Notes: a model not told the origin generated them from the letters alone. 56,985 nucleotides of DNA from Parcubacteria group bacterium GW2011_GWA2_38_13b (GCA_000992445.2 LBUF02000017.1:1-56985); one strand, 5' to 3'; positions 1 through 56,985 are shown, counted from the stretch's first letter. A program made the numbers and translations.

Positions 1-2
1 TT

Positions 3-530
3 GAAATTCAAGACGGAACATTGAAAGCGATCGGAACAAGCGATAATCGGATTAAATTTACCAGTGTCGGTTTCGGTTTGTGGAAATGGATTTATTTTAC
101 GGAAGACGCGAATGAAGAATCGGAATTAAAATACGCGATTATTGAAAACGGCGGTTACGGAACTTTTGTTGACGGCGCTATGATAAGAATTGATGATATA
201 GCGATAAATATTGATAATGTTGAAATACTAAATAGTTATTCAAGGGGAGTAATGCTTAAAAATTCCGATTCCATAATCACTAATATCTTATTTAAGTGCA
301 ATGGTCATGCAGATTTTGGCGGTATTTGCAATGCAGTAAAAATACCGGGACTTGTGCCGGCGTTTGACATTCAAGATTCCGATCCGGTTGTTTCCGATTC
401 CGTTTTCAAACTTAATCGCATCGGCATCGGATCTTACGGGACTTCAACGCCGGCATTTACGAACATAACTTTCGGAGAAGGGAACGAGGCGAATATTATG
501 AATACCGATCCGGTTGGTTTGACGGAGTGA
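3..530 (+). CDS. C-terminal part of a right-handed beta-helix surface protein (5' truncated by window)
   Basis: The reading frame is open from the first bases of the window, so this is the C-terminal 175 residues of a longer protein that starts upstream. Phrases such as IQDGTLKAIGTSDNRIKFTS and LKYAIIENGGYG are typical of parallel beta-helix repeat (pectate-lyase-like) proteins, in which each coil gives a short beta-strand ladder. Such proteins are usually secreted or cell-surface carbohydrate-binding or adhesive proteins. No signal peptide or anchor is visible because the N-terminus is missing. The family assignment rests on the repeat style only; substrate and catalysis cannot be judged. 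Confidence 0.6.
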   Translation, partial: EIQDGTLKAIGTSDNRIKFTSVGFGLWKWIYFTEDANEESELKYAIIENGGYGTFVDGAMIRIDDIAINIDNVEILNSYSRGVMLKNSDSIITNILFKCNGHADFGGICNAVKIPGLVPAFDIQDSDPVVSDSVFKLNRIGIGSYGTSTPAFTNITFGEGNEANIMNTDPVGLTE

Positions 531-593
531 GTGTTTTCGCGTTATAGTCATATATTATTATTGTTTTTTGAAAATTTATAGTTGGAGGAAATT

Positions 594-1361
594 ATGAAAC
601 CATTGCGAATAGGGAAGATTTTTGGCGTTGAACTGTATTTGGATTTAAGCTGGTTTATTTTATTCGCGCTGATTGTCAATTTGTTTCTCGGAGTTTTTAA
701 AGATATGGCGGGCATTTCTTTACGCGTGCAAATATTATTTGCCGTATCGTCTACTTTTATCCTTATGTGCTCTCTTTTGGCGCATGAAATGGCGCATTGT
801 CTGGTTGGCAGGCGTTACGGTTTTATAATGAAAAAAATGACATTTATGATTTTTGGTGGGATGGCTCATATAGAAGAAGATAATTTTTATAAAATTGGTT
901 CAAGAGCCGAATTGAAAATGGCGCTGGCTGGTCCATTTATGAGCTTGGTGTGTTGCGGATTTTTTTGGGTTTTGGGCGTATTATCGTCCGCGTATTTATT
1001 GTCGTTTTTTGCGCGAAATGCATTGGTTAGTATGTTTTTTTTGTTATCTTATTTTAATTTATTGATGGCGTGTTTTAATTTTATCCCCGCATTTCCAATG
1101 GACGGCGGAAGAGTTCTCCGGTCTTTGCTGTGGCACAAAAAAGGACTTTTGCCGGCAACGAAAATAACATGTGACATTGGATTATTTATGGGACGAGTAG
1201 GTTTGCCGTTAATCGGATTTTTTATTTTTCGCAGTTTGTTTTCTGTAATCTGGCTGGGTTTAATCGGATGGTTTATTTTGGTTCCCGCTTGTTTGCAAGA
1301 AGTGAAATATGTTGCGGAAATGATTGAAAAAGAAGAAAATAATAAAAAAAATAAAAATTAA
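594..1361 (+). CDS. Site-2 protease family zinc metalloprotease (M50)
   Basis: This is a multi-pass membrane protease of 255 residues that would cut substrates within the membrane. The zinc motif HEMAH is at residues 64-68 inside a hydrophobic segment. The second M50 motif, NFIPAFPMDGGR, supplies the third ligand (Asp near residue 170). At least four other hydrophobic segments surround these motifs. The ATG at 594 is chosen because GGAGG at 584-588 sits 5 nt upstream; a TTG at 582 overlaps that ribosome site and is unlikely. A rho-independent terminator follows. No C-terminal CBS or PDZ domain is present, so this is a minimal member whose substrate cannot be predicted. Confidence 0.88.
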   Translation: MKPLRIGKIFGVELYLDLSWFILFALIVNLFLGVFKDMAGISLRVQILFAVSSTFILMCSLLAHEMAHCLVGRRYGFIMKKMTFMIFGGMAHIEEDNFYKIGSRAELKMALAGPFMSLVCCGFFWVLGVLSSAYLLSFFARNALVSMFFLLSYFNLLMACFNFIPAFPMDGGRVLRSLLWHKKGLLPATKITCDIGLFMGRVGLPLIGFFIFRSLFSVIWLGLIGWFILVPACLQEVKYVAEMIEKEENNKKNKN

Positions 1362-1378
1362 TCGGAGTAAAATAAATA

Positions 1379-1406
1379 AAATCCCCGGAACAATTCGGGG
1401 ATTTTT
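1379..1406 (+). terminator. Rho-independent terminator after the M50 protease
   Basis: A 9-bp stem AAATCCCCG/CGGGGATTT with an 8-nt loop is followed by a T-rich tract. Confidence 0.8.
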
Positions 1407-1485
1407 ATATTTTTTATAGTATTAATGTCTTGAATTTTACCATTTATAATAGTATATTTTTAATATGGGGCGAAGGGGGAGTTTT

Positions 1486-1569
1486 GCCCCCCTGGCGGAA
1501 TTGGCAGACGCGCTAGCTTCAGGGGTTAGTTCCCGCAAGGGAATAGAGGTTCAAATCCTCTGGGGGGCA
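1486..1569 (+). tRNA. tRNA-Leu(CAG)
   Basis: The acceptor stem GCCCCCC pairs with GGGGGGC. The D-arm is GGCGGAATTGGCAGACGC, the anticodon loop TTCAGGG carries CAG, a long variable arm is present and the T-loop reads TTCAAAT. The discriminator is A and no CCA is encoded. Confidence 0.95.
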
Positions 1570-1601
1570 TAATTAATAAATAATTTTTTAAATATTATAT
1601 T

Positions 1602-1829
1602 ATGGACAAGCCAAAAAATAAAACAACAATAGACAATCGGACTGTTTATTATGAGGATAATGCTTATAATGGGGTAATTTATTTGCGCGATTACCTTGAT
1701 TTTAGCGAGACAAAAGTGTTTTTTGAATACGCTTCGTCAAAAGGCAGGGCGGATTTTGAGGATCGGAGCGGATACGATTACACTTTAATTAAAAACAGCG
1801 ATGGGAGTTATACGGTGGCAAGGCGATAA
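1602..1829 (+). CDS. Small hypothetical protein
   Basis: This is a 75-residue charged protein, rich in Tyr and Asp, with no recognised domain. It lies alone between tRNA-Leu(CAG) and tRNA-Ala. The start codon has no Shine-Dalgarno site, but the AT-rich stretch just upstream (TATTAT at 1593-1598) could act as a -10 box for a leaderless message. The last half, ending DYTLIKNSDGSYTVARR, looks like a compact beta-rich domain, but this is only an impression. It could be a non-functional open frame, although codon use resembles the neighbouring genes. Confidence 0.5.
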   Translation: MDKPKNKTTIDNRTVYYEDNAYNGVIYLRDYLDFSETKVFFEYASSKGRADFEDRSGYDYTLIKNSDGSYTVARR

Positions 1830-1877
1830 GTTCGTATTTTAAATTCTATTTTCTAAATTTTAATTTTAGGTTATTGT

Positions 1878-1950
1878 GGGCCATTAGCTCATTTGGTAGA
1901 GCGCTTCCATGGCATGGAAGAGGCGACCGGTTCAAATCCGGTATGGTCCA
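1878..1950 (+). tRNA. tRNA-Ala(GGC)
   Basis: The acceptor GGGCCAT pairs with ATGGTCC. The anticodon arm CTTCC-ATGGCAT-GGAAG has anticodon GGC, and the T-loop is TTCAAAT. No CCA is encoded. The 3' part of this gene (from 1920) is repeated at 5250 as a fragment. Confidence 0.95.
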
Positions 1951-1959
1951 TTGCTTTAC

Positions 1960-2033
1960 GGGCGTATAGCTCAGTTGGTTAGAGCGCTTCGTTGACATCG
2001 AAGAGGTCTCCCGTTCGAGTCGGGATACGCCCA
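1960..2033 (+). tRNA. tRNA-Val(GAC), left copy
   Basis: The acceptor GGGCGTA pairs with TACGCCC. The anticodon arm CTTCG-TTGACAT-CGAAG gives GAC, and the T-arm is CCCGT-TCGAGT-style. Discriminator A is present with no CCA. An identical gene lies at 5290. Confidence 0.95.
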
Positions 2034-2055
2034 TAAAAAGAAAATATGGTCATAG

Positions 2056-2141
2056 TCCCGACATTCCGATTTTCGCCCGAGGCGAAACATCGGAAGTCGG
2101 GATCCCGATTCCCGCCCCGCCTTTGGCGGGGGACATCGGGA
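2056..2141. repeat. Paired-hairpin REP-like element, copy A
   Basis: There are two adjacent hairpins. 2056-2102 folds as TCCCGAC/GTCGGGA, TTCCGAT/ATCGGAA and TCGCC/GGCGA; 2103-2141 folds as TCCCGAT/ATCGGGA with an inner CCCGCC/GGCGGG. Both hairpins have TCCCGA...TCGGGA feet. The element is preceded directly by ATAG and followed directly by CTCAGTGG of a tRNA D-arm. This layout resembles the GTAG/GGAG-footed REP units mobilised by RAYT transposases. Confidence 0.8.
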
Positions 2142-2203
2142 CTCAGTGGCAGAGTGCTTCCTTGACACGGAAGAGGCCACAGGTTCAATCCCTGTATCAC
2201 CCA
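2142..2203 (+). pseudogene. tRNA-Val(GAC) lacking its 5' acceptor strand
   Basis: From CTCAGTGG onward there is a normal D-arm, an anticodon arm (loop TTGACAC, anticodon GAC), a T-arm and the 3' acceptor strand ATCACCC plus A. The matching 5' strand GGGTGAT is missing; the hairpin element and an unrelated flank lie there instead. The acceptor stem cannot form, so this is probably inactive. In the right-hand copy, conserved U33 has become C. Confidence 0.75.
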
Positions 2204-2213
2204 CTAAATTACT

Positions 2214-2238
2214 ATACAGGAGAACAGTTCTCCTGTAT
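2214..2238. repeat. Perfect palindrome at the left edge of the RAYT unit
   Basis: A 25-nt palindrome has 12-nt arms around a central A and the core GGAGAACAGTTCTCC. The same core occurs inside the transposase gene (2443-2457) and at its 3' end (2963-2977), and as a half-copy at 30098-30110. It probably marks the end of the mobile unit. Confidence 0.8.
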
Positions 2239-2253
2239 CCTTTGACTTAATTT

Positions 2254-2961
2254 ATGCCCATTAAGCGTCCACAACTAATTAATAATGAAATTTATCATAT
2301 TGTTGTTCGGGGAGTTAGTGATCAACCGATTTTCAAAAACAACGATGACCGTTATCGGGTAATTTTTTCTCTTTATGAATTTAATACAGTTGCCCCAATT
2401 GAAATTAGCGTACAAAGAAAAAAGCGCAGTATTAAAAATAAAGGAGAACAGTTCTCCGATAAACGGATATTGTTAGTGGAAATTTTAGCGTTTTGCTTTA
2501 TGCCAAATCATATTCATTTGCTTTTAAGGCAATTGCGGGACAATGGGATAACTCAATTTATGCGAAAATTCGGAGCTGGTTACGCAACTTATTTTAATAA
2601 AAAATATACCCGTAATGGTCATTTATTTCAAGGCAGATTTAAGGCGATTCGCATTACAACCGATAGGCAATTAAAAACGGTTTTTGTTTATATTCATACT
2701 AACCCAGTTGCTTTGATTGAAGCGGATTGGAAAAAGGGAGGGATTAAAAATTCCAATAAAGCAATTGAATTTTTAGAAAATTATAAATGGTCAAGTTATC
2801 AGGATTATATTGGTCAAGATAATTTTTCATCAGTTACTAAAAGAGATTTTCTTTTAGAGGTAATGGGCGGAAAGCGAGGTTGCCAAGGATTTTTAAACGA
2901 TCGGGTTGAATACAAAGGAGAGAATAATTATAATTATTTTAGCGATATAGAATTAGAATAA
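2254..2961 (+). CDS. REP-associated tyrosine transposase (Y1/IS200-like, RAYT)
   Basis: This is a 235-residue HUH-type single-strand transposase. The metal-binding motif is PNHIHLLL (about residues 88-95), and the catalytic tyrosine lies in the helix GAGYATYFNKKY about 35 residues later, followed by the usual GHLFQGRFKAI segment. Family members cut and rejoin single-stranded DNA at hairpins with GTAG or GGAG feet. Palindromes with a GGAGAAC arm flank the gene on both sides, and one copy inside the gene encodes KGEQFS. The gene sits between a tRNA cluster carrying hairpin elements and the tail of an interrupted HTH gene. The frame is intact, so it may be active. Confidence 0.9.
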   Translation: MPIKRPQLINNEIYHIVVRGVSDQPIFKNNDDRYRVIFSLYEFNTVAPIEISVQRKKRSIKNKGEQFSDKRILLVEILAFCFMPNHIHLLLRQLRDNGITQFMRKFGAGYATYFNKKYTRNGHLFQGRFKAIRITTDRQLKTVFVYIHTNPVALIEADWKKGGIKNSNKAIEFLENYKWSSYQDYIGQDNFSSVTKRDFLLEVMGGKRGCQGFLNDRVEYKGENNYNYFSDIELE

Positions 2962-2988
2962 AGGAGAACAGTTCTCCTTTATTCTAAT
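2952..2988. repeat. Perfect palindrome at the right edge of the RAYT unit
   Basis: Eighteen-nt arms surround a central A at 2970, with core GGAGAACAGTTCTCC. It overlaps the transposase stop codon and may serve both as an element end and as a transcription stop. Confidence 0.8.
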
Positions 2989-3060
2989 AATTCAACGCTT
3001 GATACATTTAAGAAAATTGCGAAAGCACTTGATGTTAGCGTTGATGATTTAATAAGTTAA
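2986..3060 (+). pseudogene. C-terminal remnant of an XRE-family HTH regulator
   Basis: The frame encodes NNSTLDTFKKIAKALDVSV and ends DDLIS before a TAA. This matches the final helices of an XRE-type DNA-binding domain. No start codon is present, and the preceding sequence is the palindrome that ends the RAYT unit, so the rest of the gene was lost, probably when the unit inserted. Confidence 0.65.
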
Positions 3061-3061
3061 A

Positions 3062-4051
3062 ATGTTTAATTTTTTTCAAAATATTTTTGATAAAGTCATA
3101 TCACTTGTGGCAAGTGTGATTATTGCTGTTGGCTTAGTTTCTGCACCAACACTAGAAATAATAGATCAATCTTTACGACCAGAGAAATACGGAGAAGAAA
3201 TTATTTTGGAAACTAAACAAAATGAATTAGAATCCGAAAAACAACTCGAGGAAAAAATTAAGCAAGCTGGTATAACAGAAGAAAATAGGAAAGCCGAAGA
3301 AGAAAAAATCAAAAAACAGATAGACGCTAAAGAAACCCAGAGGCAAGAAGAATTAAAAAAGCAAGCAGAATTAGAACAAGAACTCAAAGATGTTCTTAAC
3401 GATTCGAATCTTACAGAAATCCAACAAAAAGAACCGCAACAGCAACCTCGTTTAATTCTTTTTGAAGATAATTTTGGCAATGTTTACGCAGAAGAAAAAG
3501 ACTTCGTTAGAAATGCTGCAGAGCCGTTTAACAATGGCTTCGGTGCTTCTTACACTCCGTTGTGCATGCAAGATTCCGATGTAACGAAAGATTGCCAGCC
3601 TGAAATTATAAACTGGGTGAATAATCGTTCTATTGAAATTGGAAAAACACTCAACATTATTTTAGATAGCTTTGATGCAAACAGTGATAGTGTTTTTTAT
3701 TATATTTCTTACGGTAGCCGAAAAGATTGGGGCTATGGCACAATGAGAATATTACAATCATGGAAAGCCAATAACGTTTCCAGTATTCCAATAACCGAGC
3801 AACTTTATGAAGAGACTTTGTTTGATAATCTTAGCTGGGGTAGTCACTACTTCGACTCATCTACGCGGCAACATTATGATAAAAAAGTTAAATTAAATAA
3901 TGCGGGCGAATTAAATATAAATCTTTGTTTTAACGAAAAACCTGAACGAATGGAACGTGGTGAGCAATTTCCAGATGGTTGTATACTTTTTAAATATTTT
4001 ATTTTGAAACCCGCATATTCTAATTTAACAACTTCAACACAACCACAATAA
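3062..4051 (+). CDS. Exported or membrane-anchored coiled-coil protein of unknown function
   Basis: This 329-residue protein has an N-terminal hydrophobic segment (about residues 12-30, VISLVASVIIAVGLVSA) that should act as a signal anchor. A strongly charged coiled coil rich in Glu, Lys and Gln follows (about residues 45-125). The C-terminal half (from about residue 150) is globular, with Trp, Tyr and four scattered Cys, and has no recognised motif. It lies inside the 3-kb insert bounded by direct repeats, just after the HTH remnant, and is followed 6 nt later by the next gene. It could be a surface protein or part of a mobile element. No function is proposed. Confidence 0.6.
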   Translation: MFNFFQNIFDKVISLVASVIIAVGLVSAPTLEIIDQSLRPEKYGEEIILETKQNELESEKQLEEKIKQAGITEENRKAEEEKIKKQIDAKETQRQEELKKQAELEQELKDVLNDSNLTEIQQKEPQQQPRLILFEDNFGNVYAEEKDFVRNAAEPFNNGFGASYTPLCMQDSDVTKDCQPEIINWVNNRSIEIGKTLNIILDSFDANSDSVFYYISYGSRKDWGYGTMRILQSWKANNVSSIPITEQLYEETLFDNLSWGSHYFDSSTRQHYDKKVKLNNAGELNINLCFNEKPERMERGEQFPDGCILFKYFILKPAYSNLTTSTQPQ

Positions 4052-4057
4052 AAATTT

Positions 4058-4414
4058 ATGGATTACGCAGAATTACATCTTGAACACGCTGTTAAAAAAC
4101 TATGTATAGGAGAAAAAGATGTAACAAAAAGATTATTAGAGGTCTGGAATTCCGACCTCCATTTATTGGCAGATAAAAATAATTTTCATTTTAGAGATTA
4201 TCCCAAAGAAATAAAAGAAGATTGGAAATGGATTTATGGACAATTAACAAAATATAAACCGAGTGATAATTCAATAGAAAATAGACTTGGAATTGTAGGT
4301 TTTACATTAGGAAAAATTAAAAATTCAACAGGTTCAAAAATTGTGAAAAGAGTATATGAATTAAATGAAGAAGTAAAAAGATTTAATGAAGCGCACAGAA
4401 TTGATAAAAAATAA
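4058..4414 (+). CDS. Hypothetical helical protein
   Basis: This is a 118-residue soluble protein that appears mostly helical, with no motif I recognise. It starts 6 nt after the coiled-coil protein and ends 10 nt before the next gene, so the three genes are probably one transcript within the 3-kb insert. Features that may help a search are the block FHFRDYPKEIKEDWKWIYGQ and the C-terminal heptad-like VYELNEEVKRFNEAHR. Confidence 0.55.
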   Translation: MDYAELHLEHAVKKLCIGEKDVTKRLLEVWNSDLHLLADKNNFHFRDYPKEIKEDWKWIYGQLTKYKPSDNSIENRLGIVGFTLGKIKNSTGSKIVKRVYELNEEVKRFNEAHRIDKK

Positions 4415-4424
4415 TCTCCTAACT

Positions 4425-4889
4425 ATGACAAATAAAAATCAAAAACATGTAGAGGTGATAGTTGCTTCTACAATACCAGAAGCATGGGAAGTGGTGAAAA
4501 GAAATAATATCGCTACACAAAAAAAGAATTCGGCAGACGCAGATTATATCGTCTTTTTCCGTGTTCGTCTTAAAGATAAAAAATTAGGAAACTCGGCTAT
4601 CACGCATATTGCGAAAGTAAGGGATAGTGATAACAATGCATCGCTGAAAGACTTTTTTGAGAAAAATCCGGATTTGCTAAAATACTCTGAAAAACATGGG
4701 AAAGGGTGGGAAAGACAAGAATATCACAAAGAATATAAGCTCGAAGAATTAAAAGAGCTATCAGAACCAATTTTGTGTAGAAAAGGGAAGGGAGAGGGAA
4801 AAAGATGTCAGGTTAAACTCTATACAACGCGCGAGGAATTAAATAGAGTAAAATATTTGGGGGATATAAAAACAATTTCTCAACTATGA
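4425..4889 (+). CDS. Hypothetical protein, possibly PUA/EVE-like
   Basis: The ATG at 4425 is preferred (154 residues) because upstream starts overlap the previous gene. The stretch ADYIVFFRVRLKDKKLGNSA followed by ITHIAKV is reminiscent of the beta-barrel core of PUA/EVE-type nucleic-acid binding domains, but the match is by eye and weak. Two Cys (in ILCRKGKGEGKRCQVKL) lie in a basic C-terminal segment. It is the last gene of the insert; a GC-rich structured block follows it. The function is unknown. Confidence 0.5.
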   Translation: MTNKNQKHVEVIVASTIPEAWEVVKRNNIATQKKNSADADYIVFFRVRLKDKKLGNSAITHIAKVRDSDNNASLKDFFEKNPDLLKYSEKHGKGWERQEYHKEYKLEELKELSEPILCRKGKGEGKRCQVKLYTTREELNRVKYLGDIKTISQL

Positions 4890-5249
4890 GGCATGTTGAG
4901 ATGTAGAAATAATACTTTTTCTGTCCGCCCGATCCCCAAAGCGAGGACGGCTCGGCAGGAGGGGGTCGGGGGGGGATGCCGAGCCGTTCGAGCGTCAAAG
5001 CCCCGTCGCCTGTTCGTCAGAACAGAGGCCAGCAGAGAAGTTTTCTTTTTCCTTAATTGAAAAAGTTTTTAGGGGGGGGCGCGAAAGAAAAATAGTAAAG
5101 AAAACTTCTCTGCTGGGCACGCGAGCGGGGCGAGAGCGTATGATTTGGTTCAGAGCCACCACGCGCGCGGCGCGTGGTCAGTCGGGGTTCTGCTCAAAGA
5201 AAGTTCGGATTTCGTCCAACAGACACCATACATAAAATAAAAGGGCGGG
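4890..5249. other. GC-rich, hairpin-dense non-coding block
   Basis: This 360-nt stretch has no credible gene and is far richer in GC than its surroundings. It holds a hairpin at 4947-4987 (11-bp perfect stem, G-rich loop of runs of 5 and 8 G), a large stem at 5029-5116 and a hairpin at 5159-5177 (CCACGCGC/GCGCGTGG). It forms the right end of the insert, directly before the right-hand direct repeat. It could be a structured RNA gene, an element end or imported DNA. Confidence 0.6.
5029..5116. repeat. Inverted repeat with about 20-bp arms
   Basis: CCAGCAGAGAAGTTTTCTTT at the left is matched by its exact reverse complement at the right, enclosing about 47 nt that include a run of eight G. The arms could fold as an RNA hairpin or mark a small inserted unit. 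Confidence 0.8.
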
Positions 5250-5280
5250 GAGGCGACCGGTTCAAATCCGGTATGGTCCA
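5250..5280 (+). pseudogene. tRNA-Ala 3' fragment
   Basis: This is only the variable loop, T-arm and 3' acceptor strand of tRNA-Ala, identical to 1920-1950. The preceding bases are unrelated. It is the left edge of the second direct-repeat copy. Confidence 0.9.
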
Positions 5281-5289
5281 TTGCTTTAC

Positions 5290-5363
5290 GGGCGTATAGC
5301 TCAGTTGGTTAGAGCGCTTCGTTGACATCGAAGAGGTCTCCCGTTCGAGTCGGGATACGCCCA
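5290..5363 (+). tRNA. tRNA-Val(GAC), right copy
   Basis: It is identical to the tRNA at 1960-2033, with all arms intact and no CCA encoded. Confidence 0.95.
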
Positions 5364-5385
5364 TAAAAAGAAAATATGGTCATAG

Positions 5386-5471
5386 TCCCGACATTCCGAT
5401 TTTCGCCCGAGGCGAAACATCGGAAGTCGGGATCCCGATTCCCGCCCCGCCTTTGGCGGGGGACATCGGGA
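5386..5471. repeat. Paired-hairpin REP-like element, copy B
   Basis: It is identical to copy A because it lies in the direct repeat. It is preceded by ATAG and followed by CTCAGTGG. Confidence 0.8.
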
Positions 5472-5533
5472 CTCAGTGGCAGAGTGCTTCCTCGACACGG
5501 AAGAGGCCACAGGTTCAATCCCTGTATCACCCA
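5472..5533 (+). pseudogene. 5'-less tRNA-Val with a mutated anticodon loop
   Basis: This is the same fragment as 2142-2203, but the loop reads TCGACAC, so the near-universal U33 is replaced by C at 5493. This supports loss of function. Confidence 0.8.
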
Positions 5534-5618
5534 CTAAAATAAAAAAATCAATATAACATCCTTATAAACCCACTTGCCCGCTTCTAAAGGGAGATTGGTG
5601 GTATGTTGTGTAATGTAT

Positions 5619-6381
5619 ATGAAATTGAATATAGTTTACGAAGACGAAGACATTTTAGTCATTAACAAGCCGGCCGGATTGGTTGTTCATAAAGGAATAA
5701 AAACCGAAACAACATTGGCGGATTTGCTCGTTGAACATTACCCGGAAATTATAAATGTCGGCGATGACAAAATGAGGCCCGGGATTGTGCATCGTTTGGA
5801 TAAAGACACATCCGGTTTAAATGGTGGTCGCTAAAAATAACGCGGCCTTTGATTTTTTAAAAGAGCAGTTTAAGAATCGCCGGATTGAAAAGAAATACAC
5901 CGTGTTGGTTTTGGGGCGCGTGGAAAATCAAAGAGGCAGAATTGACAGTAAAATAGGACGATTGGGCGATAAGCAGATAGTTGTAAATCCCAGCCCAAGG
6001 CTGGTCAGCCTCGGGCTGAAAAAATCCCAATTCAATGTTAATTCATTTCGGACGGGAAAATTCAAAATAGACAAGTATAAAGAAGCGGTTACGGAATATA
6101 AAATATTAAAATATTTGGGCGATTATACTTTATGCGAAGTGAAACCGAAAACAGGCAGAATGCACCAAATAAGAGTTCATTTTAAGTCAATTGGCCATTC
6201 GGTGGCGGGGGATAAAAAATATTATTTCAAGAAACAAAAAAACGCGCTGATTTTTCCAAGGCAATTTTTGCACGCAAGTTATTTAAGTTTCAGTTTGCCA
6301 AACGGGAGTAGAATGGCGTTTGAAGCGGATTTGCCGGAGGACTTGCAAAAAGTATTGATAATGCTTGAAAATAACGGTTAA
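5619..6381 (+). pseudogene. RluA-family 23S rRNA pseudouridine synthase, frameshifted
   Basis: The first frame starts at ATG 5619 (MKLNIVYEDEDILVINKPAG) and carries the catalytic motif HRLDKDTSGL. It then shifts: one extra A in the AAA run at about 5819-5821 moves the reading to the frame ending at 6381, which continues VVAKNNAAFDFLKEQF and includes the RluA block KPKTGRMHQIRVHF. Removing one base restores a full-length enzyme. About 30 residues (NPSPRLVSLGLKKSQ onward) are additional to the family pattern and come from a GC-rich repeat inside the gene. It could be a true pseudogene, a sequencing error or a recoded gene. Confidence 0.8.
5991..6023. repeat. REP-like repeat inside the RluA gene
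   Basis: The core CAGCCCAAGGCTGGTC is followed by AGCCTCGGGCTGAAAAAA. A near copy lies in the intergenic region at about 53060-53093. In the gene it is read as NPSPRLVSLGLKKS. Confidence 0.7.
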
Positions 6382-6493
6382 AAATGATAATGTATGGGCA
6401 TATAAATAGTAAATTTTGAAACTTGAAACTGGAAACTTGAAGCGTATGTTTTATGTTTTATGTTATAAGTTGCAAGTTTTAATTTATGGGGAT

Positions 6494-6952
6494 ATGGATA
6501 AACTTCAAATGTTCAATAAAAGCCAGATAAAAAATAAACAGTTCGCGGAACTGGATTTGCGGTCGGGCGATACCGTGCGGGTGCATCAAAAAATAAAAGA
6601 AGAGAAAAAGGATAGAATACAGGTTTTTGAGGGTGTGGTTATCGCGATTAAACACGGTCGCGGCATCAACGCGACTTTCACGGTTCGTAAAATATCGGAT
6701 GGCGTTGGTGTCGAAAGGATTTTTCCTTTGCACGCTCCTTTTATTGAAAAAATTGAAATCATAAAAAGAGTTAAAGTGAGGCGGGCAAAACTTTATTATT
6801 TGCGCGATTTGCGCGGCAAGAAAGCGCGATTGAAGCAGAAGAAATTTGAGGGTATTATAGCCGAAGAAGAAAAAATTTCGGCGGCGGAAGCGGAGGTTGT
6901 GCAAGCCAGCGAAGAAAAGGCGGCGGATAAAGTTAGTGAAGTAAAAAAGTAA
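6494..6952 (+). CDS. rplS: 50S ribosomal protein L19
   Basis: L19 sits at the interface of the 30S and 50S subunits. The start is set at ATG 6494 ([16 protein letters not shown]), matching the family N-terminus; the open frame continues upstream to 6416, but that part is AT-rich repeat-like sequence. Core motifs such as [40 protein letters not shown] and [20 protein letters not shown] are all present. At 152 residues it is longer than the usual 115 or so because of an Ala/Glu/Lys-rich C-terminal tail (about residues 122-152). It stands alone, followed by tRNA-Leu(GAG). Confidence 0.95.
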
Positions 6953-6975
6953 TACCGCGATAGCGTTTTAATCAA

Positions 6976-7059
6976 GCTCGGGTGGCGGAATTGGTATACG
7001 CAACAGGCTGAGGACCTGTGCCATTTTATGGCGTGCGGGTTCAAGTCCCGCCCCGAGCA
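6976..7059 (+). tRNA. tRNA-Leu(GAG)
   Basis: The acceptor GCTCGGG pairs with CCCGAGC. The anticodon loop CTGAGGA carries GAG, a long variable arm is present and the T-loop is TTCAAGT. The discriminator is A with no CCA. Confidence 0.95.
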
Positions 7060-7102
7060 TACGGAGATTAGTCGTTTATTCGTTTGACTTTTGGGCGCGT
7101 AG

Positions 7103-7182
7103 TCTCGACATTCCGATTTTCGCCCAAGGCGAAATATCGAAAGTTTGGATCCCGATTCCCCGCCCGCGGCGGGGAATCGGGA
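7103..7182. repeat. Paired-hairpin REP-like element, copy C
   Basis: The first hairpin (7103-7149) is degenerate. The second (7150-7182) is perfect, with 15-bp arms and a CGC loop. It is preceded directly by GTAG and followed by T plus a D-arm-like CCGGTGGTAGAGCGCTTCG (7184-7202), after which tRNA similarity stops. Confidence 0.75.
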
Positions 7183-7224
7183 TCCGGTGGTAGAGCGCTT
7201 CGTTTATTCATCCCGCTGATTTAT

Positions 7225-7296
7225 GCGCGCTTAGCTCAGTGGTAGAGCGACTCGTTTACACCGAGTAGGTCGTAGGTTCGATCCCTTCAGCGCGCA
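7225..7296 (+). tRNA. tRNA-Val(TAC)
   Basis: The acceptor GCGCGCT pairs with AGCGCGC. The anticodon arm ACTCG-TTTACAC-CGAGT gives TAC, and the T-loop is TTCGATC. One T-stem mismatch is present. No CCA is encoded. Confidence 0.93.
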
Positions 7297-7327
7297 CAAA
7301 ATCGGGAATTTTTAAAAATAAAATAAA

Positions 7328-7681
7328 ATGTTAATTTGGACGGTTTATATTATTAAAAGTCAAAAATGGGATAAATATTACACGGGTGTAACTGATAATC
7401 TAGAAAAAAGATTATACGAACACAATAATGGTTTATCGTCTTATACGAAAGGTGGTGGAAAATGGGCATTAAAGCATTTTGAAGAATTTGATAGTATAAG
7501 GGATGCTTATAAGAGAGAAAAATTTATAAAAAATAAGAAAAGCAGGAAAATAATTGGAAAGATTATAGGGAGTCCTAATATTGAGTTAAAGAAATTGTGC
7601 CGGAGTAGCTCAGTGGTAGAGCGCAGCCCTGAAAAGGCTGGCGTGGACAGTTCGATTCTGTCCTCCGGCATAAAAATATGA
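7328..7681 (+). CDS. GIY-YIG endonuclease domain protein reading into tRNA-Phe
   Basis: This small single-domain GIY-YIG family protein has VYIIKSQKWDKYYTGVTDNL (the Y..Y-T-G variant of the motif), then EKRLYEHNNG and a YKREKFIKNKKSRK segment, as in the UPF0213/YhbQ type. Such proteins are putative nucleases of unclear role. The domain ends near residue 85. The last 30 or so residues are translated from tRNA-Phe (7599-7670) on the same strand, so the natural stop may have been lost. The frame ends only 11 nt after the tRNA. Expression must compete with tRNA processing. Confidence 0.75.
   Translation: MLIWTVYIIKSQKWDKYYTGVTDNLEKRLYEHNNGLSSYTKGGGKWALKHFEEFDSIRDAYKREKFIKNKKSRKIIGKIIGSPNIELKKLCRSSSVVERSPEKAGVDSSILSSGIKI
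7599..7670 (+). tRNA. tRNA-Phe(GAA)
   Basis: The acceptor GCCGGAG pairs with CTCCGGC. The anticodon arm CAGCC-CTGAAAA-GGCTG gives GAA, and the T-loop is TTCGATT. No CCA is encoded. It lies within the 3' part of the GIY-YIG reading frame. Confidence 0.95.
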
Positions 7682-7696
7682 TAGAAATGGTTGTAG

Positions 7697-7764
7697 TCCC
7701 GATGTTTTTGCCTTTGGCAAAAAATCGGGATCCCGATTCCCCGCCCGCGGCGGGGACATCGGGA
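7697..7764. repeat. Paired-hairpin REP-like element, copy D
   Basis: The hairpin at 7697-7730 is TCCCGAT/ATCGGGA with inner TTTTTGCC/GGCAAAAA. The hairpin at 7731-7764 is TCCCGAT/ATCGGGA with inner CCCCGCC/GGCGGGG. It is preceded directly by GTAG and followed directly by CTCAGTGG. Confidence 0.8.
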
Positions 7765-7826
7765 CTCAGTGGTAGAGCGCAGCCCTGAAAAGGCTGGCGT
7801 GGACAGTTCGATTCTGTCCTCCGGCA
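7765..7826 (+). pseudogene. tRNA-Phe(GAA) copy lacking its 5' acceptor and first D-arm bases
   Basis: This is identical to tRNA-Phe from CTCAGTGG to the 3' end. In the intact gene this segment is preceded by GCCGGAGTAG; here the same GTAG is separated from it by hairpin element D, and the acceptor 5' strand is gone. Confidence 0.85.
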
Positions 7827-7842
7827 TCATGGCCACATGCTG

Positions 7843-7870
7843 TTGACATATATCATATATGATATATACT
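7843..7870 (+). promoter_or_regulatory. Toxin-antitoxin promoter with palindromic operator
   Basis: TTGACA (7843-7848) and TATACT (7865-7870) are spaced by 16 nt. The perfect 20-nt palindrome ATATATCATATATGATATAT (7848-7867) covers the spacer, a natural site for the HTH antitoxin. The toxin ATG follows the -10 by only 4 nt. Confidence 0.75.
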
Positions 7871-7874
7871 GTTT

Positions 7875-8237
7875 ATGTCAGATTACAGGGTAAAATTTTA
7901 CAAAAATAGTGGTAATGGTAAAGAGCTTGTATTAGAATATATTGAAAATTTGGATTGTAAAAACAAAGCCAAAGTACTTAAATACATTGAATTTTTGAGG
8001 GGAAATAACGGATATCTGGAAGAACCGTACTCAAGGCACATTACTGGAAAAATTAGAGAATTGAGAATAAATTTTTCAAAAAACAAACATAGGATTTTCT
8101 ATTTTACTTTTATTGAGAAAACTATCATTTTATTGCATTCTTTTCTTAAAAAAACCAAAAAAACATCCAATGGAGAAATAAAAAAAGCGGTAAATAATTA
8201 TAACGATGCGATAAATAACCGCCATATATATGAATAA
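7875..8237 (+). CDS. higB: RelE/HigB-type toxin (phage Gp49-like)
   Basis: This 120-residue protein matches the HigB/Gp49-like branch of the RelE superfamily, whose members cleave ribosome-bound mRNA. It begins DYRVKFYKNSGNGKELVLEY and contains SRHITGKIRELRINFSKNKH and RIFYFTFIEKTIILLHSFLK, the usual central strand and the hydrophobic strand before the C-terminal helix. It overlaps the antitoxin gene by 8 nt, the toxin-first order typical of higBA. The promoter gives an almost leaderless message. The pair sits beside tRNA genes and hairpin elements, a common place for acquired toxin-antitoxin modules. Confidence 0.82.
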   Translation: MSDYRVKFYKNSGNGKELVLEYIENLDCKNKAKVLKYIEFLRGNNGYLEEPYSRHITGKIRELRINFSKNKHRIFYFTFIEKTIILLHSFLKKTKKTSNGEIKKAVNNYNDAINNRHIYE

Positions 8238-8520
8238 AATAAAAAAATCAACCGATTTTCAGAAATATTTGAAAAACCAGCTCAAAAATAAAAAATTGAA
8301 GCAATATTATAATGAATACGGCGAGCAATTAAAAATTGCTTACCAAATCATTTTATTGCGCAAGAAGGCGTTTATTACGCAGTCGGAATTGGCGAAGCGT
8401 ATCGGCACTACCCAAAGCAATATCGCCAGAATAGAGCACGGACAACAGAATTTTACTATTGGACTATTAGATAAAATAGCCAAAACATTCAAAAAAGAAT
8501 TGACTATTTCCATTCAATAG
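8230..8520 (+). CDS. higA: HigA-type XRE antitoxin
   Basis: This 96-residue DNA-binding antitoxin has an XRE helix-turn-helix at about residues 45-90 (TQSELAKRIGTTQSNIARIE is the recognition part) and an N-terminal helical region that would contact the toxin. It overlaps the toxin gene by 8 nt and is translationally coupled to it. It would repress the operon by binding the palindrome over the promoter. A weak hairpin follows the stop codon. Confidence 0.85.
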   Translation: MNKIKKSTDFQKYLKNQLKNKKLKQYYNEYGEQLKIAYQIILLRKKAFITQSELAKRIGTTQSNIARIEHGQQNFTIGLLDKIAKTFKKELTISIQ

Positions 8521-8522
8521 AT

Positions 8523-8541
8523 TAGAAAAAACGGTTTTTCT
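8523..8541 (+). terminator. Possible terminator after higBA
   Basis: AGAAAAA and TTTTTCT arms flank a short ACGG loop just after the antitoxin stop. It is an AT-rich stem, so strength is uncertain. Confidence 0.35.
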
Positions 8542-8607
8542 TCGTAAATAAAAAGACTTTTATGCAAATTGGCGGTTTCATTTGAAAGAAGATTTTTTTT
8601 AATCATT

Positions 8608-9069
8608 ATGAACATACAAAATATAAATTTTACTTATGCTGGCTTTTGGAAAAGATTTGCCGCTTTTGTAATTGATATGTTTATTTTGTCCATTGGTAAT
8701 TTATTCCTTGGGTTTATATTCGGTATTCCTTATGATGTTATTACTGGCAAGGCAGAATTTACTAAATTTATTGATGATTATATTTTGGGTTCCATTTTAG
8801 GTCTTTTATTGGGATGGATTTATCAAGCGGTTATGGAAAGTTCTGTCAAGCAAGCGACTCTTGGCAAAATGGCTCTTGGGATAGCAGTAACTGATTCGTC
8901 TGGAAATCGCGTGTTTTTTGGAAAAGCATCGGGGCGCCATTTTGGGCAAATACTTTCTGGATTTATATTTGGCATAGGATTTTTTATGATTGGTTTTACC
9001 ATAAAAAAGCAAGGACTTCATGATATGATAGCCGGCTGCCTCGTCATAAATAAAAATCGTAGTTTTTAG
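8608..9069 (+). CDS. RDD family membrane protein
   Basis: This 153-residue integral membrane protein has the RDD signature FWKRFAAFVIDMFIL at its N-terminus and three or more hydrophobic segments. A typical LGKMALGIAVTDSSGNRV motif lies between the second and third segment, and LHDMIAGCLVI is near the end. RDD proteins are small membrane proteins linked in some bacteria to ion exchange; the substrate cannot be predicted here. Start ATG 8608 is preferred over the open frame upstream (8569) because the family begins close to it. Confidence 0.8.
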   Translation: MNIQNINFTYAGFWKRFAAFVIDMFILSIGNLFLGFIFGIPYDVITGKAEFTKFIDDYILGSILGLLLGWIYQAVMESSVKQATLGKMALGIAVTDSSGNRVFFGKASGRHFGQILSGFIFGIGFFMIGFTIKKQGLHDMIAGCLVINKNRSF

Positions 9070-9232
9070 GTGCCACCGAAAAAAAACTTGAAATTGTCAG
9101 CAGTGCGGCTTTTTATCTGCGGTGAAATGTATTCAGATGAATTCAAGAATACGGTATTCATAATTTTAATTGATCTTTTATCGGTTCGGCGCATAATTTT
9201 TTTATGCCTACATCTTATAAAAGATAAAAAAT

Positions 9233-9616
9233 ATGGGATTAGAAAAAAATTATTTGCAGCCCGAAGGAGAAGCTAAGGAAAGTGTTGGAATAACCGAATG
9301 CGCGGTTACCTTGCGTCGGCTTTCCGGACTGGGATTAAGCAATTTTGAGCCGGTAAAAAATAAAATTGTTATTGAGCACGAAGGAATTGATATTATCAGC
9401 GATCATTTAAGGGATCAGGAAGATTTTGGCGGAAAAATTAAAGCGCGAATTGACGGTCAGGAATTTCCGATTGTAAAAATATGGCCGGACAGCGGTTCAA
9501 AAGTAATGGTTATTACCATTTGGGACGAGAATCAAGTCGGGAAAAGCAATCTTTCAAGAGAAGATGAGGGCGAGGTTGATCTTTGGACGGATATTCCCGC
9601 GCCGGCGCAGAAATAG
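9233..9616 (+). CDS. Conserved hypothetical protein
   Basis: This 127-residue soluble acidic protein has no domain I can name. It has two parts: ITECAVTLRRLSGLGLSNFE and a beta-rich half containing KARIDGQEFPIVKIWPDSGS. It stands alone between the RDD gene and tRNA-Gly. Codon use matches house-keeping neighbours, which supports a real gene. There is no Shine-Dalgarno site before the ATG. Confidence 0.6.
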   Translation: MGLEKNYLQPEGEAKESVGITECAVTLRRLSGLGLSNFEPVKNKIVIEHEGIDIISDHLRDQEDFGGKIKARIDGQEFPIVKIWPDSGSKVMVITIWDENQVGKSNLSREDEGEVDLWTDIPAPAQK

Positions 9617-9657
9617 TGTATTTTTTTAATTTTAGTTATAGTAAAATATAAAATATC

Positions 9658-9732
9658 GCGGGCGTCGTATAGTGGTTATTATGCAACCTTGCCAAGGTTG
9701 AGATGGCGGTTCAATTCCGCTCGCCCGCTCCA
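9658..9732 (+). tRNA. tRNA-Gly(GCC)
   Basis: The acceptor GCGGGCG pairs with CGCCCGC. The anticodon arm CAACC-TTGCCAA-GGTTG gives GCC. Discriminator T is followed by CCA, so this is the only tRNA in the window with an encoded CCA; it may be chance. Confidence 0.93.
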
Positions 9733-9758
9733 AGTATCGTTGAGTATTTATATTTAAT

Positions 9759-9842
9759 GCCGCGGTGGCGAAACTGGCAGACGCACATGACTCAAAATCA
9801 TGCGGGAGCAATCCCATGAGAGTTCAACTCTCTCCCGCGGCA
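9759..9842 (+). tRNA. tRNA-Leu(CAA)
   Basis: The acceptor GCCGCGG pairs with CCGCGGC. The anticodon loop CTCAAAA gives CAA, a long variable arm is present and the T-loop is TTCAACT. No CCA is encoded. Confidence 0.95.
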
Positions 9843-9898
9843 TATTTAACCGTTTATTGAGATCTTTAAAAAAATAAATAAAAATAAGGAGGTGTTTT

Positions 9899-10045
9899 AT
9901 GGATAAAGAAATGGAAATTTTGATAAAAAAAGCAGATGCCATAATAAAAGAATTTGACATAGAGATTGAAGAAATAAAAAAGTTTATTAAAATAAACAAT
10001 AAATATATGGATATGCTAAGAAAAAAAATTCTATCAACTTATTGA
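9899..10045 (+). CDS. Small helical protein (48 aa)
   Basis: A strong ribosome site AAGGAGGT (9887-9894) precedes the ATG at a good distance. The product is very charged and helical (MEILIKKADAIIKEFDIEIE is near the start) with heptad spacing of Ile and Leu, suggesting a short coiled coil. A terminator follows within 20 nt, so this is a complete transcription unit. It is too short for family assignment. Confidence 0.6.
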   Translation: MDKEMEILIKKADAIIKEFDIEIEEIKKFIKINNKYMDMLRKKILSTY

Positions 10046-10060
10046 TAAAATTATAGTAGA

Positions 10061-10093
10061 AGCGCCGGGTTTTATATGAACCGGTGCTTTTTT
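10061..10093 (+). terminator. Terminator after the 48-aa gene
   Basis: The stem AGCGCCGG/CCGGTGCT has a 12-nt loop and is followed by TTTTT. Confidence 0.75.
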
Positions 10094-10121
10094 AAAACTT
10101 TTCAGATGCGTTATTTTAGTA

Positions 10122-10127
10122 TATAAT
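10122..10127 (+). promoter_or_regulatory. -10 box of parA (leaderless type)
   Basis: TATAAT ends 6 nt before the parA ATG, with TTTTCA 17 nt upstream as a weak -35. There is no Shine-Dalgarno site, so the message should begin at the start codon. Confidence 0.6.
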
Positions 10128-10133
10128 AAAGTT

Positions 10134-10907
10134 ATGGCGAAGATAATAAGTTTGGTAAATCAAAAAGGCGGGACGGCGAAGACCACAACGACCGTGAATT
10201 TGGGCGCTTATCTTGCCGCGATGGGCAAGTATGTTTTATTGATTGATTTGGATCCGCAGGCGAATGCGACTTCGGGGGTTGGCGTGAACAGGGACAATAC
10301 CGACAAGACCCTTTATCATATTTTGGCAAACCAGGCTCCTTTTGACGAAATTATCAAGAAAACATCCCTTTTTGGATATGATATAATACCTTCTTCCTCT
10401 GATTTAGCCGGAGCCGTCGTGGAGTTGATCAATGATTCCAGGAGAGAATTTAAGCTCTATGATGTTTTACATAGCATTAGAACAAATTACGATTATATTC
10501 TGATTGATTGTCCGCCTTCTTTGGGGCTTTTGACTATAAATGGTTTGACGGCGGCGGATAGCGTTATCATACCGGTTCAATGCGAATATTATGCCCTGGA
10601 GGGATTGTCGCAATTACTAAAAACAATCCAGCTAGTTAAAGAAAACCTGGGGAGCGAAGTGGGCATAATGGGCGCGCTTCTTACGATGTATGATAAAAGG
10701 AATCGCCTTGCGCGGGAAGTGGTAAAAGAAGTAAGGTTGAATTTTCCCGGCAGGGTTTTTGATGCGATCATTCCGCGATGCGTCAGATTGGCGGAGGCGC
10801 CAAGTTTTGGTCAGACGATTTTACAATTTGACGTAAAAAGCGCCGGAGCCCAAGCGTACCGGCAATTGGCGGAAGAAATTATAAATCTTGAATCCAGCAA
10901 TACGTAA
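10134..10907 (+). CDS. parA: ParA/Soj chromosome-partition ATPase
   Basis: This 257-residue deviant-Walker ATPase moves ParB-parS complexes over the nucleoid. The Walker A motif is NQKGGTAKTTTTVNLG at residues 8-23; it keeps both lysines (KGGxxK) but has TA where VG is usual. LLIDLDPQANATSG (switch I region) and YILIDCPPSLGLLTINGL (Walker B) are complete, and the C-terminal APSFGQTI block is present. parB follows 133 nt downstream after an AT-rich repeat-like spacer. It is expressed from a leaderless-type promoter. Confidence 0.95.
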   Translation: MAKIISLVNQKGGTAKTTTTVNLGAYLAAMGKYVLLIDLDPQANATSGVGVNRDNTDKTLYHILANQAPFDEIIKKTSLFGYDIIPSSSDLAGAVVELINDSRREFKLYDVLHSIRTNYDYILIDCPPSLGLLTINGLTAADSVIIPVQCEYYALEGLSQLLKTIQLVKENLGSEVGIMGALLTMYDKRNRLAREVVKEVRLNFPGRVFDAIIPRCVRLAEAPSFGQTILQFDVKSAGAQAYRQLAEEIINLESSNT

Positions 10908-11040
10908 ATTAAATTTAAGTTATATTCCAAAATCAAAAATTAAATATTAAAAATAAAAATGACATTTTAGATATTTTAAAAGTATTTTTATATTTTTGAA
11001 TTGTTATTTTTATTTTTCAGTTTTTAATTTTTAATTTTAT

Positions 11041-11946
11041 ATGGCATTAGGCAGAGGACTTGCGTCTTTAATACCAAAAAAAGAAAACAAACTTGCTGAT
11101 TTCGCGAAGGAAGATTTTGCGTCTTCCGGATCGGATAAGGAAAGCGTTTTTTACGTTGAGATTGAAAAAATAAAGCCGAATCCGCATCAGCCGAGAAAGA
11201 ATTTTGCCGAAGAAGCTCTGCAAGAACTTGCGGATTCCATTAAGGAATACGGCATAATACAGCCGTTGGTTGTCAGTAAAGTGGAAAAAATTACTGCTGC
11301 AGGAAAAAGCGTTGAATATCAGCTTATTGCAGGCGAGAGAAGATTGAGAGCCGCGGAGATTGTTGGAATAAGCCAAGTTCCCGTTATTATTAGAAAAGCG
11401 TCCGAAGAAGAAAAATTGGCCTTGGCTTTGATAGAAAATATTCAAAGAGACGATCTTAATGCGATAGAAAAAGCCAACGCTTTCAGGGAATTGGTTGATC
11501 AGTTTAATTTATCCCATCAGGAAATTGCCGATAAAGTATCAAAAAGCAGGGAGGCGGTTTCCAACATATTGCGCCTTCTTTCTTTGCCGATGGAAATTCA
11601 GCGGGCCGTTTCAAGCGGCGAAATCAGCGAGGGTCACGCAAGAGCGATTTTATCTATGGGAGAAAATCCGGAAAAGCAAAGAGCGTTTTTTAAAGAAATT
11701 TTGGAAAAAAAATTGACTGTCAGGGAAGCGGAAGAAATGGCGCGAATAATCAAAAAAGTTGTTTTAAGAAGAAGGATTGCCGGCGTGGATCCGGAAGTAA
11801 GGGCTTTGGAGGAGCGGCTGGAAGAAGTGTTGGGAACGCGAGTGCGTTTGAAAAAGCGCGGCGAATCCGGAAGAGTAATCATTGAATTTTACAGCAACGA
11901 GGAATTGGACAAGTTTTTGTCAAAGGTGGGCATTGAAGATAGATGA
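11041..11946 (+). CDS. parB: ParB/Spo0J partition protein
   Basis: This 301-residue CTP-dependent parS-binding clamp begins with MALGRGLASLIPKK, the ParA-stimulating N-terminus. It then has KPNPHQPRKNF, the CTPase motif GERRLRAAEIVG and ENIQRDDLNAIEKA, followed by an HTH (SHQEIADKVSKSREAVSNIL) and a dimerising C-terminus. It is normal length for the family and follows parA. No canonical parS palindrome could be seen in the window by eye, so sites may lie outside or differ in sequence. Confidence 0.95.
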   Translation: MALGRGLASLIPKKENKLADFAKEDFASSGSDKESVFYVEIEKIKPNPHQPRKNFAEEALQELADSIKEYGIIQPLVVSKVEKITAAGKSVEYQLIAGERRLRAAEIVGISQVPVIIRKASEEEKLALALIENIQRDDLNAIEKANAFRELVDQFNLSHQEIADKVSKSREAVSNILRLLSLPMEIQRAVSSGEISEGHARAILSMGENPEKQRAFFKEILEKKLTVREAEEMARIIKKVVLRRRIAGVDPEVRALEERLEEVLGTRVRLKKRGESGRVIIEFYSNEELDKFLSKVGIEDR

Positions 11947-11951
11947 ATGGG

Positions 11952-11960
11952 TGATATAAT
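11952..11960 (+). promoter_or_regulatory. Extended -10 promoter of the next coiled-coil gene
   Basis: TGATATAAT is an extended -10 element placed just after parB, about 48 nt upstream of ATG 12009. Confidence 0.5.
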
Positions 11961-12008
11961 AATATTGTCGGCGCAGTAGATTAGTAAAAACTTATTCTTT
12001 ATAGCATT

Positions 12009-12380
12009 ATGAAAAAAATAAAAAAGAAAAAAATGACAATAGAGAATTTAGCCGTTGTAATAAAGAAAGATTTTAATAGAATAGATGAGCGTTTTGATAA
12101 GATGGTAACAAAGGAAGAATTTAATGAACGTCTTGATGAGATGGTAACAAAGGAAGAATTTGAGGTAACAAAATATGAGTTTAATGCGCGTTTTGACAAG
12201 ATGGTGACGAAAGAAGAGTTTAATAAAAAAATGAGCGATTTAATCGGTACGTTGGATTCTTTTATAAAACGAGTGGAAATATATTATCAGGAACATTTGG
12301 TGATAGGCGAGCGAGTGAATCGGCACGATGAATGGATTCGTCGCATTGCCGATAAATTGGAAATTAAATTGGAGGTTTAA
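12009..12380 (+). CDS. Repeat-containing coiled-coil protein
   Basis: This 123-residue charged protein contains three near-identical copies of a 13-residue unit based on RFDKMVTKEEFN (about residues 28-75), mirrored by tandem DNA repeats (GATGGTAACAAAGGAAGAATT at two sites, differing slightly at the third). It has no transmembrane segment. The end, RVNRHDEWIRRIADKLEIKL, is helical. Proteins of this style are frequent and unannotated in candidate-phyla genomes and are expected to form trimeric or dimeric coiled coils. The gene at about 56.07 kb is similar in style. Function is unknown. Confidence 0.65.
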   Translation: MKKIKKKKMTIENLAVVIKKDFNRIDERFDKMVTKEEFNERLDEMVTKEEFEVTKYEFNARFDKMVTKEEFNKKMSDLIGTLDSFIKRVEIYYQEHLVIGERVNRHDEWIRRIADKLEIKLEV

Positions 12381-12400
12381 CGTTAAGTATTTGCAGTAAA

Positions 12401-12442
12401 AATAAAATATCGCTCCGCATTACTGCGGAGCGATATTTTATT
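12401..12442. terminator. Bidirectional terminator between the coiled-coil gene and topA
   Basis: It is a 19-bp stem with a TTAC loop and A/T-rich flanks on both sides (AATAAAATATCGCTCCGCA and its complement). It ends the plus-strand gene and the minus-strand topA, whose stop codon overlaps it. Confidence 0.85.
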
Positions 12443-14561
12443 AAGTGTTTGCACTGTTTTTATTGTCAGGCGTTTCCGGTTTTTTCCATGACGCGAAATC
12501 GCACTTGGGCCAGCGGTTGCAGCCGAAAAATAATCTTCTCTTTCTGCTCATTTTTTCCACAACTTCGCCTTCGCCGCATTTCGGGCATTTCACCCCTATC
12601 ATTTTAGCGAATGATTTTATATTTTTGCATTCGGGATATTTTGAACATCCTAGAAAAGCGCCAAAGCGACCGTGCTTTACTTTCATAGGCGAACCGCATT
12701 TTTCGCATATTTCATCGGTTTTTTCCGCTTCATCAAGCGGTTTTGTATTTTTACATTCCGGATAGTTTGAGCAGGCGAGAAATTTTCCGTACCTTCCCAA
12801 TTTGATTACCATTTTTTTCTCGCATTTTTCGCATATCTCGTCAGATTCTTCTTCGGTAATATCTTTTTTGTTTATTTCCTGATTTTTCTTTTTCAAATTT
12901 TCCGCGAACGGTTCATAAAACTCTTTTATCATAGGCGGCCATTCTTTTTTTCCTTCGGCGATTTCGTCTAAATTTTTTTCCATTTTTGCCGTAAAATCAA
13001 AATCCACGATGTTGGAAAAATGTTCTACCAGCAGGTCGTTGACAATAGTTCCCATTTCCGTTGGCTGAAGTTTTTTTTGTTCGTTTTTCAGGACATAATT
13101 TCGGTCTTGAATAGTAGAGATTGTCGGGGCGTAAGTGGATGGCCGGCCAATGCCTTTTTCTTCTAAGATTTTTATTAACGCCGCTTCACTGTATCTTGCT
13201 GGCGGTTCAGTGGATTTTTGGTCGGTTTTTATATTAATCATATTTATTTCATCCTTTTCGTTTAGTGGCGGCAAAATTTTGTCTTTGATTTCTTTTTGGC
13301 TGTAAACTTTCAAAAAACCGTCAAATTTCATCACTTCTCCTTTGGATACAAAAAAATATTCATTGTCTGATTTTATTTCGGCTTTCGTTGAATCAAAAAT
13401 GGCTTCCGTCATTTGGGAGGCGACGGCGCGCTTCCAGATAAGATTATAGAGTCTGTATTGTTGGGGAGCCAGGTAATTTTTTATTGATTCGGGCGTTCTT
13501 TCGGGGTCGGTAGGCCTTATGGCTTCGTGCGCTTCCTGCGCTCCTTTTGATTTTGTTTTGAATCGGCGCGGAACGGCAACACTGTAATTATTGCCAAAAG
13601 AGTTTGAAATAAATTTTTGGGATTTATCAAGAAATTCATCGGCTAAATTCAATGAATCGGTTCTCATATATGTTATGAGACCGGTTTGTTCTTTGTCTAT
13701 CTGAACGCCCTCATAAAGTTGTTGCGCCATTCTCATTGTTTGCTTCGCGGAAAAATGCAGGTTGACCGACGCGGCTTGCTGAAGCGTGCTTGTGGTAAAA
13801 GGGGGATAGGGATATTTTAAAATTTCTTTTTGTTCCAGTTTTGATATTTGGAATTTTTGTCCCGCAAGTTCTTTGTTTATCTTTTGTGCTTCCATTTCGT
13901 TTTTTATATCCAATCTTCCGATTTTTTTATCTTGAAAACGTGCGAGGTCTCCAATGAATTGGATTTTCTCCTTTTCAAAAATACAATAGATGTGCCAATA
14001 TTCCTGCGGTTTAAACGCTTCAATTTCACGTTCCCTGTCAACTATAATTCGTACCGCTACCGACTGCACTCTGCCGGCGGAAAGACCTTTGGCGACTTTT
14101 TTCCAAAGAAACGGCGAGAGTTTATAGCCGACCAAGCGGTCTAAAATTCGGCGCGCTTGCTGGGCGTCAACTAAATCCAAATTTATTTTTCGCGGGTTTT
14201 TCAACGCTTCCTCAATCGCTTTTTTTGTGATTTCGTGGAAAACGATTCTTTCGCATTGCTCGTTTTTCAGTTTCAATATATTGGCGATGTGCCAAGCAAT
14301 AGCTTCGCCTTCGCGGTCTTCGTCGGTCGCGAGCACCACCGTGTCTGATTTTTTTGCTTGTTCTTTCAGTGTCATTACTTGCCTTTTCGCGTTGAGCGGA
14401 ATTACATATTTCGGTTTAAAATTATTTTCAATGTCAATGCCCAATTCTTTTTTAGGCAGATCGCGGACGTGACCGTAAGAAGAAAGCACGGTAAAATTCT
14501 TCCCGAGAAATTGGGAAATAGTTCTGGCTTTGGTTGGCGATTCAACGATAATTAGTTTCAT
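12441..14561 (-). CDS. topA: DNA topoisomerase I
   Basis: This type IA topoisomerase of 706 residues relaxes negative supercoils. The Toprim domain has E7 (VESPTKA) and the DxDxE triad in ATDEDREGEA (residues 80-84). The nicking tyrosine is Y298 in GLITYMRTDSLNL. Three C4 zinc ribbons follow at the C-terminus (CEKC...CSNYPEC, CEKC...CSKYPEC, CPKC...CNRWPKC). It lies 67 nt downstream of dprA on the same strand, a pairing common in many bacteria. TTTATA on the plus strand at 14568-14573 (TATAAA on the coding strand) may be a -10 box 6 nt before the ATG. Confidence 0.97.
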   Translation of the reverse strand: MKLIIVESPTKARTISQFLGKNFTVLSSYGHVRDLPKKELGIDIENNFKPKYVIPLNAKRQVMTLKEQAKKSDTVVLATDEDREGEAIAWHIANILKLKNEQCERIVFHEITKKAIEEALKNPRKINLDLVDAQQARRILDRLVGYKLSPFLWKKVAKGLSAGRVQSVAVRIIVDREREIEAFKPQEYWHIYCIFEKEKIQFIGDLARFQDKKIGRLDIKNEMEAQKINKELAGQKFQISKLEQKEILKYPYPPFTTSTLQQAASVNLHFSAKQTMRMAQQLYEGVQIDKEQTGLITYMRTDSLNLADEFLDKSQKFISNSFGNNYSVAVPRRFKTKSKGAQEAHEAIRPTDPERTPESIKNYLAPQQYRLYNLIWKRAVASQMTEAIFDSTKAEIKSDNEYFFVSKGEVMKFDGFLKVYSQKEIKDKILPPLNEKDEINMINIKTDQKSTEPPARYSEAALIKILEEKGIGRPSTYAPTISTIQDRNYVLKNEQKKLQPTEMGTIVNDLLVEHFSNIVDFDFTAKMEKNLDEIAEGKKEWPPMIKEFYEPFAENLKKKNQEINKKDITEEESDEICEKCEKKMVIKLGRYGKFLACSNYPECKNTKPLDEAEKTDEICEKCGSPMKVKHGRFGAFLGCSKYPECKNIKSFAKMIGVKCPKCGEGEVVEKMSRKRRLFFGCNRWPKCDFASWKKPETPDNKNSANT

Positions 14562-14628
14562 AAAGTTTTTATAGTATATAGATTATTATTTTAATCGGCG
14601 TTGAAAAAGTAGTTTAGAAATTAGAAAT

Positions 14629-15726
14629 TTAAGATGTTATTATATAATTCATTCCTCCTAAATTTCGCGCCATTCCTTTCATTTCCATTATTATAAGCGT
14701 TGAATTTATTTTGGACGCGTTTATATTACTTTTTTCAACCAATCTGTCAATATGAATCGGTTCTTTGGAGAGTAATTTAAGAATCATTATTTCTTCTTCG
14801 GAATCGGGAATGATTTTTTTATTTTCTTTATGTTCGGCGATTTTTTCCAGATTTAATTCTTCCAAAATGTCATCGGCGCATGTTACGGCTTTGGCGCCTG
14901 TCTTTATTAAATTATTAGGACCAATGGAATTAAGCGAAGTTATCGGACCAGGCACGGCAAAGACTTCGCGGTTTTGTTCAAGGGCGTCATTGGTCGTAAT
15001 CAGCGCGCCTGATTTTTCTTTGGCTTCTACTATTAAAACTCCGAGAGACAATCCGCTGATTATTCTGTTTCTTTGGGGAAAATTCTGGGGAAGTGTGGGC
15101 ATACCGATGGGGTATTCGCTGATAATTGCGCCGTTTTGGCAGATTTTTTCCGCCAGATTTTTATTTTGCGACGGGTATATGCTGTTTCTGTCCAAACTTG
15201 ACCCAAGCACCGCGATTGTCCTAGCGTTATTTTCCAGAGCGGTTTTATGGGCGATTGAATCAATGCCTTTGGCAAGACCGCTGACGATCGTTACGCCGGC
15301 GCGCGCAAGTCCAGCGCTTATATCCATTGTAACTTCTTTTCCGTAAAGCGTCATTCGGCGCGTTCCTACGACGCCAATGCAAATATCATTTTCGGAAAAC
15401 ATCCCCTTAATATAGATTATTGGCGGGGGAGTATGGATTTCTTTCAGTAGTTTCGGATATTCTTTATCGTCCATCGTTATTATCATTATATTTTCTTTTT
15501 CTAATTTTTCAAATTCTTTTTCCGGATTTACTTTGTTTCGCGCTTCAGCGACGGAACGCGCTATTTTGGAATCGGGGAATATTTTTTCAAATTCTCCGGC
15601 AGGCGCGTCCCAGGCGGTTTTTATATCCGGAAAATATTTTATGATTTGCGCGAGGCGAGTCGGACCGACGAGCATCAGCGTATTAAAGGCGTTAAGATAA
15701 ATTTTTTCCACTTTAGTCATTGACAA
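14629..15726 (-). CDS. dprA: DNA-processing protein DprA
   Basis: This 365-residue protein binds incoming single-stranded DNA and loads RecA during natural transformation. An N-terminal helical (SAM-like) region is followed by the Rossmann-like core with GTRRMTLYGKEV, SGLAKGIDSIAHKTAL, GSSLDRNSIYPSQN and FAVPGPITSLNSIGPNNLI. The C-terminal winged helix (about residues 300-365) is of the DprA_WH type. Its presence with recA, recJ and recR in the window suggests that DNA uptake and recombination are functional, as proposed for small-genome CPR cells. Confidence 0.95.
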   Translation of the reverse strand: MSMTKVEKIYLNAFNTLMLVGPTRLAQIIKYFPDIKTAWDAPAGEFEKIFPDSKIARSVAEARNKVNPEKEFEKLEKENIMIITMDDKEYPKLLKEIHTPPPIIYIKGMFSENDICIGVVGTRRMTLYGKEVTMDISAGLARAGVTIVSGLAKGIDSIAHKTALENNARTIAVLGSSLDRNSIYPSQNKNLAEKICQNGAIISEYPIGMPTLPQNFPQRNRIISGLSLGVLIVEAKEKSGALITTNDALEQNREVFAVPGPITSLNSIGPNNLIKTGAKAVTCADDILEELNLEKIAEHKENKKIIPDSEEEIMILKLLSKEPIHIDRLVEKSNINASKINSTLIIMEMKGMARNLGGMNYIITS

Positions 15727-15796
15727 ATCAATATTTTTTTGCTATCATTATATGAAGTTTTTTGAAAAAATATAAACAATTTCGGAGGTGATAAAA

Positions 15797-16201
15797 ATGA
15801 AAACGAGAAATTTAAACTGGTTTAATTGTCGTAACGGGCGGGATAGATCCCATTTGATACGGCGGACAATGGCGGTAATGAAAGAAATGGTTTTTGAATT
15901 TAGGTCGTTGCCGGGAATTATTAATCCGATTTTCAAAAATCAATTTGATGTAATTGAAATAGCGCGACTGGAACCGTACGGCGGATCATTTATTTATTTG
16001 CACGCATTGGGTGGTATCAAAGAAGTGGATTGTATTCATGGCCATTATTTCTGGCGTCGGCTGGAAGAATGGCAGTGGCCGGAAATTATTGTGAAGTATA
16101 AAATGACAGCAAGGGGAGTTAGAAATAATATTGATGATGCGCCGATTCATAATCTTCATTTGGAAAAATTACTTGAAGCAATATTCGGTTCTATAAAATA
16201 A
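15797..16201 (+). CDS. Hypothetical protein
   Basis: This 134-residue basic, Trp-rich protein has no recognised family. The start ATG 15797 is fixed by GGAGGTG at 15784-15790; the in-frame GTG at 15788 is part of that site. Features for searching are HGHYFWRRLEEWQWPEIIVK and NWFNCRNGRDRSHLIRR. It may share a transcript with the small gene that follows 17 nt later, which has its own Shine-Dalgarno site. Confidence 0.6.
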   Translation: MKTRNLNWFNCRNGRDRSHLIRRTMAVMKEMVFEFRSLPGIINPIFKNQFDVIEIARLEPYGGSFIYLHALGGIKEVDCIHGHYFWRRLEEWQWPEIIVKYKMTARGVRNNIDDAPIHNLHLEKLLEAIFGSIK

Positions 16202-16217
16202 TTGAAAGGAGCTTAAA

Positions 16218-16340
16218 ATGAAAATAAAATGGTTTTTAATTTTTATTGCTGTTTTTATTTTTAGTTTTGCTTGCGGGATTCTTCTGCGTGGCTGCGAACA
16301 GGCGCGTGGCGCGGAAATGTGTCAGGAATTTCGGATATAA
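16218..16340 (+). CDS. Small single-pass membrane peptide (40 aa)
   Basis: AAAGGAG (16205-16211) precedes ATG 16218. The product has one hydrophobic segment (WFLIFIAVFIFSFACGILL) followed by a short tail with two Cys. The FACG stretch is loosely lipobox-like, so it could be anchored as a lipoprotein. A bidirectional terminator follows at once. It is unannotated in style but has a good ribosome site and terminator. Confidence 0.55.
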   Translation: MKIKWFLIFIAVFIFSFACGILLRGCEQARGAEMCQEFRI

Positions 16341-16344
16341 AACA

Positions 16345-16376
16345 ATGGCCGTTTGAACAAAGTTCAGCGGCCTTTT
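16345..16376. terminator. Bidirectional terminator between the small peptide gene and efp
   Basis: The stem GGCCG-TTTGAAC/GTTCA-CGGCC has an AAA loop, with T-runs on both strands. Confidence 0.75.
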
Positions 16377-16935
16377 AATTTACCCTTTCCACATAATCTC
16401 CAGTTTCTGTGTTGACGCGAATAACATCGCCCTCTTTTATGAAAAGCGGCACTTTTGCTTCAAAGCCGGTTTCGGTTTCCACGGTTTTTACGGTTTTGCC
16501 TTGCGCCGTATCGCCCTTGACGGCATCGGCCGCGGAAGTTACTTTCAAATCCACTTTTGGCGGAAGTTCTACGCCGATAACTTTTTCGCCGAATTTCATC
16601 AAAGTTATTGAAACACCTTTGGCGATAAAAGGAACTTTATCGGCAATATCGTTTTTGGGGAATCCGATTTTACCTTCTTTCTCTTTGAAAAATAATTCTT
16701 CTTTGGTTTGGTAAAAATATTCCGCCGATGATTTGGAAACATCGGCTTGCTCAATCGTATCGCCCGGCTTGAAACTTTTTTCAATTATTTTGCCGTTGAG
16801 GAGATTTTTGACTTTCGCCTGCAAAACCGGTTTTCTTTGTTGCATACGCAAAAAATCGGCTTCAAGAACTTGATATGGTTCATTGCTTATTATGACGAAC
16901 ATTCCCTTTTTTAACGAATGAAGAGAGATGGACAT
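16375..16935 (-). CDS. efp: Translation elongation factor P with atypical loop
   Basis: EF-P rescues ribosomes stalled on proline stretches. Three beta-barrel domains are present (KOW-like N-terminal, central OB and C-terminal OB ending VKVPLFIKEGDVIRVNTETG-type sequence); length is 186 residues from ATG at 16935. An in-frame start 6 codons upstream is possible. The loop that normally reads PGKG, whose lysine is modified, reads RMQQRKPV here. By alignment, E. coli K34 corresponds to Q33 (or, with a one-residue shift, R34). The usual lysine modification route would not apply. Transcription probably comes from the TTGACA/TACAAT promoter near 17.1 kb. Confidence 0.92.
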   Translation of the reverse strand: MSISLHSLKKGMFVIISNEPYQVLEADFLRMQQRKPVLQAKVKNLLNGKIIEKSFKPGDTIEQADVSKSSAEYFYQTKEELFFKEKEGKIGFPKNDIADKVPFIAKGVSITLMKFGEKVIGVELPPKVDLKVTSAADAVKGDTAQGKTVKTVETETGFEAKVPLFIKEGDVIRVNTETGDYVERVN

Positions 16936-16953
16936 AGAGGCGATAATTTTCAA

Positions 16954-17084
16954 TTTTTAATTTTTCCGCCCGAGGCGGATCCGGCCCAATGGCGGGACAA
17001 TTTTCAAAAAGCGTTAATTAACATAATGGTTCGTAGTCAATAATTGAAAATTGATAATTGGTAATTGAAAATTTAGTTATTATG
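16954..17084. repeat. Intergenic phrase repeats upstream of efp
   Basis: The region holds AATTTTTAATTTTTCCGCCC, a GC-rich CCGCCCGAGGCGGATCCGG patch and repeats based on AATTGAAAATTGATAATTGG. These phrases resemble those found elsewhere in this genome, including inside genes. Confidence 0.6.
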
Positions 17085-17089
17085 TCTCC

Positions 17090-17118
17090 ATTGTATTTAA
17101 TTATTGGAATATGTCAAT
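17090..17118 (-). promoter_or_regulatory. Promoter directing efp
   Basis: On the minus strand, TTGACA (17118-17113) and TACAAT (17095-17090) are separated by 17 nt. The transcript would have a leader of about 150 nt before efp. Confidence 0.6.
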
Positions 17119-17159
17119 TTGAGCGTTAGTTCGGCGGCATAAAAGATTCGAAAAAAATT

Positions 17160-17207
17160 TGACAAAAAATCTGCAAGTGTTAAAATCCTAGTATGATGCT
17201 AGGATTT
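17160..17207 (+). promoter_or_regulatory. Promoter and operator of the Fe-S regulator operon
   Basis: TTGACA (17160-17165) and TAAAAT (17182-17187) are spaced by 16 nt. The palindrome AATCCTAG-7nt-CTAGGATT (17185-17207) overlaps the -10 and start site. Rrf2-family regulators bind sites of this shape, so autoregulation is likely. Confidence 0.7.
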
Positions 17208-17227
17208 TTATTATTTTTAAAAAAAAT

Positions 17228-17644
17228 ATGAAAAAGTTTCTTGAAGTTTCAACCAAGGGACATTACGGATTAGCGCTTATGGCGCGCCTTGCCGGTGAAT
17301 TTAAAAGTGGCAGTTTTGTATCACTTAAAGAAATAGGCGAGAGCGAAAATATTTCCTCCGGATATTTGGAAGAAATCGCGGCGATATTGAAAAAGAAAAA
17401 TTTAGTAATAAGCCATAAAGGAAAAAACGGGGGGTATAAATTAAGCGAAAAGCCTGAAAAAATAAAAATTTTGGATATTATTGAAGCATTGGAGGGACCA
17501 TTGATGCTTGTAGGTTGTTTGGGAACGGATAAAAATTTTATTTGTGCCAATAATAATTGCGTGTCAAAAAAGATATGGCAAAAAATACAAAATAATTTAT
17601 ACGATAAATTGAAAAAAATTAAATTGGGAGAATTTATATTATGA
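17228..17644 (+). CDS. Rrf2/IscR-family transcriptional regulator
   Basis: This 138-residue winged-helix regulator has the Rrf2 N-terminus (STKGHYGLALMARLA), a recognition region (SLKEIGESENISSGYLEEIA) and the wing (GKNGGYKLSEKPEKI). Three cysteines at C97, C106 and C111 lie where IscR binds its [2Fe-2S] cluster, although the spacing differs from the classical C-x5-C-x5-C. The gene overlaps the cysteine desulfurase by 4 nt (ATGA), so the two are co-translated. It probably senses Fe-S status and represses its own operon through the palindrome over the promoter. Confidence 0.9.
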   Translation: MKKFLEVSTKGHYGLALMARLAGEFKSGSFVSLKEIGESENISSGYLEEIAAILKKKNLVISHKGKNGGYKLSEKPEKIKILDIIEALEGPLMLVGCLGTDKNFICANNNCVSKKIWQKIQNNLYDKLKKIKLGEFIL

Positions 17645-18837
17645 AAATTTATTTAGACAATTCAGCTACAACTCATATTGATCCGCTTGTTCTGGAAGCG
17701 ATGATGCCTTATTTGAAAGAAAAATACGGTAATCCATCCAGTTTTCATAATAAAGGCAAAGAAGCGCGCGACGCGGTGGAAAAAGCGAGAAAGCAAGTCG
17801 CCGGTGTTTTGAATTGCGCACCCGATGAAATTATTTTTACCGGCGGAGGAACGGAAGCTAATAATTTGGCGATTCAAGGGATTGTGGCGCGGATTAACGT
17901 GGATATTAAGCTGATCGGCGCGGAATTCGCTAAACCGCATATTATTACAACAAAGATTGAGCATCCTTCCATTTTGGAGGTTTGTAAATATTTAGAAAAA
18001 AAGGAATTGACAGTGATAACTTGTTTGGATGTTGACAGATATGGTCTCATTGATTTAAGGGGGTTGGAAAAATCATTGCGTCCGGAAACGATTTTAGTTT
18101 CCATAATATACGCGAATAATGAAATTGGAGTTATTCAGGATATTAAAAAAATTTCACGAATTATAAAAAAATATAATAATAATATTTTATTGCATATTGA
18201 CGCCTGCCAAGCGAGCGGATATTTAACGCTTGACGTTAAAAAACTTGGCGTTGATATGATGACTATAAATTCTTCCAAGATTTACGGACCCAAAGGTGTT
18301 GGCGCGTTGTTTGTTAAAAAAGGAGTGAAAATAAAACCGATAATGTTTGGCGGTCATCAAGAGTTCGGTTTGCGTCCAGGCACGGAAAATGTGGCTGGAA
18401 TTGTTGGTTTTGCGGAAGCGATGTTAATAGCGCAAAAACAAAAACTAAAAAATCAAAATTTAGGAAAATTACGAAGTTATTTTATTAAAGAATTATTTAA
18501 ACGAATTCCGAAAATAAGATTAAACGGGCATAAGACAAAACGGCTGTCGAATAATATTAATATTTCAATTTTGGACATAGAGGGTGAGGCGCTGATTTTG
18601 CGGCTTAATGAGAAGGGTATTTATTGTTCAACCGGTTCGGCGTGCGCGTCCGGATCGTTGGAACCGTCTTATGTGATTATGGCGCTCGGCGTTTCTTACG
18701 AAGCGGCGCATGGCAGTTTGCGTTTTACATTAGGGCGGGAAACAGCCAAGAAAGAAATTGATTATGTTTTAAAAGTTCTTCCTAAAATAGTTGGCGATTT
18801 GCGGGCGATTTCGCCGGTGAAAATAAAAAAGAGTTAA
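17641..18837 (+). CDS. iscS: Cysteine desulfurase (IscS/NifS)
   Basis: This PLP enzyme of 398 residues takes sulfur from cysteine for Fe-S cluster assembly. It starts MKIYLDNSATTHIDPLVLEA. It has the GGGTEANNLAI motif, the His of TKIEHPSILE, the PLP-binding lysine in NSSKIYGPKGVGAL, and the catalytic cysteine in STGSACASGSLEPSYV. It is coupled to the Rrf2 regulator and followed by a terminator hairpin. The scaffold genes nifU-like and nfu lie 350 nt downstream on the same strand with their own promoter. Confidence 0.96.
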   Translation: MKIYLDNSATTHIDPLVLEAMMPYLKEKYGNPSSFHNKGKEARDAVEKARKQVAGVLNCAPDEIIFTGGGTEANNLAIQGIVARINVDIKLIGAEFAKPHIITTKIEHPSILEVCKYLEKKELTVITCLDVDRYGLIDLRGLEKSLRPETILVSIIYANNEIGVIQDIKKISRIIKKYNNNILLHIDACQASGYLTLDVKKLGVDMMTINSSKIYGPKGVGALFVKKGVKIKPIMFGGHQEFGLRPGTENVAGIVGFAEAMLIAQKQKLKNQNLGKLRSYFIKELFKRIPKIRLNGHKTKRLSNNINISILDIEGEALILRLNEKGIYCSTGSACASGSLEPSYVIMALGVSYEAAHGSLRFTLGRETAKKEIDYVLKVLPKIVGDLRAISPVKIKKS

Positions 18838-18853
18838 GGTTTAACCTTAACTC
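18831..18853. terminator. Terminator shared by iscS and the small membrane protein
   Basis: GAGTTAAGG and CCTTAACTC arms surround a TTTAA loop. The iscS stop codon is inside the stem. Confidence 0.65.
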
Positions 18854-18868
18854 CATATAATATTATTT

Positions 18869-19102
18869 TTATTTTTTTGTCGTTTTGCGCATTAGAACAA
18901 TTGTCCAGAGAAAAACCATTAGTACTATTCCTACTATTGATCCCAATTCAGTCCATGTTCTTACGGGGTCGGAAAAATTTGACAATTTTCGCATTGTATT
19001 TGAAAAAACTGTGATTACTTTTTCCATATTGGCGGAGTTTGTAAATAATGATATCCACGCGATTGTCAATAATGTTGTCAAGAAAACAAGCAATTTTTTC
19101 AT
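18869..19102 (-). CDS. Small membrane protein with two transmembrane segments
   Basis: This 77-residue protein has a hydrophobic N-terminus (LLVFLTTLLTIAWISLFTNS) and a second segment (IVGIVLMVFLWTIVLM) with a basic end. The coding-strand sequence AGGAGG, 8 nt before the ATG at 19102, is a strong ribosome site and supports a real gene. It lies opposite to the Fe-S genes, between iscS and the scaffold. A pilin-like or holin-like role is possible, but nothing specific supports one. Confidence 0.65.
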   Translation of the reverse strand: MKKLLVFLTTLLTIAWISLFTNSANMEKVITVFSNTMRKLSNFSDPVRTWTELGSIVGIVLMVFLWTIVLMRKTTKK

Positions 19103-19167
19103 AATTTATTCCTCCTATTGTTCCTTTTCCCAATGAATTTTCAAAAGACTCGATGATAATTTTTTAA

Positions 19168-19176
19168 TGATATAAT
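19168..19176 (+). promoter_or_regulatory. Extended -10 promoter of the scaffold gene
   Basis: TGATATAAT ends 12 nt before ATG 19189. Confidence 0.5.
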
Positions 19177-19188
19177 CTTTTAAAAAAT

Positions 19189-19866
19189 ATGTCAAGAATA
19201 AAAAAGAAAAAAATGAAAAATGCGGATGTTGAATCCTTCCATGGCAACGAAGGTTGGTTTTACAGTGAAACGGTAAAAAGCCATTTTTTGCGGCCGAGAA
19301 ATTTTTGGAAAAAGACAGACGCGAAAATAAAATGGAACGGAATGGGTATGATCGGCAGTCCGGCTTGCGGCGATGTGATGCGAGTCTGGCTTTATATTGA
19401 CCGTAAAACGGAAAAAATAAAGAAGTTCAAATGGCAGACCTTTGGATGCGCTTCAGCCATCGCTTCCACGTCAATGCTTTCGGTTATGGCAACGGAAAAG
19501 GGCGGAATGGTTTTAGACGAGGCGATTCGGATAAAGCCGCAGGATATTATGGATCGACTTGGCGGTTTGCCGGAAAGAAAGATTCATTGTTCGGTGTTGG
19601 GCGACAAAGCGTTGCGCGCAGCCGTCAATGATTACTTCCGCCGGACAAAACAATATGATAGAATAAAACCCGAAGGGAATAAAATTATTGACAGGGTTTT
19701 GAATATTACCGATAAAGATATAGAAGAAGCGGTTAAGGGTGGAGCCAAGACATTAAAAAAAGTGCAGGAAATAACGAAGGTCGGATTGGGAGATAAAAAT
19801 TGCATTACGGAGGCGGAGCAGTTAATAAGATTTTATATGGAAAAATATTATGGAAAACAATCTTAA
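19189..19866 (+). CDS. NifU/IscU-like Fe-S scaffold protein with a degenerate BFD-like domain
   Basis: The N-terminal scaffold domain has three cysteines that hold the nascent cluster: C60 (GSPACGDVM), C87 (FGCASAIASTS) and C134 (KIHCSVLGDK). The C-terminal part (about residues 165-210, ITDKDIEEAVKGGAKTLKKV) follows the fold pattern of the BFD-like [2Fe-2S] domain in NifU. However, the CxC before it is missing and only one cysteine remains near its end, so it cannot hold the permanent cluster in the usual way. The gene overlaps nfu by 17 nt and works with iscS upstream. Confidence 0.88.
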   Translation: MSRIKKKKMKNADVESFHGNEGWFYSETVKSHFLRPRNFWKKTDAKIKWNGMGMIGSPACGDVMRVWLYIDRKTEKIKKFKWQTFGCASAIASTSMLSVMATEKGGMVLDEAIRIKPQDIMDRLGGLPERKIHCSVLGDKALRAAVNDYFRRTKQYDRIKPEGNKIIDRVLNITDKDIEEAVKGGAKTLKKVQEITKVGLGDKNCITEAEQLIRFYMEKYYGKQS

Positions 19867-20077
19867 TGAAAAAATAGAAAAAATTTTAAATAAATTGCGT
19901 CCCGCGATTCAATCTCACGGCGGCGATGTTGATCTTGTCGGTTGTAAAAACGGCGTGGTAAAATTAAATATAAAGGGATCGTGCGTCGGTTGTCCTATGG
20001 CGGGAGCGACATTCGGTTTGGGAGTTGAAGAAGAATTAAAAAAAATTAAAGGGATTAAGAAGATAATATACGAATAA
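19850..20077 (+). CDS. Nfu-type Fe-S carrier (NifU C-terminal domain)
   Basis: This 75-residue protein matches the NifU C-terminal domain, with the cluster-binding CxxC at C45-C48 (GSCVGCPMAG). The opening LRPAIQSHGGDVDLVG is family-typical. It receives clusters from the scaffold and passes them to targets. It starts inside the upstream scaffold gene, so scaffold and carrier are made together as separate proteins that are fused in classical NifU. Confidence 0.93.
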   Translation: MENNLNEKIEKILNKLRPAIQSHGGDVDLVGCKNGVVKLNIKGSCVGCPMAGATFGLGVEEELKKIKGIKKIIYE

Positions 20078-20193
20078 ATTTCTAATTTCTAATTTCTAAT
20101 TTCTAATAAAAATTTTTAAATTATATTTTATTGGATATTGGAACTTTGAATTTGTTTAGGATTTAGATATTAGGATTTAGAAATTTAGTATTT
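20078..20193. repeat. Phrase-repeat spacer
   Basis: Four tandem copies of TTTCTAA and then GGATTTAGATATTAGGATTT fill the space before the ferredoxin. The same wording appears inside miaB at 44.05-44.10 kb. Confidence 0.7.
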
Positions 20194-20460
20194 ATGGCAA
20201 TCTCTAAAATCGTCGTAGATCGTAATCTTTGCATCGGGGCCGCGTCGTGTGTCGTTGTCGCGGACAAAGTTTTTGAATTGGACGCGGAAAATAAAGCGGT
20301 ATTCAAAGTTAAAGGCGGTTCTAAAAGTTTAGGACCCGTTGTGAAAACCGATTTGGAAGATTCATCGACGGATGATGAGACAATTTTACTTGCCGCCAAA
20401 TCTTGTCCGACAAAAGCGGTATTTATTTATGATGAAAATGGCAAGCAGATTTATCCGTAA
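20194..20460 (+). CDS. Single-cluster ferredoxin
   Basis: This 88-residue ferredoxin of the Fer4_13/Fer4_15 type has ligands C13 and C19 in LCIGAASC and another in SCPTKAV. The second cysteine of a CxxCxxC motif is Ala here, the pattern linked to [3Fe-4S] clusters in similar small ferredoxins. It follows the Fe-S assembly genes after 116 nt, so it may be a client of that system. The redox partner is unknown; the type II NADH dehydrogenase at 36 kb is one possibility. Confidence 0.88.
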   Translation: MAISKIVVDRNLCIGAASCVVVADKVFELDAENKAVFKVKGGSKSLGPVVKTDLEDSSTDDETILLAAKSCPTKAVFIYDENGKQIYP

Positions 20461-20602
20461 AATTTTTTAGTGAATAATTTGATAAATTGAAATGTTAAGA
20501 ATAAAATAAAAAATTCGTTAATCAATTGATAAAAAAATTTTGCTTTTATTTTTTTTATGCGCATTTTATTGATGCGTATGAAATTATGATAAAAAATATT
20601 TT

Positions 20603-21820
20603 ATGAAAAATTATAGAATAATGATTGTCGCGGTAATCGCATTCATCGGTCTTTCTTTCGGCGCAATGGTTTTTGCGGGAAATGAAAGCGATTTTGGGAG
20701 ATATTTTATTTCCGGTTCCGATTTCGGTCTTGATGTCGCGAAAATCGTTGTCGGAGAATCTCGCCATGAATTTAAAAATGGTTTTACCGGCGATTTTGCC
20801 ATCGGGCAGGTTAAGGCATTGGAAGTTTTAAGCGGAATATTTGATATTTCCATTGAGCCGGTTGATATTTATTACGTAATAAAAGAGCAGGATGATGTTT
20901 TGTCGGATAAGGCGTTCGATAAAGCGAGAAATGGTGGCGGTACGCGCGCTTATTTCCCGTCAGATAGAACTCCATGGGGAATTGAAAAAATATACAACAA
21001 TTCAAGCATTGTTTCTACTTCGGGCGGATTAGGCGCGGATGTGGCTGTTTTGGATACAGGTGTTTATAAGAACCACCCGGATTTATCAAGACGAATCGGC
21101 CAGTGTAAGGATTTTACCGGAAGAATTGCGGTGAAAGACGGTTCCTGTAATGATAAAAATGGCCACGGCACCCATGTGGCAGGCACTATTTTGGCCGATG
21201 GCGGAACTGATAATTTGGGAATTTACGGCATCGCGCCGGAAGCGAAACTTTTCGCCTATAAAGTTTGCGGTAACAGCGGGTCTTGCTGGGCCGACGATAT
21301 TGCCGTTGCTATCAGAACGGCTGCCGATAATGGCGCCGAAATTATTTCCATGAGCTTGGGAAGCGATACTGAAAGTTCATTGATTCGTGATGCGATATTT
21401 TACGCGGTCAGTAACGATGTTTTAATTGTGGCAGCCGCCGGAAATGATGGCGTTGACGGTTCGGGTTCAATAGATTATCCGGGTGCCAATATTAATGTGG
21501 TTGCCGTTGGAGCGATTGACAAAAATGAAGATGTTCCATATTGGTCATCTCTTGGTTTAAATAACGGTGATTATGTTATCACAGAGAAAGAAGTGGAATT
21601 CGGTGCGCCCGGCGTTGCCGTGGAATCAACATGGATAAATGGAAATTATAATATTATTTCCGGAACTTCTATGGCCACTCCTCATATTTCCGGTCTTGCG
21701 GCAAAACTATGGCAAGGAAATTCCGCAGACACAAGAACGTATTTACAAAGTATCGCCCGAGATATTTTTTCTGTCGGCGATGATCCGGCCACCGGATTTG
21801 GACTGCCGTTTGTCCAATAA
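20603..21820 (+). CDS. Secreted subtilisin-like serine protease (S8)
   Basis: This 405-residue protein has a signal peptide at residues 1-25 (cleavage near VFAG-NES), a propeptide-like region, then the S8 catalytic domain. The triad is Asp in VLDTGVYKNHPDL, His in NGHGTHVAGTIL and Ser in SGTSMATPHISGLAAK; the oxyanion Asn is in AAAGNDGVDG. Four cysteines could form disulfides outside the cell. It ends with a strong terminator. It is probably released for nutrient scavenging or attack on other cells' surface proteins; that role is inferred. Confidence 0.93.
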   Translation: MKNYRIMIVAVIAFIGLSFGAMVFAGNESDFGRYFISGSDFGLDVAKIVVGESRHEFKNGFTGDFAIGQVKALEVLSGIFDISIEPVDIYYVIKEQDDVLSDKAFDKARNGGGTRAYFPSDRTPWGIEKIYNNSSIVSTSGGLGADVAVLDTGVYKNHPDLSRRIGQCKDFTGRIAVKDGSCNDKNGHGTHVAGTILADGGTDNLGIYGIAPEAKLFAYKVCGNSGSCWADDIAVAIRTAADNGAEIISMSLGSDTESSLIRDAIFYAVSNDVLIVAAAGNDGVDGSGSIDYPGANINVVAVGAIDKNEDVPYWSSLGLNNGDYVITEKEVEFGAPGVAVESTWINGNYNIISGTSMATPHISGLAAKLWQGNSADTRTYLQSIARDIFSVGDDPATGFGLPFVQ

Positions 21821-21838
21821 AATAGAAATATAAATCAT

Positions 21839-21873
21839 AAAACTCACCCCGCAATACTGCGGGGTGAGTTTTT
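21839..21873 (+). terminator. Terminator after the subtilase
   Basis: A 15-bp stem with core CACCCCGCA-ATAC-TGCGGGGTG is followed by TTTTT. The core is shared with two other terminators in the window. Confidence 0.85.
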
Positions 21874-21904
21874 GAGTGGAGAAAAATCATTGTTCACGTT
21901 AAAT

Positions 21905-21934
21905 TTAAAAAGCCGTTCTTGCGGGCGGCTTTTT
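21905..21934 (-). terminator. Terminator after ctpA
   Basis: AAAAAGCCG and CGGCTTTTT arms have a 10-nt loop and would end the minus-strand transcript just past the ctpA stop. Confidence 0.7.
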
Positions 21935-21938
21935 TGAT

Positions 21939-23450
21939 TTAATTGTTTAAATAATTTTGTATTTCCTGTATTTCCATTATTTTTTCAATTGGCAGCGTGG
22001 CGTCAATTTCAATATCCGGCGCAATGCCTACTCCGTCAACTTTTTCTAAATCAATTATTCGGGCGTTGATCTTTTCGGCGTTATTTTTCAGCGCATTATA
22101 AATTTTATATTCCGATATTGTTATTTTTATTTGCGGTATGGCATCGTTTTCGGTTAATGGGAATATTCTTTGCACCGATCCTTTGCCGTAACTTTTTTCT
22201 CCGAAAATTTTCGCTAAACCATGATATTTCAATACCCCGGCCATTATTTCGGAAGCCGAGGCCGAATTATTATTTATCAAAACAACAATTTTTCCATTGA
22301 ACAGCGGTTTGCCCGATGACTTCCTTGTTTCGATAATTTGATCTTTGGAAGTGATGCAAATCATTGTATGGTTTCGGGGCACAAAATAACTCAGGGTTTC
22401 CAGAGCTTCTTCCAATACTCCGCCCGGATTATTTCTTAAATCGATTACGATTTTTTTTATATTTTTTTGCGAAATTTGATCAAGTATTTTTTTTGTTTCA
22501 TCGCTTATGCGTCGGTTGAATTCTTTTATTTTGATATACATTGTATCGCCGTATTCTTTATTCTCGATATTGAATTTTGTCGTATCGATTTTTTTTCTTA
22601 CGATTATAGATTTAAATTTATCCGAACCCCTTGTGATCATCAAATTCACCGGGGTATCGTTCGGTCCTTTTAGGTAAGCGCAATTTTCGGAAATGGTAAA
22701 ATTTTCCGTTTTAATCCATCCCGCATTTGTTTCTATTTCGGATATTATGTCATTTGATTTTAAGCCGATTTCTTCGGCTCCGCCTCCGGGTATAATTTCG
22801 ATGATTTTCAGCGGTTCCGCTATTTTTATGTATTGATTTTTAATCAAAGCATTATTTTGTTTCGGATTTTTTTTAAATATTATCATTTTGCTGCCGCATG
22901 GTATTTCTTGAGTATTTAAAGTATTTATGCGTTTTCCGGCAGGATTCGTTATCTTTAAGCCAAGAATGGTGTTTTCTGATTCTTCGCCATATTCGTCATT
23001 CGGGTTTTTAGGGAATGATTCTTCGGTTTTTTCCAGAATCCATTTTGTCGGTTGGGATACTTGCGCTCCGATGCCGTAAAAAAATCCTTTGGTTGCGTCG
23101 TTCCATGCCACGGTTTCTTGAGGCGTGAAAGCCGCATTATTGGGATGCGTATCCACCATCGCTTTTATCGCTTTTTGAGTCATCTGCTTTGCCAGTTCTT
23201 CTTCCGGCATAGTGGTATTGAATTCTTTTAGCATTCGCGCAAATGATTCTACTATGGCATCCCAGTAGGGATAAAATTTTTGAAAATTTTGTTCGTTCGC
23301 ATTGATTTGATCGTCGTTTTCCCGGGCAAGCGTCGCGTTGTCATATTTTTGCGCCGATATATTTTGCGGCGCCGAATAATACGGCAATGATATTGCGATC
23401 AATAAAAATAAGCTAATAACAGCGTTCCGCATTATTTTTAGCGTATTCAT
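21939..23450 (-). CDS. C-terminal processing protease CtpA (S41) with PDZ domain
   Basis: This 503-residue exported protease begins with a signal segment (AVISLFLLIAISLPYYSAP). A helical N-terminal part with the family stretch EEELAKQMTQKAIKAMV is followed by a PDZ domain around IIEIIPGGGAEEIGLKSNDI. The S41 core is next: IVIDLRNNPGGVLEEAL, the catalytic Ser in NNNSASASEIMAG and the catalytic Lys in GEKSYGKGSVQ. An insertion of about 80 residues sits between the helical part and the PDZ domain. GGAG precedes the ATG on the coding strand, and a promoter lies 50 nt upstream. Confidence 0.93.
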   Translation of the reverse strand: MNTLKIMRNAVISLFLLIAISLPYYSAPQNISAQKYDNATLARENDDQINANEQNFQKFYPYWDAIVESFARMLKEFNTTMPEEELAKQMTQKAIKAMVDTHPNNAAFTPQETVAWNDATKGFFYGIGAQVSQPTKWILEKTEESFPKNPNDEYGEESENTILGLKITNPAGKRINTLNTQEIPCGSKMIIFKKNPKQNNALIKNQYIKIAEPLKIIEIIPGGGAEEIGLKSNDIISEIETNAGWIKTENFTISENCAYLKGPNDTPVNLMITRGSDKFKSIIVRKKIDTTKFNIENKEYGDTMYIKIKEFNRRISDETKKILDQISQKNIKKIVIDLRNNPGGVLEEALETLSYFVPRNHTMICITSKDQIIETRKSSGKPLFNGKIVVLINNNSASASEIMAGVLKYHGLAKIFGEKSYGKGSVQRIFPLTENDAIPQIKITISEYKIYNALKNNAEKINARIIDLEKVDGVGIAPDIEIDATLPIEKIMEIQEIQNYLNN

Positions 23451-23498
23451 TTCTCCTTTTTTTCAAATAACTTTAATAAATTAATGTAAATTTAATTT

Positions 23499-23527
23499 AT
23501 CTTAATGTTATTATAATGTTAAGTCAA
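23499..23527 (-). promoter_or_regulatory. Promoter of ctpA
   Basis: On the minus strand, TTGACT (23527-23522) and TAAGAT (23504-23499) are spaced by 17 nt, about 50 nt before the start codon. Confidence 0.55.
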
Positions 23528-23544
23528 TGAAGCGTATTTCGATT

Positions 23545-24108
23545 CTATCTTTTTCCGCACGCTATTTGGTCAATTAACGAAATAGCCTTTTTGATAATAT
23601 TTGGAATTTCTTTTTTTTCATTTTCTGTGAATTGCGCCAGCACGAACGAATCTAGCGATTTCAGCGGTAATTTTTTATCCGCTGGATTTATGCCGATTCG
23701 GATTCTTGTGAAATTTTTTGTTTTTAGTGTCGTTATAATTGACTCCGCGCCTTTATGCCCGGCCGAACCGCGCCCGTAGGATTTTTTTATTTTACCGAAA
23801 GGCAAATCAAAATCATCGTGAATAATAAAAACATCGCCGTAGGGAATTTTATTGAATTCAACTATTTTTTTAACGGCAATGCCGGAATTATTCATATAGG
23901 TTGTCGGTTTGACAAGGATGATTTTTGTTTTTGCTATTTTTCCTTCACTTAATTCGCCGTTGAATTTCGGCGATAGTTTCCATTCGGAAAAATTATAAAT
24001 TGTTTTCCAGTTTTCTTGAATTTGGTCTATGGTTTTAAAGCCGACATTGTGGCGCGTGTTATTATATTTTATGCTGGAGTTTCCCAAACCGGCGATGAGT
24101 AAAATCAT
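23545..24108 (-). CDS. pth: Peptidyl-tRNA hydrolase
   Basis: This 187-residue enzyme frees tRNA from stalled peptidyl-tRNA. The catalytic His is in NTRHNVGFKTID, the conserved Asn in KPTTYMNNSGIAV and the Asp in IIHDDFDLPFGK; GRGSAGHKGAESII is the peptide-binding loop. It starts 10 nt after the LCP-family gene ends on the same strand, so the two share a transcript. Confidence 0.96.
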   Translation of the reverse strand: MILLIAGLGNSSIKYNNTRHNVGFKTIDQIQENWKTIYNFSEWKLSPKFNGELSEGKIAKTKIILVKPTTYMNNSGIAVKKIVEFNKIPYGDVFIIHDDFDLPFGKIKKSYGRGSAGHKGAESIITTLKTKNFTRIRIGINPADKKLPLKSLDSFVLAQFTENEKKEIPNIIKKAISLIDQIACGKR

Positions 24109-24117
24109 AATGTTTTT

Positions 24118-25149
24118 TTATTCCGTTAGCCAATTTTTTACATATAAATTTATTTTATCATAATTTTTCATTCCTTCAATCGGCATAAGCGCGGATATTT
24201 TTTGATTTCCTATCATTATTTCGGCGTTTATCAGCAGATTTTTATCTTGGTTGGCGTCGATTATCATATGGCGAACATTGTCGGTATTTATATTTTTTAA
24301 TAAGCTCCATAGCCAGACGATTTCCGCTGATTTTAAATCTGTTTTTATATGATCGTTTAAATTTTTTAGGATTTTTAAAAATTTCGGCAAATTTAATACC
24401 GGATTCATAGCCGATATTTTATTTTTTAGAGCATGCAGGATTTGAATTTGTCTTTTCATTCTGCCAAAATCGCCGTCATTGTCGTGGCGGGTTCGTGCGT
24501 ATTTTGTCGCTGTCGCGCCGTCCAAATAGCGCCATCCTTTGTTTATTCCAAATGTTCGATATGAGCCATCGGGTGCCGGAAACAGCGGGTCGTAAATGTC
24601 TTGTGGCACCCAAACATTGATGCCGTTCATTTGATTAACGGTTTCTTCCAATATATCTATATCAATTAAAATATATTTTGATATTTCCAATCCGGTTATT
24701 TTTTCTATTTCTGTTTTTATATTATCAATGCCTTGTTCATGGGACGATGATCGGCCGAAAGCATATAGGGAATTTATTTTTTGCGGTTTGCCGTTATATT
24801 CAATCAGAGTATCGCGCGGTATGGAAATTGTCGCTATTTTTGTCGTATTTTTTTCTTTAACAGTACGTAGAATCATAATGGTGTCGGTAAGAAAAGGCGC
24901 GGTGTTTGATTGACCCGGTACGCCCAGGATTAAAATGTTTTGTATTGAAAACGATGGTTCTGCCGCGGCACCGGTTAATTGGAATAAGGAAGCCGTAAGC
25001 AATTTGGCCGCGGAAACCGGAATGGCGGAATTTTTATTGCCGGTTCCGATAATATAAGAATTTTGCGGTATTAAAAAACTGGCCGTTAAAAATCCGCATA
25101 TGGATATGATCGCCATGATTGTTATTATTGTCGTTAGTTTATTCGCCAT
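24118..25149 (-). CDS. LytR-CpsA-Psr family cell-wall ligase
   Basis: LCP proteins attach lipid-linked glycopolymers to the cell wall. There is an N-terminal membrane anchor (TTIITIMAIISICGFLTASF) and an extracellular LCP domain with SIPRDTLIEYNGKPQKINSL, the lipid-contacting block, and the signature RTRHDNDGDFGRMKRQIQI. ATG 25149 is preferred over ATG 25161, because a TGGTATGAT extended -10 overlaps the latter. Together with the glycosyltransferase at 32 kb it suggests a decorated cell envelope. Confidence 0.9.
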   Translation of the reverse strand: MANKLTTIITIMAIISICGFLTASFLIPQNSYIIGTGNKNSAIPVSAAKLLTASLFQLTGAAAEPSFSIQNILILGVPGQSNTAPFLTDTIMILRTVKEKNTTKIATISIPRDTLIEYNGKPQKINSLYAFGRSSSHEQGIDNIKTEIEKITGLEISKYILIDIDILEETVNQMNGINVWVPQDIYDPLFPAPDGSYRTFGINKGWRYLDGATATKYARTRHDNDGDFGRMKRQIQILHALKNKISAMNPVLNLPKFLKILKNLNDHIKTDLKSAEIVWLWSLLKNINTDNVRHMIIDANQDKNLLINAEIMIGNQKISALMPIEGMKNYDKINLYVKNWLTE

Positions 25150-25156
25150 TATTCTA

Positions 25157-25165
25157 ATCATACCA
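25157..25165 (-). promoter_or_regulatory. Extended -10 promoter of the LCP gene
   Basis: TGGTATGAT on the minus strand ends 7 nt before ATG 25149. It shares its TGTGG lead with other promoters in the window. Confidence 0.5.
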
Positions 25166-25220
25166 CATTTGGGTTTGTTAGTATGTTTGTTGATTTTTTA
25201 TAAATTAGCGATATAATACC

Positions 25221-25402
25221 CAGACCTGTCGCGTAATAATCTTTCTGTTGCAATTTTCATATTTTGGCTACGATTTCGCAAAAATTTTTCAGCATATACA
25301 CTTGTATATTCTTCAAAATTTTTGCTTCATCTCGCCTAAAATCTGAAAATTTCCTGCCTGCCGGCAGGCAGGCGCTGTGAAAATTATTACGCAACCGGTC
25401 TG
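25221..25402. repeat. 182-bp imperfect inverted repeat containing a nested palindrome
   Basis: Ends CAGACC/GGTCTG, then GCGTAATAAT/ATTATTACGC, then GCAAAAATTTT/AAAATTTTTGC, meet around a TATAC-ACTT-GTATA centre. The right arm is about 20 nt longer because it includes the perfect 20-nt palindrome CCTGCCTGCCGGCAGGCAGG (25353-25372). No gene is present. It separates two divergent genes. Confidence 0.75.
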
Positions 25403-25456
25403 TTATTCTTTGAAAATTAAATTATTCTGAAAATATTTTTTGGAAAGGAGGCGGCG

Positions 25457-26758
25457 ATGGCAAGAGAAAAATGGGGTTCGCAAACCGGCTTTTGGCTCGC
25501 CGCTATAGGATCGGCGGTTGGTTTGGGAAGTATTTGGAGATTTCCCTACGCGATGGGAGGTAGTGGCGGTTTATTCCTGCTGATTTATTTGGGAGCAGTT
25601 ATTTTGTTCGGATTGCCTATTTTTATGGCGGAATTGGCAATAGGTAAGAAAACTAAACAAGGACCGGTAGGCGCTTATCGCGAAATAGCTGAGGGAAATT
25701 ACGGAAAAAGAATGGGTATTTTTCAAATTATTACCAGTTTGGTAATAATGTCATTTTATTCCCTGATAGGCGGATATTGCATTATTTACATATTTAAAAT
25801 AGGCGGATTAGCGGGCAATATTATTGATTTGGCTGCCGCTCAAAATTTATTTGATAGAATCTCCGGAAATTTCTGGCTGTCTTTTTGGGGAATGTTCGTT
25901 TTTTTGGCCATATCATGCGCAACGGTTGTCGTTGGCGTTAAAGGTATAGAAAAATTAAACAAATATTTAATGCCGGCATTATTCTTGATATTATTTGTTC
26001 TTTCAATAAATTCTCTGACTTTGCCGGGAGCCGCTAAGGGAATAAATTTTTTATTTTCTTTTAATACCGAAAGTTTCGGGATTCATTGTATCTTAACAGC
26101 GATAGGGCAGGCCTGCTTTAGCTTGAGTATTGGTATTGGTGTGCTGGTACTGTTTGGCAGTTATTGCAGTGATAACAATATGGGCATATTAAAATCATCC
26201 GTTATTGTTATTGGCGCCGACACCATAGTATCAATAATGTCGGCTATCGTGATATTTCCGACTTTCTTTTCTTTTACGAATACCAGTCCTTCTTTGGGCG
26301 GATTGGAATTAGCATTTATGGCGCTTCCTATGGTTTTTGCTAAAATGTTTTGCGGCGCGTTAGTGGCAATATCATTTTTCATCTTATTGTTGATAGCGGC
26401 TACGGCTTCAGCAGTTTCTCTTATTGAATTGCCCGTAGCTTATTTGATGGATTCTTACGGATGGAAAAGATGGAAAGCGTCATTTTGCGTTTTCGCCGTT
26501 ATTTTGATCGGTGGTATTCCTTCCATTTACAGTAAAAGTTTTTTGAAAGGTATTGATTATTTCGCTTCAAATTGGATGTTATTAGGGTGTGTTTTATTGC
26601 TGTGTTTATTTTTGAGACGTTATTGGGATAAAATCGGTATCAGTCAAATAATTGAGGAAGAAACTGGTTCCACGATTTTAGCGAGCATAGTTTCTTTTTT
26701 GATAAGATATTTTGTTCCGATTGTAATAATAGCATTGGTATTTAGTAATATTTTTTAA
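25457..26758 (+). CDS. Sodium-dependent transporter of the NSS/SNF family
   Basis: This LeuT-fold symporter of 433 residues has about 11-12 transmembrane segments and would import amino acids or similar compounds with Na+. The signature GSAVGLGSIWRFPYAMGGSG forms TM1 and its unwound centre; Ser replaces the two Asn often seen near the Na1 site. TM6-like FSLSIGIGVLVLFGSY and TM8-like segments are present. AAAGGAGGCG gives a strong ribosome site before the ATG. A terminator follows. Confidence 0.92.
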   Translation: MAREKWGSQTGFWLAAIGSAVGLGSIWRFPYAMGGSGGLFLLIYLGAVILFGLPIFMAELAIGKKTKQGPVGAYREIAEGNYGKRMGIFQIITSLVIMSFYSLIGGYCIIYIFKIGGLAGNIIDLAAAQNLFDRISGNFWLSFWGMFVFLAISCATVVVGVKGIEKLNKYLMPALFLILFVLSINSLTLPGAAKGINFLFSFNTESFGIHCILTAIGQACFSLSIGIGVLVLFGSYCSDNNMGILKSSVIVIGADTIVSIMSAIVIFPTFFSFTNTSPSLGGLELAFMALPMVFAKMFCGALVAISFFILLLIAATASAVSLIELPVAYLMDSYGWKRWKASFCVFAVILIGGIPSIYSKSFLKGIDYFASNWMLLGCVLLLCLFLRRYWDKIGISQIIEEETGSTILASIVSFLIRYFVPIVIIALVFSNIF

Positions 26759-26765
26759 ATTATAG

Positions 26766-26789
26766 CCCCGCAATACTGCGGGGTTTTTT
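26766..26789 (+). terminator. Terminator after the NSS transporter
   Basis: CCCCGCA-ATAC-TGCGGGG is followed by TTTTTT. Confidence 0.88.
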
Positions 26790-26832
26790 ATTTTTTGCGT
26801 TGAATATGATAAACTATAAGCAGAAAGAATTT

Positions 26833-29466
26833 ATGGATTATTATTCAAAATCGGTAAAACAAACAACGGAAGAATTGAAAACCAATATAAAAATTGGTTT
26901 GTCGGGCATTGAAGCGGATAAAAGATTTAAAAAGTATGGTCCAAATATCATTCCCGATGAAAGAAAAAGAGCGGGGTTGATTTTGTTTTTCAATCAATTT
27001 AAAAGTCCCTTGGTTTATGTTTTGATTATTGCCGCGTTTATTTCTTTTGTTCTTGGGCATGCAATTGACGGCTGGATAATTTTAGGAGCCGTGGCGATTT
27101 CCGTTTTTTTTGGTTATTTTCAGGAAAGCAAGGCGGAGAAATCATTGCAGGCGCTTAAGCAAGTAATAAAAAAAACAGCGCGAGTTTTACGCGACGGAAG
27201 AGAGCAGGAAATAGACGCGGTTTTTTTGGTACAGGGCGATGTTCTTTTATTCGAAGAAGGCGAAAGAGTGCCGGCTGACGCGAGAATTTTTTCTTCAATT
27301 AATTTAGAAACAGACGAATCGTCTTTGACCGGCGAATCTTTATCGCAAGAAAAAAATAAAATAACAATGGAAGCCGGAGTTTCGGTTCCGGACCGTAAAA
27401 ATATGATTTTTACGGGAACGGTTGTCAGTCGGGGATATGGCGTGGGAATTGTTACTGCCGTCGGATTGGGTACGGAAATAGGAAAAATAGCCGAATCATT
27501 GCGTTATGTTGAGGAAAATATAACTCCGCTGCAAAAACGTTTTGCCGCTTTTTCCAAATGGATTACGCTAATCATTGTTTCCGTAGCCATTGTTATATTT
27601 ACAGGAGGCATATTGCGCGGTTTGGATATTGTTGAAATATTTTTAGTTAGTGTTGCCGTAGCTGTGGCATCTATTCCACAGGGTTTGATTCCGGCGATTT
27701 CCGTTATTTTGGCGATCGGAATGACGCGGTTGTTAAAAAAAAGAATTCTTGTCAGAAAAATGGTAGCCGCCGAAACTTTGGGCAGTACGACTATTATATG
27801 CTCCGATAAGACAGGCACTATTACCGAGGGGAAGATGAGCGTTACTGATATTTTTACGGCTGGCGACGGAAAAGCGTATTCGCTGGCTATGAAGATTATC
27901 GTGATGTGCAGCGCCGCCAGAATTACGAATCCGCAGGAAAATTTTCAAGAATGGGAAATGGCGGGCGAATCAACAGAGAAAGCAATACTGGAAAGCGCGG
28001 TCAATGCCGGTTTTTCCCGTTTTTATTTTAAACGGCTTTCTCATCTTTTGGATGAAATTCCTTTTGAATCGCGAATTCGTTATCGCGCCGTAATGATCAA
28101 GGGTGATAAAGAAATACTTGATGATGGCAAAAATAATTTGGTATTGGTTGCCGGAGCCCCGGAAAAAATATTGGAATCCTCGCATTATTTATACAAAGAA
28201 GGAAGCGAAATAAAATTTTATATTTCCCATTTAAGCGATTTTAAAAAAGAATATTTAAAAATGACTCAAAGCGGTCTTCGTGTTTTGGCGGTTGCTTACA
28301 GAAAAATTGACAAAAATATTAAATTATTCAAAGAGATGGATGATCCCATAAGCGAGCTGGTATTTGTCGGTTTTTTGGCGCTCAAGGATCCCATACGGGA
28401 AAGTGTCGGTCAGACGGTTCTTATAGCGCGAAAATCAGGTATTAAGGTTGCTATAATTACCGGCGATCACCGCAATACGGCAACGGCTATTGCCAAAGAA
28501 ATCGGTTTAGAGGTTAATCCGGAAAATATTTTGGAAGGAAAAGATTTGGAAGCAATGGATGATGAAGAGTTACGAAAAGTCGTTAAAAAAATCACCGTTT
28601 ATGCCAGAATTTTGCCGCATGACAAATTACGGATAGTTGAAGCGTTGAAAGCGCAGGGAGAAGTGGTTGCTATGACCGGAGACGGGATAAATGACGCGCC
28701 GGCTCTTAAAAAAGCCGACATTGGTATTGCTGTCGGCGCCGCCACGGATGTTGCCAAAGAAGTTTCAGGTATGATTTTGTTGGATAATAATTTTAATATC
28801 ATTATTGAAGCGGTGCGGCAGGGGAGAATAATATTTGATAATATTAAAAAAGTCGTTACTTATGTTTTGGCCGACAGTTTTACGGAAGTTATATTGATCG
28901 GTGGAAGTTTGCTTTTGGGTTTTCCGTTGCCTCTTATTCCGGCTCAAATTCTTTGGACAAATTTAATTGAAGACGGTTTGCCGACTTTCGCTTTGGCTTT
29001 TGAACCGGAAGAAAGCGATGTTATGGAAAGAAAACCGAATAATCCAAAAGATCCCCTAATTGACTCCGAAATGAAAATTATAATATTTATCGTCGGTATT
29101 GTCACTGATTTGTTGCTTTTCGGAATTTTTTATTATCTTTTGCGTGCCGGCGTTGAGATGCGGCACATCAGGACGATAATTTTTGTGACATTGGGAACAA
29201 ATTCCCTGCTTTATATTTTTTGCATCAGAAGTTTAAAAAGATCAATTTTAGCAACGGGCGTATTGTCAAATAAGTATCTTTTGGGATCGGTGTTTTTGGG
29301 ATTTTTTATGCTTTTCACTGCCGTGTATTTCCGACCTTTTCAAATTATCTTACAGACCGTCAATTTATCTTTCACGGATTGGATCATTGTGTTGGGGCTT
29401 GGATTTATTGAAATAATAGCCATTGAAACGACAAAATGGATTTTCGCGCGGCGCAGATTAAATTGA
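26833..29466 (+). CDS. P-type cation-transporting ATPase (P2-like)
   Basis: This 877-residue ATP-driven cation pump is closest in layout to Ca2+/Na+ type P2 ATPases. The N-terminus (LSGIEADKRFKKYGPN) is the cation ATPase N-domain. The TGES loop, the phosphorylation site CSDKTGTITEGKM, the hinge MTGDGINDAPALKKADIG and about 10 membrane segments are all present. In M4 the usual PEGLP reads ASIPQGLIPA, with Gln in place of a cation-binding Glu, which may change selectivity. ATG 26833 is chosen because the upstream starts at 26800 and 26806 directly adjoin the previous terminator. Confidence 0.93.
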   Translation: MDYYSKSVKQTTEELKTNIKIGLSGIEADKRFKKYGPNIIPDERKRAGLILFFNQFKSPLVYVLIIAAFISFVLGHAIDGWIILGAVAISVFFGYFQESKAEKSLQALKQVIKKTARVLRDGREQEIDAVFLVQGDVLLFEEGERVPADARIFSSINLETDESSLTGESLSQEKNKITMEAGVSVPDRKNMIFTGTVVSRGYGVGIVTAVGLGTEIGKIAESLRYVEENITPLQKRFAAFSKWITLIIVSVAIVIFTGGILRGLDIVEIFLVSVAVAVASIPQGLIPAISVILAIGMTRLLKKRILVRKMVAAETLGSTTIICSDKTGTITEGKMSVTDIFTAGDGKAYSLAMKIIVMCSAARITNPQENFQEWEMAGESTEKAILESAVNAGFSRFYFKRLSHLLDEIPFESRIRYRAVMIKGDKEILDDGKNNLVLVAGAPEKILESSHYLYKEGSEIKFYISHLSDFKKEYLKMTQSGLRVLAVAYRKIDKNIKLFKEMDDPISELVFVGFLALKDPIRESVGQTVLIARKSGIKVAIITGDHRNTATAIAKEIGLEVNPENILEGKDLEAMDDEELRKVVKKITVYARILPHDKLRIVEALKAQGEVVAMTGDGINDAPALKKADIGIAVGAATDVAKEVSGMILLDNNFNIIIEAVRQGRIIFDNIKKVVTYVLADSFTEVILIGGSLLLGFPLPLIPAQILWTNLIEDGLPTFALAFEPEESDVMERKPNNPKDPLIDSEMKIIIFIVGIVTDLLLFGIFYYLLRAGVEMRHIRTIIFVTLGTNSLLYIFCIRSLKRSILATGVLSNKYLLGSVFLGFFMLFTAVYFRPFQIILQTVNLSFTDWIIVLGLGFIEIIAIETTKWIFARRRLN

Positions 29467-29605
29467 GTTGAAGTTAAACCTTAACAGAAAGAAATTAACG
29501 CCCTCTACGGTGTCATTTTACATGATGTAACCAAATAGGGTTTCGGTGTCATAGTTAAATGAGTTGACACGCTGTACATATAATATGATTTTTTTGTTTT
29601 TGTGG

Positions 29606-29611
29606 TATAAT
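29606..29611 (+). promoter_or_regulatory. -10 box TATAAT with TGTGG extension
   Basis: TGTGGTATAAT lies before the decayed transposase, followed by three tandem copies of TTTATTTTAA (29611-29640, last one changed). Confidence 0.45.
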
Positions 29612-29638
29612 TTATTTTAATTTATTTTAATTTATTTT

Positions 29639-30033
29639 ATGCGAAAAGAACCTTTTAATGTGGGCGATTACGTTCGTGTTTATAATCGAGGTAATCGCAA
29701 GCAAGAAATTATGTGCGGTTCTAAAGATAGATGGCATTTTTTGCAAATGTTGTAGTATTTTAATACAAAAAAACGCCCGAAAATACTTTCGAACTTTACC
29801 CTGGCGGATTGAAAAAAGCGCTAAAAGAATTTAATAATGCCTTCCAATGGGCTATTAAATATCCTTATTGCAGTTTAGCTGATTACGCAGAGAAGAGAGA
29901 AGCGCCGATTATAGAAAAAGATATATTAGGGGAGTTATTTCCCACGCCTAAAGCATACAAGAATTTTGTCCGTGATTATTTATTAGATGAAGACGTGGAT
30001 TTTGAAGGAAAATTTGGTTTTGTTGAAGTTTAA
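29639..30033 (+). pseudogene. Decayed REP-associated (Y1) transposase
   Basis: The N-terminus (MRKEPFNVGDYVRVYNRGNR) matches Y1 transposases and runs to a stop at 29753. The catalytic middle (HUH and Tyr segments) is deleted. The C-terminal part resumes at about 29809 and ends ILGELFPTPKAYKNFVRDYL. A palindrome (30022-30040) overlaps its 3' end, as in the intact RAYT at 2.25 kb. It is a different subfamily from that gene, judging from the N-terminus. Confidence 0.8.
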
Positions 30034-30040
30034 CTTCAAC
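30022..30040. repeat. Palindrome GTTGAAGTTTAACTTCAAC
   Basis: This is a 19-nt inverted repeat at the 3' end of the decayed transposase. A near-identical one is at 39440-39458 just before recJ, and a partial copy is near 29467. Confidence 0.75.
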
Positions 30041-30127
30041 GATTCCAACTTCAACGATTTCAATAGGGCGTATGCTACAAGCGTATTTTAAAGCGCGGGA
30101 GAACAGTTCTTTTGTGTTCAGCTGGAT

Positions 30128-30715
30128 TTATCCTCTGTTTTTAAAAGAATTTGCCAGGGTTATTTCATCGGCATATTCAATTTCTCCGCCGAATGGCAGA
30201 CCGCGTCCGAGGCGGCTTATTTTTTTGCCCGAATTTTTCAATTTTTTTTCAATATACATAGTTGCCGCGTCGCCTTTTGTCGTGGGGTTTAAAGCAATGA
30301 TAATTTCCATTAGATTTTTGTTGTTTTTAATCGTTTCCATTAATTTTTCGATCAAGGCGTTCGGTTGATCGTTGGTAATGTTAATTTTTCCAACAACAAA
30401 ATAAAGTCCGTCGTAAATATGGGCGTTTTCAATGTTTTGAATATCATAATCTTTTTCCACGATACATAATTTTTCTTTGTTTCTTTGTTGGTCGCGGCAA
30501 ATATGGCACAATAAAACGGTATTGTCCGTGATCGTTAAACATACGGGACAAGTATGAAATTGTTTTGATATTTCTTTTATTTTTTCCGCCAGTTCATCGA
30601 GTTCGGCTTGGGATTTGCTGAATAAATAAAAAACAAACCTTGCGGCTTGCCGGGGACCGATACCCGGAAATTTACCAAAAAGTTCTATGAGATTGTTAAT
30701 ATTGGGAGGAAACAT
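30128..30715 (-). CDS. recR: Recombination mediator RecR
   Basis: RecR (195 residues) helps load RecA on gapped DNA. The helix-hairpin-helix FGKFPGIGPRQAARFVFYL, the C4 zinc finger CPVCLTITDNTVLLCHIC and the Toprim domain (VEKDYDIQNIENA, ALNPTTKGDAATMYIEKKL, GLPFGGEIEYADEIT) are complete. It lies 9 nt downstream of dnaB on the same strand, so both are in one operon. Confidence 0.96.
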   Translation of the reverse strand: MFPPNINNLIELFGKFPGIGPRQAARFVFYLFSKSQAELDELAEKIKEISKQFHTCPVCLTITDNTVLLCHICRDQQRNKEKLCIVEKDYDIQNIENAHIYDGLYFVVGKINITNDQPNALIEKLMETIKNNKNLMEIIIALNPTTKGDAATMYIEKKLKNSGKKISRLGRGLPFGGEIEYADEITLANSFKNRG

Positions 30716-30724
30716 TGATAATTT

Positions 30725-32089
30725 TTATGTACGGTATTTTTCCAGGTTTTCAAATGAAACCCGGTTTTCATTGAAGTACAGATCTACTTTTCCGCACGGA
30801 CCATTGCGGTGTTTGGCTATTATTATTTCGGCGATGTTTTTCTTTTCCGATTCGCGTTTGACGCGATCTTCACGATATATGAAAAGAACTATGTCGGCAT
30901 CTTGTTCTATTGATCCCGATTCGCGCAAGTCTGACAGGCGCGGTATTTGACCTTCCCGCGATTCCGTCGCGCGGTTTAACTGCGAAAGAGCTACAATGGG
31001 TATGTTTAACTCTCTGGCAAGACCCTTAAGCGATCTTGATATTTCTGAAACGATTTCTACGCGATTATCCGTTCTCCCTGTTCCTTGCATAAGTTGCAAG
31101 TAGTCAATGACAATCAAGTCGAGTCCGTGTTCCAGTTGAAGTTTTCTGGACATTGTTCTTATTTGAGTGATGGTGCTTGATGCCGCGTCATCAATGAATA
31201 TCGGAGCTTCGGATAAAACTCCCATAGCTTCTTGTATGCGGAAAAAATCATTATCTTCTCCTTCGGAAGAAAGTTTGCCGGTGCGTAATCTGTATAAATC
31301 TACATTGGCTTGAGCGGCGATCAGGCGGTCAACGATTTGATCGTTGGACATTTCCAAACTGAATATGCCGACCGAAGCCTTGTCTTTTATTGCCACATTG
31401 GCCGCTATATTGAGCGCTAAACTTGTTTTTCCCAAGCTTGGACGGGCGGCTAAGACAATTAAATCCGCTCGTTGCATTCCGCCGAGATAGTTGTCCAAAT
31501 CGGCAAAACCGGTGGACAGGCCGCGAAGAGCCCCGCCTTCTTTATGCAGACGGTCAATGCGGCCAAAAGCTTCTTCCAGGGCCGATTTCATTGGTAAAAA
31601 TAGTTGCCGTGTTGTTTTTTGCGCTATATTAAAAATTCTTTTTTCCGCTTCGTTCAGGATTGTTTCCAGGTCATTTTTTTCATCATAACTCATATTGGAT
31701 ATTTCACAGGAAGCGCTTATGAGGTTCCTTAAGACATTCTTTTTTTTAACAATATCGGAATAATGCGTTATGTGGCTTGCGGTGGGAACACTGTTGATTA
31801 TGGTTGTCAGATAGGTTACGCCGCCGATCATTTCAAGTTGTTTCTTTTCTTCCAGGCGGTTTGATAAGCTTAGCATATCAATCGGTTCGCGCGCTTCATA
31901 TAATTCCATCATCGCTTCGTATATGATTTTGTGCGCGCCTTTGTAAAAATCGTCAGATTTTAAAGTATCGGCTATTTTTAAAATAGCGTCTTTGTCCAGC
32001 ATCAAAGAACCGAGTACTGATTGTTCGGCTTCAATATTTTGAGGAGGAAGTTTTATTGTTTCTGATAATTGTATGTTGTTTCCAGTCAT
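30725..32089 (-). CDS. dnaB: Replicative DNA helicase DnaB
   Basis: This 454-residue hexameric helicase has the N-terminal domain beginning PPQNIEAEQSVLGSLMLDKD. The RecA-like motor has Walker A in ARPSLGKTSLALNIA, Walker B in LIVIDYLQLM and the arginine-finger region. There is no intein. The start at 32089 (MTGNNIQL) is closer to the family norm than the longer frame to 32149. recR follows. Confidence 0.96.
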   Translation of the reverse strand: MTGNNIQLSETIKLPPQNIEAEQSVLGSLMLDKDAILKIADTLKSDDFYKGAHKIIYEAMMELYEAREPIDMLSLSNRLEEKKQLEMIGGVTYLTTIINSVPTASHITHYSDIVKKKNVLRNLISASCEISNMSYDEKNDLETILNEAEKRIFNIAQKTTRQLFLPMKSALEEAFGRIDRLHKEGGALRGLSTGFADLDNYLGGMQRADLIVLAARPSLGKTSLALNIAANVAIKDKASVGIFSLEMSNDQIVDRLIAAQANVDLYRLRTGKLSSEGEDNDFFRIQEAMGVLSEAPIFIDDAASSTITQIRTMSRKLQLEHGLDLIVIDYLQLMQGTGRTDNRVEIVSEISRSLKGLARELNIPIVALSQLNRATESREGQIPRLSDLRESGSIEQDADIVLFIYREDRVKRESEKKNIAEIIIAKHRNGPCGKVDLYFNENRVSFENLEKYRT

Positions 32090-32224
32090 AATATTTGCTA
32101 CTTTTTTTAAAGTTCTCTTAATATTATCAAATTTTTTATAAATAAACAAATATTGACTTTTGATAATTTTATTGCCGGAACATTTGTTATTGTTTTATTG
32201 AAACTTTGGCGGGATTTTTTTTTG

Positions 32225-32233
32225 TGGTATAAT
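32225..32233 (+). promoter_or_regulatory. Extended -10 promoter of the sugar operon
   Basis: TGGTATAAT, with TTGGCG 16 nt upstream of TATAAT, lies 55 nt before the glycosyltransferase ATG. Confidence 0.55.
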
Positions 32234-32287
32234 AAAATTGCGATTAAAGCTTGCATTAACATCAATTAACATATCGGCATTGATTTT

Positions 32288-33073
32288 ATGAAACCGTTTT
32301 TATCCGTAATTATTCCCGCGTATAATGAATCAAAGCGTATAATTCATACGCTTCTCGATGTTGACCGGTATTTGTCTTCGGAAAAATTTAAAAAACTTAC
32401 GCAGCAGCACAATGACGATAGGGATGCAAGGGGATATGAAATATTAGTTGTGGACGACGGTTCGAAAGACAATACGGTTGAAGTGGTAAAAAAATTTCAG
32501 AGCATTATAAAGAATTTAAAAATTATCGAAAATCAAGTTAACCATGGCAAGGGCTTCGCTGTAAGGCAGGGAATGATAAAAGCGCGCGGAAAATTACGTC
32601 TTTTTACTGATGCGGATAATTCAACCTCTATTGATCATATTGAAAAAATGATTCCTTGTTTTTACGGTCAGGGCGATGATAATGTGAAATATTCCATAAT
32701 AATCGGTTCGCGGGTTGTCAGGGGGGCTGAAATTCCAGTTCATCAACCGTTGTACAAAGAAATTTTAGGAAAATTGGGAAATAAATTCATTCAATTGGTA
32801 GCGGTGCCGGGCATTGTCGATACTCAATGCGGTTTTAAGTGTTTTACCGATAAAGCGGCGCGATCTGTTTTTACAAGAGGCGTGATTGACGGGTGGGCTT
32901 TTGATATAGAAATTTTGGCTATAGCCCGTCTTTTGCGCTGTTATAAAATAAAAGAAGTGCCGGTAAAATGGATAAATGATCCGGAAAGCAGGGTAACATT
33001 AAAAGCTTATTTTCAGGTTTTACTGGAAACAATAAAAATAAGAATTAATATTTGGAGGGGGTTATATAAATAA
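32288..33073 (+). CDS. Family 2 glycosyltransferase (dolichyl-phosphate glucosyltransferase-like)
   Basis: This 261-residue GT-A enzyme starts LSVIIPAYNESKRIIHTLLD. It has the nucleotide-binding VVDDGSKDNTVEVV, NHGKGFAVRQGMIKARG and the metal DxD-like motif FTDADNSTSIDH. The closest pattern is the ALG5 type, which transfers glucose from UDP-glucose to a polyprenyl phosphate. No transmembrane domain is visible. It is first in an apparent operon with galT (2 nt gap), a small membrane protein and tpiA. Confidence 0.9.
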   Translation: MKPFLSVIIPAYNESKRIIHTLLDVDRYLSSEKFKKLTQQHNDDRDARGYEILVVDDGSKDNTVEVVKKFQSIIKNLKIIENQVNHGKGFAVRQGMIKARGKLRLFTDADNSTSIDHIEKMIPCFYGQGDDNVKYSIIIGSRVVRGAEIPVHQPLYKEILGKLGNKFIQLVAVPGIVDTQCGFKCFTDKAARSVFTRGVIDGWAFDIEILAIARLLRCYKIKEVPVKWINDPESRVTLKAYFQVLLETIKIRINIWRGLYK

Positions 33074-33075
33074 TT

Positions 33076-34122
33076 ATGGAAAAGCGTCAATTTTTATCGG
33101 AATTAAGGCGTGATCTTGTGACGGGTGATTGGGTGTTGATAGCCAAAGGACGGGCTAAACGGCCGAATGTTTTTGCGGATTTGAAAAAAGAAAAATTTAG
33201 CCAACCAATAAGGTTGTGTCCGTTTGAGGCGCCGCAGAAATCCGGCAATCTTGATCCATTGTTAGTTTATGACCGGAAGGGCAGGCGTAAAATTTTTAGC
33301 GAATGGAAAGATAATCCTACTGATTGGTTTTTACAGGTTTTGCCTAATAAATTTCCCGCCATAGGACAGGGCGTGTGCGAAGACACGCACGAAGTGGGAC
33401 CGTATCTTGTAATGGATGGGGTTGGTTCCCATGAAGTTGTCATTACAAGAAACCATACAAAGCATCCCGGTTATTTTTCCGGAGAAGAAATGAATCTTCT
33501 TGTCGGGGCGTATAAAGAAAGATACCTTGCTTTGATGACGCGTGAATGCGTGAAATATATTTCAATATTTCACAATAACGGACGCGCCGCCGGTGCTTCG
33601 TTAAGCCATCCTCATTCTCAAATTATGGCTATTCCGATTGTCCCACTCGATATCAGAAGGAGCTTAGGGGGATCGGAAAAATACTATCAAAATCATAAAA
33701 AATGCGTTCATTGCGTTATGCTGGAATGGGAAATTACGGACAGGAAAAGAATAATTTTTGAAAATGAATTAGCCATCGCTTTTTGTCCTTTTATCAGCCG
33801 CGCTGCTTTTGAAATAAAAATATTTCCTAAAATTCACCAGTCTTATTTTGAAAAAATCAATGAGAATGAATTGAAAATGTTTTCAGAGGTATTGAGAATT
33901 TCATTGGCAAAGCTTCGTTGCGGTTTAAATGACCCCGATTATAATTTTTACATACATACCGCGCCCGTGAAAGACGAAGTTGATTGGCATCATTATCATT
34001 GGCATGTGGAAATTTTGCCGAAAACCGGAGTTTGGGCGGGTTTTGAGCTTGGAACTGGAATAGAAATTTCTACCATAGAGCCGGAAAAAGCGGCGGAATA
34101 TTTGAGGAAAGTTAAGGTATAG
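33076..34122 (+). CDS. galT: Galactose-1-phosphate uridylyltransferase-like (GalT)
   Basis: GalT (348 residues) exchanges UMP between UDP-glucose and galactose-1-phosphate. The N-terminal half has RRDLVTGDWVLIAKGRAKRP and the nucleophile motif in GASLSHPHSQIMAIP (HPH). The C-terminal half has HWHVEILPKTGVWAGFELGT. One structural zinc ligand is changed: CPFE replaces CPLC. It may act on another nucleotide sugar or as an ADP-glucose type phosphorylase. Its position 2 nt after the glycosyltransferase suggests that they supply and use the same nucleotide sugar. Confidence 0.88.
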   Translation: MEKRQFLSELRRDLVTGDWVLIAKGRAKRPNVFADLKKEKFSQPIRLCPFEAPQKSGNLDPLLVYDRKGRRKIFSEWKDNPTDWFLQVLPNKFPAIGQGVCEDTHEVGPYLVMDGVGSHEVVITRNHTKHPGYFSGEEMNLLVGAYKERYLALMTRECVKYISIFHNNGRAAGASLSHPHSQIMAIPIVPLDIRRSLGGSEKYYQNHKKCVHCVMLEWEITDRKRIIFENELAIAFCPFISRAAFEIKIFPKIHQSYFEKINENELKMFSEVLRISLAKLRCGLNDPDYNFYIHTAPVKDEVDWHHYHWHVEILPKTGVWAGFELGTGIEISTIEPEKAAEYLRKVKV

Positions 34123-34199
34123 TTTTTTAATGGAAGTACGCAAATAATATCAGTTTTTTTGTGATTCGTAAATTCGTAATTATTCGTATTTCGTAAAAA

Positions 34200-34664
34200 G
34201 TGCTTCCTGAATTAAAAACATTTTTAATAGCAATGAGCCCAATTGTGGAATTGCGCGGTTCTATACCGTTGGCCATTGAGATTTACGGACTTTCGCCGTG
34301 GTCGGCTTATTTATGGTCGGTACTGGGAAATATAACGCCGATAATTTTTATTATTTTATTTTTAAATAAACTCTCCGATTATTTAATTCACAATGTTTAT
34401 TTTTTTAACCGATTTTTTATATGGCTATTCGAAAGAACGAGGCGCAATTTTGACAAGAAATTAAAATATTGGGATGAATTGGCGCTTTTTGTTTTTGTGG
34501 CAATACCATTGCCGATGACCGGCGTGTGGGCCGGAACTGCGGCGGCTTTTATTTTCGGCATAAAGTTAAAAAAATCATTTCCGCTTATCGTTTTAGGAAG
34601 TGCCGCGGCAGGCTTGATTGTGCTGTTTTTAACGTTAGGCGTTTCATTTATTTTTGGTTATTGA
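34200..34664 (+). CDS. Small multidrug export-like membrane protein
   Basis: This 154-residue protein has four hydrophobic segments and the family opening MSPIVELRGSIPLAIEIYGL, then VAIPLPMTGVWAGTAAAFIF. It matches the Sm_multidrug_ex family by eye. Despite the name, transport by this family is poorly shown. The start codon is GTG at 34200, right after an AT-rich phrase repeat based on TTCGTAAATTCGTAAT, and there is no Shine-Dalgarno site. tpiA begins 8 nt later. Confidence 0.75.
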   Translation: MLPELKTFLIAMSPIVELRGSIPLAIEIYGLSPWSAYLWSVLGNITPIIFIILFLNKLSDYLIHNVYFFNRFFIWLFERTRRNFDKKLKYWDELALFVFVAIPLPMTGVWAGTAAAFIFGIKLKKSFPLIVLGSAAAGLIVLFLTLGVSFIFGY

Positions 34665-34672
34665 TATTTTTT

Positions 34673-35488
34673 ATGAAACCATTGATTGTCGCCAACTGGA
34701 AAATGAATCCGATTTCTCGCAAACAAGCCGAGCATCTTTTTGGATCCATCAGAAAAGAAATTTGCGGTATTCAAAACGTGGAAGTTATTTTATGTCCGCC
34801 TTTTATTTATTTGGATTTTATTTCAAAAAAAACAAGTAAAAATATCAAGCTTGGCGGTCAAAATATTTTTTGGGATCGGCAAGGACCTTATACCGGAGAA
34901 ATATCGCCGCAAATGTTGAAAGATATGGGATGCGATTATGTGATTTTGGGTCATTCGGAAAGAAAGAAAAATTTTCAGGAAACTAACGAATTTATCAATA
35001 AAAAAATTAAAGCGTCTTTAAAATCGCGGCTTAAAATTATTTTGTGCGTCGGTGAAGAATCCAGAAATAGTTTTAACGAAGATGGAAGATGGACGGGAGA
35101 AGTCGATTTGATTTTAAAGGAACAGGTTTTGCAATGTTTAGAAGGCATTGATGAGCCGCAAGTAGCGAATATAATTATCGCCTATGAACCAGTGTGGGCG
35201 ATCAGTACTGTGGAAAGCGGTTGCGCGGCCACCCCCAATGATGCGTTATCCGCTTCCCTTTTGATACGGAAAACAATGCATCAAAAATATAATGAAAAAA
35301 TCGCAAGATCATTGCGTATTTTATACGGCGGGAGCGTTGATTCCAAAAACGCGGTTGATTTTATGAAAGAAGACGGAATTGACGGCGTGTTGGTGGGCGG
35401 CGCCAGCATTAACAGTAGCGAATTCACAAGATTGGTAAAAGCCGTCAGCGGACAATATTTGAGCGCGGAACAAAGAAACTATCGTTAG
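34673..35488 (+). CDS. tpiA: Triose-phosphate isomerase
   Basis: TIM (271 residues) interconverts dihydroxyacetone phosphate and glyceraldehyde 3-phosphate. The N-terminus PLIVANWKMN has the substrate-binding Asn and Lys. The catalytic His is in ILGHSERKKNF and the catalytic Glu in IAYEPVWAIST. The phosphate loop is LYGGSVDSKNAVDF with VGGAS near the end. ATG 34673 is the conserved start. It converges with ndh, overlapping it by 4 nt. With pgk at 38 kb it points to lower glycolysis. Confidence 0.97.
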   Translation: MKPLIVANWKMNPISRKQAEHLFGSIRKEICGIQNVEVILCPPFIYLDFISKKTSKNIKLGGQNIFWDRQGPYTGEISPQMLKDMGCDYVILGHSERKKNFQETNEFINKKIKASLKSRLKIILCVGEESRNSFNEDGRWTGEVDLILKEQVLQCLEGIDEPQVANIIIAYEPVWAISTVESGCAATPNDALSASLLIRKTMHQKYNEKIARSLRILYGGSVDSKNAVDFMKEDGIDGVLVGGASINSSEFTRLVKAVSGQYLSAEQRNYR

Positions 35489-36735
35489 TCGTTTTTAATG
35501 ATTATTTTTACGGTTTTTATCCACTTTTTCACGGCTTTGTGAATAGGCAATATGCTTAACAGGTAATTTAATTCAACTAAGATTTTTATAATCCAGCCGA
35601 GATAACCTTTAATGGTTATTTTTTTAATATGGGCGATGGCGAATTTTCCTCCTATCGGCACGACAAAAGGATAGTCAGCCGGCGCGATAAAAGATTTTAC
35701 CGTTTTCTTTTTGGCGATTTTGATCCAGATATTTTCCGCCGCGATTTTCCCTTCTTTTTCGGCCATATAGGCCGTTCCCGGCGCCGGATTTTTAGCGGAA
35801 ATATTGACGGCGATATCGCCTATGGCGAATATATAATCCGTTGCTTCCATAAATTCGTTTACGATAATTCTGTTTTTTGGGTCTTTAGGGATGTTTAATT
35901 TTTCTAAAAGTTGATTGGTTTTGATGCCAGCGGTCCATATAAAGATAGAGTAGGGAATATTTCGAACATTCTCATTTTGTTCGTAAGTAATGAATTTTTC
36001 GGTTGCTTCTTTTATTTTGGCTTTGGTTATAATTTTTATGCCTAATTTTTTTAATCGTTTTTCGGCAGCGGTTGTCATTTTTTCGGGCATATTATTGAGA
36101 ATTGTTGAGTTGGCTTCAATAAGCGTTATTTTTATTGAGATATTTTGTCGGCGATGGAGTTTTTTTATTTTTTCCAGCGAATGAGAAAATTCGCCGGCAA
36201 GTTCCACGCCCGTCAGTCCCGCTCCGCCAATTATTATTTCAATATCGGTTTTTGCCGGAGTATAAAAGAAGGTATCAATTTTTTTGCGCAGTTTTATGGC
36301 GTCGTCGAGAGTTTTTAAGGGAAAGCCATATTCTCGCGCTCCAGGAATATTGAAATAATTTGTTTCTGATCCCAGAGCGAGAACAAGATATTCGTAATCC
36401 AGTTGATTGTTCGTTGTTTTAATATTTTTTGTTTTTATGTTTATTTCGGTAATGTGATCATTGATAAATTCTATTTTTTTTCCGTTTACAATGTCTTTGA
36501 TATCAATCGCGACAGAGGCATTCATTGAGGCGGCGTTGCAGCAATCTTTCGTCACAATGCTTGCCGTTTCGTATAAATTCGGCGTAAAAATATGTTCGCG
36601 GTTTTTATCAATTAAGATAATTTTATATTTATTTAACGCCTTATCGCGTTTTAAAAATTTATGCAGCTGCAAAGCGCATTTTATACCGCCGAATCCCGCG
36701 CCGGCGACAAGGATGTTTTTTTGTTGGTTATTCAT
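35485..36735 (-). CDS. ndh: Type II NADH dehydrogenase-like FAD oxidoreductase
   Basis: This 416-residue two-dinucleotide-binding-fold flavoprotein has the FAD motif ILVAGAGFGGIKCALQL at the N-terminus. The NADH motif IIIGGAGLTGVELAGEF is near residue 165 and the second FAD motif DYIFAIGDIAVN near residue 295. The C-terminal part is hydrophobic/amphipathic (GYLGWIIKILVELNYLLSIL), as in NDH-2 enzymes that sit on the membrane. It would pass electrons from NADH to a quinone-like acceptor; no partner respiratory genes are in the window. A leaderless-type -10 (TGCTACAAT) is 6 nt before the start. Confidence 0.88.
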   Translation of the reverse strand: MNNQQKNILVAGAGFGGIKCALQLHKFLKRDKALNKYKIILIDKNREHIFTPNLYETASIVTKDCCNAASMNASVAIDIKDIVNGKKIEFINDHITEINIKTKNIKTTNNQLDYEYLVLALGSETNYFNIPGAREYGFPLKTLDDAIKLRKKIDTFFYTPAKTDIEIIIGGAGLTGVELAGEFSHSLEKIKKLHRRQNISIKITLIEANSTILNNMPEKMTTAAEKRLKKLGIKIITKAKIKEATEKFITYEQNENVRNIPYSIFIWTAGIKTNQLLEKLNIPKDPKNRIIVNEFMEATDYIFAIGDIAVNISAKNPAPGTAYMAEKEGKIAAENIWIKIAKKKTVKSFIAPADYPFVVPIGGKFAIAHIKKITIKGYLGWIIKILVELNYLLSILPIHKAVKKWIKTVKIIIKND

Positions 36736-36741
36736 AATGTT

Positions 36742-36750
36742 ATTGTAGCA
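36742..36750 (-). promoter_or_regulatory. Extended -10 of ndh (leaderless type)
   Basis: TGCTACAAT on the minus strand ends 6 nt before the ATG at 36735; no Shine-Dalgarno site is present. Confidence 0.55.
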
Positions 36751-36787
36751 GTAAACCTTGTTATAGTACCAATTTTTTAGCATTTTT

Positions 36788-36835
36788 ATAAATAGTCAAT
36801 CTTTTGGGCATATGCCCAAAAGATTGACTATTTAT
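36788..36835. repeat. 48-bp perfect palindrome upstream of ndh
   Basis: Two 24-nt arms meet at 36811/36812 with no loop (centre TTTTGGGCATATGCCCAAAA). It could extrude as a cruciform or fold in RNA. It lies 53 nt upstream of the ndh start. Confidence 0.9.
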
Positions 36836-36865
36836 GCGCAATAAGATAAATTTGGGAATAAAAAA

Positions 36866-36889
36866 TGGGACGAAATTTAATTCGTCCCA
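36866..36889 (-). terminator. Terminator after the zinc-ribbon gene
   Basis: TGGGACGAA/TTCGTCCCA arms have a 6-nt loop and are followed on the minus strand by TTTTTTATT. Confidence 0.8.
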
Positions 36890-36982
36890 AAGTCTTTTGT
36901 TTTATTAATATTTTAAACAGTCATCGTCATCGTGCCAATCCTCGGGACGACCGTTCTCTTTTTTGTAATTTCCGCAACCGAT

Positions 36983-37267
36983 TTATTCTGTTGGCGGGTC
37001 GCATTTGAATTCTTCTCCGCAACCCAAACACCTGCAAATTTTTGTATATGTATCTGCATTTTGAATGGTTTTCACGGGCGGTGAAAACCTTACGTGTCCG
37101 AATTTTTTGCAGTATTCTTCTCGTGGTAATAATTCTTCAATGAAAAAAGGATGACCGCATAGGCATTTCGTTGTTTGATTAAGAGTGAAACATCGTTTAC
37201 ATTTAAAAGTTTTTAACGACATTACTGGCGGATCTGGCCATTTTTCCCCAATACAGGCAATTTTCAT
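36983..37267 (-). CDS. Zinc-ribbon-type hypothetical protein
   Basis: This 94-residue protein has ten cysteines arranged mostly as pairs: CKRC (23-26), CLC (35-37) and CRCLGC (77-82), plus singles. It looks like two zinc ribbons. The coding strand has AGGAGGAG just before the ATG, a strong ribosome site. It lies 12 nt downstream of the proline dehydrogenase-like gene, so they are co-transcribed. After its TAA stop the same frame stays open for 25 codons with further coherent sequence (GCGNYKKENGRPEDWHDDDD). Function is unknown. Confidence 0.65.
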   Translation of the reverse strand: MKIACIGEKWPDPPVMSLKTFKCKRCFTLNQTTKCLCGHPFFIEELLPREEYCKKFGHVRFSPPVKTIQNADTYTKICRCLGCGEEFKCDPPTE

Positions 37268-37279
37268 TTCTCCTCCTTT

Positions 37280-38137
37280 TTACTCAAAAATTTTGCTTCT
37301 ATTTTTTATCAAATAAAACAGTCTTCGGATTCCATATGGCACCCATTCCGGTCCGAACGGGACATAAATTGCTATTCGATGGAACCGTTGTATTAACGGT
37401 ATCCTTTTTGTCGGGAAGCCATTCAAGAGTTGTACGCCGATCTCGCCTTTTAATTTATTGATTATTTCCATATCGTGCGTAGCGATTTCTACAAATGATG
37501 GCAATATGCAATTCGCATAGATTAGCATTCTTATTGGCGCGTAATCCGCGGGCAATAATTTTTCGGAAAGCGGTATTTTATACGCGCCCTTGCAAAGTCG
37601 GATATGAATGCCGATGTCCGTTAGTTTTTTTACATCTTTAACGCTTCTTTTTGCCGCAATCTGCACGCATTGGCGAACACGAAGATTTGGTAGATGCTGT
37701 TTTAGTAATATGGTCATCTTTACTATTGTTTCAATTTCGGAAAATTCTTCCATATCCACTTCCAATGGAATATTGCATTGGAAGCATACCGTGCCTATCA
37801 GGAATAGATTTTTGAAATACAGATTCTCGTTAATTTTCAAGCCAAGTTGCGACGGTTTAATGCTGATTCTTGCGTTTAAATTTTTTGTGGAAATTTCTTG
37901 CGCAAGATGACAATATATATTTACATTTTTTTTAATTTTTTCCAAATTTGTGCTTTTTTCGCCGAGATAATTTATTATTGCTGTAATGCCTTTTTCGTTT
38001 AAACTTTTGGCTTTCAGCAACGCGCTTTCCATCTCTTCGCTGGCGACAAATCTGTATACAAAGTATTTAAAAGCCATTTTTTTTACCGGTTTTATTGATA
38101 GAATTTTTATAAGTATTTTTGTCAGTAAATCTGTCAT
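37280..38137 (-). CDS. Proline dehydrogenase-like flavoprotein
   Basis: This 285-residue protein has a PRODH-type TIM barrel. Family-style blocks are ITAIINYLGE, ISIKPSQLGL, VDMEEFSEIETIV, LRVRQCVQIAAKRSVKDV, IRLCKGAYKIP, EIATHDMEIINK and VPFGPEWVPYGIRRL. These include the Lys and Arg-Arg positions that bind substrate and FAD. It would oxidise proline to pyrroline-5-carboxylate. No P5C dehydrogenase is near, so the true substrate is uncertain. AAGGAG precedes the ATG, and a consensus promoter lies 46 nt upstream. Confidence 0.8.
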   Translation of the reverse strand: MTDLLTKILIKILSIKPVKKMAFKYFVYRFVASEEMESALLKAKSLNEKGITAIINYLGEKSTNLEKIKKNVNIYCHLAQEISTKNLNARISIKPSQLGLKINENLYFKNLFLIGTVCFQCNIPLEVDMEEFSEIETIVKMTILLKQHLPNLRVRQCVQIAAKRSVKDVKKLTDIGIHIRLCKGAYKIPLSEKLLPADYAPIRMLIYANCILPSFVEIATHDMEIINKLKGEIGVQLLNGFPTKRIPLIQRFHRIAIYVPFGPEWVPYGIRRLFYLIKNRSKIFE

Positions 38138-38182
38138 TTTTTCACTCCTTTCTTGTTTGTTTGAGTTTTCAAGGTTCGTGTC

Positions 38183-38210
38183 ATTATACTTTTTTTTTAT
38201 AGTTTGTCAA
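38183..38210 (-). promoter_or_regulatory. Strong promoter of the proline dehydrogenase/zinc-ribbon pair
   Basis: On the minus strand, TTGACA (38210-38205) and TATAAT (38188-38183) match consensus with a 16-nt spacer. Confidence 0.75.
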
Positions 38211-38249
38211 TATTTTTATGCGGAAACGGGCATGGTAAAATTAAAAAAT

Positions 38250-39398
38250 ATGAAATTGTTAAAAAATAGTAAAATTAAAAATAAAATTGTGCTTTTGCGC
38301 GTTGATTTTAATTTGCCAATGGAGAATGGCAGGGTTTTAAGCGATGAAGATTATCGCGTTAAAGCCGCATTGCCGACAATAAAATTTCTTTTGAAAAATG
38401 GTAATAAAATTATATTGATTTCGCATTTAGGCAGACCAAATGGAAGGTGGGATGAAAATTATAGTTTGAAACCATTGGTTAGTCATTTGGAAGATATTAT
38501 CGGAGAGAAAATTAATTTTATTGAAGATGATATACGCGGATTGGAAAAAATTAATTGCGATAAAATTTGTCTCTTGGAAAATATTCGTTTTTACGCGGAA
38601 GAGGAGGAAAATAACGAAAAATTCGCCAAAAAATTGGCGTCATTTGCCGATATTTTTGTGAACGACGCTTTTAGCGTGTGCCATAGAGCGCATGCTTCGG
38701 TTGAAGCGGTGACTGAATTTTTGCCTTGTTTTATTGGTTTGTCTTTGGCAAGAGAAATTGATATTTTGGATAAAGCGATTAAAAATCCCGCGCATCCGGT
38801 AGCAGTAATCGTCGGCGGCTTAAAAGCCGAAACAAAAGTTAAAGTAATCGGCAATTTTTTACCTAAAGCGGATTTTATAATGTTAGGCGGTGTTGTGGCA
38901 AATACCATTTTGTCGGTCAGGGGCGAAGAAGTCGGCCGTTCAATAATCAGTCCCGAAGTTATTCCGGCGATTAAAAAAATGAAAGTGGCGGATATAAAAC
39001 TTACGGTTCCGGTTGATGTTGTTGTTTCCAAAGATTTGGACGGAGTCGGTGGTACGACAACTATTCAGATTAGCGGTGTCGTGAAGGATGATATTATTTT
39101 AGATATAGGCGGCAAAAGCGCGGATTTATTTTGTTCTTTGATTAAAAAATCTAAAACAATTATTTGGAACGGACCCATGGGACGCGCCGATATGGAAATA
39201 TTTTCAAACGGAACAAAAGCTATAGCTAAAGCCATAGGCAGATCAGGCGCTTATTCAATAATCGGCGGCGGAGATACTATTGCCGTGATAAATAAAATGG
39301 GTATTATGGACAAATTTTCTTATATTTCCACGGGTGGCGGCGCAATGTTGGAATATTTGGCGGGGAATAAGTTGCCTGGGATTGAAGCGTTGAAATAA
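38250..39398 (+). CDS. pgk: Phosphoglycerate kinase
   Basis: PGK (382 residues) makes ATP from 1,3-bisphosphoglycerate. The N-domain has VLLRVDFNLPMENG, ISHLGRPNGRWDENYSL, LLENIRFYAEEEEN and FVNDAFSVCHRAHAS. The C-domain has VGGLKAETKVKVI, WNGPMGRADMEIF and IGGGDTIAVI. ATG 38250 (MKLLKNSKIKNKIVLL) fits the family start; ATG 38232 is six codons upstream, and TGGTAAAAT between them could be a -10 box for a nearly leaderless message. Confidence 0.96.
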   Translation: MKLLKNSKIKNKIVLLRVDFNLPMENGRVLSDEDYRVKAALPTIKFLLKNGNKIILISHLGRPNGRWDENYSLKPLVSHLEDIIGEKINFIEDDIRGLEKINCDKICLLENIRFYAEEEENNEKFAKKLASFADIFVNDAFSVCHRAHASVEAVTEFLPCFIGLSLAREIDILDKAIKNPAHPVAVIVGGLKAETKVKVIGNFLPKADFIMLGGVVANTILSVRGEEVGRSIISPEVIPAIKKMKVADIKLTVPVDVVVSKDLDGVGGTTTIQISGVVKDDIILDIGGKSADLFCSLIKKSKTIIWNGPMGRADMEIFSNGTKAIAKAIGRSGAYSIIGGGDTIAVINKMGIMDKFSYISTGGGAMLEYLAGNKLPGIEALK

Positions 39399-39439
39399 TT
39401 TTACGAAATACGAATCGGTATGAATTTACGAATAAATAA

Positions 39440-39458
39440 GTTGAAGTCAAACTTCAAC
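39440..39458. repeat. Palindrome GTTGAAGTCAAACTTCAAC
   Basis: It has 8-bp arms and a 3-nt loop, and is almost identical to the palindrome at 30022-30040. It lies 27 nt before the recJ start. Confidence 0.7.
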
Positions 39459-39485
39459 AAGAGAAAAGTTAAATTTTGTAAAATA

Positions 39486-41303
39486 ATGAATAATCGTTGG
39501 ATTTTAAAACCCAAAGCTCCGGAAGCTTTTTTTGATAAATTTCCGGAAATTAACGCCGTGACATTACAGCTTCTTTTTAATCGTGGCATTAAAACGCAAA
39601 AAGAGATTGATGAGTTTTTGGGACCGGATTACGACGAAGACTTGCATAACCCCAAATTATTAAAGGATATGGGCAAAGCGATAAAAAGAGTAAAAATGGC
39701 GATAAGCAAAAAAGAAAAAATAACCGTTTACGGCGATTATGACGCGGATGGAATTTGCGGCGCCACAATATTGATGGACGCACTGAAAGCGATTGGCGCG
39801 GAGCCCGGAATTTATATACCTGACAGGAATAAAGAAGGTTATGGTTTGAATTTTGAAAGCGTGCGTTTTTTATCAAAACAAAAAACCGATCTTATTGTGA
39901 CTGTTGATTGTGGCGTAAGCGATTATAAAGAAGTGGAACTGGCGAATTCTTTGGGCATAGATGTTGTGATTATTGATCACCATACGATTCCTCCAAAATT
40001 GCCTAAGGCTGTCGCGATAATAAATCCTCGCCGAAAAGGCGATCAGTATCCTTTTAAGGAATTGTCGGCAACCGGGGTGGCTTTCAAATTCGCTAAAGCA
40101 TTATTTAACGCAAGCAACATAAACAATGAAAGGGAAAAATGGCTTTTGGATTTGGTGGCTATATCAACTATTACCGACAGGATGGTTTTGCTTGGTGAAA
40201 ACAGGACATTGGTTAAATACGGTCTTGTTGTTCTTACGAAAACAAAACGGAAAGGGCTGAAAGCGCTTCTAAAATTAATCGGTAAAGACGGCGCGAAAGT
40301 CGAAAAATCCGAGCGCAGAAAATTTAATATTTTCGGGCTTAACGCGCGGGATTTGGGTTTTATGATCGGTCCGCGGCTTAACGCGGCGGGACGAATAGAT
40401 CATGCCAATACTTCTTTTGAGCTTTTGAATTCATCAGATGAAAATGAAATCGGGCGGATATTGGATAAATTAGACGCGATAAATAAAGACAGGCAGAATT
40501 TATGCGATAAAATTTTTAAAGAAGTTTGCGCGAAAATGGGGGATTATCCGAAAGACAAAATTATTATTGACGGTTCATCTGATTGGCTGGTGGGTATCGT
40601 TGGTTTAATCGCCGGAAAATTAGCGGAAAAATACCATAGACCGGCATTAATTTATCATAAAGGAGAAACGGAGTCGGATGGTTCGGCGCGCACGATTAAG
40701 TCATTTAACATAATAAAAGCATTGAGAAAAGCCGGCGATTTGCTTAGCGAATGCGGCGGTCACGCAATGGCAGCTGGGTTTCACGTTAAGAATGAAAATA
40801 TCGCGGCTTTTACGAAACGAATGACGGAAATAGCCAATAGAGAAATTAAAAACAATGATTTGATACCAGAAACGGAAATTGATATGGATATCACTAATTT
40901 CCAATTTCTAATTTCCAATTTTCAAATAAATTATGAATCTCAATCCGTCAGCCAGCGGATTAAACTTGATTGGCGGGAGTTATATGAAGTAATTGAGGAT
41001 TTCAGGCCATTTGGTCCAGGCAACGAAGAGCCGACTTTTTTGTTGCGGGGATGCGTAATGAAAGATTTGAGGGTGGTCGGAAAAAACGGCGCGGGACATT
41101 TAAAAACAAGAATTGATTGCGGCGGCAAGGAATTTAATTGTATTGGCTTCGGATTGGGCGGATGGTATGATAAGATAAAAGCGGGGGATAAGATTGACAT
41201 TGTTTTTAATTTAACGTTAAACGAATGGAACGGAAGCAGGAATTTAGAATTTAAAATCGTCACCCTTCGCCAGGCAGGTATGGATAGCGAAGGGGCATTA
41301 TAG
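39486..41303 (+). CDS. recJ: Single-strand DNA exonuclease RecJ
   Basis: RecJ (605 residues) degrades single-stranded DNA 5' to 3' in repair and recombination. DHH motifs are VYGDYDADGICGATIL, VTVDCGVSDYKEV and IIDHHTIPPKLP; the DHHA1 domain has IVGLIAGKLAEKYHRP and ECGGHAMAAGFHV. The OB fold begins near residue 490. Between the DHHA1 domain and the OB fold, NFQFLISNFQINYESQ is read from a low-complexity phrase repeat and is additional to the family pattern. ATG 39486 (MNNRWILKPK) is the conserved start. Confidence 0.95.
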   Translation: MNNRWILKPKAPEAFFDKFPEINAVTLQLLFNRGIKTQKEIDEFLGPDYDEDLHNPKLLKDMGKAIKRVKMAISKKEKITVYGDYDADGICGATILMDALKAIGAEPGIYIPDRNKEGYGLNFESVRFLSKQKTDLIVTVDCGVSDYKEVELANSLGIDVVIIDHHTIPPKLPKAVAIINPRRKGDQYPFKELSATGVAFKFAKALFNASNINNEREKWLLDLVAISTITDRMVLLGENRTLVKYGLVVLTKTKRKGLKALLKLIGKDGAKVEKSERRKFNIFGLNARDLGFMIGPRLNAAGRIDHANTSFELLNSSDENEIGRILDKLDAINKDRQNLCDKIFKEVCAKMGDYPKDKIIIDGSSDWLVGIVGLIAGKLAEKYHRPALIYHKGETESDGSARTIKSFNIIKALRKAGDLLSECGGHAMAAGFHVKNENIAAFTKRMTEIANREIKNNDLIPETEIDMDITNFQFLISNFQINYESQSVSQRIKLDWRELYEVIEDFRPFGPGNEEPTFLLRGCVMKDLRVVGKNGAGHLKTRIDCGGKEFNCIGFGLGGWYDKIKAGDKIDIVFNLTLNEWNGSRNLEFKIVTLRQAGMDSEGAL

Positions 41304-41392
41304 TAAAAGGCTACGGGTGATGAATCTTTACAAATAATTGATACTTCTTACGGCTTTGCCATAGGGGGGGGATTTATTGATTTAAGAAAAAT

Positions 41393-41821
41393 ATGACCAA
41401 AGTTATTATCCATTGCGACGGCGGTTCGCGGGGAAATCCCGGACCGGCGGCGCTTGGAGTTGTAATTGAATACGACGGAAATGTTAAGGAATATTCACAG
41501 TATTTGGGCGAAAAGACAAATAATGAAGCGGAATATGAGGCCGTGATTTTTGCTTTGAAAAAGACAAAGGCGCTTTTGGGGAAAATCGGCGTTAAGAATA
41601 GAGAGGTGGAAGTTTTAGTTGATTCTGAGCTTTTAGTCAAGCAGATGACTGGAAAATATAAAGTTTTGGATAAAAAAATCCAGAGTTTGTTTTTACAGCT
41701 CTGGAATTTGAAAATTGATTTTCCGCATATCGTTTTTCGCCATACTTTGCGTGATGGAAACACGCAAGCGGATGCGTTGGTGAATCGCGAACTTGATGCC
41801 AGCGGTTCAAAATTGTTTTAA
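41393..41821 (+). CDS. RNase HI family protein
   Basis: This 142-residue RNase H fold enzyme would cut RNA in RNA-DNA hybrids. Acidic active-site residues are visible in HCDGGSRGNPGPAALG (Asp), KTNNEAEYEAVI (Glu), VLVDSELLVKQM (Asp) and GNTQADALVN (Asp). It resembles the RnhA-like proteins of Gram-positive bacteria rather than E. coli RnhA. It is followed 20 nt later by gatB, whose -10 box is in the gap. Confidence 0.92.
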   Translation: MTKVIIHCDGGSRGNPGPAALGVVIEYDGNVKEYSQYLGEKTNNEAEYEAVIFALKKTKALLGKIGVKNREVEVLVDSELLVKQMTGKYKVLDKKIQSLFLQLWNLKIDFPHIVFRHTLRDGNTQADALVNRELDASGSKLF

Positions 41822-41828
41822 AATAATT

Positions 41829-41834
41829 TATAAT
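41829..41834 (+). promoter_or_regulatory. -10 box of gatB (leaderless type)
   Basis: TATAAT ends 7 nt before ATG 41842; there is no Shine-Dalgarno site. Confidence 0.55.
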
Positions 41835-41841
41835 TAAATTT

Positions 41842-43326
41842 ATGTCAAGTTTGCAAAATCAATTTATCCCGACGATAGGCATGGAAATTCACATTGAACT
41901 TCAAACAAAAACGAAGATGTTTTGCGATTCCCTGAACGACTCCGATGAAAAACACCCCAATATTAATATTTGTCCGGTTTGCATTGGTCATCCGGGAACA
42001 TTGCCCGTTCCCAATAAAAAAGCCATTGAATCGGTTATTTTGGTCGGGAAGGCCTTGAATTGCGAAATAGCGGAAATTGTTCAATTTGACCGAAAAAATT
42101 ATTTTTATCCGGATTTGCCGAAAGGATACCAAATTTCGCAATTCTGGAAACCGTTATGCCAAAATGGATTTTTGGAAATAGGCGGCAAAAAAATCCGTAT
42201 CAAGGAAATACACATCGAAGAAGATACCGGCCGGCTTTATCATCCGGCGGGGGCGGATTATTCCCTGATTGATTTTAACAGAGCAGGCACTCCTTTAATG
42301 GAACTTGTGACCCAACCTGACATTTCTTCCGGCGCGGAAGCGAAGAAATTTTGCGAAGAACTGCAATTGATATTCAGATATTTGGGAATTTCCAGCGCCG
42401 ATATGGAGAAAGGGCAGATGAGATGCGAAGTAAACATTTCTTTGTCAAAAAGTAAAAAATTGGGTACCAAAGTGGAAATTAAAAACTTGAATTCTTTTAA
42501 GGTAGTAGAGAAATCAATTGATTATGAAATTGAACGGCAGAGCGAAATTTTAGAAAAAGGCGAAAAAATTGTTCAGGAAACAAGGGGTTGGGATGCGAAT
42601 AAGCAAAAAACATTTTTGCAGAGAAGCAAAGAAATGGCAAAGGATTATCGTTATTTTCCGGAGCCCGATATCCCATCATTAAAATTTTCAATTTTCAATT
42701 TTCAATTTTCAAAAATACCAGAATTACCGCAACAACGAAAAAAGAGATTAAAAGACGAATACGGTTTGCCGGAAAAAGATGTTGAGATATTTGTTGTTAA
42801 TAAGGAATTGGGGAATTATTTTGAACAGGTAATTTCGGAAATTCAAGCGTGGGATAAAAGCGCGCATAAAATAAAAATAGAAAATTTAAGCGAACATACG
42901 GCGCGGCTTATAAAACTTTCCGCGAATTATTTGATTACGGAATTGCAAAAATTAACGCGAGAATTTGGATTAGAAAATTTCGGAGAAATAAAAATAAGTT
43001 CGGAAAATTTTGCTGAACTTATTATTTTAACGCATAAAGGCGATATTTCATCGTCCGGAGCGCAGGAAGTTTTACGGGAAATGGTAAAAACGGGAAATGA
43101 CCCGTCGCAAATTATTGAAGAGAAGGGAATAAAGCAAGAAAGCGATAGCGGCGCGCTTATGGAAATCGTGAAAACCGTTATAAAAAAGAATTCTAAAGCG
43201 GTTGAAGATTATAAAAAAAATCAAGGTGTATCTTTGCAGTTTTTAATCGGTCAAGTTATGCGAGAAACAAAAGGCAAGGCAAATCCGCAAATAGCGGCGG
43301 ATTTAATTAAAGAAGAAATCGGCTGA
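41842..43326 (+). CDS. gatB: Asp/Glu-tRNA amidotransferase subunit B
   Basis: GatB (494 residues) activates misacylated Glu-tRNA(Gln) or Asp-tRNA(Asn) for amidation with GatA and GatC, which are not in this window. The N-terminal kinase-like core has GMEIHIELQTKTKMFC, CPVCIGHPGTLPVPN, RKNYFYPDLPKGYQISQ and HIEEDTGRLYHP. The YqeY-like tail domain ends the protein. A peptide FSIFNFQFSKI in the middle is read from the low-complexity phrase TTTTCAATTTTCAATTTTC. The gene converges with miaB with a 2-nt gap. Confidence 0.96.
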   Translation: MSSLQNQFIPTIGMEIHIELQTKTKMFCDSLNDSDEKHPNINICPVCIGHPGTLPVPNKKAIESVILVGKALNCEIAEIVQFDRKNYFYPDLPKGYQISQFWKPLCQNGFLEIGGKKIRIKEIHIEEDTGRLYHPAGADYSLIDFNRAGTPLMELVTQPDISSGAEAKKFCEELQLIFRYLGISSADMEKGQMRCEVNISLSKSKKLGTKVEIKNLNSFKVVEKSIDYEIERQSEILEKGEKIVQETRGWDANKQKTFLQRSKEMAKDYRYFPEPDIPSLKFSIFNFQFSKIPELPQQRKKRLKDEYGLPEKDVEIFVVNKELGNYFEQVISEIQAWDKSAHKIKIENLSEHTARLIKLSANYLITELQKLTREFGLENFGEIKISSENFAELIILTHKGDISSSGAQEVLREMVKTGNDPSQIIEEKGIKQESDSGALMEIVKTVIKKNSKAVEDYKKNQGVSLQFLIGQVMRETKGKANPQIAADLIKEEIG

Positions 43327-43328
43327 TT

Positions 43329-44753
43329 TTATTTTAGCGGGGTTTGTCCTATGAGTCCTAAGTCTAACGCTTTTGTTATTTTGACATCGGCGAAATTGCC
43401 AATGAGTTTTTCGCTGGAGTCGGGAGTAATCGGAATTTTTACTGTTTTGAATCCGCGCGTTTTGCCGATTAACCAATGTTCATTTTGCCGTTTGATTTCT
43501 TTTTCAATCAAAACTTGTTGGGTTGTTCTGACAAGTTTTTTATTTATATTCAGCGATGTTTTTTTAAGAACGGTCGTAAGTTCGCGGTCGCGCCGTTTTT
43601 TCTCTTTGATTGGCACACTATCTTTAAAAATTCTTTCCGCCGCGGTACCCGGACGCGGCGAGTATTGCGCGATATAAGCCATATCAAATTTTAAATTTTT
43701 GAATAATTTTATGGAGTCCTGAAATTGTTTTTTTGTTTCTCCGGGAAAACCGACAATAAAATCGGTTGATATGGAAGCGTCGGGAATTTTTTTTCGTATT
43801 TTGTTTACCAATTTTTTATATTGAGAAATAGTATACGGCCGATTCATTCTTTTAAGCACTTTGTCGTTTCCGGCTTGAACTGGCAAGCTAATGTATTTTG
43901 TCACTTTTTCGCAAGAAGTGATAGCGTCAATAAGCTCGTCGGTAAAATCTTTCGGATGCGAAGAATGAAACCGTATCCAAAAATCGCCGGGTATAGCGTT
44001 TATCAGGAATAAAAGCGTTGCAAAATCAATATAGTCATTTTTTGGAATTTTGAATTTATATTTTTGGATTTGCTTGGAAATTAGGATTTTGGATTTAGGA
44101 ATTTTATATTTATAGCTATTTACGTTTTGTCCCAATAAAGTTATTTCTTTGTATCCCTTTTTGATTAAATTTTTAATTTCGTTTATTACATCTTTTACCG
44201 GTCTTGAAATTTCTTTTCCTCTCGTGTAAGGTACGGCGCAATAAGTGCAAAAATTATTACAGCCGGTCATTATCGGCACAAAAGCGGAAAAAGGGGATTT
44301 GTAAGACGGAGTAATTTTAAAATACTCGGTGGATTTTTCAGCCGTTTTCCAGCGATTGATATTGTTCATAGTTGCTCGTCCTTGTATTTTACGCAGAACA
44401 TTCGATGTCCCGCGTATTGTTTTTAAGATATAGGGAAGATTTTTGATATCGCGTATGTCTAAAATAATATCAAATTTTCCGGCCAGTTTTTTCCGGTCTT
44501 GTTCCAAAACGCAGCCGGTGAGAACGGCGATTGGCGTTTTTTCGCCTCTTTTTTTCTTTTTTTGGATTTTATGCGCGATGCCGTGAATTCTGTCAATCGC
44601 CGATTGTCGGACGGAACAAGCGTTGGCGATGATGAAATCGGCGTCATCTTGAGAAAGTGCCGGTTCAAAACCGATTTTATTTAAAATAGCCGCAATTCTT
44701 TCCGAATCGGATTGGTTTGTCTGGCAACCGAATGTTATGATACGATATTTCAT
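43329..44753 (-). CDS. miaB: tRNA methylthiotransferase MiaB
   Basis: This radical-SAM enzyme (474 residues) adds a methylthio group to i6A37 of tRNAs. The N-terminal auxiliary cluster cysteines are in TFGCQTNQSDSER, ANACSVRQSA and LTGCVLEQD. The radical-SAM motif is GCNNFCTYCAVPYTRG, and a C-terminal TRAM-like domain follows. About 25 extra residues (KYKIPKSKILISKQIQKYKF) lie after GQNVNSY and are read from a phrase repeat also found upstream of the ferredoxin. A -10 box (TATGAT) lies 7 nt before ATG 44753. MtaB is the main alternative. Confidence 0.92.
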   Translation of the reverse strand: MKYRIITFGCQTNQSDSERIAAILNKIGFEPALSQDDADFIIANACSVRQSAIDRIHGIAHKIQKKKKRGEKTPIAVLTGCVLEQDRKKLAGKFDIILDIRDIKNLPYILKTIRGTSNVLRKIQGRATMNNINRWKTAEKSTEYFKITPSYKSPFSAFVPIMTGCNNFCTYCAVPYTRGKEISRPVKDVINEIKNLIKKGYKEITLLGQNVNSYKYKIPKSKILISKQIQKYKFKIPKNDYIDFATLLFLINAIPGDFWIRFHSSHPKDFTDELIDAITSCEKVTKYISLPVQAGNDKVLKRMNRPYTISQYKKLVNKIRKKIPDASISTDFIVGFPGETKKQFQDSIKLFKNLKFDMAYIAQYSPRPGTAAERIFKDSVPIKEKKRRDRELTTVLKKTSLNINKKLVRTTQQVLIEKEIKRQNEHWLIGKTRGFKTVKIPITPDSSEKLIGNFADVKITKALDLGLIGQTPLK

Positions 44754-44760
44754 AAATAAA

Positions 44761-44766
44761 ATCATA
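44761..44766 (-). promoter_or_regulatory. -10 box of miaB (leaderless type)
   Basis: TATGAT on the minus strand lies 7 nt before the start, with TTGTTT 17 nt further upstream. Confidence 0.5.
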
Positions 44767-44779
44767 ACCGAAAATTATC

Positions 44780-44809
44780 GCAAAAACAAGGCGAGCGCCT
44801 TGTTTTTGC
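44780..44809. terminator. Strong hairpin between the DUF5667 gene and miaB
   Basis: Perfect 14-bp arms GCAAAAACAAGGCG/CGCCTTGTTTTTGC have a 2-nt gap. It would end transcription from the upstream minus-strand gene; its distal arm also contains the miaB -35 region. Confidence 0.75.
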
Positions 44810-44945
44810 TTTGAGCAATCGTTTCGTTTTTAAATTTTATTCCGTTAGAAGCAGAATATCTTGCGATCTCTGCCACAGGGAACGAATACTTTGTATTTAG
44901 AAGCTTATACTGGTTTAATGCCTCTGTGCAAGTTTTTAACGGGAT
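44810..44945 (-). other. Spacer with possible RNA structure
   Basis: No gene is seen. On the minus strand, CACAGAGG pairs with CCCTGTG around AATACAAAGTATT, followed by a CAGA...TCTG hairpin. Part of it resembles the 3' end of the DUF5667 gene (TTTATTCCGTT-GCAG wording in both). Confidence 0.35.
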
Positions 44946-46604
44946 TTATTCCGTTGCAGTATTCTTCGTATTTGTATCGGAATTTTTATCCGTAGGATTG
45001 ATTTGATTTTTTTCGCAAAAGCGCACGTTATACCACCCTTGCGGGATGCAGGCGGTCGGGAATTCGCGGCATTCGCCGGTTTTTTGATTTTTCGCCGGAG
45101 TTATAACTTGGGCGCAAAATTTTTCTTCATCCGTTGAAATATTATTTTCTTTTTTCGCAGGATCATTATTTATTTCGTTCTCAATTTTTTTATCGTTACT
45201 GGTATCGCCGGTATTATTATTTTCATCGTTTTTTATCTTCGCGCGGTTATCTTTTTCCAACTTTGCAAATGTTTCAATCACATTGGCGGCATTGTGTATT
45301 GCTGCGCCGGATTGGCCGAACGCTTCGCCGAATAATTCTTTGTCGTATGCCGTTCGCGCTTTTTCCAGATGGATTTGAGCATTTTTTATAAGAATTAAAG
45401 CGGAATTTAATTTATCGCTGACGGTAGGATTATTTTTCGCTAATTCAAAATTTGTTTTCGCTTTTTCTATTATTGACGCGGCTTTTTCAATTTGTTCTTT
45501 GCTTGATTGTTGAAGCGCCGTTGTTTTTCCTGTTTTTTCGCGTTTTTCGTCGGTGATATCCTCAATTGTTTCTCCTGTTTGTTCACCCATTTCCATCTGT
45601 TCGATTTTATTTTCCATCCTTTCAATGTTTATTTTTCTGGCTTTTCCAAATGTGTATTTTATTTCTTCTGAAATGTTTTGTTCGTCGAGATCGGCAATTA
45701 TTTCAAGATCGTTGATTATTTCCAGATGTTTTTCCGTGTTTCCGTTTACGTATTTGACGTAGAGAGGTAGTTTTTCCGCTATTTCTACGCTTTTTTCCAT
45801 TTTTTCATAAAGTCGGTTAATGGTATTTTCTTGCGCGCGTCTGATTGCATCTTTGGCGGTCTCGGGAACTTTATCTTCCAGTTCTTTCAGAATTTCCAGG
45901 TTTTTAAAATTTTTGAAATTGCTGCCGATTTGCTCGTCCATTTCTTTTTCTATTTTTTCTTGAAAACGATCTGCGTTCGTCAGCAGGAGCGGAATATCGG
46001 ATAGTGTTTGCATGGCGAATTGCTGATTTTCCTGTATTTTTTCAGAAATTTCTTTCGGAACTTCTTTTTTTATTTTTTCCAGCAATTTTTGGTGTTTGAT
46101 TTGGTTGTCGATGAATTTATCTACGAATTTTTCGGTTATTTCACTGTCTTTTTCTTTTATTTTTTTCGTTGTTTCTTTGATTTTTTCCAGTTCTTTTTCG
46201 TATTTGTTAAGCGCTTTTGTTAATATTTCCGGATTACTATTTGATTCGGCGATTTTTTGGATTTCCATCAATCGTTCGTTGGCAAAACGCAATGCCAATT
46301 CCGCTTTTTTTGTTTGGTTGAAAGTTGTAGCCGATTTTAATGTCCTGCCGATATTTTTTACAAAATAAAAGGGATTTCCGGGCAGCAGAGTCGGTTCTTT
46401 AACTTCCAAATCATCGGCTGTAACATTTTCATCTTCGTTTATGATTGTTTGAATTTCTTCGGGAATTTCGCTTGATTCAATCGTATTTGCGTTGTCATCG
46501 TCGCTGATTTCATTGTTTTCTGTTTGAGCCGAAATTATACCAGTGTAAAATGCAAAGGTGGCGATAATTGATAAAATAGCCATGTTTTTATAGATTTTAC
46601 CCAT
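44946..46604 (-). CDS. Secreted DUF5667-domain coiled-coil protein
   Basis: This 552-residue exported protein has a signal peptide at residues 1-26 (ending GIISAQ). The DUF5667-like block LLPGNPFYFVKNIGRTLKSA and ELALRFANERLMEIQ is at about 72-115. A very long helical Glu/Lys-rich region (about 115-470) and a Cys-containing C-terminal module (FCAQVITPAKNQKTGECREF, then CIPQGWYNVRFC) follow. This layout is common in CPR genomes; function is unknown but probably at the cell surface. It sits in line with thrS and dnaE on the same strand, 90 nt after thrS. Confidence 0.8.
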   Translation of the reverse strand: MGKIYKNMAILSIIATFAFYTGIISAQTENNEISDDDNANTIESSEIPEEIQTIINEDENVTADDLEVKEPTLLPGNPFYFVKNIGRTLKSATTFNQTKKAELALRFANERLMEIQKIAESNSNPEILTKALNKYEKELEKIKETTKKIKEKDSEITEKFVDKFIDNQIKHQKLLEKIKKEVPKEISEKIQENQQFAMQTLSDIPLLLTNADRFQEKIEKEMDEQIGSNFKNFKNLEILKELEDKVPETAKDAIRRAQENTINRLYEKMEKSVEIAEKLPLYVKYVNGNTEKHLEIINDLEIIADLDEQNISEEIKYTFGKARKINIERMENKIEQMEMGEQTGETIEDITDEKREKTGKTTALQQSSKEQIEKAASIIEKAKTNFELAKNNPTVSDKLNSALILIKNAQIHLEKARTAYDKELFGEAFGQSGAAIHNAANVIETFAKLEKDNRAKIKNDENNNTGDTSNDKKIENEINNDPAKKENNISTDEEKFCAQVITPAKNQKTGECREFPTACIPQGWYNVRFCEKNQINPTDKNSDTNTKNTATE

Positions 46605-46694
46605 ACGATGTTGCGTATTTTACTTGAATAAATTTACGAATGGAATTTTAGAAATTCAATTTGCAAATTTATTTAAGAGTAAAATAAAAATTGA

Positions 46695-48518
46695 TTATAA
46701 TTTTTTATTGTCTCCCTCGGGGAGATCTTTGTGACTAATTTCGTTTTTTATTTTTTCTAAAAATTCATCGATTTTTATTTCTCCCATATCTCCCTTGCCG
46801 CGTTGGCGAACTCCGACGGTTTTATTTTCTTCCTCTCTGGCGCCGATTATCAATAAATACGGAATTTTTTGTTTTTCGCCTTCTCTTATTTTTTTCCCCA
46901 AAGTTTCGTTGCTATCGTCAAGTTCCGCTCTTATGCCAAATTGTTTCAGTTTTTCCAAAATTTCCGTTCCGTATTTGTTGAATTTTTCGCTTATTGGAAC
47001 AATGCGCGCTTGAACGGGGGAGAGCCATAAAGGAAAAGCACCCGCGAAATGTTCAATTAAAAATCCAATCATCCGTTCGTGGGCGCCGAGCGGAGCGCGG
47101 TGAATGATATATGGCATTTTTTCTTTTCCGTCTTTATCCGTATAAGTCAAATTGAACCTTTTCGGCATATAAAGATCAAGTTGGCTTGTTCCTATGGCGT
47201 ACTCTTTTCCGATAACAGAACGGATATAAATATCGGCTTTGGGGCCGTAATGCGCCGCGCCGCCCTCTTCAATCTCATATTTTATGCCCGATTCTTTCAG
47301 GGCTTTTTTAGAAAGGTTTTCCGCTTCTTCCCACATTTTGTCGTCGCCATGATATTTAGCCCTTAAATTTTTTCGGTCTCTTATTCCCAGAACCACCCAC
47401 CATTCTTTGATGCCGAGCGTTTTATAGTAATATTCGTGCATTTTCATTACATTAACGAATTCCTCAACGGCTTTTTCCGGCTGAACGTATATGTGCGCGT
47501 CATTCTGGCAAAAACCCCTTACTCTCATTAAGCCGTGCAGGGTACCGGAACGTTCAAATCTGTATACTTGCCCGTATTCAGCGAGACGCAATGGCAATTC
47601 CCGATAACTTCGTTTGCGCGCCTTGTAGATCATATGCGTATGGGGACAATTCATCGGTTTTAAATAATATTCTTTTCCTTCAATATTGATAGGAGAATAC
47701 AGGTCGTCTTTGTAATAAGGCAAATGACCGGAAATTTCATATAAATCGGATTTGGTAATGTGGGGAGTTACGACATGCTGGTAGCCCCATTTTTTTTCCG
47801 TTTCACGCGCCCATTCTTCAATCTCATGGCGTATTGTCGCGCCCTTGGGTAGCCAAAGCGGCAGACCCAAACCGATTTCATCGGAAAATGTGAATAATTC
47901 CAATTCTTTGCCCAATTTTCTGTGATCTCGCTTTTCAACCTCTGCCAGGAAATCTAAGTGTTTTTTCAATTCCTGCTCATTTTCAAAAGCCACGCCGTAA
48001 ATTCTGGTAAGCATTTTATTTTTTTCATTGCCCCTCCAATAAGCGCCGGCAGTCGTTGTTAGTTTGAAAGCGTCGGGATTTATTTCTCCCGTTGATTTAA
48101 TATGCGGTCCGGCGCAAAGATCCTGGAATTTGCAATTTTCATCTTGGTATTCAAAACTCGGATGTTCTTTTGGTTTTCTAAAAGTTGTATAAAAAGTAAT
48201 GGGCTGTTTATTTTTATGTAATTCATTGATAAGTTCCAGCTTGTATGGTTGGTTTTTAAATATTTTTTTGCCTTCATTGACCGTGATTACCGTTTTTTTA
48301 AATGTTAATTTTTTTTCAACGAATTCCCGCATTTTTTTCTCCAGTTTAGGTAACATTTCCGGCGTTATATTTTCCGGCAGTTCAAAGTCATAATAAAAGC
48401 CGTTTTCAATCGTTGGTCCTATCCCTAGTTTCGCGTTCGGAAAAAAATCTAAAACAGCTATCGCGAGAAGATGGCTTAAACTGTGGCGGATTTTTTCAAT
48501 TTCATTTATTTTTTTCAT
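46695..48518 (-). CDS. thrS: Threonyl-tRNA synthetase lacking the TGS domain
   Basis: ThrRS (607 residues) charges tRNA-Thr. The protein begins directly at the editing domain (EKIRHSLSHLLAIAVLDFFP, with HxxxH; later CAGPHIKSTGEI). It lacks the N-terminal TGS domain seen in E. coli. The catalytic core has zinc ligands in KPMNCPHTHMIYKARKRSYR, motif 2 in RLAEYGQVYRFERSG and GFCQNDAHIYVQPE. The anticodon-binding domain ends near residue 595. It overlaps the upstream unknown gene by 4 nt (ATGA), implying coupled translation. Confidence 0.96.
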   Translation of the reverse strand: MKKINEIEKIRHSLSHLLAIAVLDFFPNAKLGIGPTIENGFYYDFELPENITPEMLPKLEKKMREFVEKKLTFKKTVITVNEGKKIFKNQPYKLELINELHKNKQPITFYTTFRKPKEHPSFEYQDENCKFQDLCAGPHIKSTGEINPDAFKLTTTAGAYWRGNEKNKMLTRIYGVAFENEQELKKHLDFLAEVEKRDHRKLGKELELFTFSDEIGLGLPLWLPKGATIRHEIEEWARETEKKWGYQHVVTPHITKSDLYEISGHLPYYKDDLYSPINIEGKEYYLKPMNCPHTHMIYKARKRSYRELPLRLAEYGQVYRFERSGTLHGLMRVRGFCQNDAHIYVQPEKAVEEFVNVMKMHEYYYKTLGIKEWWVVLGIRDRKNLRAKYHGDDKMWEEAENLSKKALKESGIKYEIEEGGAAHYGPKADIYIRSVIGKEYAIGTSQLDLYMPKRFNLTYTDKDGKEKMPYIIHRAPLGAHERMIGFLIEHFAGAFPLWLSPVQARIVPISEKFNKYGTEILEKLKQFGIRAELDDSNETLGKKIREGEKQKIPYLLIIGAREEENKTVGVRQRGKGDMGEIKIDEFLEKIKNEISHKDLPEGDNKKL

Positions 48519-49546
48519 TTATTTTTTATTTTTTTAAAAATATTTTCTATTGTTTCGTTGTTTTTTAAAATAACTTTGGTTATCGGATCATCTTTTTTGA
48601 GTTTGCTTATTTTTTCCAGATCATAAAAATCCAAAATTTCATTTGTTTTTGGATCCGTTACTGTCTCGGATACCTGTTCCAGTTCATTGTTTTCGTTTAT
48701 TATTTGTTCTTTTTTTTGGTTTTCATATCGTTTTTGTGTTGGATTAAAAACATTGAAAATTGTTTCAAAGAAGCGATTCTTTTCGTCATCTTCATTAACG
48801 TAATCAATTGTGCCTATTATATGCTCGCCGTCTTTTATAAACGCTTTGTATTTATTATTATCGGGGTTTTTTATATTTTCCCAGATTTCCATTTGGTATG
48901 GTTGATTATATAGATTTCTGGTCGTTTTTGCGTTGATCATCCCGTTTTTTTGAAAATTTTCGTAGTCTTTTTTTGCCGATTTTTGAGCTAAATTTCCCGT
49001 TACGGTTGTTTTTATTTTTTCAAAAACAATCACATTTTGGTGATTGAACAGCCCTGATTTTATCGCGGATTGTTGTTCGTTTGTTAAATTTTCTTGTTTC
49101 GTTGTATTTTCTCGTTCTATTATATTCTCCGGGTTAAGGGCATCGGTTACAATAAAATCAGCCAGTTTTTGTATTTTATTTTCTTCAATCAAGTATTTTG
49201 CTTTTACATTGACGAATGTTTTGTAATGTTCGTTGGGAATATTAAAAAATTCCCTGATTTCATATTGTTTGTTTTGTTCTATTTTCGTGTAGAATATGGC
49301 CATAAGGTTATCGCTCTTCTTTTCAAAAATAAATAATTTTTTTTCATAATCGTTGATTCGTGCCAGTATTTTTTTGTATTCTTTTTCTCGCGGCAATAGA
49401 TGGAAATTTTCGAATTCCGCGGAGGTTATCGCTCCCAAGTCGATTAACGATGATTTCGATAATTTCTCTATTTTTTTATATTCTTCCAATGCTTCCCGTT
49501 GATTTTTGTTTATCCCTTCGATTTTAATTTTTTCATATTGAGGCAT
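48515..49546 (-). CDS. Unknown protein coupled to thrS
   Basis: This 343-residue, highly charged soluble protein has no recognised domain or signal. It has a helical N-terminus and repeated short beta stretches (NVIVFEKIKTTVTGN, KAFIKDGEHIIGTIDYVNED), and it is rich in Asn, Lys and Glu. It lies 35 nt after dnaE and overlaps thrS by 4 nt, so it is expressed between a replication and a translation gene. Its position in this operon, rather than any motif, is the main clue. Confidence 0.65.
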   Translation of the reverse strand: MPQYEKIKIEGINKNQREALEEYKKIEKLSKSSLIDLGAITSAEFENFHLLPREKEYKKILARINDYEKKLFIFEKKSDNLMAIFYTKIEQNKQYEIREFFNIPNEHYKTFVNVKAKYLIEENKIQKLADFIVTDALNPENIIERENTTKQENLTNEQQSAIKSGLFNHQNVIVFEKIKTTVTGNLAQKSAKKDYENFQKNGMINAKTTRNLYNQPYQMEIWENIKNPDNNKYKAFIKDGEHIIGTIDYVNEDDEKNRFFETIFNVFNPTQKRYENQKKEQIINENNELEQVSETVTDPKTNEILDFYDLEKISKLKKDDPITKVILKNNETIENIFKKIKNK

Positions 49547-49581
49547 ATTTTTACAGGTATTATATGTAAGAAGTTATTTAT

Positions 49582-52500
49582 TTAAATTATTTGTATTTTA
49601 TTCAGTCCCAATTGCTTGAGTTTTATCACGATACTTTCATCATATTTTATTTTATAAGGAGTTTCAATGGTATTCGGTTTTAATTCGCCATTTGCGACGG
49701 AAATTGATATTTGCGTAGGACCGGTCGGAAACTCCGCGAATATTTTTTGCAGATCTTGCATTAAGCGATCTCCGAAATTTTTTGGCAAGTCAATGCAAAT
49801 ATGCTTGATGACCGGCTTTTGGGGTATTTTTTTCAGATATTCTTCCAGAAAATGTGTTTTGGCGGCTATTATTTTGGGTACCCCGTCTTTATTATTCATT
49901 GCGCCTTCCACGACGATCAATTTGTCATTTTGCCAAATAAGCGGATTGGCTTCCAGCGCGCGAGGGAATACTATTATTTCTATTTGACCGGTAAGGTCTT
50001 CCATTTCTACGAAAAGCATTGTTTGGTTTTGGCGCGTAAGAATTTTTTTTATTTTGCTTATTATGCCTCCGCATATTACATTTCCTTCGGTTTTGGAACG
50101 AATTCCTTTTATGGAATCAAGAGTATCAAGTTGATTTTTAAATTCTTTCAATGGGTGCTCCGATATGTAAAGACCTAGTAATTCTTTTTCCCATTGGAGC
50201 CGTTCGTTTTTGGTCGCGGCCAAACTTTCTTTTAGACGCATAGGCGGTAAAATATTTTGATTTTGTTCGTTTTCAAATAAGCTGAATTGGCCTTGTTCTT
50301 TTGATTTTTGCAGATCGCGCGCGAATTTTAAAATATCTTCAATGTTTTCCAGCAGTTTTTTTCTCTCGCCAAGTTCTTCCGTTGCGCCGCATTTAATAAG
50401 CGATTCAAGTGATTTTTTATTAAGATCTTTTGATTGCACTCGTGTAATGAATTCTTCGAGTTTATTGTATTTTCCGCTTTTTTTTCGTTCGGCAACAATC
50501 GCCGCTACCACATTCTTGCCGACATTTTTAACGGCGGCCAGCCCGAACCTTATTTGTTTAGGGCTTACCACTGTAAAATTGGAAAAACTTTCATTGATAT
50601 TCGGCGGTAATACTTCAATGCTCATATCATTGCATTCTTTGATTATTTCCGCAATTCTTTCTATATCATTTTGTTCCGCATTCATCAGCGCCGCCATAAA
50701 TTCCGTCGGGTAATGTGTTTTTAAATAAGCGGTTTGATAACCGATTGTGGCATAACAGGCGCTATGGGATTTATTGAAACCGTAGCGGGCGAAAGGTTCG
50801 ATAAAATTCCATATTTTTCCCGTCATTGCGTTATCAATGCCGTTTTTTGTTAATTTTTCTATAAGCTTGGTTCTTTGTTCTTCCAGCAGAGATTTGATTT
50901 TTTTGCCTACGGCCTTTCGCAGTACATCCGCTTCTCCATAGCTAAATCCGGCGAGCTGCTTGACGATTTCCAGAACTTGCTCCTGATAAACTATCACTCC
51001 GTAAGTATTTTTCAGAATCGGTTCCATTTTGGGATGCAGGTAGCTTATTTTTTTTAATCCGTGTTTGGCATCGATGTATTCCGGGATATGGTCCATCGGT
51101 CCGGGGCGATAAAGGGCATTCATAGCTATTAAATCTTCGAATACGGTCGGTTTTAACGCGCGTAAATTTCTTTTCATTCCTCCTGATTCGTATTGGAATA
51201 TTCCGGTAGTGTTTCCTTTTTGGAAAAGTTCGAATGTTTTTTGGTCATCCAGCGGAATGGTATTGAAATCAATTATTTCATTTTTGGTATTTTGAATAAT
51301 TTTTATCGCCGTTTCGATTATAGTTAGATTTTTAAGTCCCAAAAAATCCATTTTAAGCAATCCTAAATCTTCTATGGCATGCATTTCATATTGCGTGATA
51401 ATGCTTTTTTCGTTTTGCGGAGCGCGTTGAAGCGGCGTATAGTTTTCCAATTTTTCTTTGGTGATTACAACGCCGCAAGCATGGGTTGAAGCGTGGCGCG
51501 CCACACCTTCCAGTTTTTTCGCGGAATCAATCAGTTTTTTGGTGTCGGGATTTGAATTATAAGCTTGTTTAAGTTCCGGGACATTATTCAACGCTTCTTC
51601 CAAAGATGCGAACATTGGAATCATTTTAGAGGTTTGATCGCAGAAAGCATAAGGATAGCCCAAGACTCTGCCGGTATCGCGCACGGCCGCCCTGGCCGCC
51701 ATAGTTCCGAAAGTGATAATTTGCGCCACGTGGTCTTTGCCGTATTTTTTGGAAACATATTCTATGACTTCGTCCCGTCTGGTATCGGCAAAATCCAAAT
51801 CAATATCAGGCATACTGATGCGTTCCGGATTTAAAAATCTTTCAAAAAGCAAATTATATTTTAACGGATCGATCGTGGTAATGTTTAGCAGATAAGAAAC
51901 TATGCTGCCCGCGGCCGATCCCCGACCTGGTCCCACGATAATGTTATTATTTTTCGCCCAATGGACAAAGTCGCGTACGATAAGAATGTAAGAAGCGAAG
52001 CCGGTTTGTTTAATAACGGAAAGTTCATATTCCAGGCGTTTATCAATGATGTCGGTCGTGTTGCCGTATTTTATTTTTATTCCTTCCGCGCATAATTGTT
52101 TTAAATATTCGTCGGTGGTTTTACCATCAGGAACTTCAAAATGCGGGAGTTGTGTTTTGCCGAGTTCTATTTCCAGATTGCACATATCTGCTATTTTTTG
52201 CGTATTTTCCAGCGCTTCGGGGATATCTTTGAAATTTTCCGCCATTTCCTCCGGTGATTTCATTGAAAAATCGTCATTTTTCATTGTAAGGCGGTTGGTG
52301 TCGCTGATTAAACTTTTTGTTTGAATGGCCATCAAAGCGTCTTGCGCTTCGGCATCTTCTTTTTTCAAATAATGTATATCGTTGGTAGCAATAATTCCTA
52401 TGTCATTCTTTTTGCCGATTTTAATAAGGGCTTCGTTTGCCGTTTTTTGTTCCGGTACGCTCGGGTGAAATCCGATTTCCAGATAGAAATTTCCTTTGCC

Positions 52501-52995
52501 GAAAATGCTTTCGTATTCCAGCGCGGCTTTTTCCGCTTCATCAAATTTTCCGGCGATGGCGAGCCGTGAAATTTCTCCCGAAACGCAGGCACTCGTGCCG
52601 ATCAGTCCTTCGGAATATTTTTTCAACGTTTCTTTGTCGATTCGCGGCTTATAATAAAACCCTTCCAAATGAGCAAGGGTTGCGAGTTTGATAATATTTT
52701 TATATCCCGTGTTATTTTTAGCGAGAAGTATTATATGGTATCTTTTGTCATCAATTTTCGGTCGTTTGTTCATCATTCCGTTTGGAGCAATGTATAATTC
52801 TATTCCGATAATCGGTTTTATTCCGCGCGCTTTCGCTTTTTTGTAAAATTCAATCGCGCCGTACATTACGCCGTGATCGGTAAGAGCCACCGAATTCATC
52901 CCCAATTCTTTGACGCGGTCTAAAAGTTTGTCTATTTTGGCAAGACCGTCAAGAAGCGAGTAATGGCTGTGAACATGGAGGTGGGTGAATTTCAT
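49582..52995 (-). CDS. dnaE: DNA polymerase III alpha subunit
   Basis: This is the main replicative polymerase, 1137 residues. The N-terminal PHP domain keeps its metal ligands (HLHVHSHYSLLDGLAK, LTDHGVMYGA, TNDIHYLK), so it may have proofreading-like nuclease activity. The polymerase core has VGPGRGSAAGSIVSYLL and the catalytic aspartates in MPDIDLDFADTRRDEVI. The C-terminal OB fold is around GGIISKIKKILTRQNQTML. A TGCTATAAT box 6 nt before the ATG suggests leaderless expression. Confidence 0.97.
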   Translation of the reverse strand: MKFTHLHVHSHYSLLDGLAKIDKLLDRVKELGMNSVALTDHGVMYGAIEFYKKAKARGIKPIIGIELYIAPNGMMNKRPKIDDKRYHIILLAKNNTGYKNIIKLATLAHLEGFYYKPRIDKETLKKYSEGLIGTSACVSGEISRLAIAGKFDEAEKAALEYESIFGKGNFYLEIGFHPSVPEQKTANEALIKIGKKNDIGIIATNDIHYLKKEDAEAQDALMAIQTKSLISDTNRLTMKNDDFSMKSPEEMAENFKDIPEALENTQKIADMCNLEIELGKTQLPHFEVPDGKTTDEYLKQLCAEGIKIKYGNTTDIIDKRLEYELSVIKQTGFASYILIVRDFVHWAKNNNIIVGPGRGSAAGSIVSYLLNITTIDPLKYNLLFERFLNPERISMPDIDLDFADTRRDEVIEYVSKKYGKDHVAQIITFGTMAARAAVRDTGRVLGYPYAFCDQTSKMIPMFASLEEALNNVPELKQAYNSNPDTKKLIDSAKKLEGVARHASTHACGVVITKEKLENYTPLQRAPQNEKSIITQYEMHAIEDLGLLKMDFLGLKNLTIIETAIKIIQNTKNEIIDFNTIPLDDQKTFELFQKGNTTGIFQYESGGMKRNLRALKPTVFEDLIAMNALYRPGPMDHIPEYIDAKHGLKKISYLHPKMEPILKNTYGVIVYQEQVLEIVKQLAGFSYGEADVLRKAVGKKIKSLLEEQRTKLIEKLTKNGIDNAMTGKIWNFIEPFARYGFNKSHSACYATIGYQTAYLKTHYPTEFMAALMNAEQNDIERIAEIIKECNDMSIEVLPPNINESFSNFTVVSPKQIRFGLAAVKNVGKNVVAAIVAERKKSGKYNKLEEFITRVQSKDLNKKSLESLIKCGATEELGERKKLLENIEDILKFARDLQKSKEQGQFSLFENEQNQNILPPMRLKESLAATKNERLQWEKELLGLYISEHPLKEFKNQLDTLDSIKGIRSKTEGNVICGGIISKIKKILTRQNQTMLFVEMEDLTGQIEIIVFPRALEANPLIWQNDKLIVVEGAMNNKDGVPKIIAAKTHFLEEYLKKIPQKPVIKHICIDLPKNFGDRLMQDLQKIFAEFPTGPTQISISVANGELKPNTIETPYKIKYDESIVIKLKQLGLNKIQII

Positions 52996-53001
52996 ATTCC
53001 A

Positions 53002-53010
53002 ATTATAGCA
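53002..53010 (-). promoter_or_regulatory. Extended -10 of dnaE (leaderless type)
   Basis: TGCTATAAT on the minus strand ends 6 nt before ATG 52995. Confidence 0.65.
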
Positions 53011-53059
53011 GGCGGGAAATGAAATGCAAAATATTATATAATAAAAATAATAGCGTTGC

Positions 53060-53093
53060 CCAGCCCGAGGCTGGTCCGCCTCGGGCGGAAAAA
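53060..53093. repeat. REP-like GC-rich repeat
   Basis: CAGCCCGAGGCTGGTC followed by CGCCTCGGGCGGAAAAAAAA is a near copy of the repeat within the RluA gene at about 5991-6023. Confidence 0.7.
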
Positions 53094-53110
53094 AAATATA
53101 AAAATAAATA

Positions 53111-53132
53111 GCCCGCTGATTAATCAGCGGGC
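53111..53132 (-). terminator. Palindromic terminator of the DegP-like protease
   Basis: GCCCGCTGATT and AATCAGCGGGC form a perfect 22-nt palindrome, followed on the minus strand by a T-rich run. Confidence 0.65.
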
Positions 53133-53180
53133 ATGCTTACTATTTTAAATGCTTACTATTTTAAATGCTTACTATTTTAA
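53133..53180. repeat. Three tandem 16-bp repeats
   Basis: ATGCTTACTATTTTAA occurs three times without interruption. The third copy includes the stop codon of the protease gene. Confidence 0.9.
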
Positions 53181-54701
53181 TAAGTGAAGTTCTGTTCTGA
53201 ATGGGATTTCCATTCCGCGCATTTCGGAGCCTTCAAATAACGCTGAAAATCCGCGGTTTTTGACTTTTTGATACAAGATTTTATATTTTTCCCCGGTTAA
53301 TGTCATTTCTTTTTTGGTTTTAGAAATGACCACTTCTTGTTTCTCCCAAATTTCGTTGCCGTTTTCCGGATGGCTGACAAATCGGGTTGCTTTTATTTCC
53401 ACTTTTTCGTCTTTGGTGGCGCGCAATACTTTTAAAAATTCATTGGGAGTTTTTGTTTCCTTGTTGTTAATGGCGGTGATTATATCGCCATACTTTATTG
53501 AATTGGGATCATCTTCATTTTTTACATAAGGATTTGTTGTTTTTGCTTTTAATGGCGAGTCATCCATAAAACCCACCACTAAAACCCCTTCCGTATTTTC
53601 CACTTCAAAATACAGAGATTTCAATCCCAATTTATCGAAAAAAGCGATGTTTATCGGATCTTTCATTGCTGTTTTTGGATTAGCCATTATCAATCCGGAA
53701 TAGTAGGGAGTATGGATTTTTTTAGTTAATATCAAGGGGAACAGTTCTTTTATTATATAATCAGGAATAGAAAAAGCTATCCTTGAGCCCGGATATCCAG
53801 AGCAAGGCTTTCCAATAATTTTTCCCTTATTTTCCCCGGTCATTCCTACTGTTACGCCGCCGGAATTACCCGGATTTACATCAGCGACCATCAGATTTCG
53901 TTCTTCATTTAACGGCATATCTGCTGTCGCGCCGAACAGATTTTGGAAATGATTTCCAAGATGCAGCGAAGGGTGAAAAATTTTTCCTTCGGTTATTGTC
54001 CCCTCCAGGATATACGGGGACCCTATAATCATAACCGGATAACCGTATTTTTTTTGGAAATCGCTTATTGCTTCAAGATTTCCCATCGGCAATGATGGGA
54101 TTTTGGTTCTTTCGATTTTGAGAACGGCATAGTCTTCTCTCGGAATTGTTCCCACTAATTTTGCGGGATATGAAACTATTTTTTCTTCGCCCGATTTTGT
54201 CCGGAATATTTTTTTAATTTCCAGTGGCAATTTGTCTTCCTCGCTCCATATACTCACTACGTGGAAATTTGTGTCCATATAACTGGATTCAGCGTCATAA
54301 TTTTTTTTATTGACGCCGTGATTTTTCATTTCATCCATATCGTACTCATCCATTTTGAAAGCCGGATCAGTCGGAGATATTGAAACGCAACTGCCGAACG
54401 AAAATTTTACCCCGGGCGGTTCATAATAACCACCATTTGGCTTAAATGAAACAAGTATCATCCAAACGCTCTCTGCCCAGTCTTCGTTTTGGCTTAGTTC
54501 ATTTTCTATTTTTTTTAATTTTTCAACGATTTCCGGTTTTTCATCCTTGGCGTTCGTTATCTTGGCGTCGGATAAATCAACATTGATAATTTTTCCCGTA
54601 TTATAGGATACCAGTCGGTTGCTTTCATAATCCATAAAGCCGTGAGAAAGTAATGTGGGGATCATCAAAAAAACAAAAATAAAAACAAATTTCTTGACCA
54701 T
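53172..54701 (-). CDS. Secreted trypsin-like serine protease with PDZ domain (DegP-like)
   Basis: This 509-residue protein has a signal peptide (residues 1-20, FVFIFVFLMIPTLLSHG). The S1C-type triad is H147 (DTNFHVVS), D190 (REDYAVLKIE) and S280 (NPGNSGGV). A PDZ domain follows (about 345-460, GVLVVGFMDDSPLKAK and KYGDIITAINNKETKTP). The catalytic domain has an insertion before the His compared with DegP. It probably acts in envelope protein quality control. AAAGGAGGC precedes the ATG on the coding strand. Confidence 0.88.
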   Translation of the reverse strand: MVKKFVFIFVFLMIPTLLSHGFMDYESNRLVSYNTGKIINVDLSDAKITNAKDEKPEIVEKLKKIENELSQNEDWAESVWMILVSFKPNGGYYEPPGVKFSFGSCVSISPTDPAFKMDEYDMDEMKNHGVNKKNYDAESSYMDTNFHVVSIWSEEDKLPLEIKKIFRTKSGEEKIVSYPAKLVGTIPREDYAVLKIERTKIPSLPMGNLEAISDFQKKYGYPVMIIGSPYILEGTITEGKIFHPSLHLGNHFQNLFGATADMPLNEERNLMVADVNPGNSGGVTVGMTGENKGKIIGKPCSGYPGSRIAFSIPDYIIKELFPLILTKKIHTPYYSGLIMANPKTAMKDPINIAFFDKLGLKSLYFEVENTEGVLVVGFMDDSPLKAKTTNPYVKNEDDPNSIKYGDIITAINNKETKTPNEFLKVLRATKDEKVEIKATRFVSHPENGNEIWEKQEVVISKTKKEMTLTGEKYKILYQKVKNRGFSALFEGSEMRGMEIPFRTELHLLK

Positions 54702-54940
54702 ATTGCCTCCTTTTCGTTAGAATCAAAATTTAAATTTTTAATTATAATTTTTCAAAAAACCACCGTATGTTATAATATAACATTATCAATTAAATTTTGG
54801 CAATATTTATTTTTGTAAAGCGACAATTAAAAGTAAATATGTCAATATGCAAAAAAATATCGGCGTGATAGAATGATTCTAAAGAATTATTTTTAAAAAA
54901 GCGAAGCGCGATATATGCGGATATATTATAAATTTATTTG

Positions 54941-54946
54941 TATAAT
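54941..54946 (+). promoter_or_regulatory. -10 box of recA
   Basis: TATAAT lies 17 nt before ATG 54964; no clear -35 and no LexA-type palindrome are seen nearby. Confidence 0.5.
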
Positions 54947-54963
54947 CGTGTTTGGCGATAATT

Positions 54964-55971
54964 ATGAAGAAAACAGAAAATGCGCAAGACGCGCAAAAAA
55001 TTCTTGACGAAGCCGTAGCGTCAATCAAGGAAAAATTCGGCGACGGTTCAATAATGAAATTGGGCGAGGCGAAGAAAGTCGACGTAGATGTGATACCAAC
55101 TGGTTCAATATCGTTGGATGTGGCGTTGGGCGTTGGCGGCGTACCCAAGGGACGCGTTATTGAAATTTATGGACCGGAAAGTTCCGGTAAAACGACATTG
55201 GCTTTGCACATCGCGGCCGAGGCGCAAAAAAAAGGAGGCAAAGCGGCTTTTATTGACGTTGAACACGCGTTGGATCCGGAATACGCCAAAAGAATCGGCG
55301 TGGATATAAATGATATTTTAATTTCCCAGCCGGATAACGCGGAACAGGCGCTGGACATCGTGGAAACATTGGTTAAATCGGGCGTTGTAAGCGTTATCGT
55401 TGTTGATTCCGTGGCGGCGTTGACTCCTAAAAAAGAAATTGAGGGCGAAATAGGAGATCAGCATATCGCGCTTCAAGCGCGTTTGATGTCGCAGGCGTTA
55501 AGAAAATTAACGGCAATACTTTCCAAGTCAGATACGACGATAATTTTCATAAATCAGATAAGAATGAAAATCGGAATTATGTTTGGCAATCCGGAAACGA
55601 CGCCGGGTGGCAAGGCTTTGAAGTTTTACGCGTCTTTAAGGATAGATGTCAGAAGAATCGCGCAGATTAAAAAAGGGGAACAGATTGTCGGGAGCAGAAT
55701 AAAAGCCAAGGTAGTGAAAAATAAAGTGGCGGCCCCATTCCAGGTGGCGGAGTTTGACATTATGTATAATGAAGGCATATCGCGGGACGGCGACATACTC
55801 AACGTGGCGGTTAAATACGATATAATTAAGAAATCGGTTTCTACATATTCTTACGGCGACGTAAAGCTTGGCGCGGGATTTGACAAGGCAAAGGCATTTT
55901 TAAAAGAAAATCCCAAGATTGCCAAGGAAATCGTCCAAAAGATTTGGGACGCGGTTAAGATTAGTAAGTAG
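54964..55971 (+). CDS. recA: Recombinase RecA
   Basis: RecA (335 residues) forms filaments on single-stranded DNA for repair and recombination. Walker A is in [16 protein letters not shown], Walker B in [12 protein letters not shown], and the L2 region has [20 protein letters not shown]. The C-terminal domain is short and less acidic than in E. coli. ATG 54964 is preferred; an in-frame TTG at 54952 would add four residues. No intein and no downstream recX are seen. Confidence 0.97.
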
Positions 55972-56014
55972 CATTGTTCGCGTTAAAAGTTCGCGGTATT
56001 ATAAAAATATGCAA

Positions 56015-56449
56015 ATGAAATAAAAAACATTAACCAAAAAAGATTTAGAAAATTTTACAAAAGAGATATTATTGCCTGTTGTAGACAAGTCAGTTAAGAA
56101 TAATCTGACCGAATTTGCCGAAAAAACCATGGTGCCGACAGTGGACAGGATGATCAAGAATAATCCGGCAGAATTTACGGAAGAAACTTTATTGCCAGCG
56201 ATGGAGAAAATTGTTGATGAAAAAATTGACGAGAAAGTGCCGGAGATGATAAATAAAGCTAATCTGAAATTAATGGATCATTTTGACAATAAAATTGCCG
56301 ATTTGCGGGGTGATGTAATTATGCTTTTTCGCAAAGATGAGCGTCGGTTTCTGCATTTAATTGATGTTTTATACCAAAAGAATATTTTAAATCAAAACGA
56401 TATTAAAACAATCGAGGAGTTGCAATTGTTTCCTCAAGCAACAAAATAA
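56015..56449 (+). pseudogene. Coiled-coil gene with a broken start (or TTG start at 56072)
   Basis: ATG 56015 is followed by AAA and then TAA, after which the same frame continues as KTLTKKDLENFTKEILLPVV and onward to 56449. Thus a natural MK-xKTLTKKDLENF start seems to have gained a stop at codon 3. Translation may instead start at TTG 56072, giving 125 residues. The protein has repeated PxxDxxxKNN(L/P)xEF(A/T)E units (about residues 1-45) and a helical end. It is similar in style to the gene at 12.0 kb. Confidence 0.5.
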
Positions 56450-56452
56450 TAT

Positions 56453-56600
56453 GAAATTTATGTTTTATTTTTCGAGAGAGAGGGAGAGTTAGAAACCGAT
56501 AAAAATAATTCTCATTTTACGGCGCTGTTTATTTTCGCATTCGCGATAATTCTTGTCGGCGCTTTTTTCTTTTCCGCGAACGGCGCTTTGGCGACCACCT
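56453..56600 (+). pseudogene. N-terminal remnant of an exported protein
   Basis: A frame encoding TALFIFAFAIILVGAFFFSA followed by NGALA looks like a signal peptide. It has no start in its own frame. ATG 56451 lies in another frame and is separated from it by the GA-rich run CGAGAGAGAGGGAGAG, a likely slippage site. The frame ends in the transposase remnant. Confidence 0.45.
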
Positions 56601-56878
56601 ACCATCTATACGGACAAATGGACATCGTATGACGGTCTTGTTCTTGACGGCTACAAGCGCAAAAGAACCAATCATTCCAAAGAATATTCCAACTGAAAAG
56701 GTACGCATGTGAATGGCATTGAAAACTTTTGGAGTTTTGCCAAAAGACGACTGGCTAAATTCAACGGAGTATCCAGAAAAACTTTCGTCCTTCACTTGAA
56801 GGAATGCGAGTTTCGTTACAACAATAAAGATGATATGCTAAAAACATTGAAGAGAATTATTAGAGTTTTGCTAGTCTA
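56592..56878 (+). pseudogene. C-terminal remnant of an IS1595-type transposase
   Basis: The frame reads TIYTDKWTSYDGLVLDGYK, then NHSKEYSN, an in-frame TGA, then KGTHVNGIENFWSFAKRRLA and LHLKECEFRYNN to a TAG at 56876. The DDE-type transposase C-terminus of IS1595 elements has this wording (NGIE-FW-FAKRRL). The N-terminal two thirds are missing. The insertion probably cut the exported-protein gene upstream. Confidence 0.8.
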
Positions 56879-56919
56879 GAGCCTAAATTTAACGCGTAAT
56901 AAATAATCGCGACAAAACA

Positions 56920-56985
56920 ATGGAAAAATTTGATTTCTCAAAAATTGAAGAACAGAAGAGATTTGATAATATGCCCGAAGAAGAG
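56920..56985 (+). CDS. Start of a hypothetical protein (3' truncated by window)
   Basis: ATG 56920 begins MEKFDFSKIEEQKRFDNMPE, a charged helical N-terminus; the frame runs off the window after 22 codons. The function cannot be judged. Confidence 0.5.
   Translation, partial: MEKFDFSKIEEQKRFDNMPEEE

Follow-up and report, generated by a model that had tools for sequence, protein, structure and literature searches.

What is the insert that lies between two long direct repeats in a tRNA gene cluster of Parcubacteria group bacterium GW2011_GWA2_38_13b, and how did the repeats arise? The window, that is, the whole stretch of DNA analysed (56,985 nucleotides), is the entire contig C17 of a 21-contig, 875-kb metagenome-assembled genome. 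An earlier note had likened the insert to an island integrated at a tRNA. The association of mobile DNA with tRNA genes was upheld, whereas the role of the repeats as att sites was not: the identifiable element terminus (5225) stops 24 bp before the right repeat begins, and the element's relatives have terminal inverted repeats (TIRs) in place of long direct ones. Judged by its sequence, the insert is the damaged remnant of a little-known, class-wide mobile-element family that carries defence-type genes, often at tRNA gene ends.

The repeat pair and the sequence it encloses

The repeats are 292 bp long at a spacing of 3330, and they differ only at T2163/C5493 and T2209/A5539; the single difference in 289 bp described in the earlier note is thus borne out, the full extent having two. 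The right copy begins within tRNA-Ala sequence, as had been claimed, at a point 32 nt before the 3′ end of that gene. Profile and fold evidence also recovered the contents listed in that note, namely a RAYT, an HTH remnant, three open reading frames (ORFs), and a GC-rich structured block (Table 1), and its prediction that recombination between the repeats would delete the insert and leave one complete tRNA set is true by construction. Its unease over the length of the repeats and the missing integrase was justified, since ORF and profile searches of the insert found no integrase gene among the ORFs between the repeats. When the repeat was used as a query against 55 class relatives, the matches listed beyond its own genome were to tRNAs only.

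Table 1. Coordinates of features at the locus, with further copies of the palindromic element in the same genome (window positions unless a locus is named)
Feature	Position	Strand	Basis
tRNA-Ala(GGC), complete; left repeat begins within it	1877..1951	+	ARAGORN, Rfam
Left direct repeat: tRNA-Ala 3′ part, tRNA-Val(GAC), palindromic element, tRNA-Val-like gene	1920..2211	+	repeat comparison
tRNA-Val(GAC), left copy	1960..2033	+	ARAGORN, Rfam
Double-hairpin palindromic element, between TAG (2053-2055) and CTCAGTGG (2142-2149) of a tRNA D-arm	2056..2141	.	sequence, fold
tRNA-Val-like gene, D-arm to 3′ end; 5′ side displaced by palindromic element	2142..2204	+	ARAGORN, Rfam 44.3 bits
Left RAYT-associated palindrome, ATACAGGAGAACAGTTCTCCTGTAT core	2207..2241	.	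repeat and fold search
RAYT (Y1 transposase), 235 aa, HIH motif	2254..2961	+	profile searches
Right RAYT-associated palindrome	2949..2987	.	repeat search
C-terminal remnant of HTH-XRE gene (first cargo gene in intact relatives)	2986..3060	+	similarity to C19, C14; architecture of C1, L137
Cargo ORF1, 329 aa, hydrophobic N-terminus, no family	3062..4051	+	ORF and profile searches
Cargo ORF2, 118 aa, no family	4058..4414	+	ORF and profile searches
Cargo ORF3, 167 aa, sub-threshold RnlB_antitoxin match (E=0.025)	4386..4889	+	profile search
GC-rich structured terminus (TIR-type block); large hairpin arms 5029-5048 / 5097-5116	4905..5225	+	fold, alignment
Terminal END motif TGTCTGTTGGACGAAATCCGAAC, reading inward from the element boundary	5203..5225	-	motif search
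24-bp spacer from element end to right repeat; TAAAATAAAA also at end of/after right copy	5226..5249	.	alignment
Right direct repeat: truncated tRNA-Ala, intact tRNA-Val(GAC), palindromic element (5386-5471), tRNA-Val-like gene	5250..5541	+	ARAGORN, Rfam, repeat comparison
Palindromic-element copies in the same genome	2056-2141, 5386-5471, 7103-7182, 7697-7764; L050:746-826; L051:558-625		TAG/CTC setting

Each repeat contains an 86-nt double hairpin that parts TAG from CTCAGTGG in a tRNA D-arm. All six copies of this palindromic element in the genome (68-86 nt) have TAG on one side and CTC on the other, in the D-arm of a tRNA or in a tRNA relic. A search of the phylum yielded two more: one, in G408 (L168), again has the TAG|CTC setting, immediately upstream of tRNA-Ile in sequence that resembles a tRNA, and the other, in G556 (L167), has a setting other than TAG|CTC of a tRNA. 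Because both repeats carry the element, its insertion predates the duplication.

The three cargo ORFs obtained no usable family from PADLOC, NCBIfam, or PHROGs. Relatives of ORF3 were found at 29-31% only and in 2 of 384 genomes, at loci without END blocks. The HTH remnant that precedes these ORFs shares 76-79% DNA identity with two other HTH genes of the same genome.

The RAYT unit

The RAYT has a Y1_Tnp domain (PF01797, E=1.3e-10, above the cut-off; NCBIfam REP_Tyr_transpos, E=7.7e-12, below the cut-off of that model) with the HUH motif, which reads NHIHLLL in the translation, and it is flanked on both sides by cognate palindromes. In this it resembles the RAYT/REP systems (PMC2817692, PMC3733652), in which a REP-associated Y1 transposase lies between cognate palindromes. 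It differs from them in that the window RAYT and several class relatives have a third palindrome within the ORF (2431-2465 in the window; also in L031, L033, L034, L035, L038, L041, and L042), which matches both flanking palindromes in the window, L035, and L038. This suggests, on sequence comparison, that the internal copy is a conserved trait of RAYTs in the class. Unlike typical systems, too, no GTAG foot was seen by eye at the palindromes of the window, and a typical REP family would have more copies than this one, for which the genome shows one other clear match, at C3. The RAYT was also considered as the mover of the entire insert and was ruled out, because its cognate palindromes enclose the RAYT alone; RAYTs are thought to mobilise short palindromes, not 3-kb islands (PMC3733652, PMC8266576). 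In another genome (G008:C142, L031), a RAYT begins 65 nt past the 3′ end of a tRNA-Val(cac), as in the window.

The GC-rich block as an element terminus

The GC-rich block at the right of the insert is strongly structured (fold z=-6.9) and ends in the END motif, both of them features of the END family. The outermost END motif, TGTNTGNNGGACNAAATCCGAAC, was found in 35 of 286 class genomes at ≤2 mismatches, and a reversed control gave 0 throughout. Because the END pattern was partly derived from the window, its perfect match there carries no independent weight; independent support comes from the alignment of the block to termini in other genomes (96 bp at 78% in G038, E=2e-16; 80 bp at 82% in G003; 195 bp at 70% in G219). 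Counterparts also occur in the same genome, on C1, C2, C14, C16, and C21. A motif search of the window found this single END and no second, inverted terminus, such as is present at C1 and L135-L139.

A tRNA 3′ end lies within 200 bp on the outer side of a cargo END at 5 of 29 loci, and the proximity of a cargo END to a tRNA is by itself modest evidence. The window END resembles an Ala-type end, yet the element follows a tRNA-Val. At G228:C7 (L106), an END lies 50 nt past a tRNA-Val(cac).

Complete relatives of the element

Complete relatives of the insert consist of cargo operons (restriction-modification, HTH regulator) within terminal inverted repeats of 220-350 bp. The one in the same genome (L087, C1:36000-46000) is 5.7 kb long, has 340-bp TIRs of 100% identity, and carries a type II restriction-modification operon that begins with an HTH gene and includes a DUF6996/6997 restriction enzyme, two DNA methyltransferases, and an SDH-type protease gene. 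It adjoins tRNA-Gln and dnaX, 24 bp from the former, and the same place is occupied in G059 and G021 as well. Five inverted END pairs were inspected. They enclose complete elements of 1.9-9.6 kb, with TIRs that reach 350 bp at 100% identity; four TIR pairs are 224-350 bp at 98-100% identity and one is 339 bp at 86%. No transposase was noticed in the cargo of these elements, and protein profile searches of the window insert and the C1 element found no TnsABC-type transposition genes.

The intact order is TIR, HTH gene, further genes, TIR. The window retains the HTH C-terminus, three ORFs, and the END block in that order, which is half of the C1 architecture (compare also L137), and the RAYT occupies the place expected for the left terminus and the start of the HTH gene. 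The window remnant is non-autonomous and probably immobile.

A serine recombinase at tRNA 3′ ends

In several complete relatives, one terminus is adjoined by a large serine recombinase gene composed of Resolvase, Recombinase, and zinc-ribbon domains, and this recombinase family is present in 217 of 384 class genomes. Many END-family loci in other genomes have no serine recombinase nearby, and the genome studied here lacks a PF00239 protein, with no resolvase-type recombinase in either the insert or the genome. At seven loci that were extended past the recombinase, the gene runs toward a tRNA whose 3′ end faces it, and inverted repeats bounding the module reach the terminal NNCCA of the tRNA at six of the seven; at the remaining locus (L162), the repeat lies ~140 bp from the called tRNA. 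Among the 30 best recombinase loci, some of them too short to judge, the module abuts a tRNA 3′ end in 19, and 18 of these 19 have inverted repeats of 66-137 bp. In all but one of these 18, the repeats end no more than a few bases from the tRNA terminus.

The type of END appears to follow the type of tRNA, as read by eye at ~13 loci: TGTCTCC occurs with Gln, TGTTTG with Ala, TGTCTTT or similar with Ser, and CGTTTG with Leu, Arg, and Val. We infer that the mobility of the family is driven by the serine recombinase. It is an evenly balanced proposition that genomes of the Ca. Paceibacterota type harbour a widespread and apparently undescribed modular system, in which a large serine recombinase module would sit exactly at tRNA 3′ ends, with inverted repeats running into NNCCA, and separate long-TIR cargo modules would carry an END matched to the type of target tRNA, the window insert being a fossil cargo module. 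A literature search of incomplete coverage found no relevant description of serine recombinases in this bacterial group.

Comparison with known mobile elements

The insert shares with tyrosine-integrase islands at tRNAs its location, a truncated tRNA copy, direct repeats, and accessory cargo. Unlike such islands, it has no integrase, and its repeat is far too long, is not at the element end, and runs through two more tRNAs; the END family, moreover, has inverted termini and a serine recombinase. With integrative elements of large serine recombinases (PMC10083194), the family has in common a protein with Resolvase, Recombinase, and zinc-ribbon domains beside the junctions, and no clear target duplication was seen. 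In the class studied here, in contrast, the recombinase module is itself enclosed by inverted repeats of 66-137 bp reaching into the NNCCA of the tRNA, the cargo modules are separate and have structured TIRs of 220-350 bp, and the window remnant lacks a recombinase. Tn7-like and other DDE cargo transposons (PMC8649781) likewise carry defence-type cargo, insert near tRNAs or terminators, and have ends that begin with TGT and contain repeated GGACAAAATCC-like motifs, whereas the END-family cargo examined has no noticed transposase, no evident target-site duplication, and very long, near-identical TIRs.

The odd repeat-framed insert becomes a recognisable relic of a class-wide family that places accessory genes, often of the defence type, at the ends of tRNAs in bacteria with reduced genomes. 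Should the recombinase indeed work on tRNA 3′ termini by way of modules bounded by inverted repeats, it would represent an uncommon form of serine recombination and a way of acquiring genes in bacteria about whose mobile elements little is known. The locus in the window, being degraded, carries modest weight as an example, and it is the family that is of interest.

Origin of the repeats

The element lies between the end of the tRNA-Val-like gene (3′ end at 2204) and position 5225. The right repeat, which starts 24 bp further on, therefore falls outside the element, and the repeats accordingly go back, in all probability, to a partial tandem duplication of tRNA genes that came before the insertion. 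The simplest reading is a tandem duplication with subsequent insertion into the spacer, because partial tRNA duplications occur elsewhere in the genome, at tRNA-Phe (7598-7671/7765-7827, 63 nt identical) and tRNA-Lys. We lean slightly toward a layered scar of duplication, cargo-module insertion, and RAYT entry with loss of the left end. In this history, a segment of the tRNA array (the tRNA-Ala 3′ part, tRNA-Val, and the palindrome-interrupted tRNA-Val) would have been partly duplicated in tandem; a cargo module of the tRNA-associated family would then have inserted into the short spacer downstream of the first copy; and a RAYT unit would have entered the HTH gene, the start of which was lost along with the left terminus. 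The remnant, and one repeat copy with it, could be removed by homologous recombination between the repeats on either side. Both the order of events and tandem duplication as the source of the repeats are inferred from this arrangement; direct evidence dating the duplication before the insertion was not found, the TAAAATAAAA sequence common to the spacer and the end of the right copy being a weak, low-complexity match.

An rplS-based scan of genome collections returned one relative, a distant one (L155, Ca. Paceibacterota; 67% in L19), in which the same gene order, tRNA-Val(gac), rplS, tRNA-Leu(gag), tRNA-Val(tac), tRNA-Phe, and tRNA-Gly, is compact, the spacers being short and free of any insert, palindrome, or repeat. 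Since it is distant and has no tRNA-Ala at this place, it shows an undisturbed arrangement, not a direct ancestor.

Two roles for the repeats were rejected. A long att site of an island does not agree with the element end (5225) and the repeat boundary (5250), which do not coincide, and a target-site duplication would be far too long in a family that shows no clear duplication. Integration at tRNA-Ala of an island or circle carrying a tRNA segment, by a lost tyrosine integrase or by single-crossover homologous recombination, is unlikely. The left repeat would then be element-borne and restore tRNA-Ala, and the right would be the displaced native copy. The geometry is classical, with a complete tRNA on the left, a tRNA 3′ fragment on the right, and near-identical repeats, and islands can carry tRNA genes; but the 292-bp repeat spans two further tRNA genes, the insert has no integrase, the repeat begins 24 bp beyond the recognisable element end, and in relatives of the element the repeats are inverted instead of direct.

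An artefact of assembly or strain mixture, in which a repeat that is single in each genome joined populations with and without the element, is distinctly improbable. Although the contig is metagenome-assembled, a near-identical 292-bp pair can be joined wrongly, and the two SNPs may reflect strain variation, both junctions are unique in sequence and need physical support, and the same assembly resolves perfect 340-bp inverted repeats 5 kb apart at C1. That the insert is a currently mobile, excisable element kept by its own recombination functions is very improbable: the left terminus and the HTH start are missing, neither insert nor genome has a recombinase, and RAYTs are credited with moving short palindromes (PMC3733652, PMC8266576), against which stand the near identity of the repeats and the intact RAYT ORF with its HIH motif.

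Other disturbances around the tRNA genes

The tRNA region at 7225-8520 is interrupted further, by a GIY-YIG-like ORF (7328-7681) that overlaps tRNA-Phe, by the partial identical tRNA-Phe copy (7765-7827), and by a RelE-like/HTH pair (7875-8520). Elsewhere in the genome, 5′ tRNA halves cut at the anticodon region lie just upstream of intact tRNAs (L049:657-760 on C2; L050 near 700-830) and are relics of earlier insertions or duplications. To the right of the repeats, the pseudouridine synthase gene (5574-6381) is split into two ORFs whose frames shift near 5815-5820, which is a frameshift or a sequencing error. On C2 (~3400-3780; L083/L088), a degenerate END block adjoins a Z1/MvaI-BcnI restriction locus and is accompanied by a short remnant of the repeat that belongs to the Ala-type recombinase module, CCACCATATTGAATTAGTCGCC.
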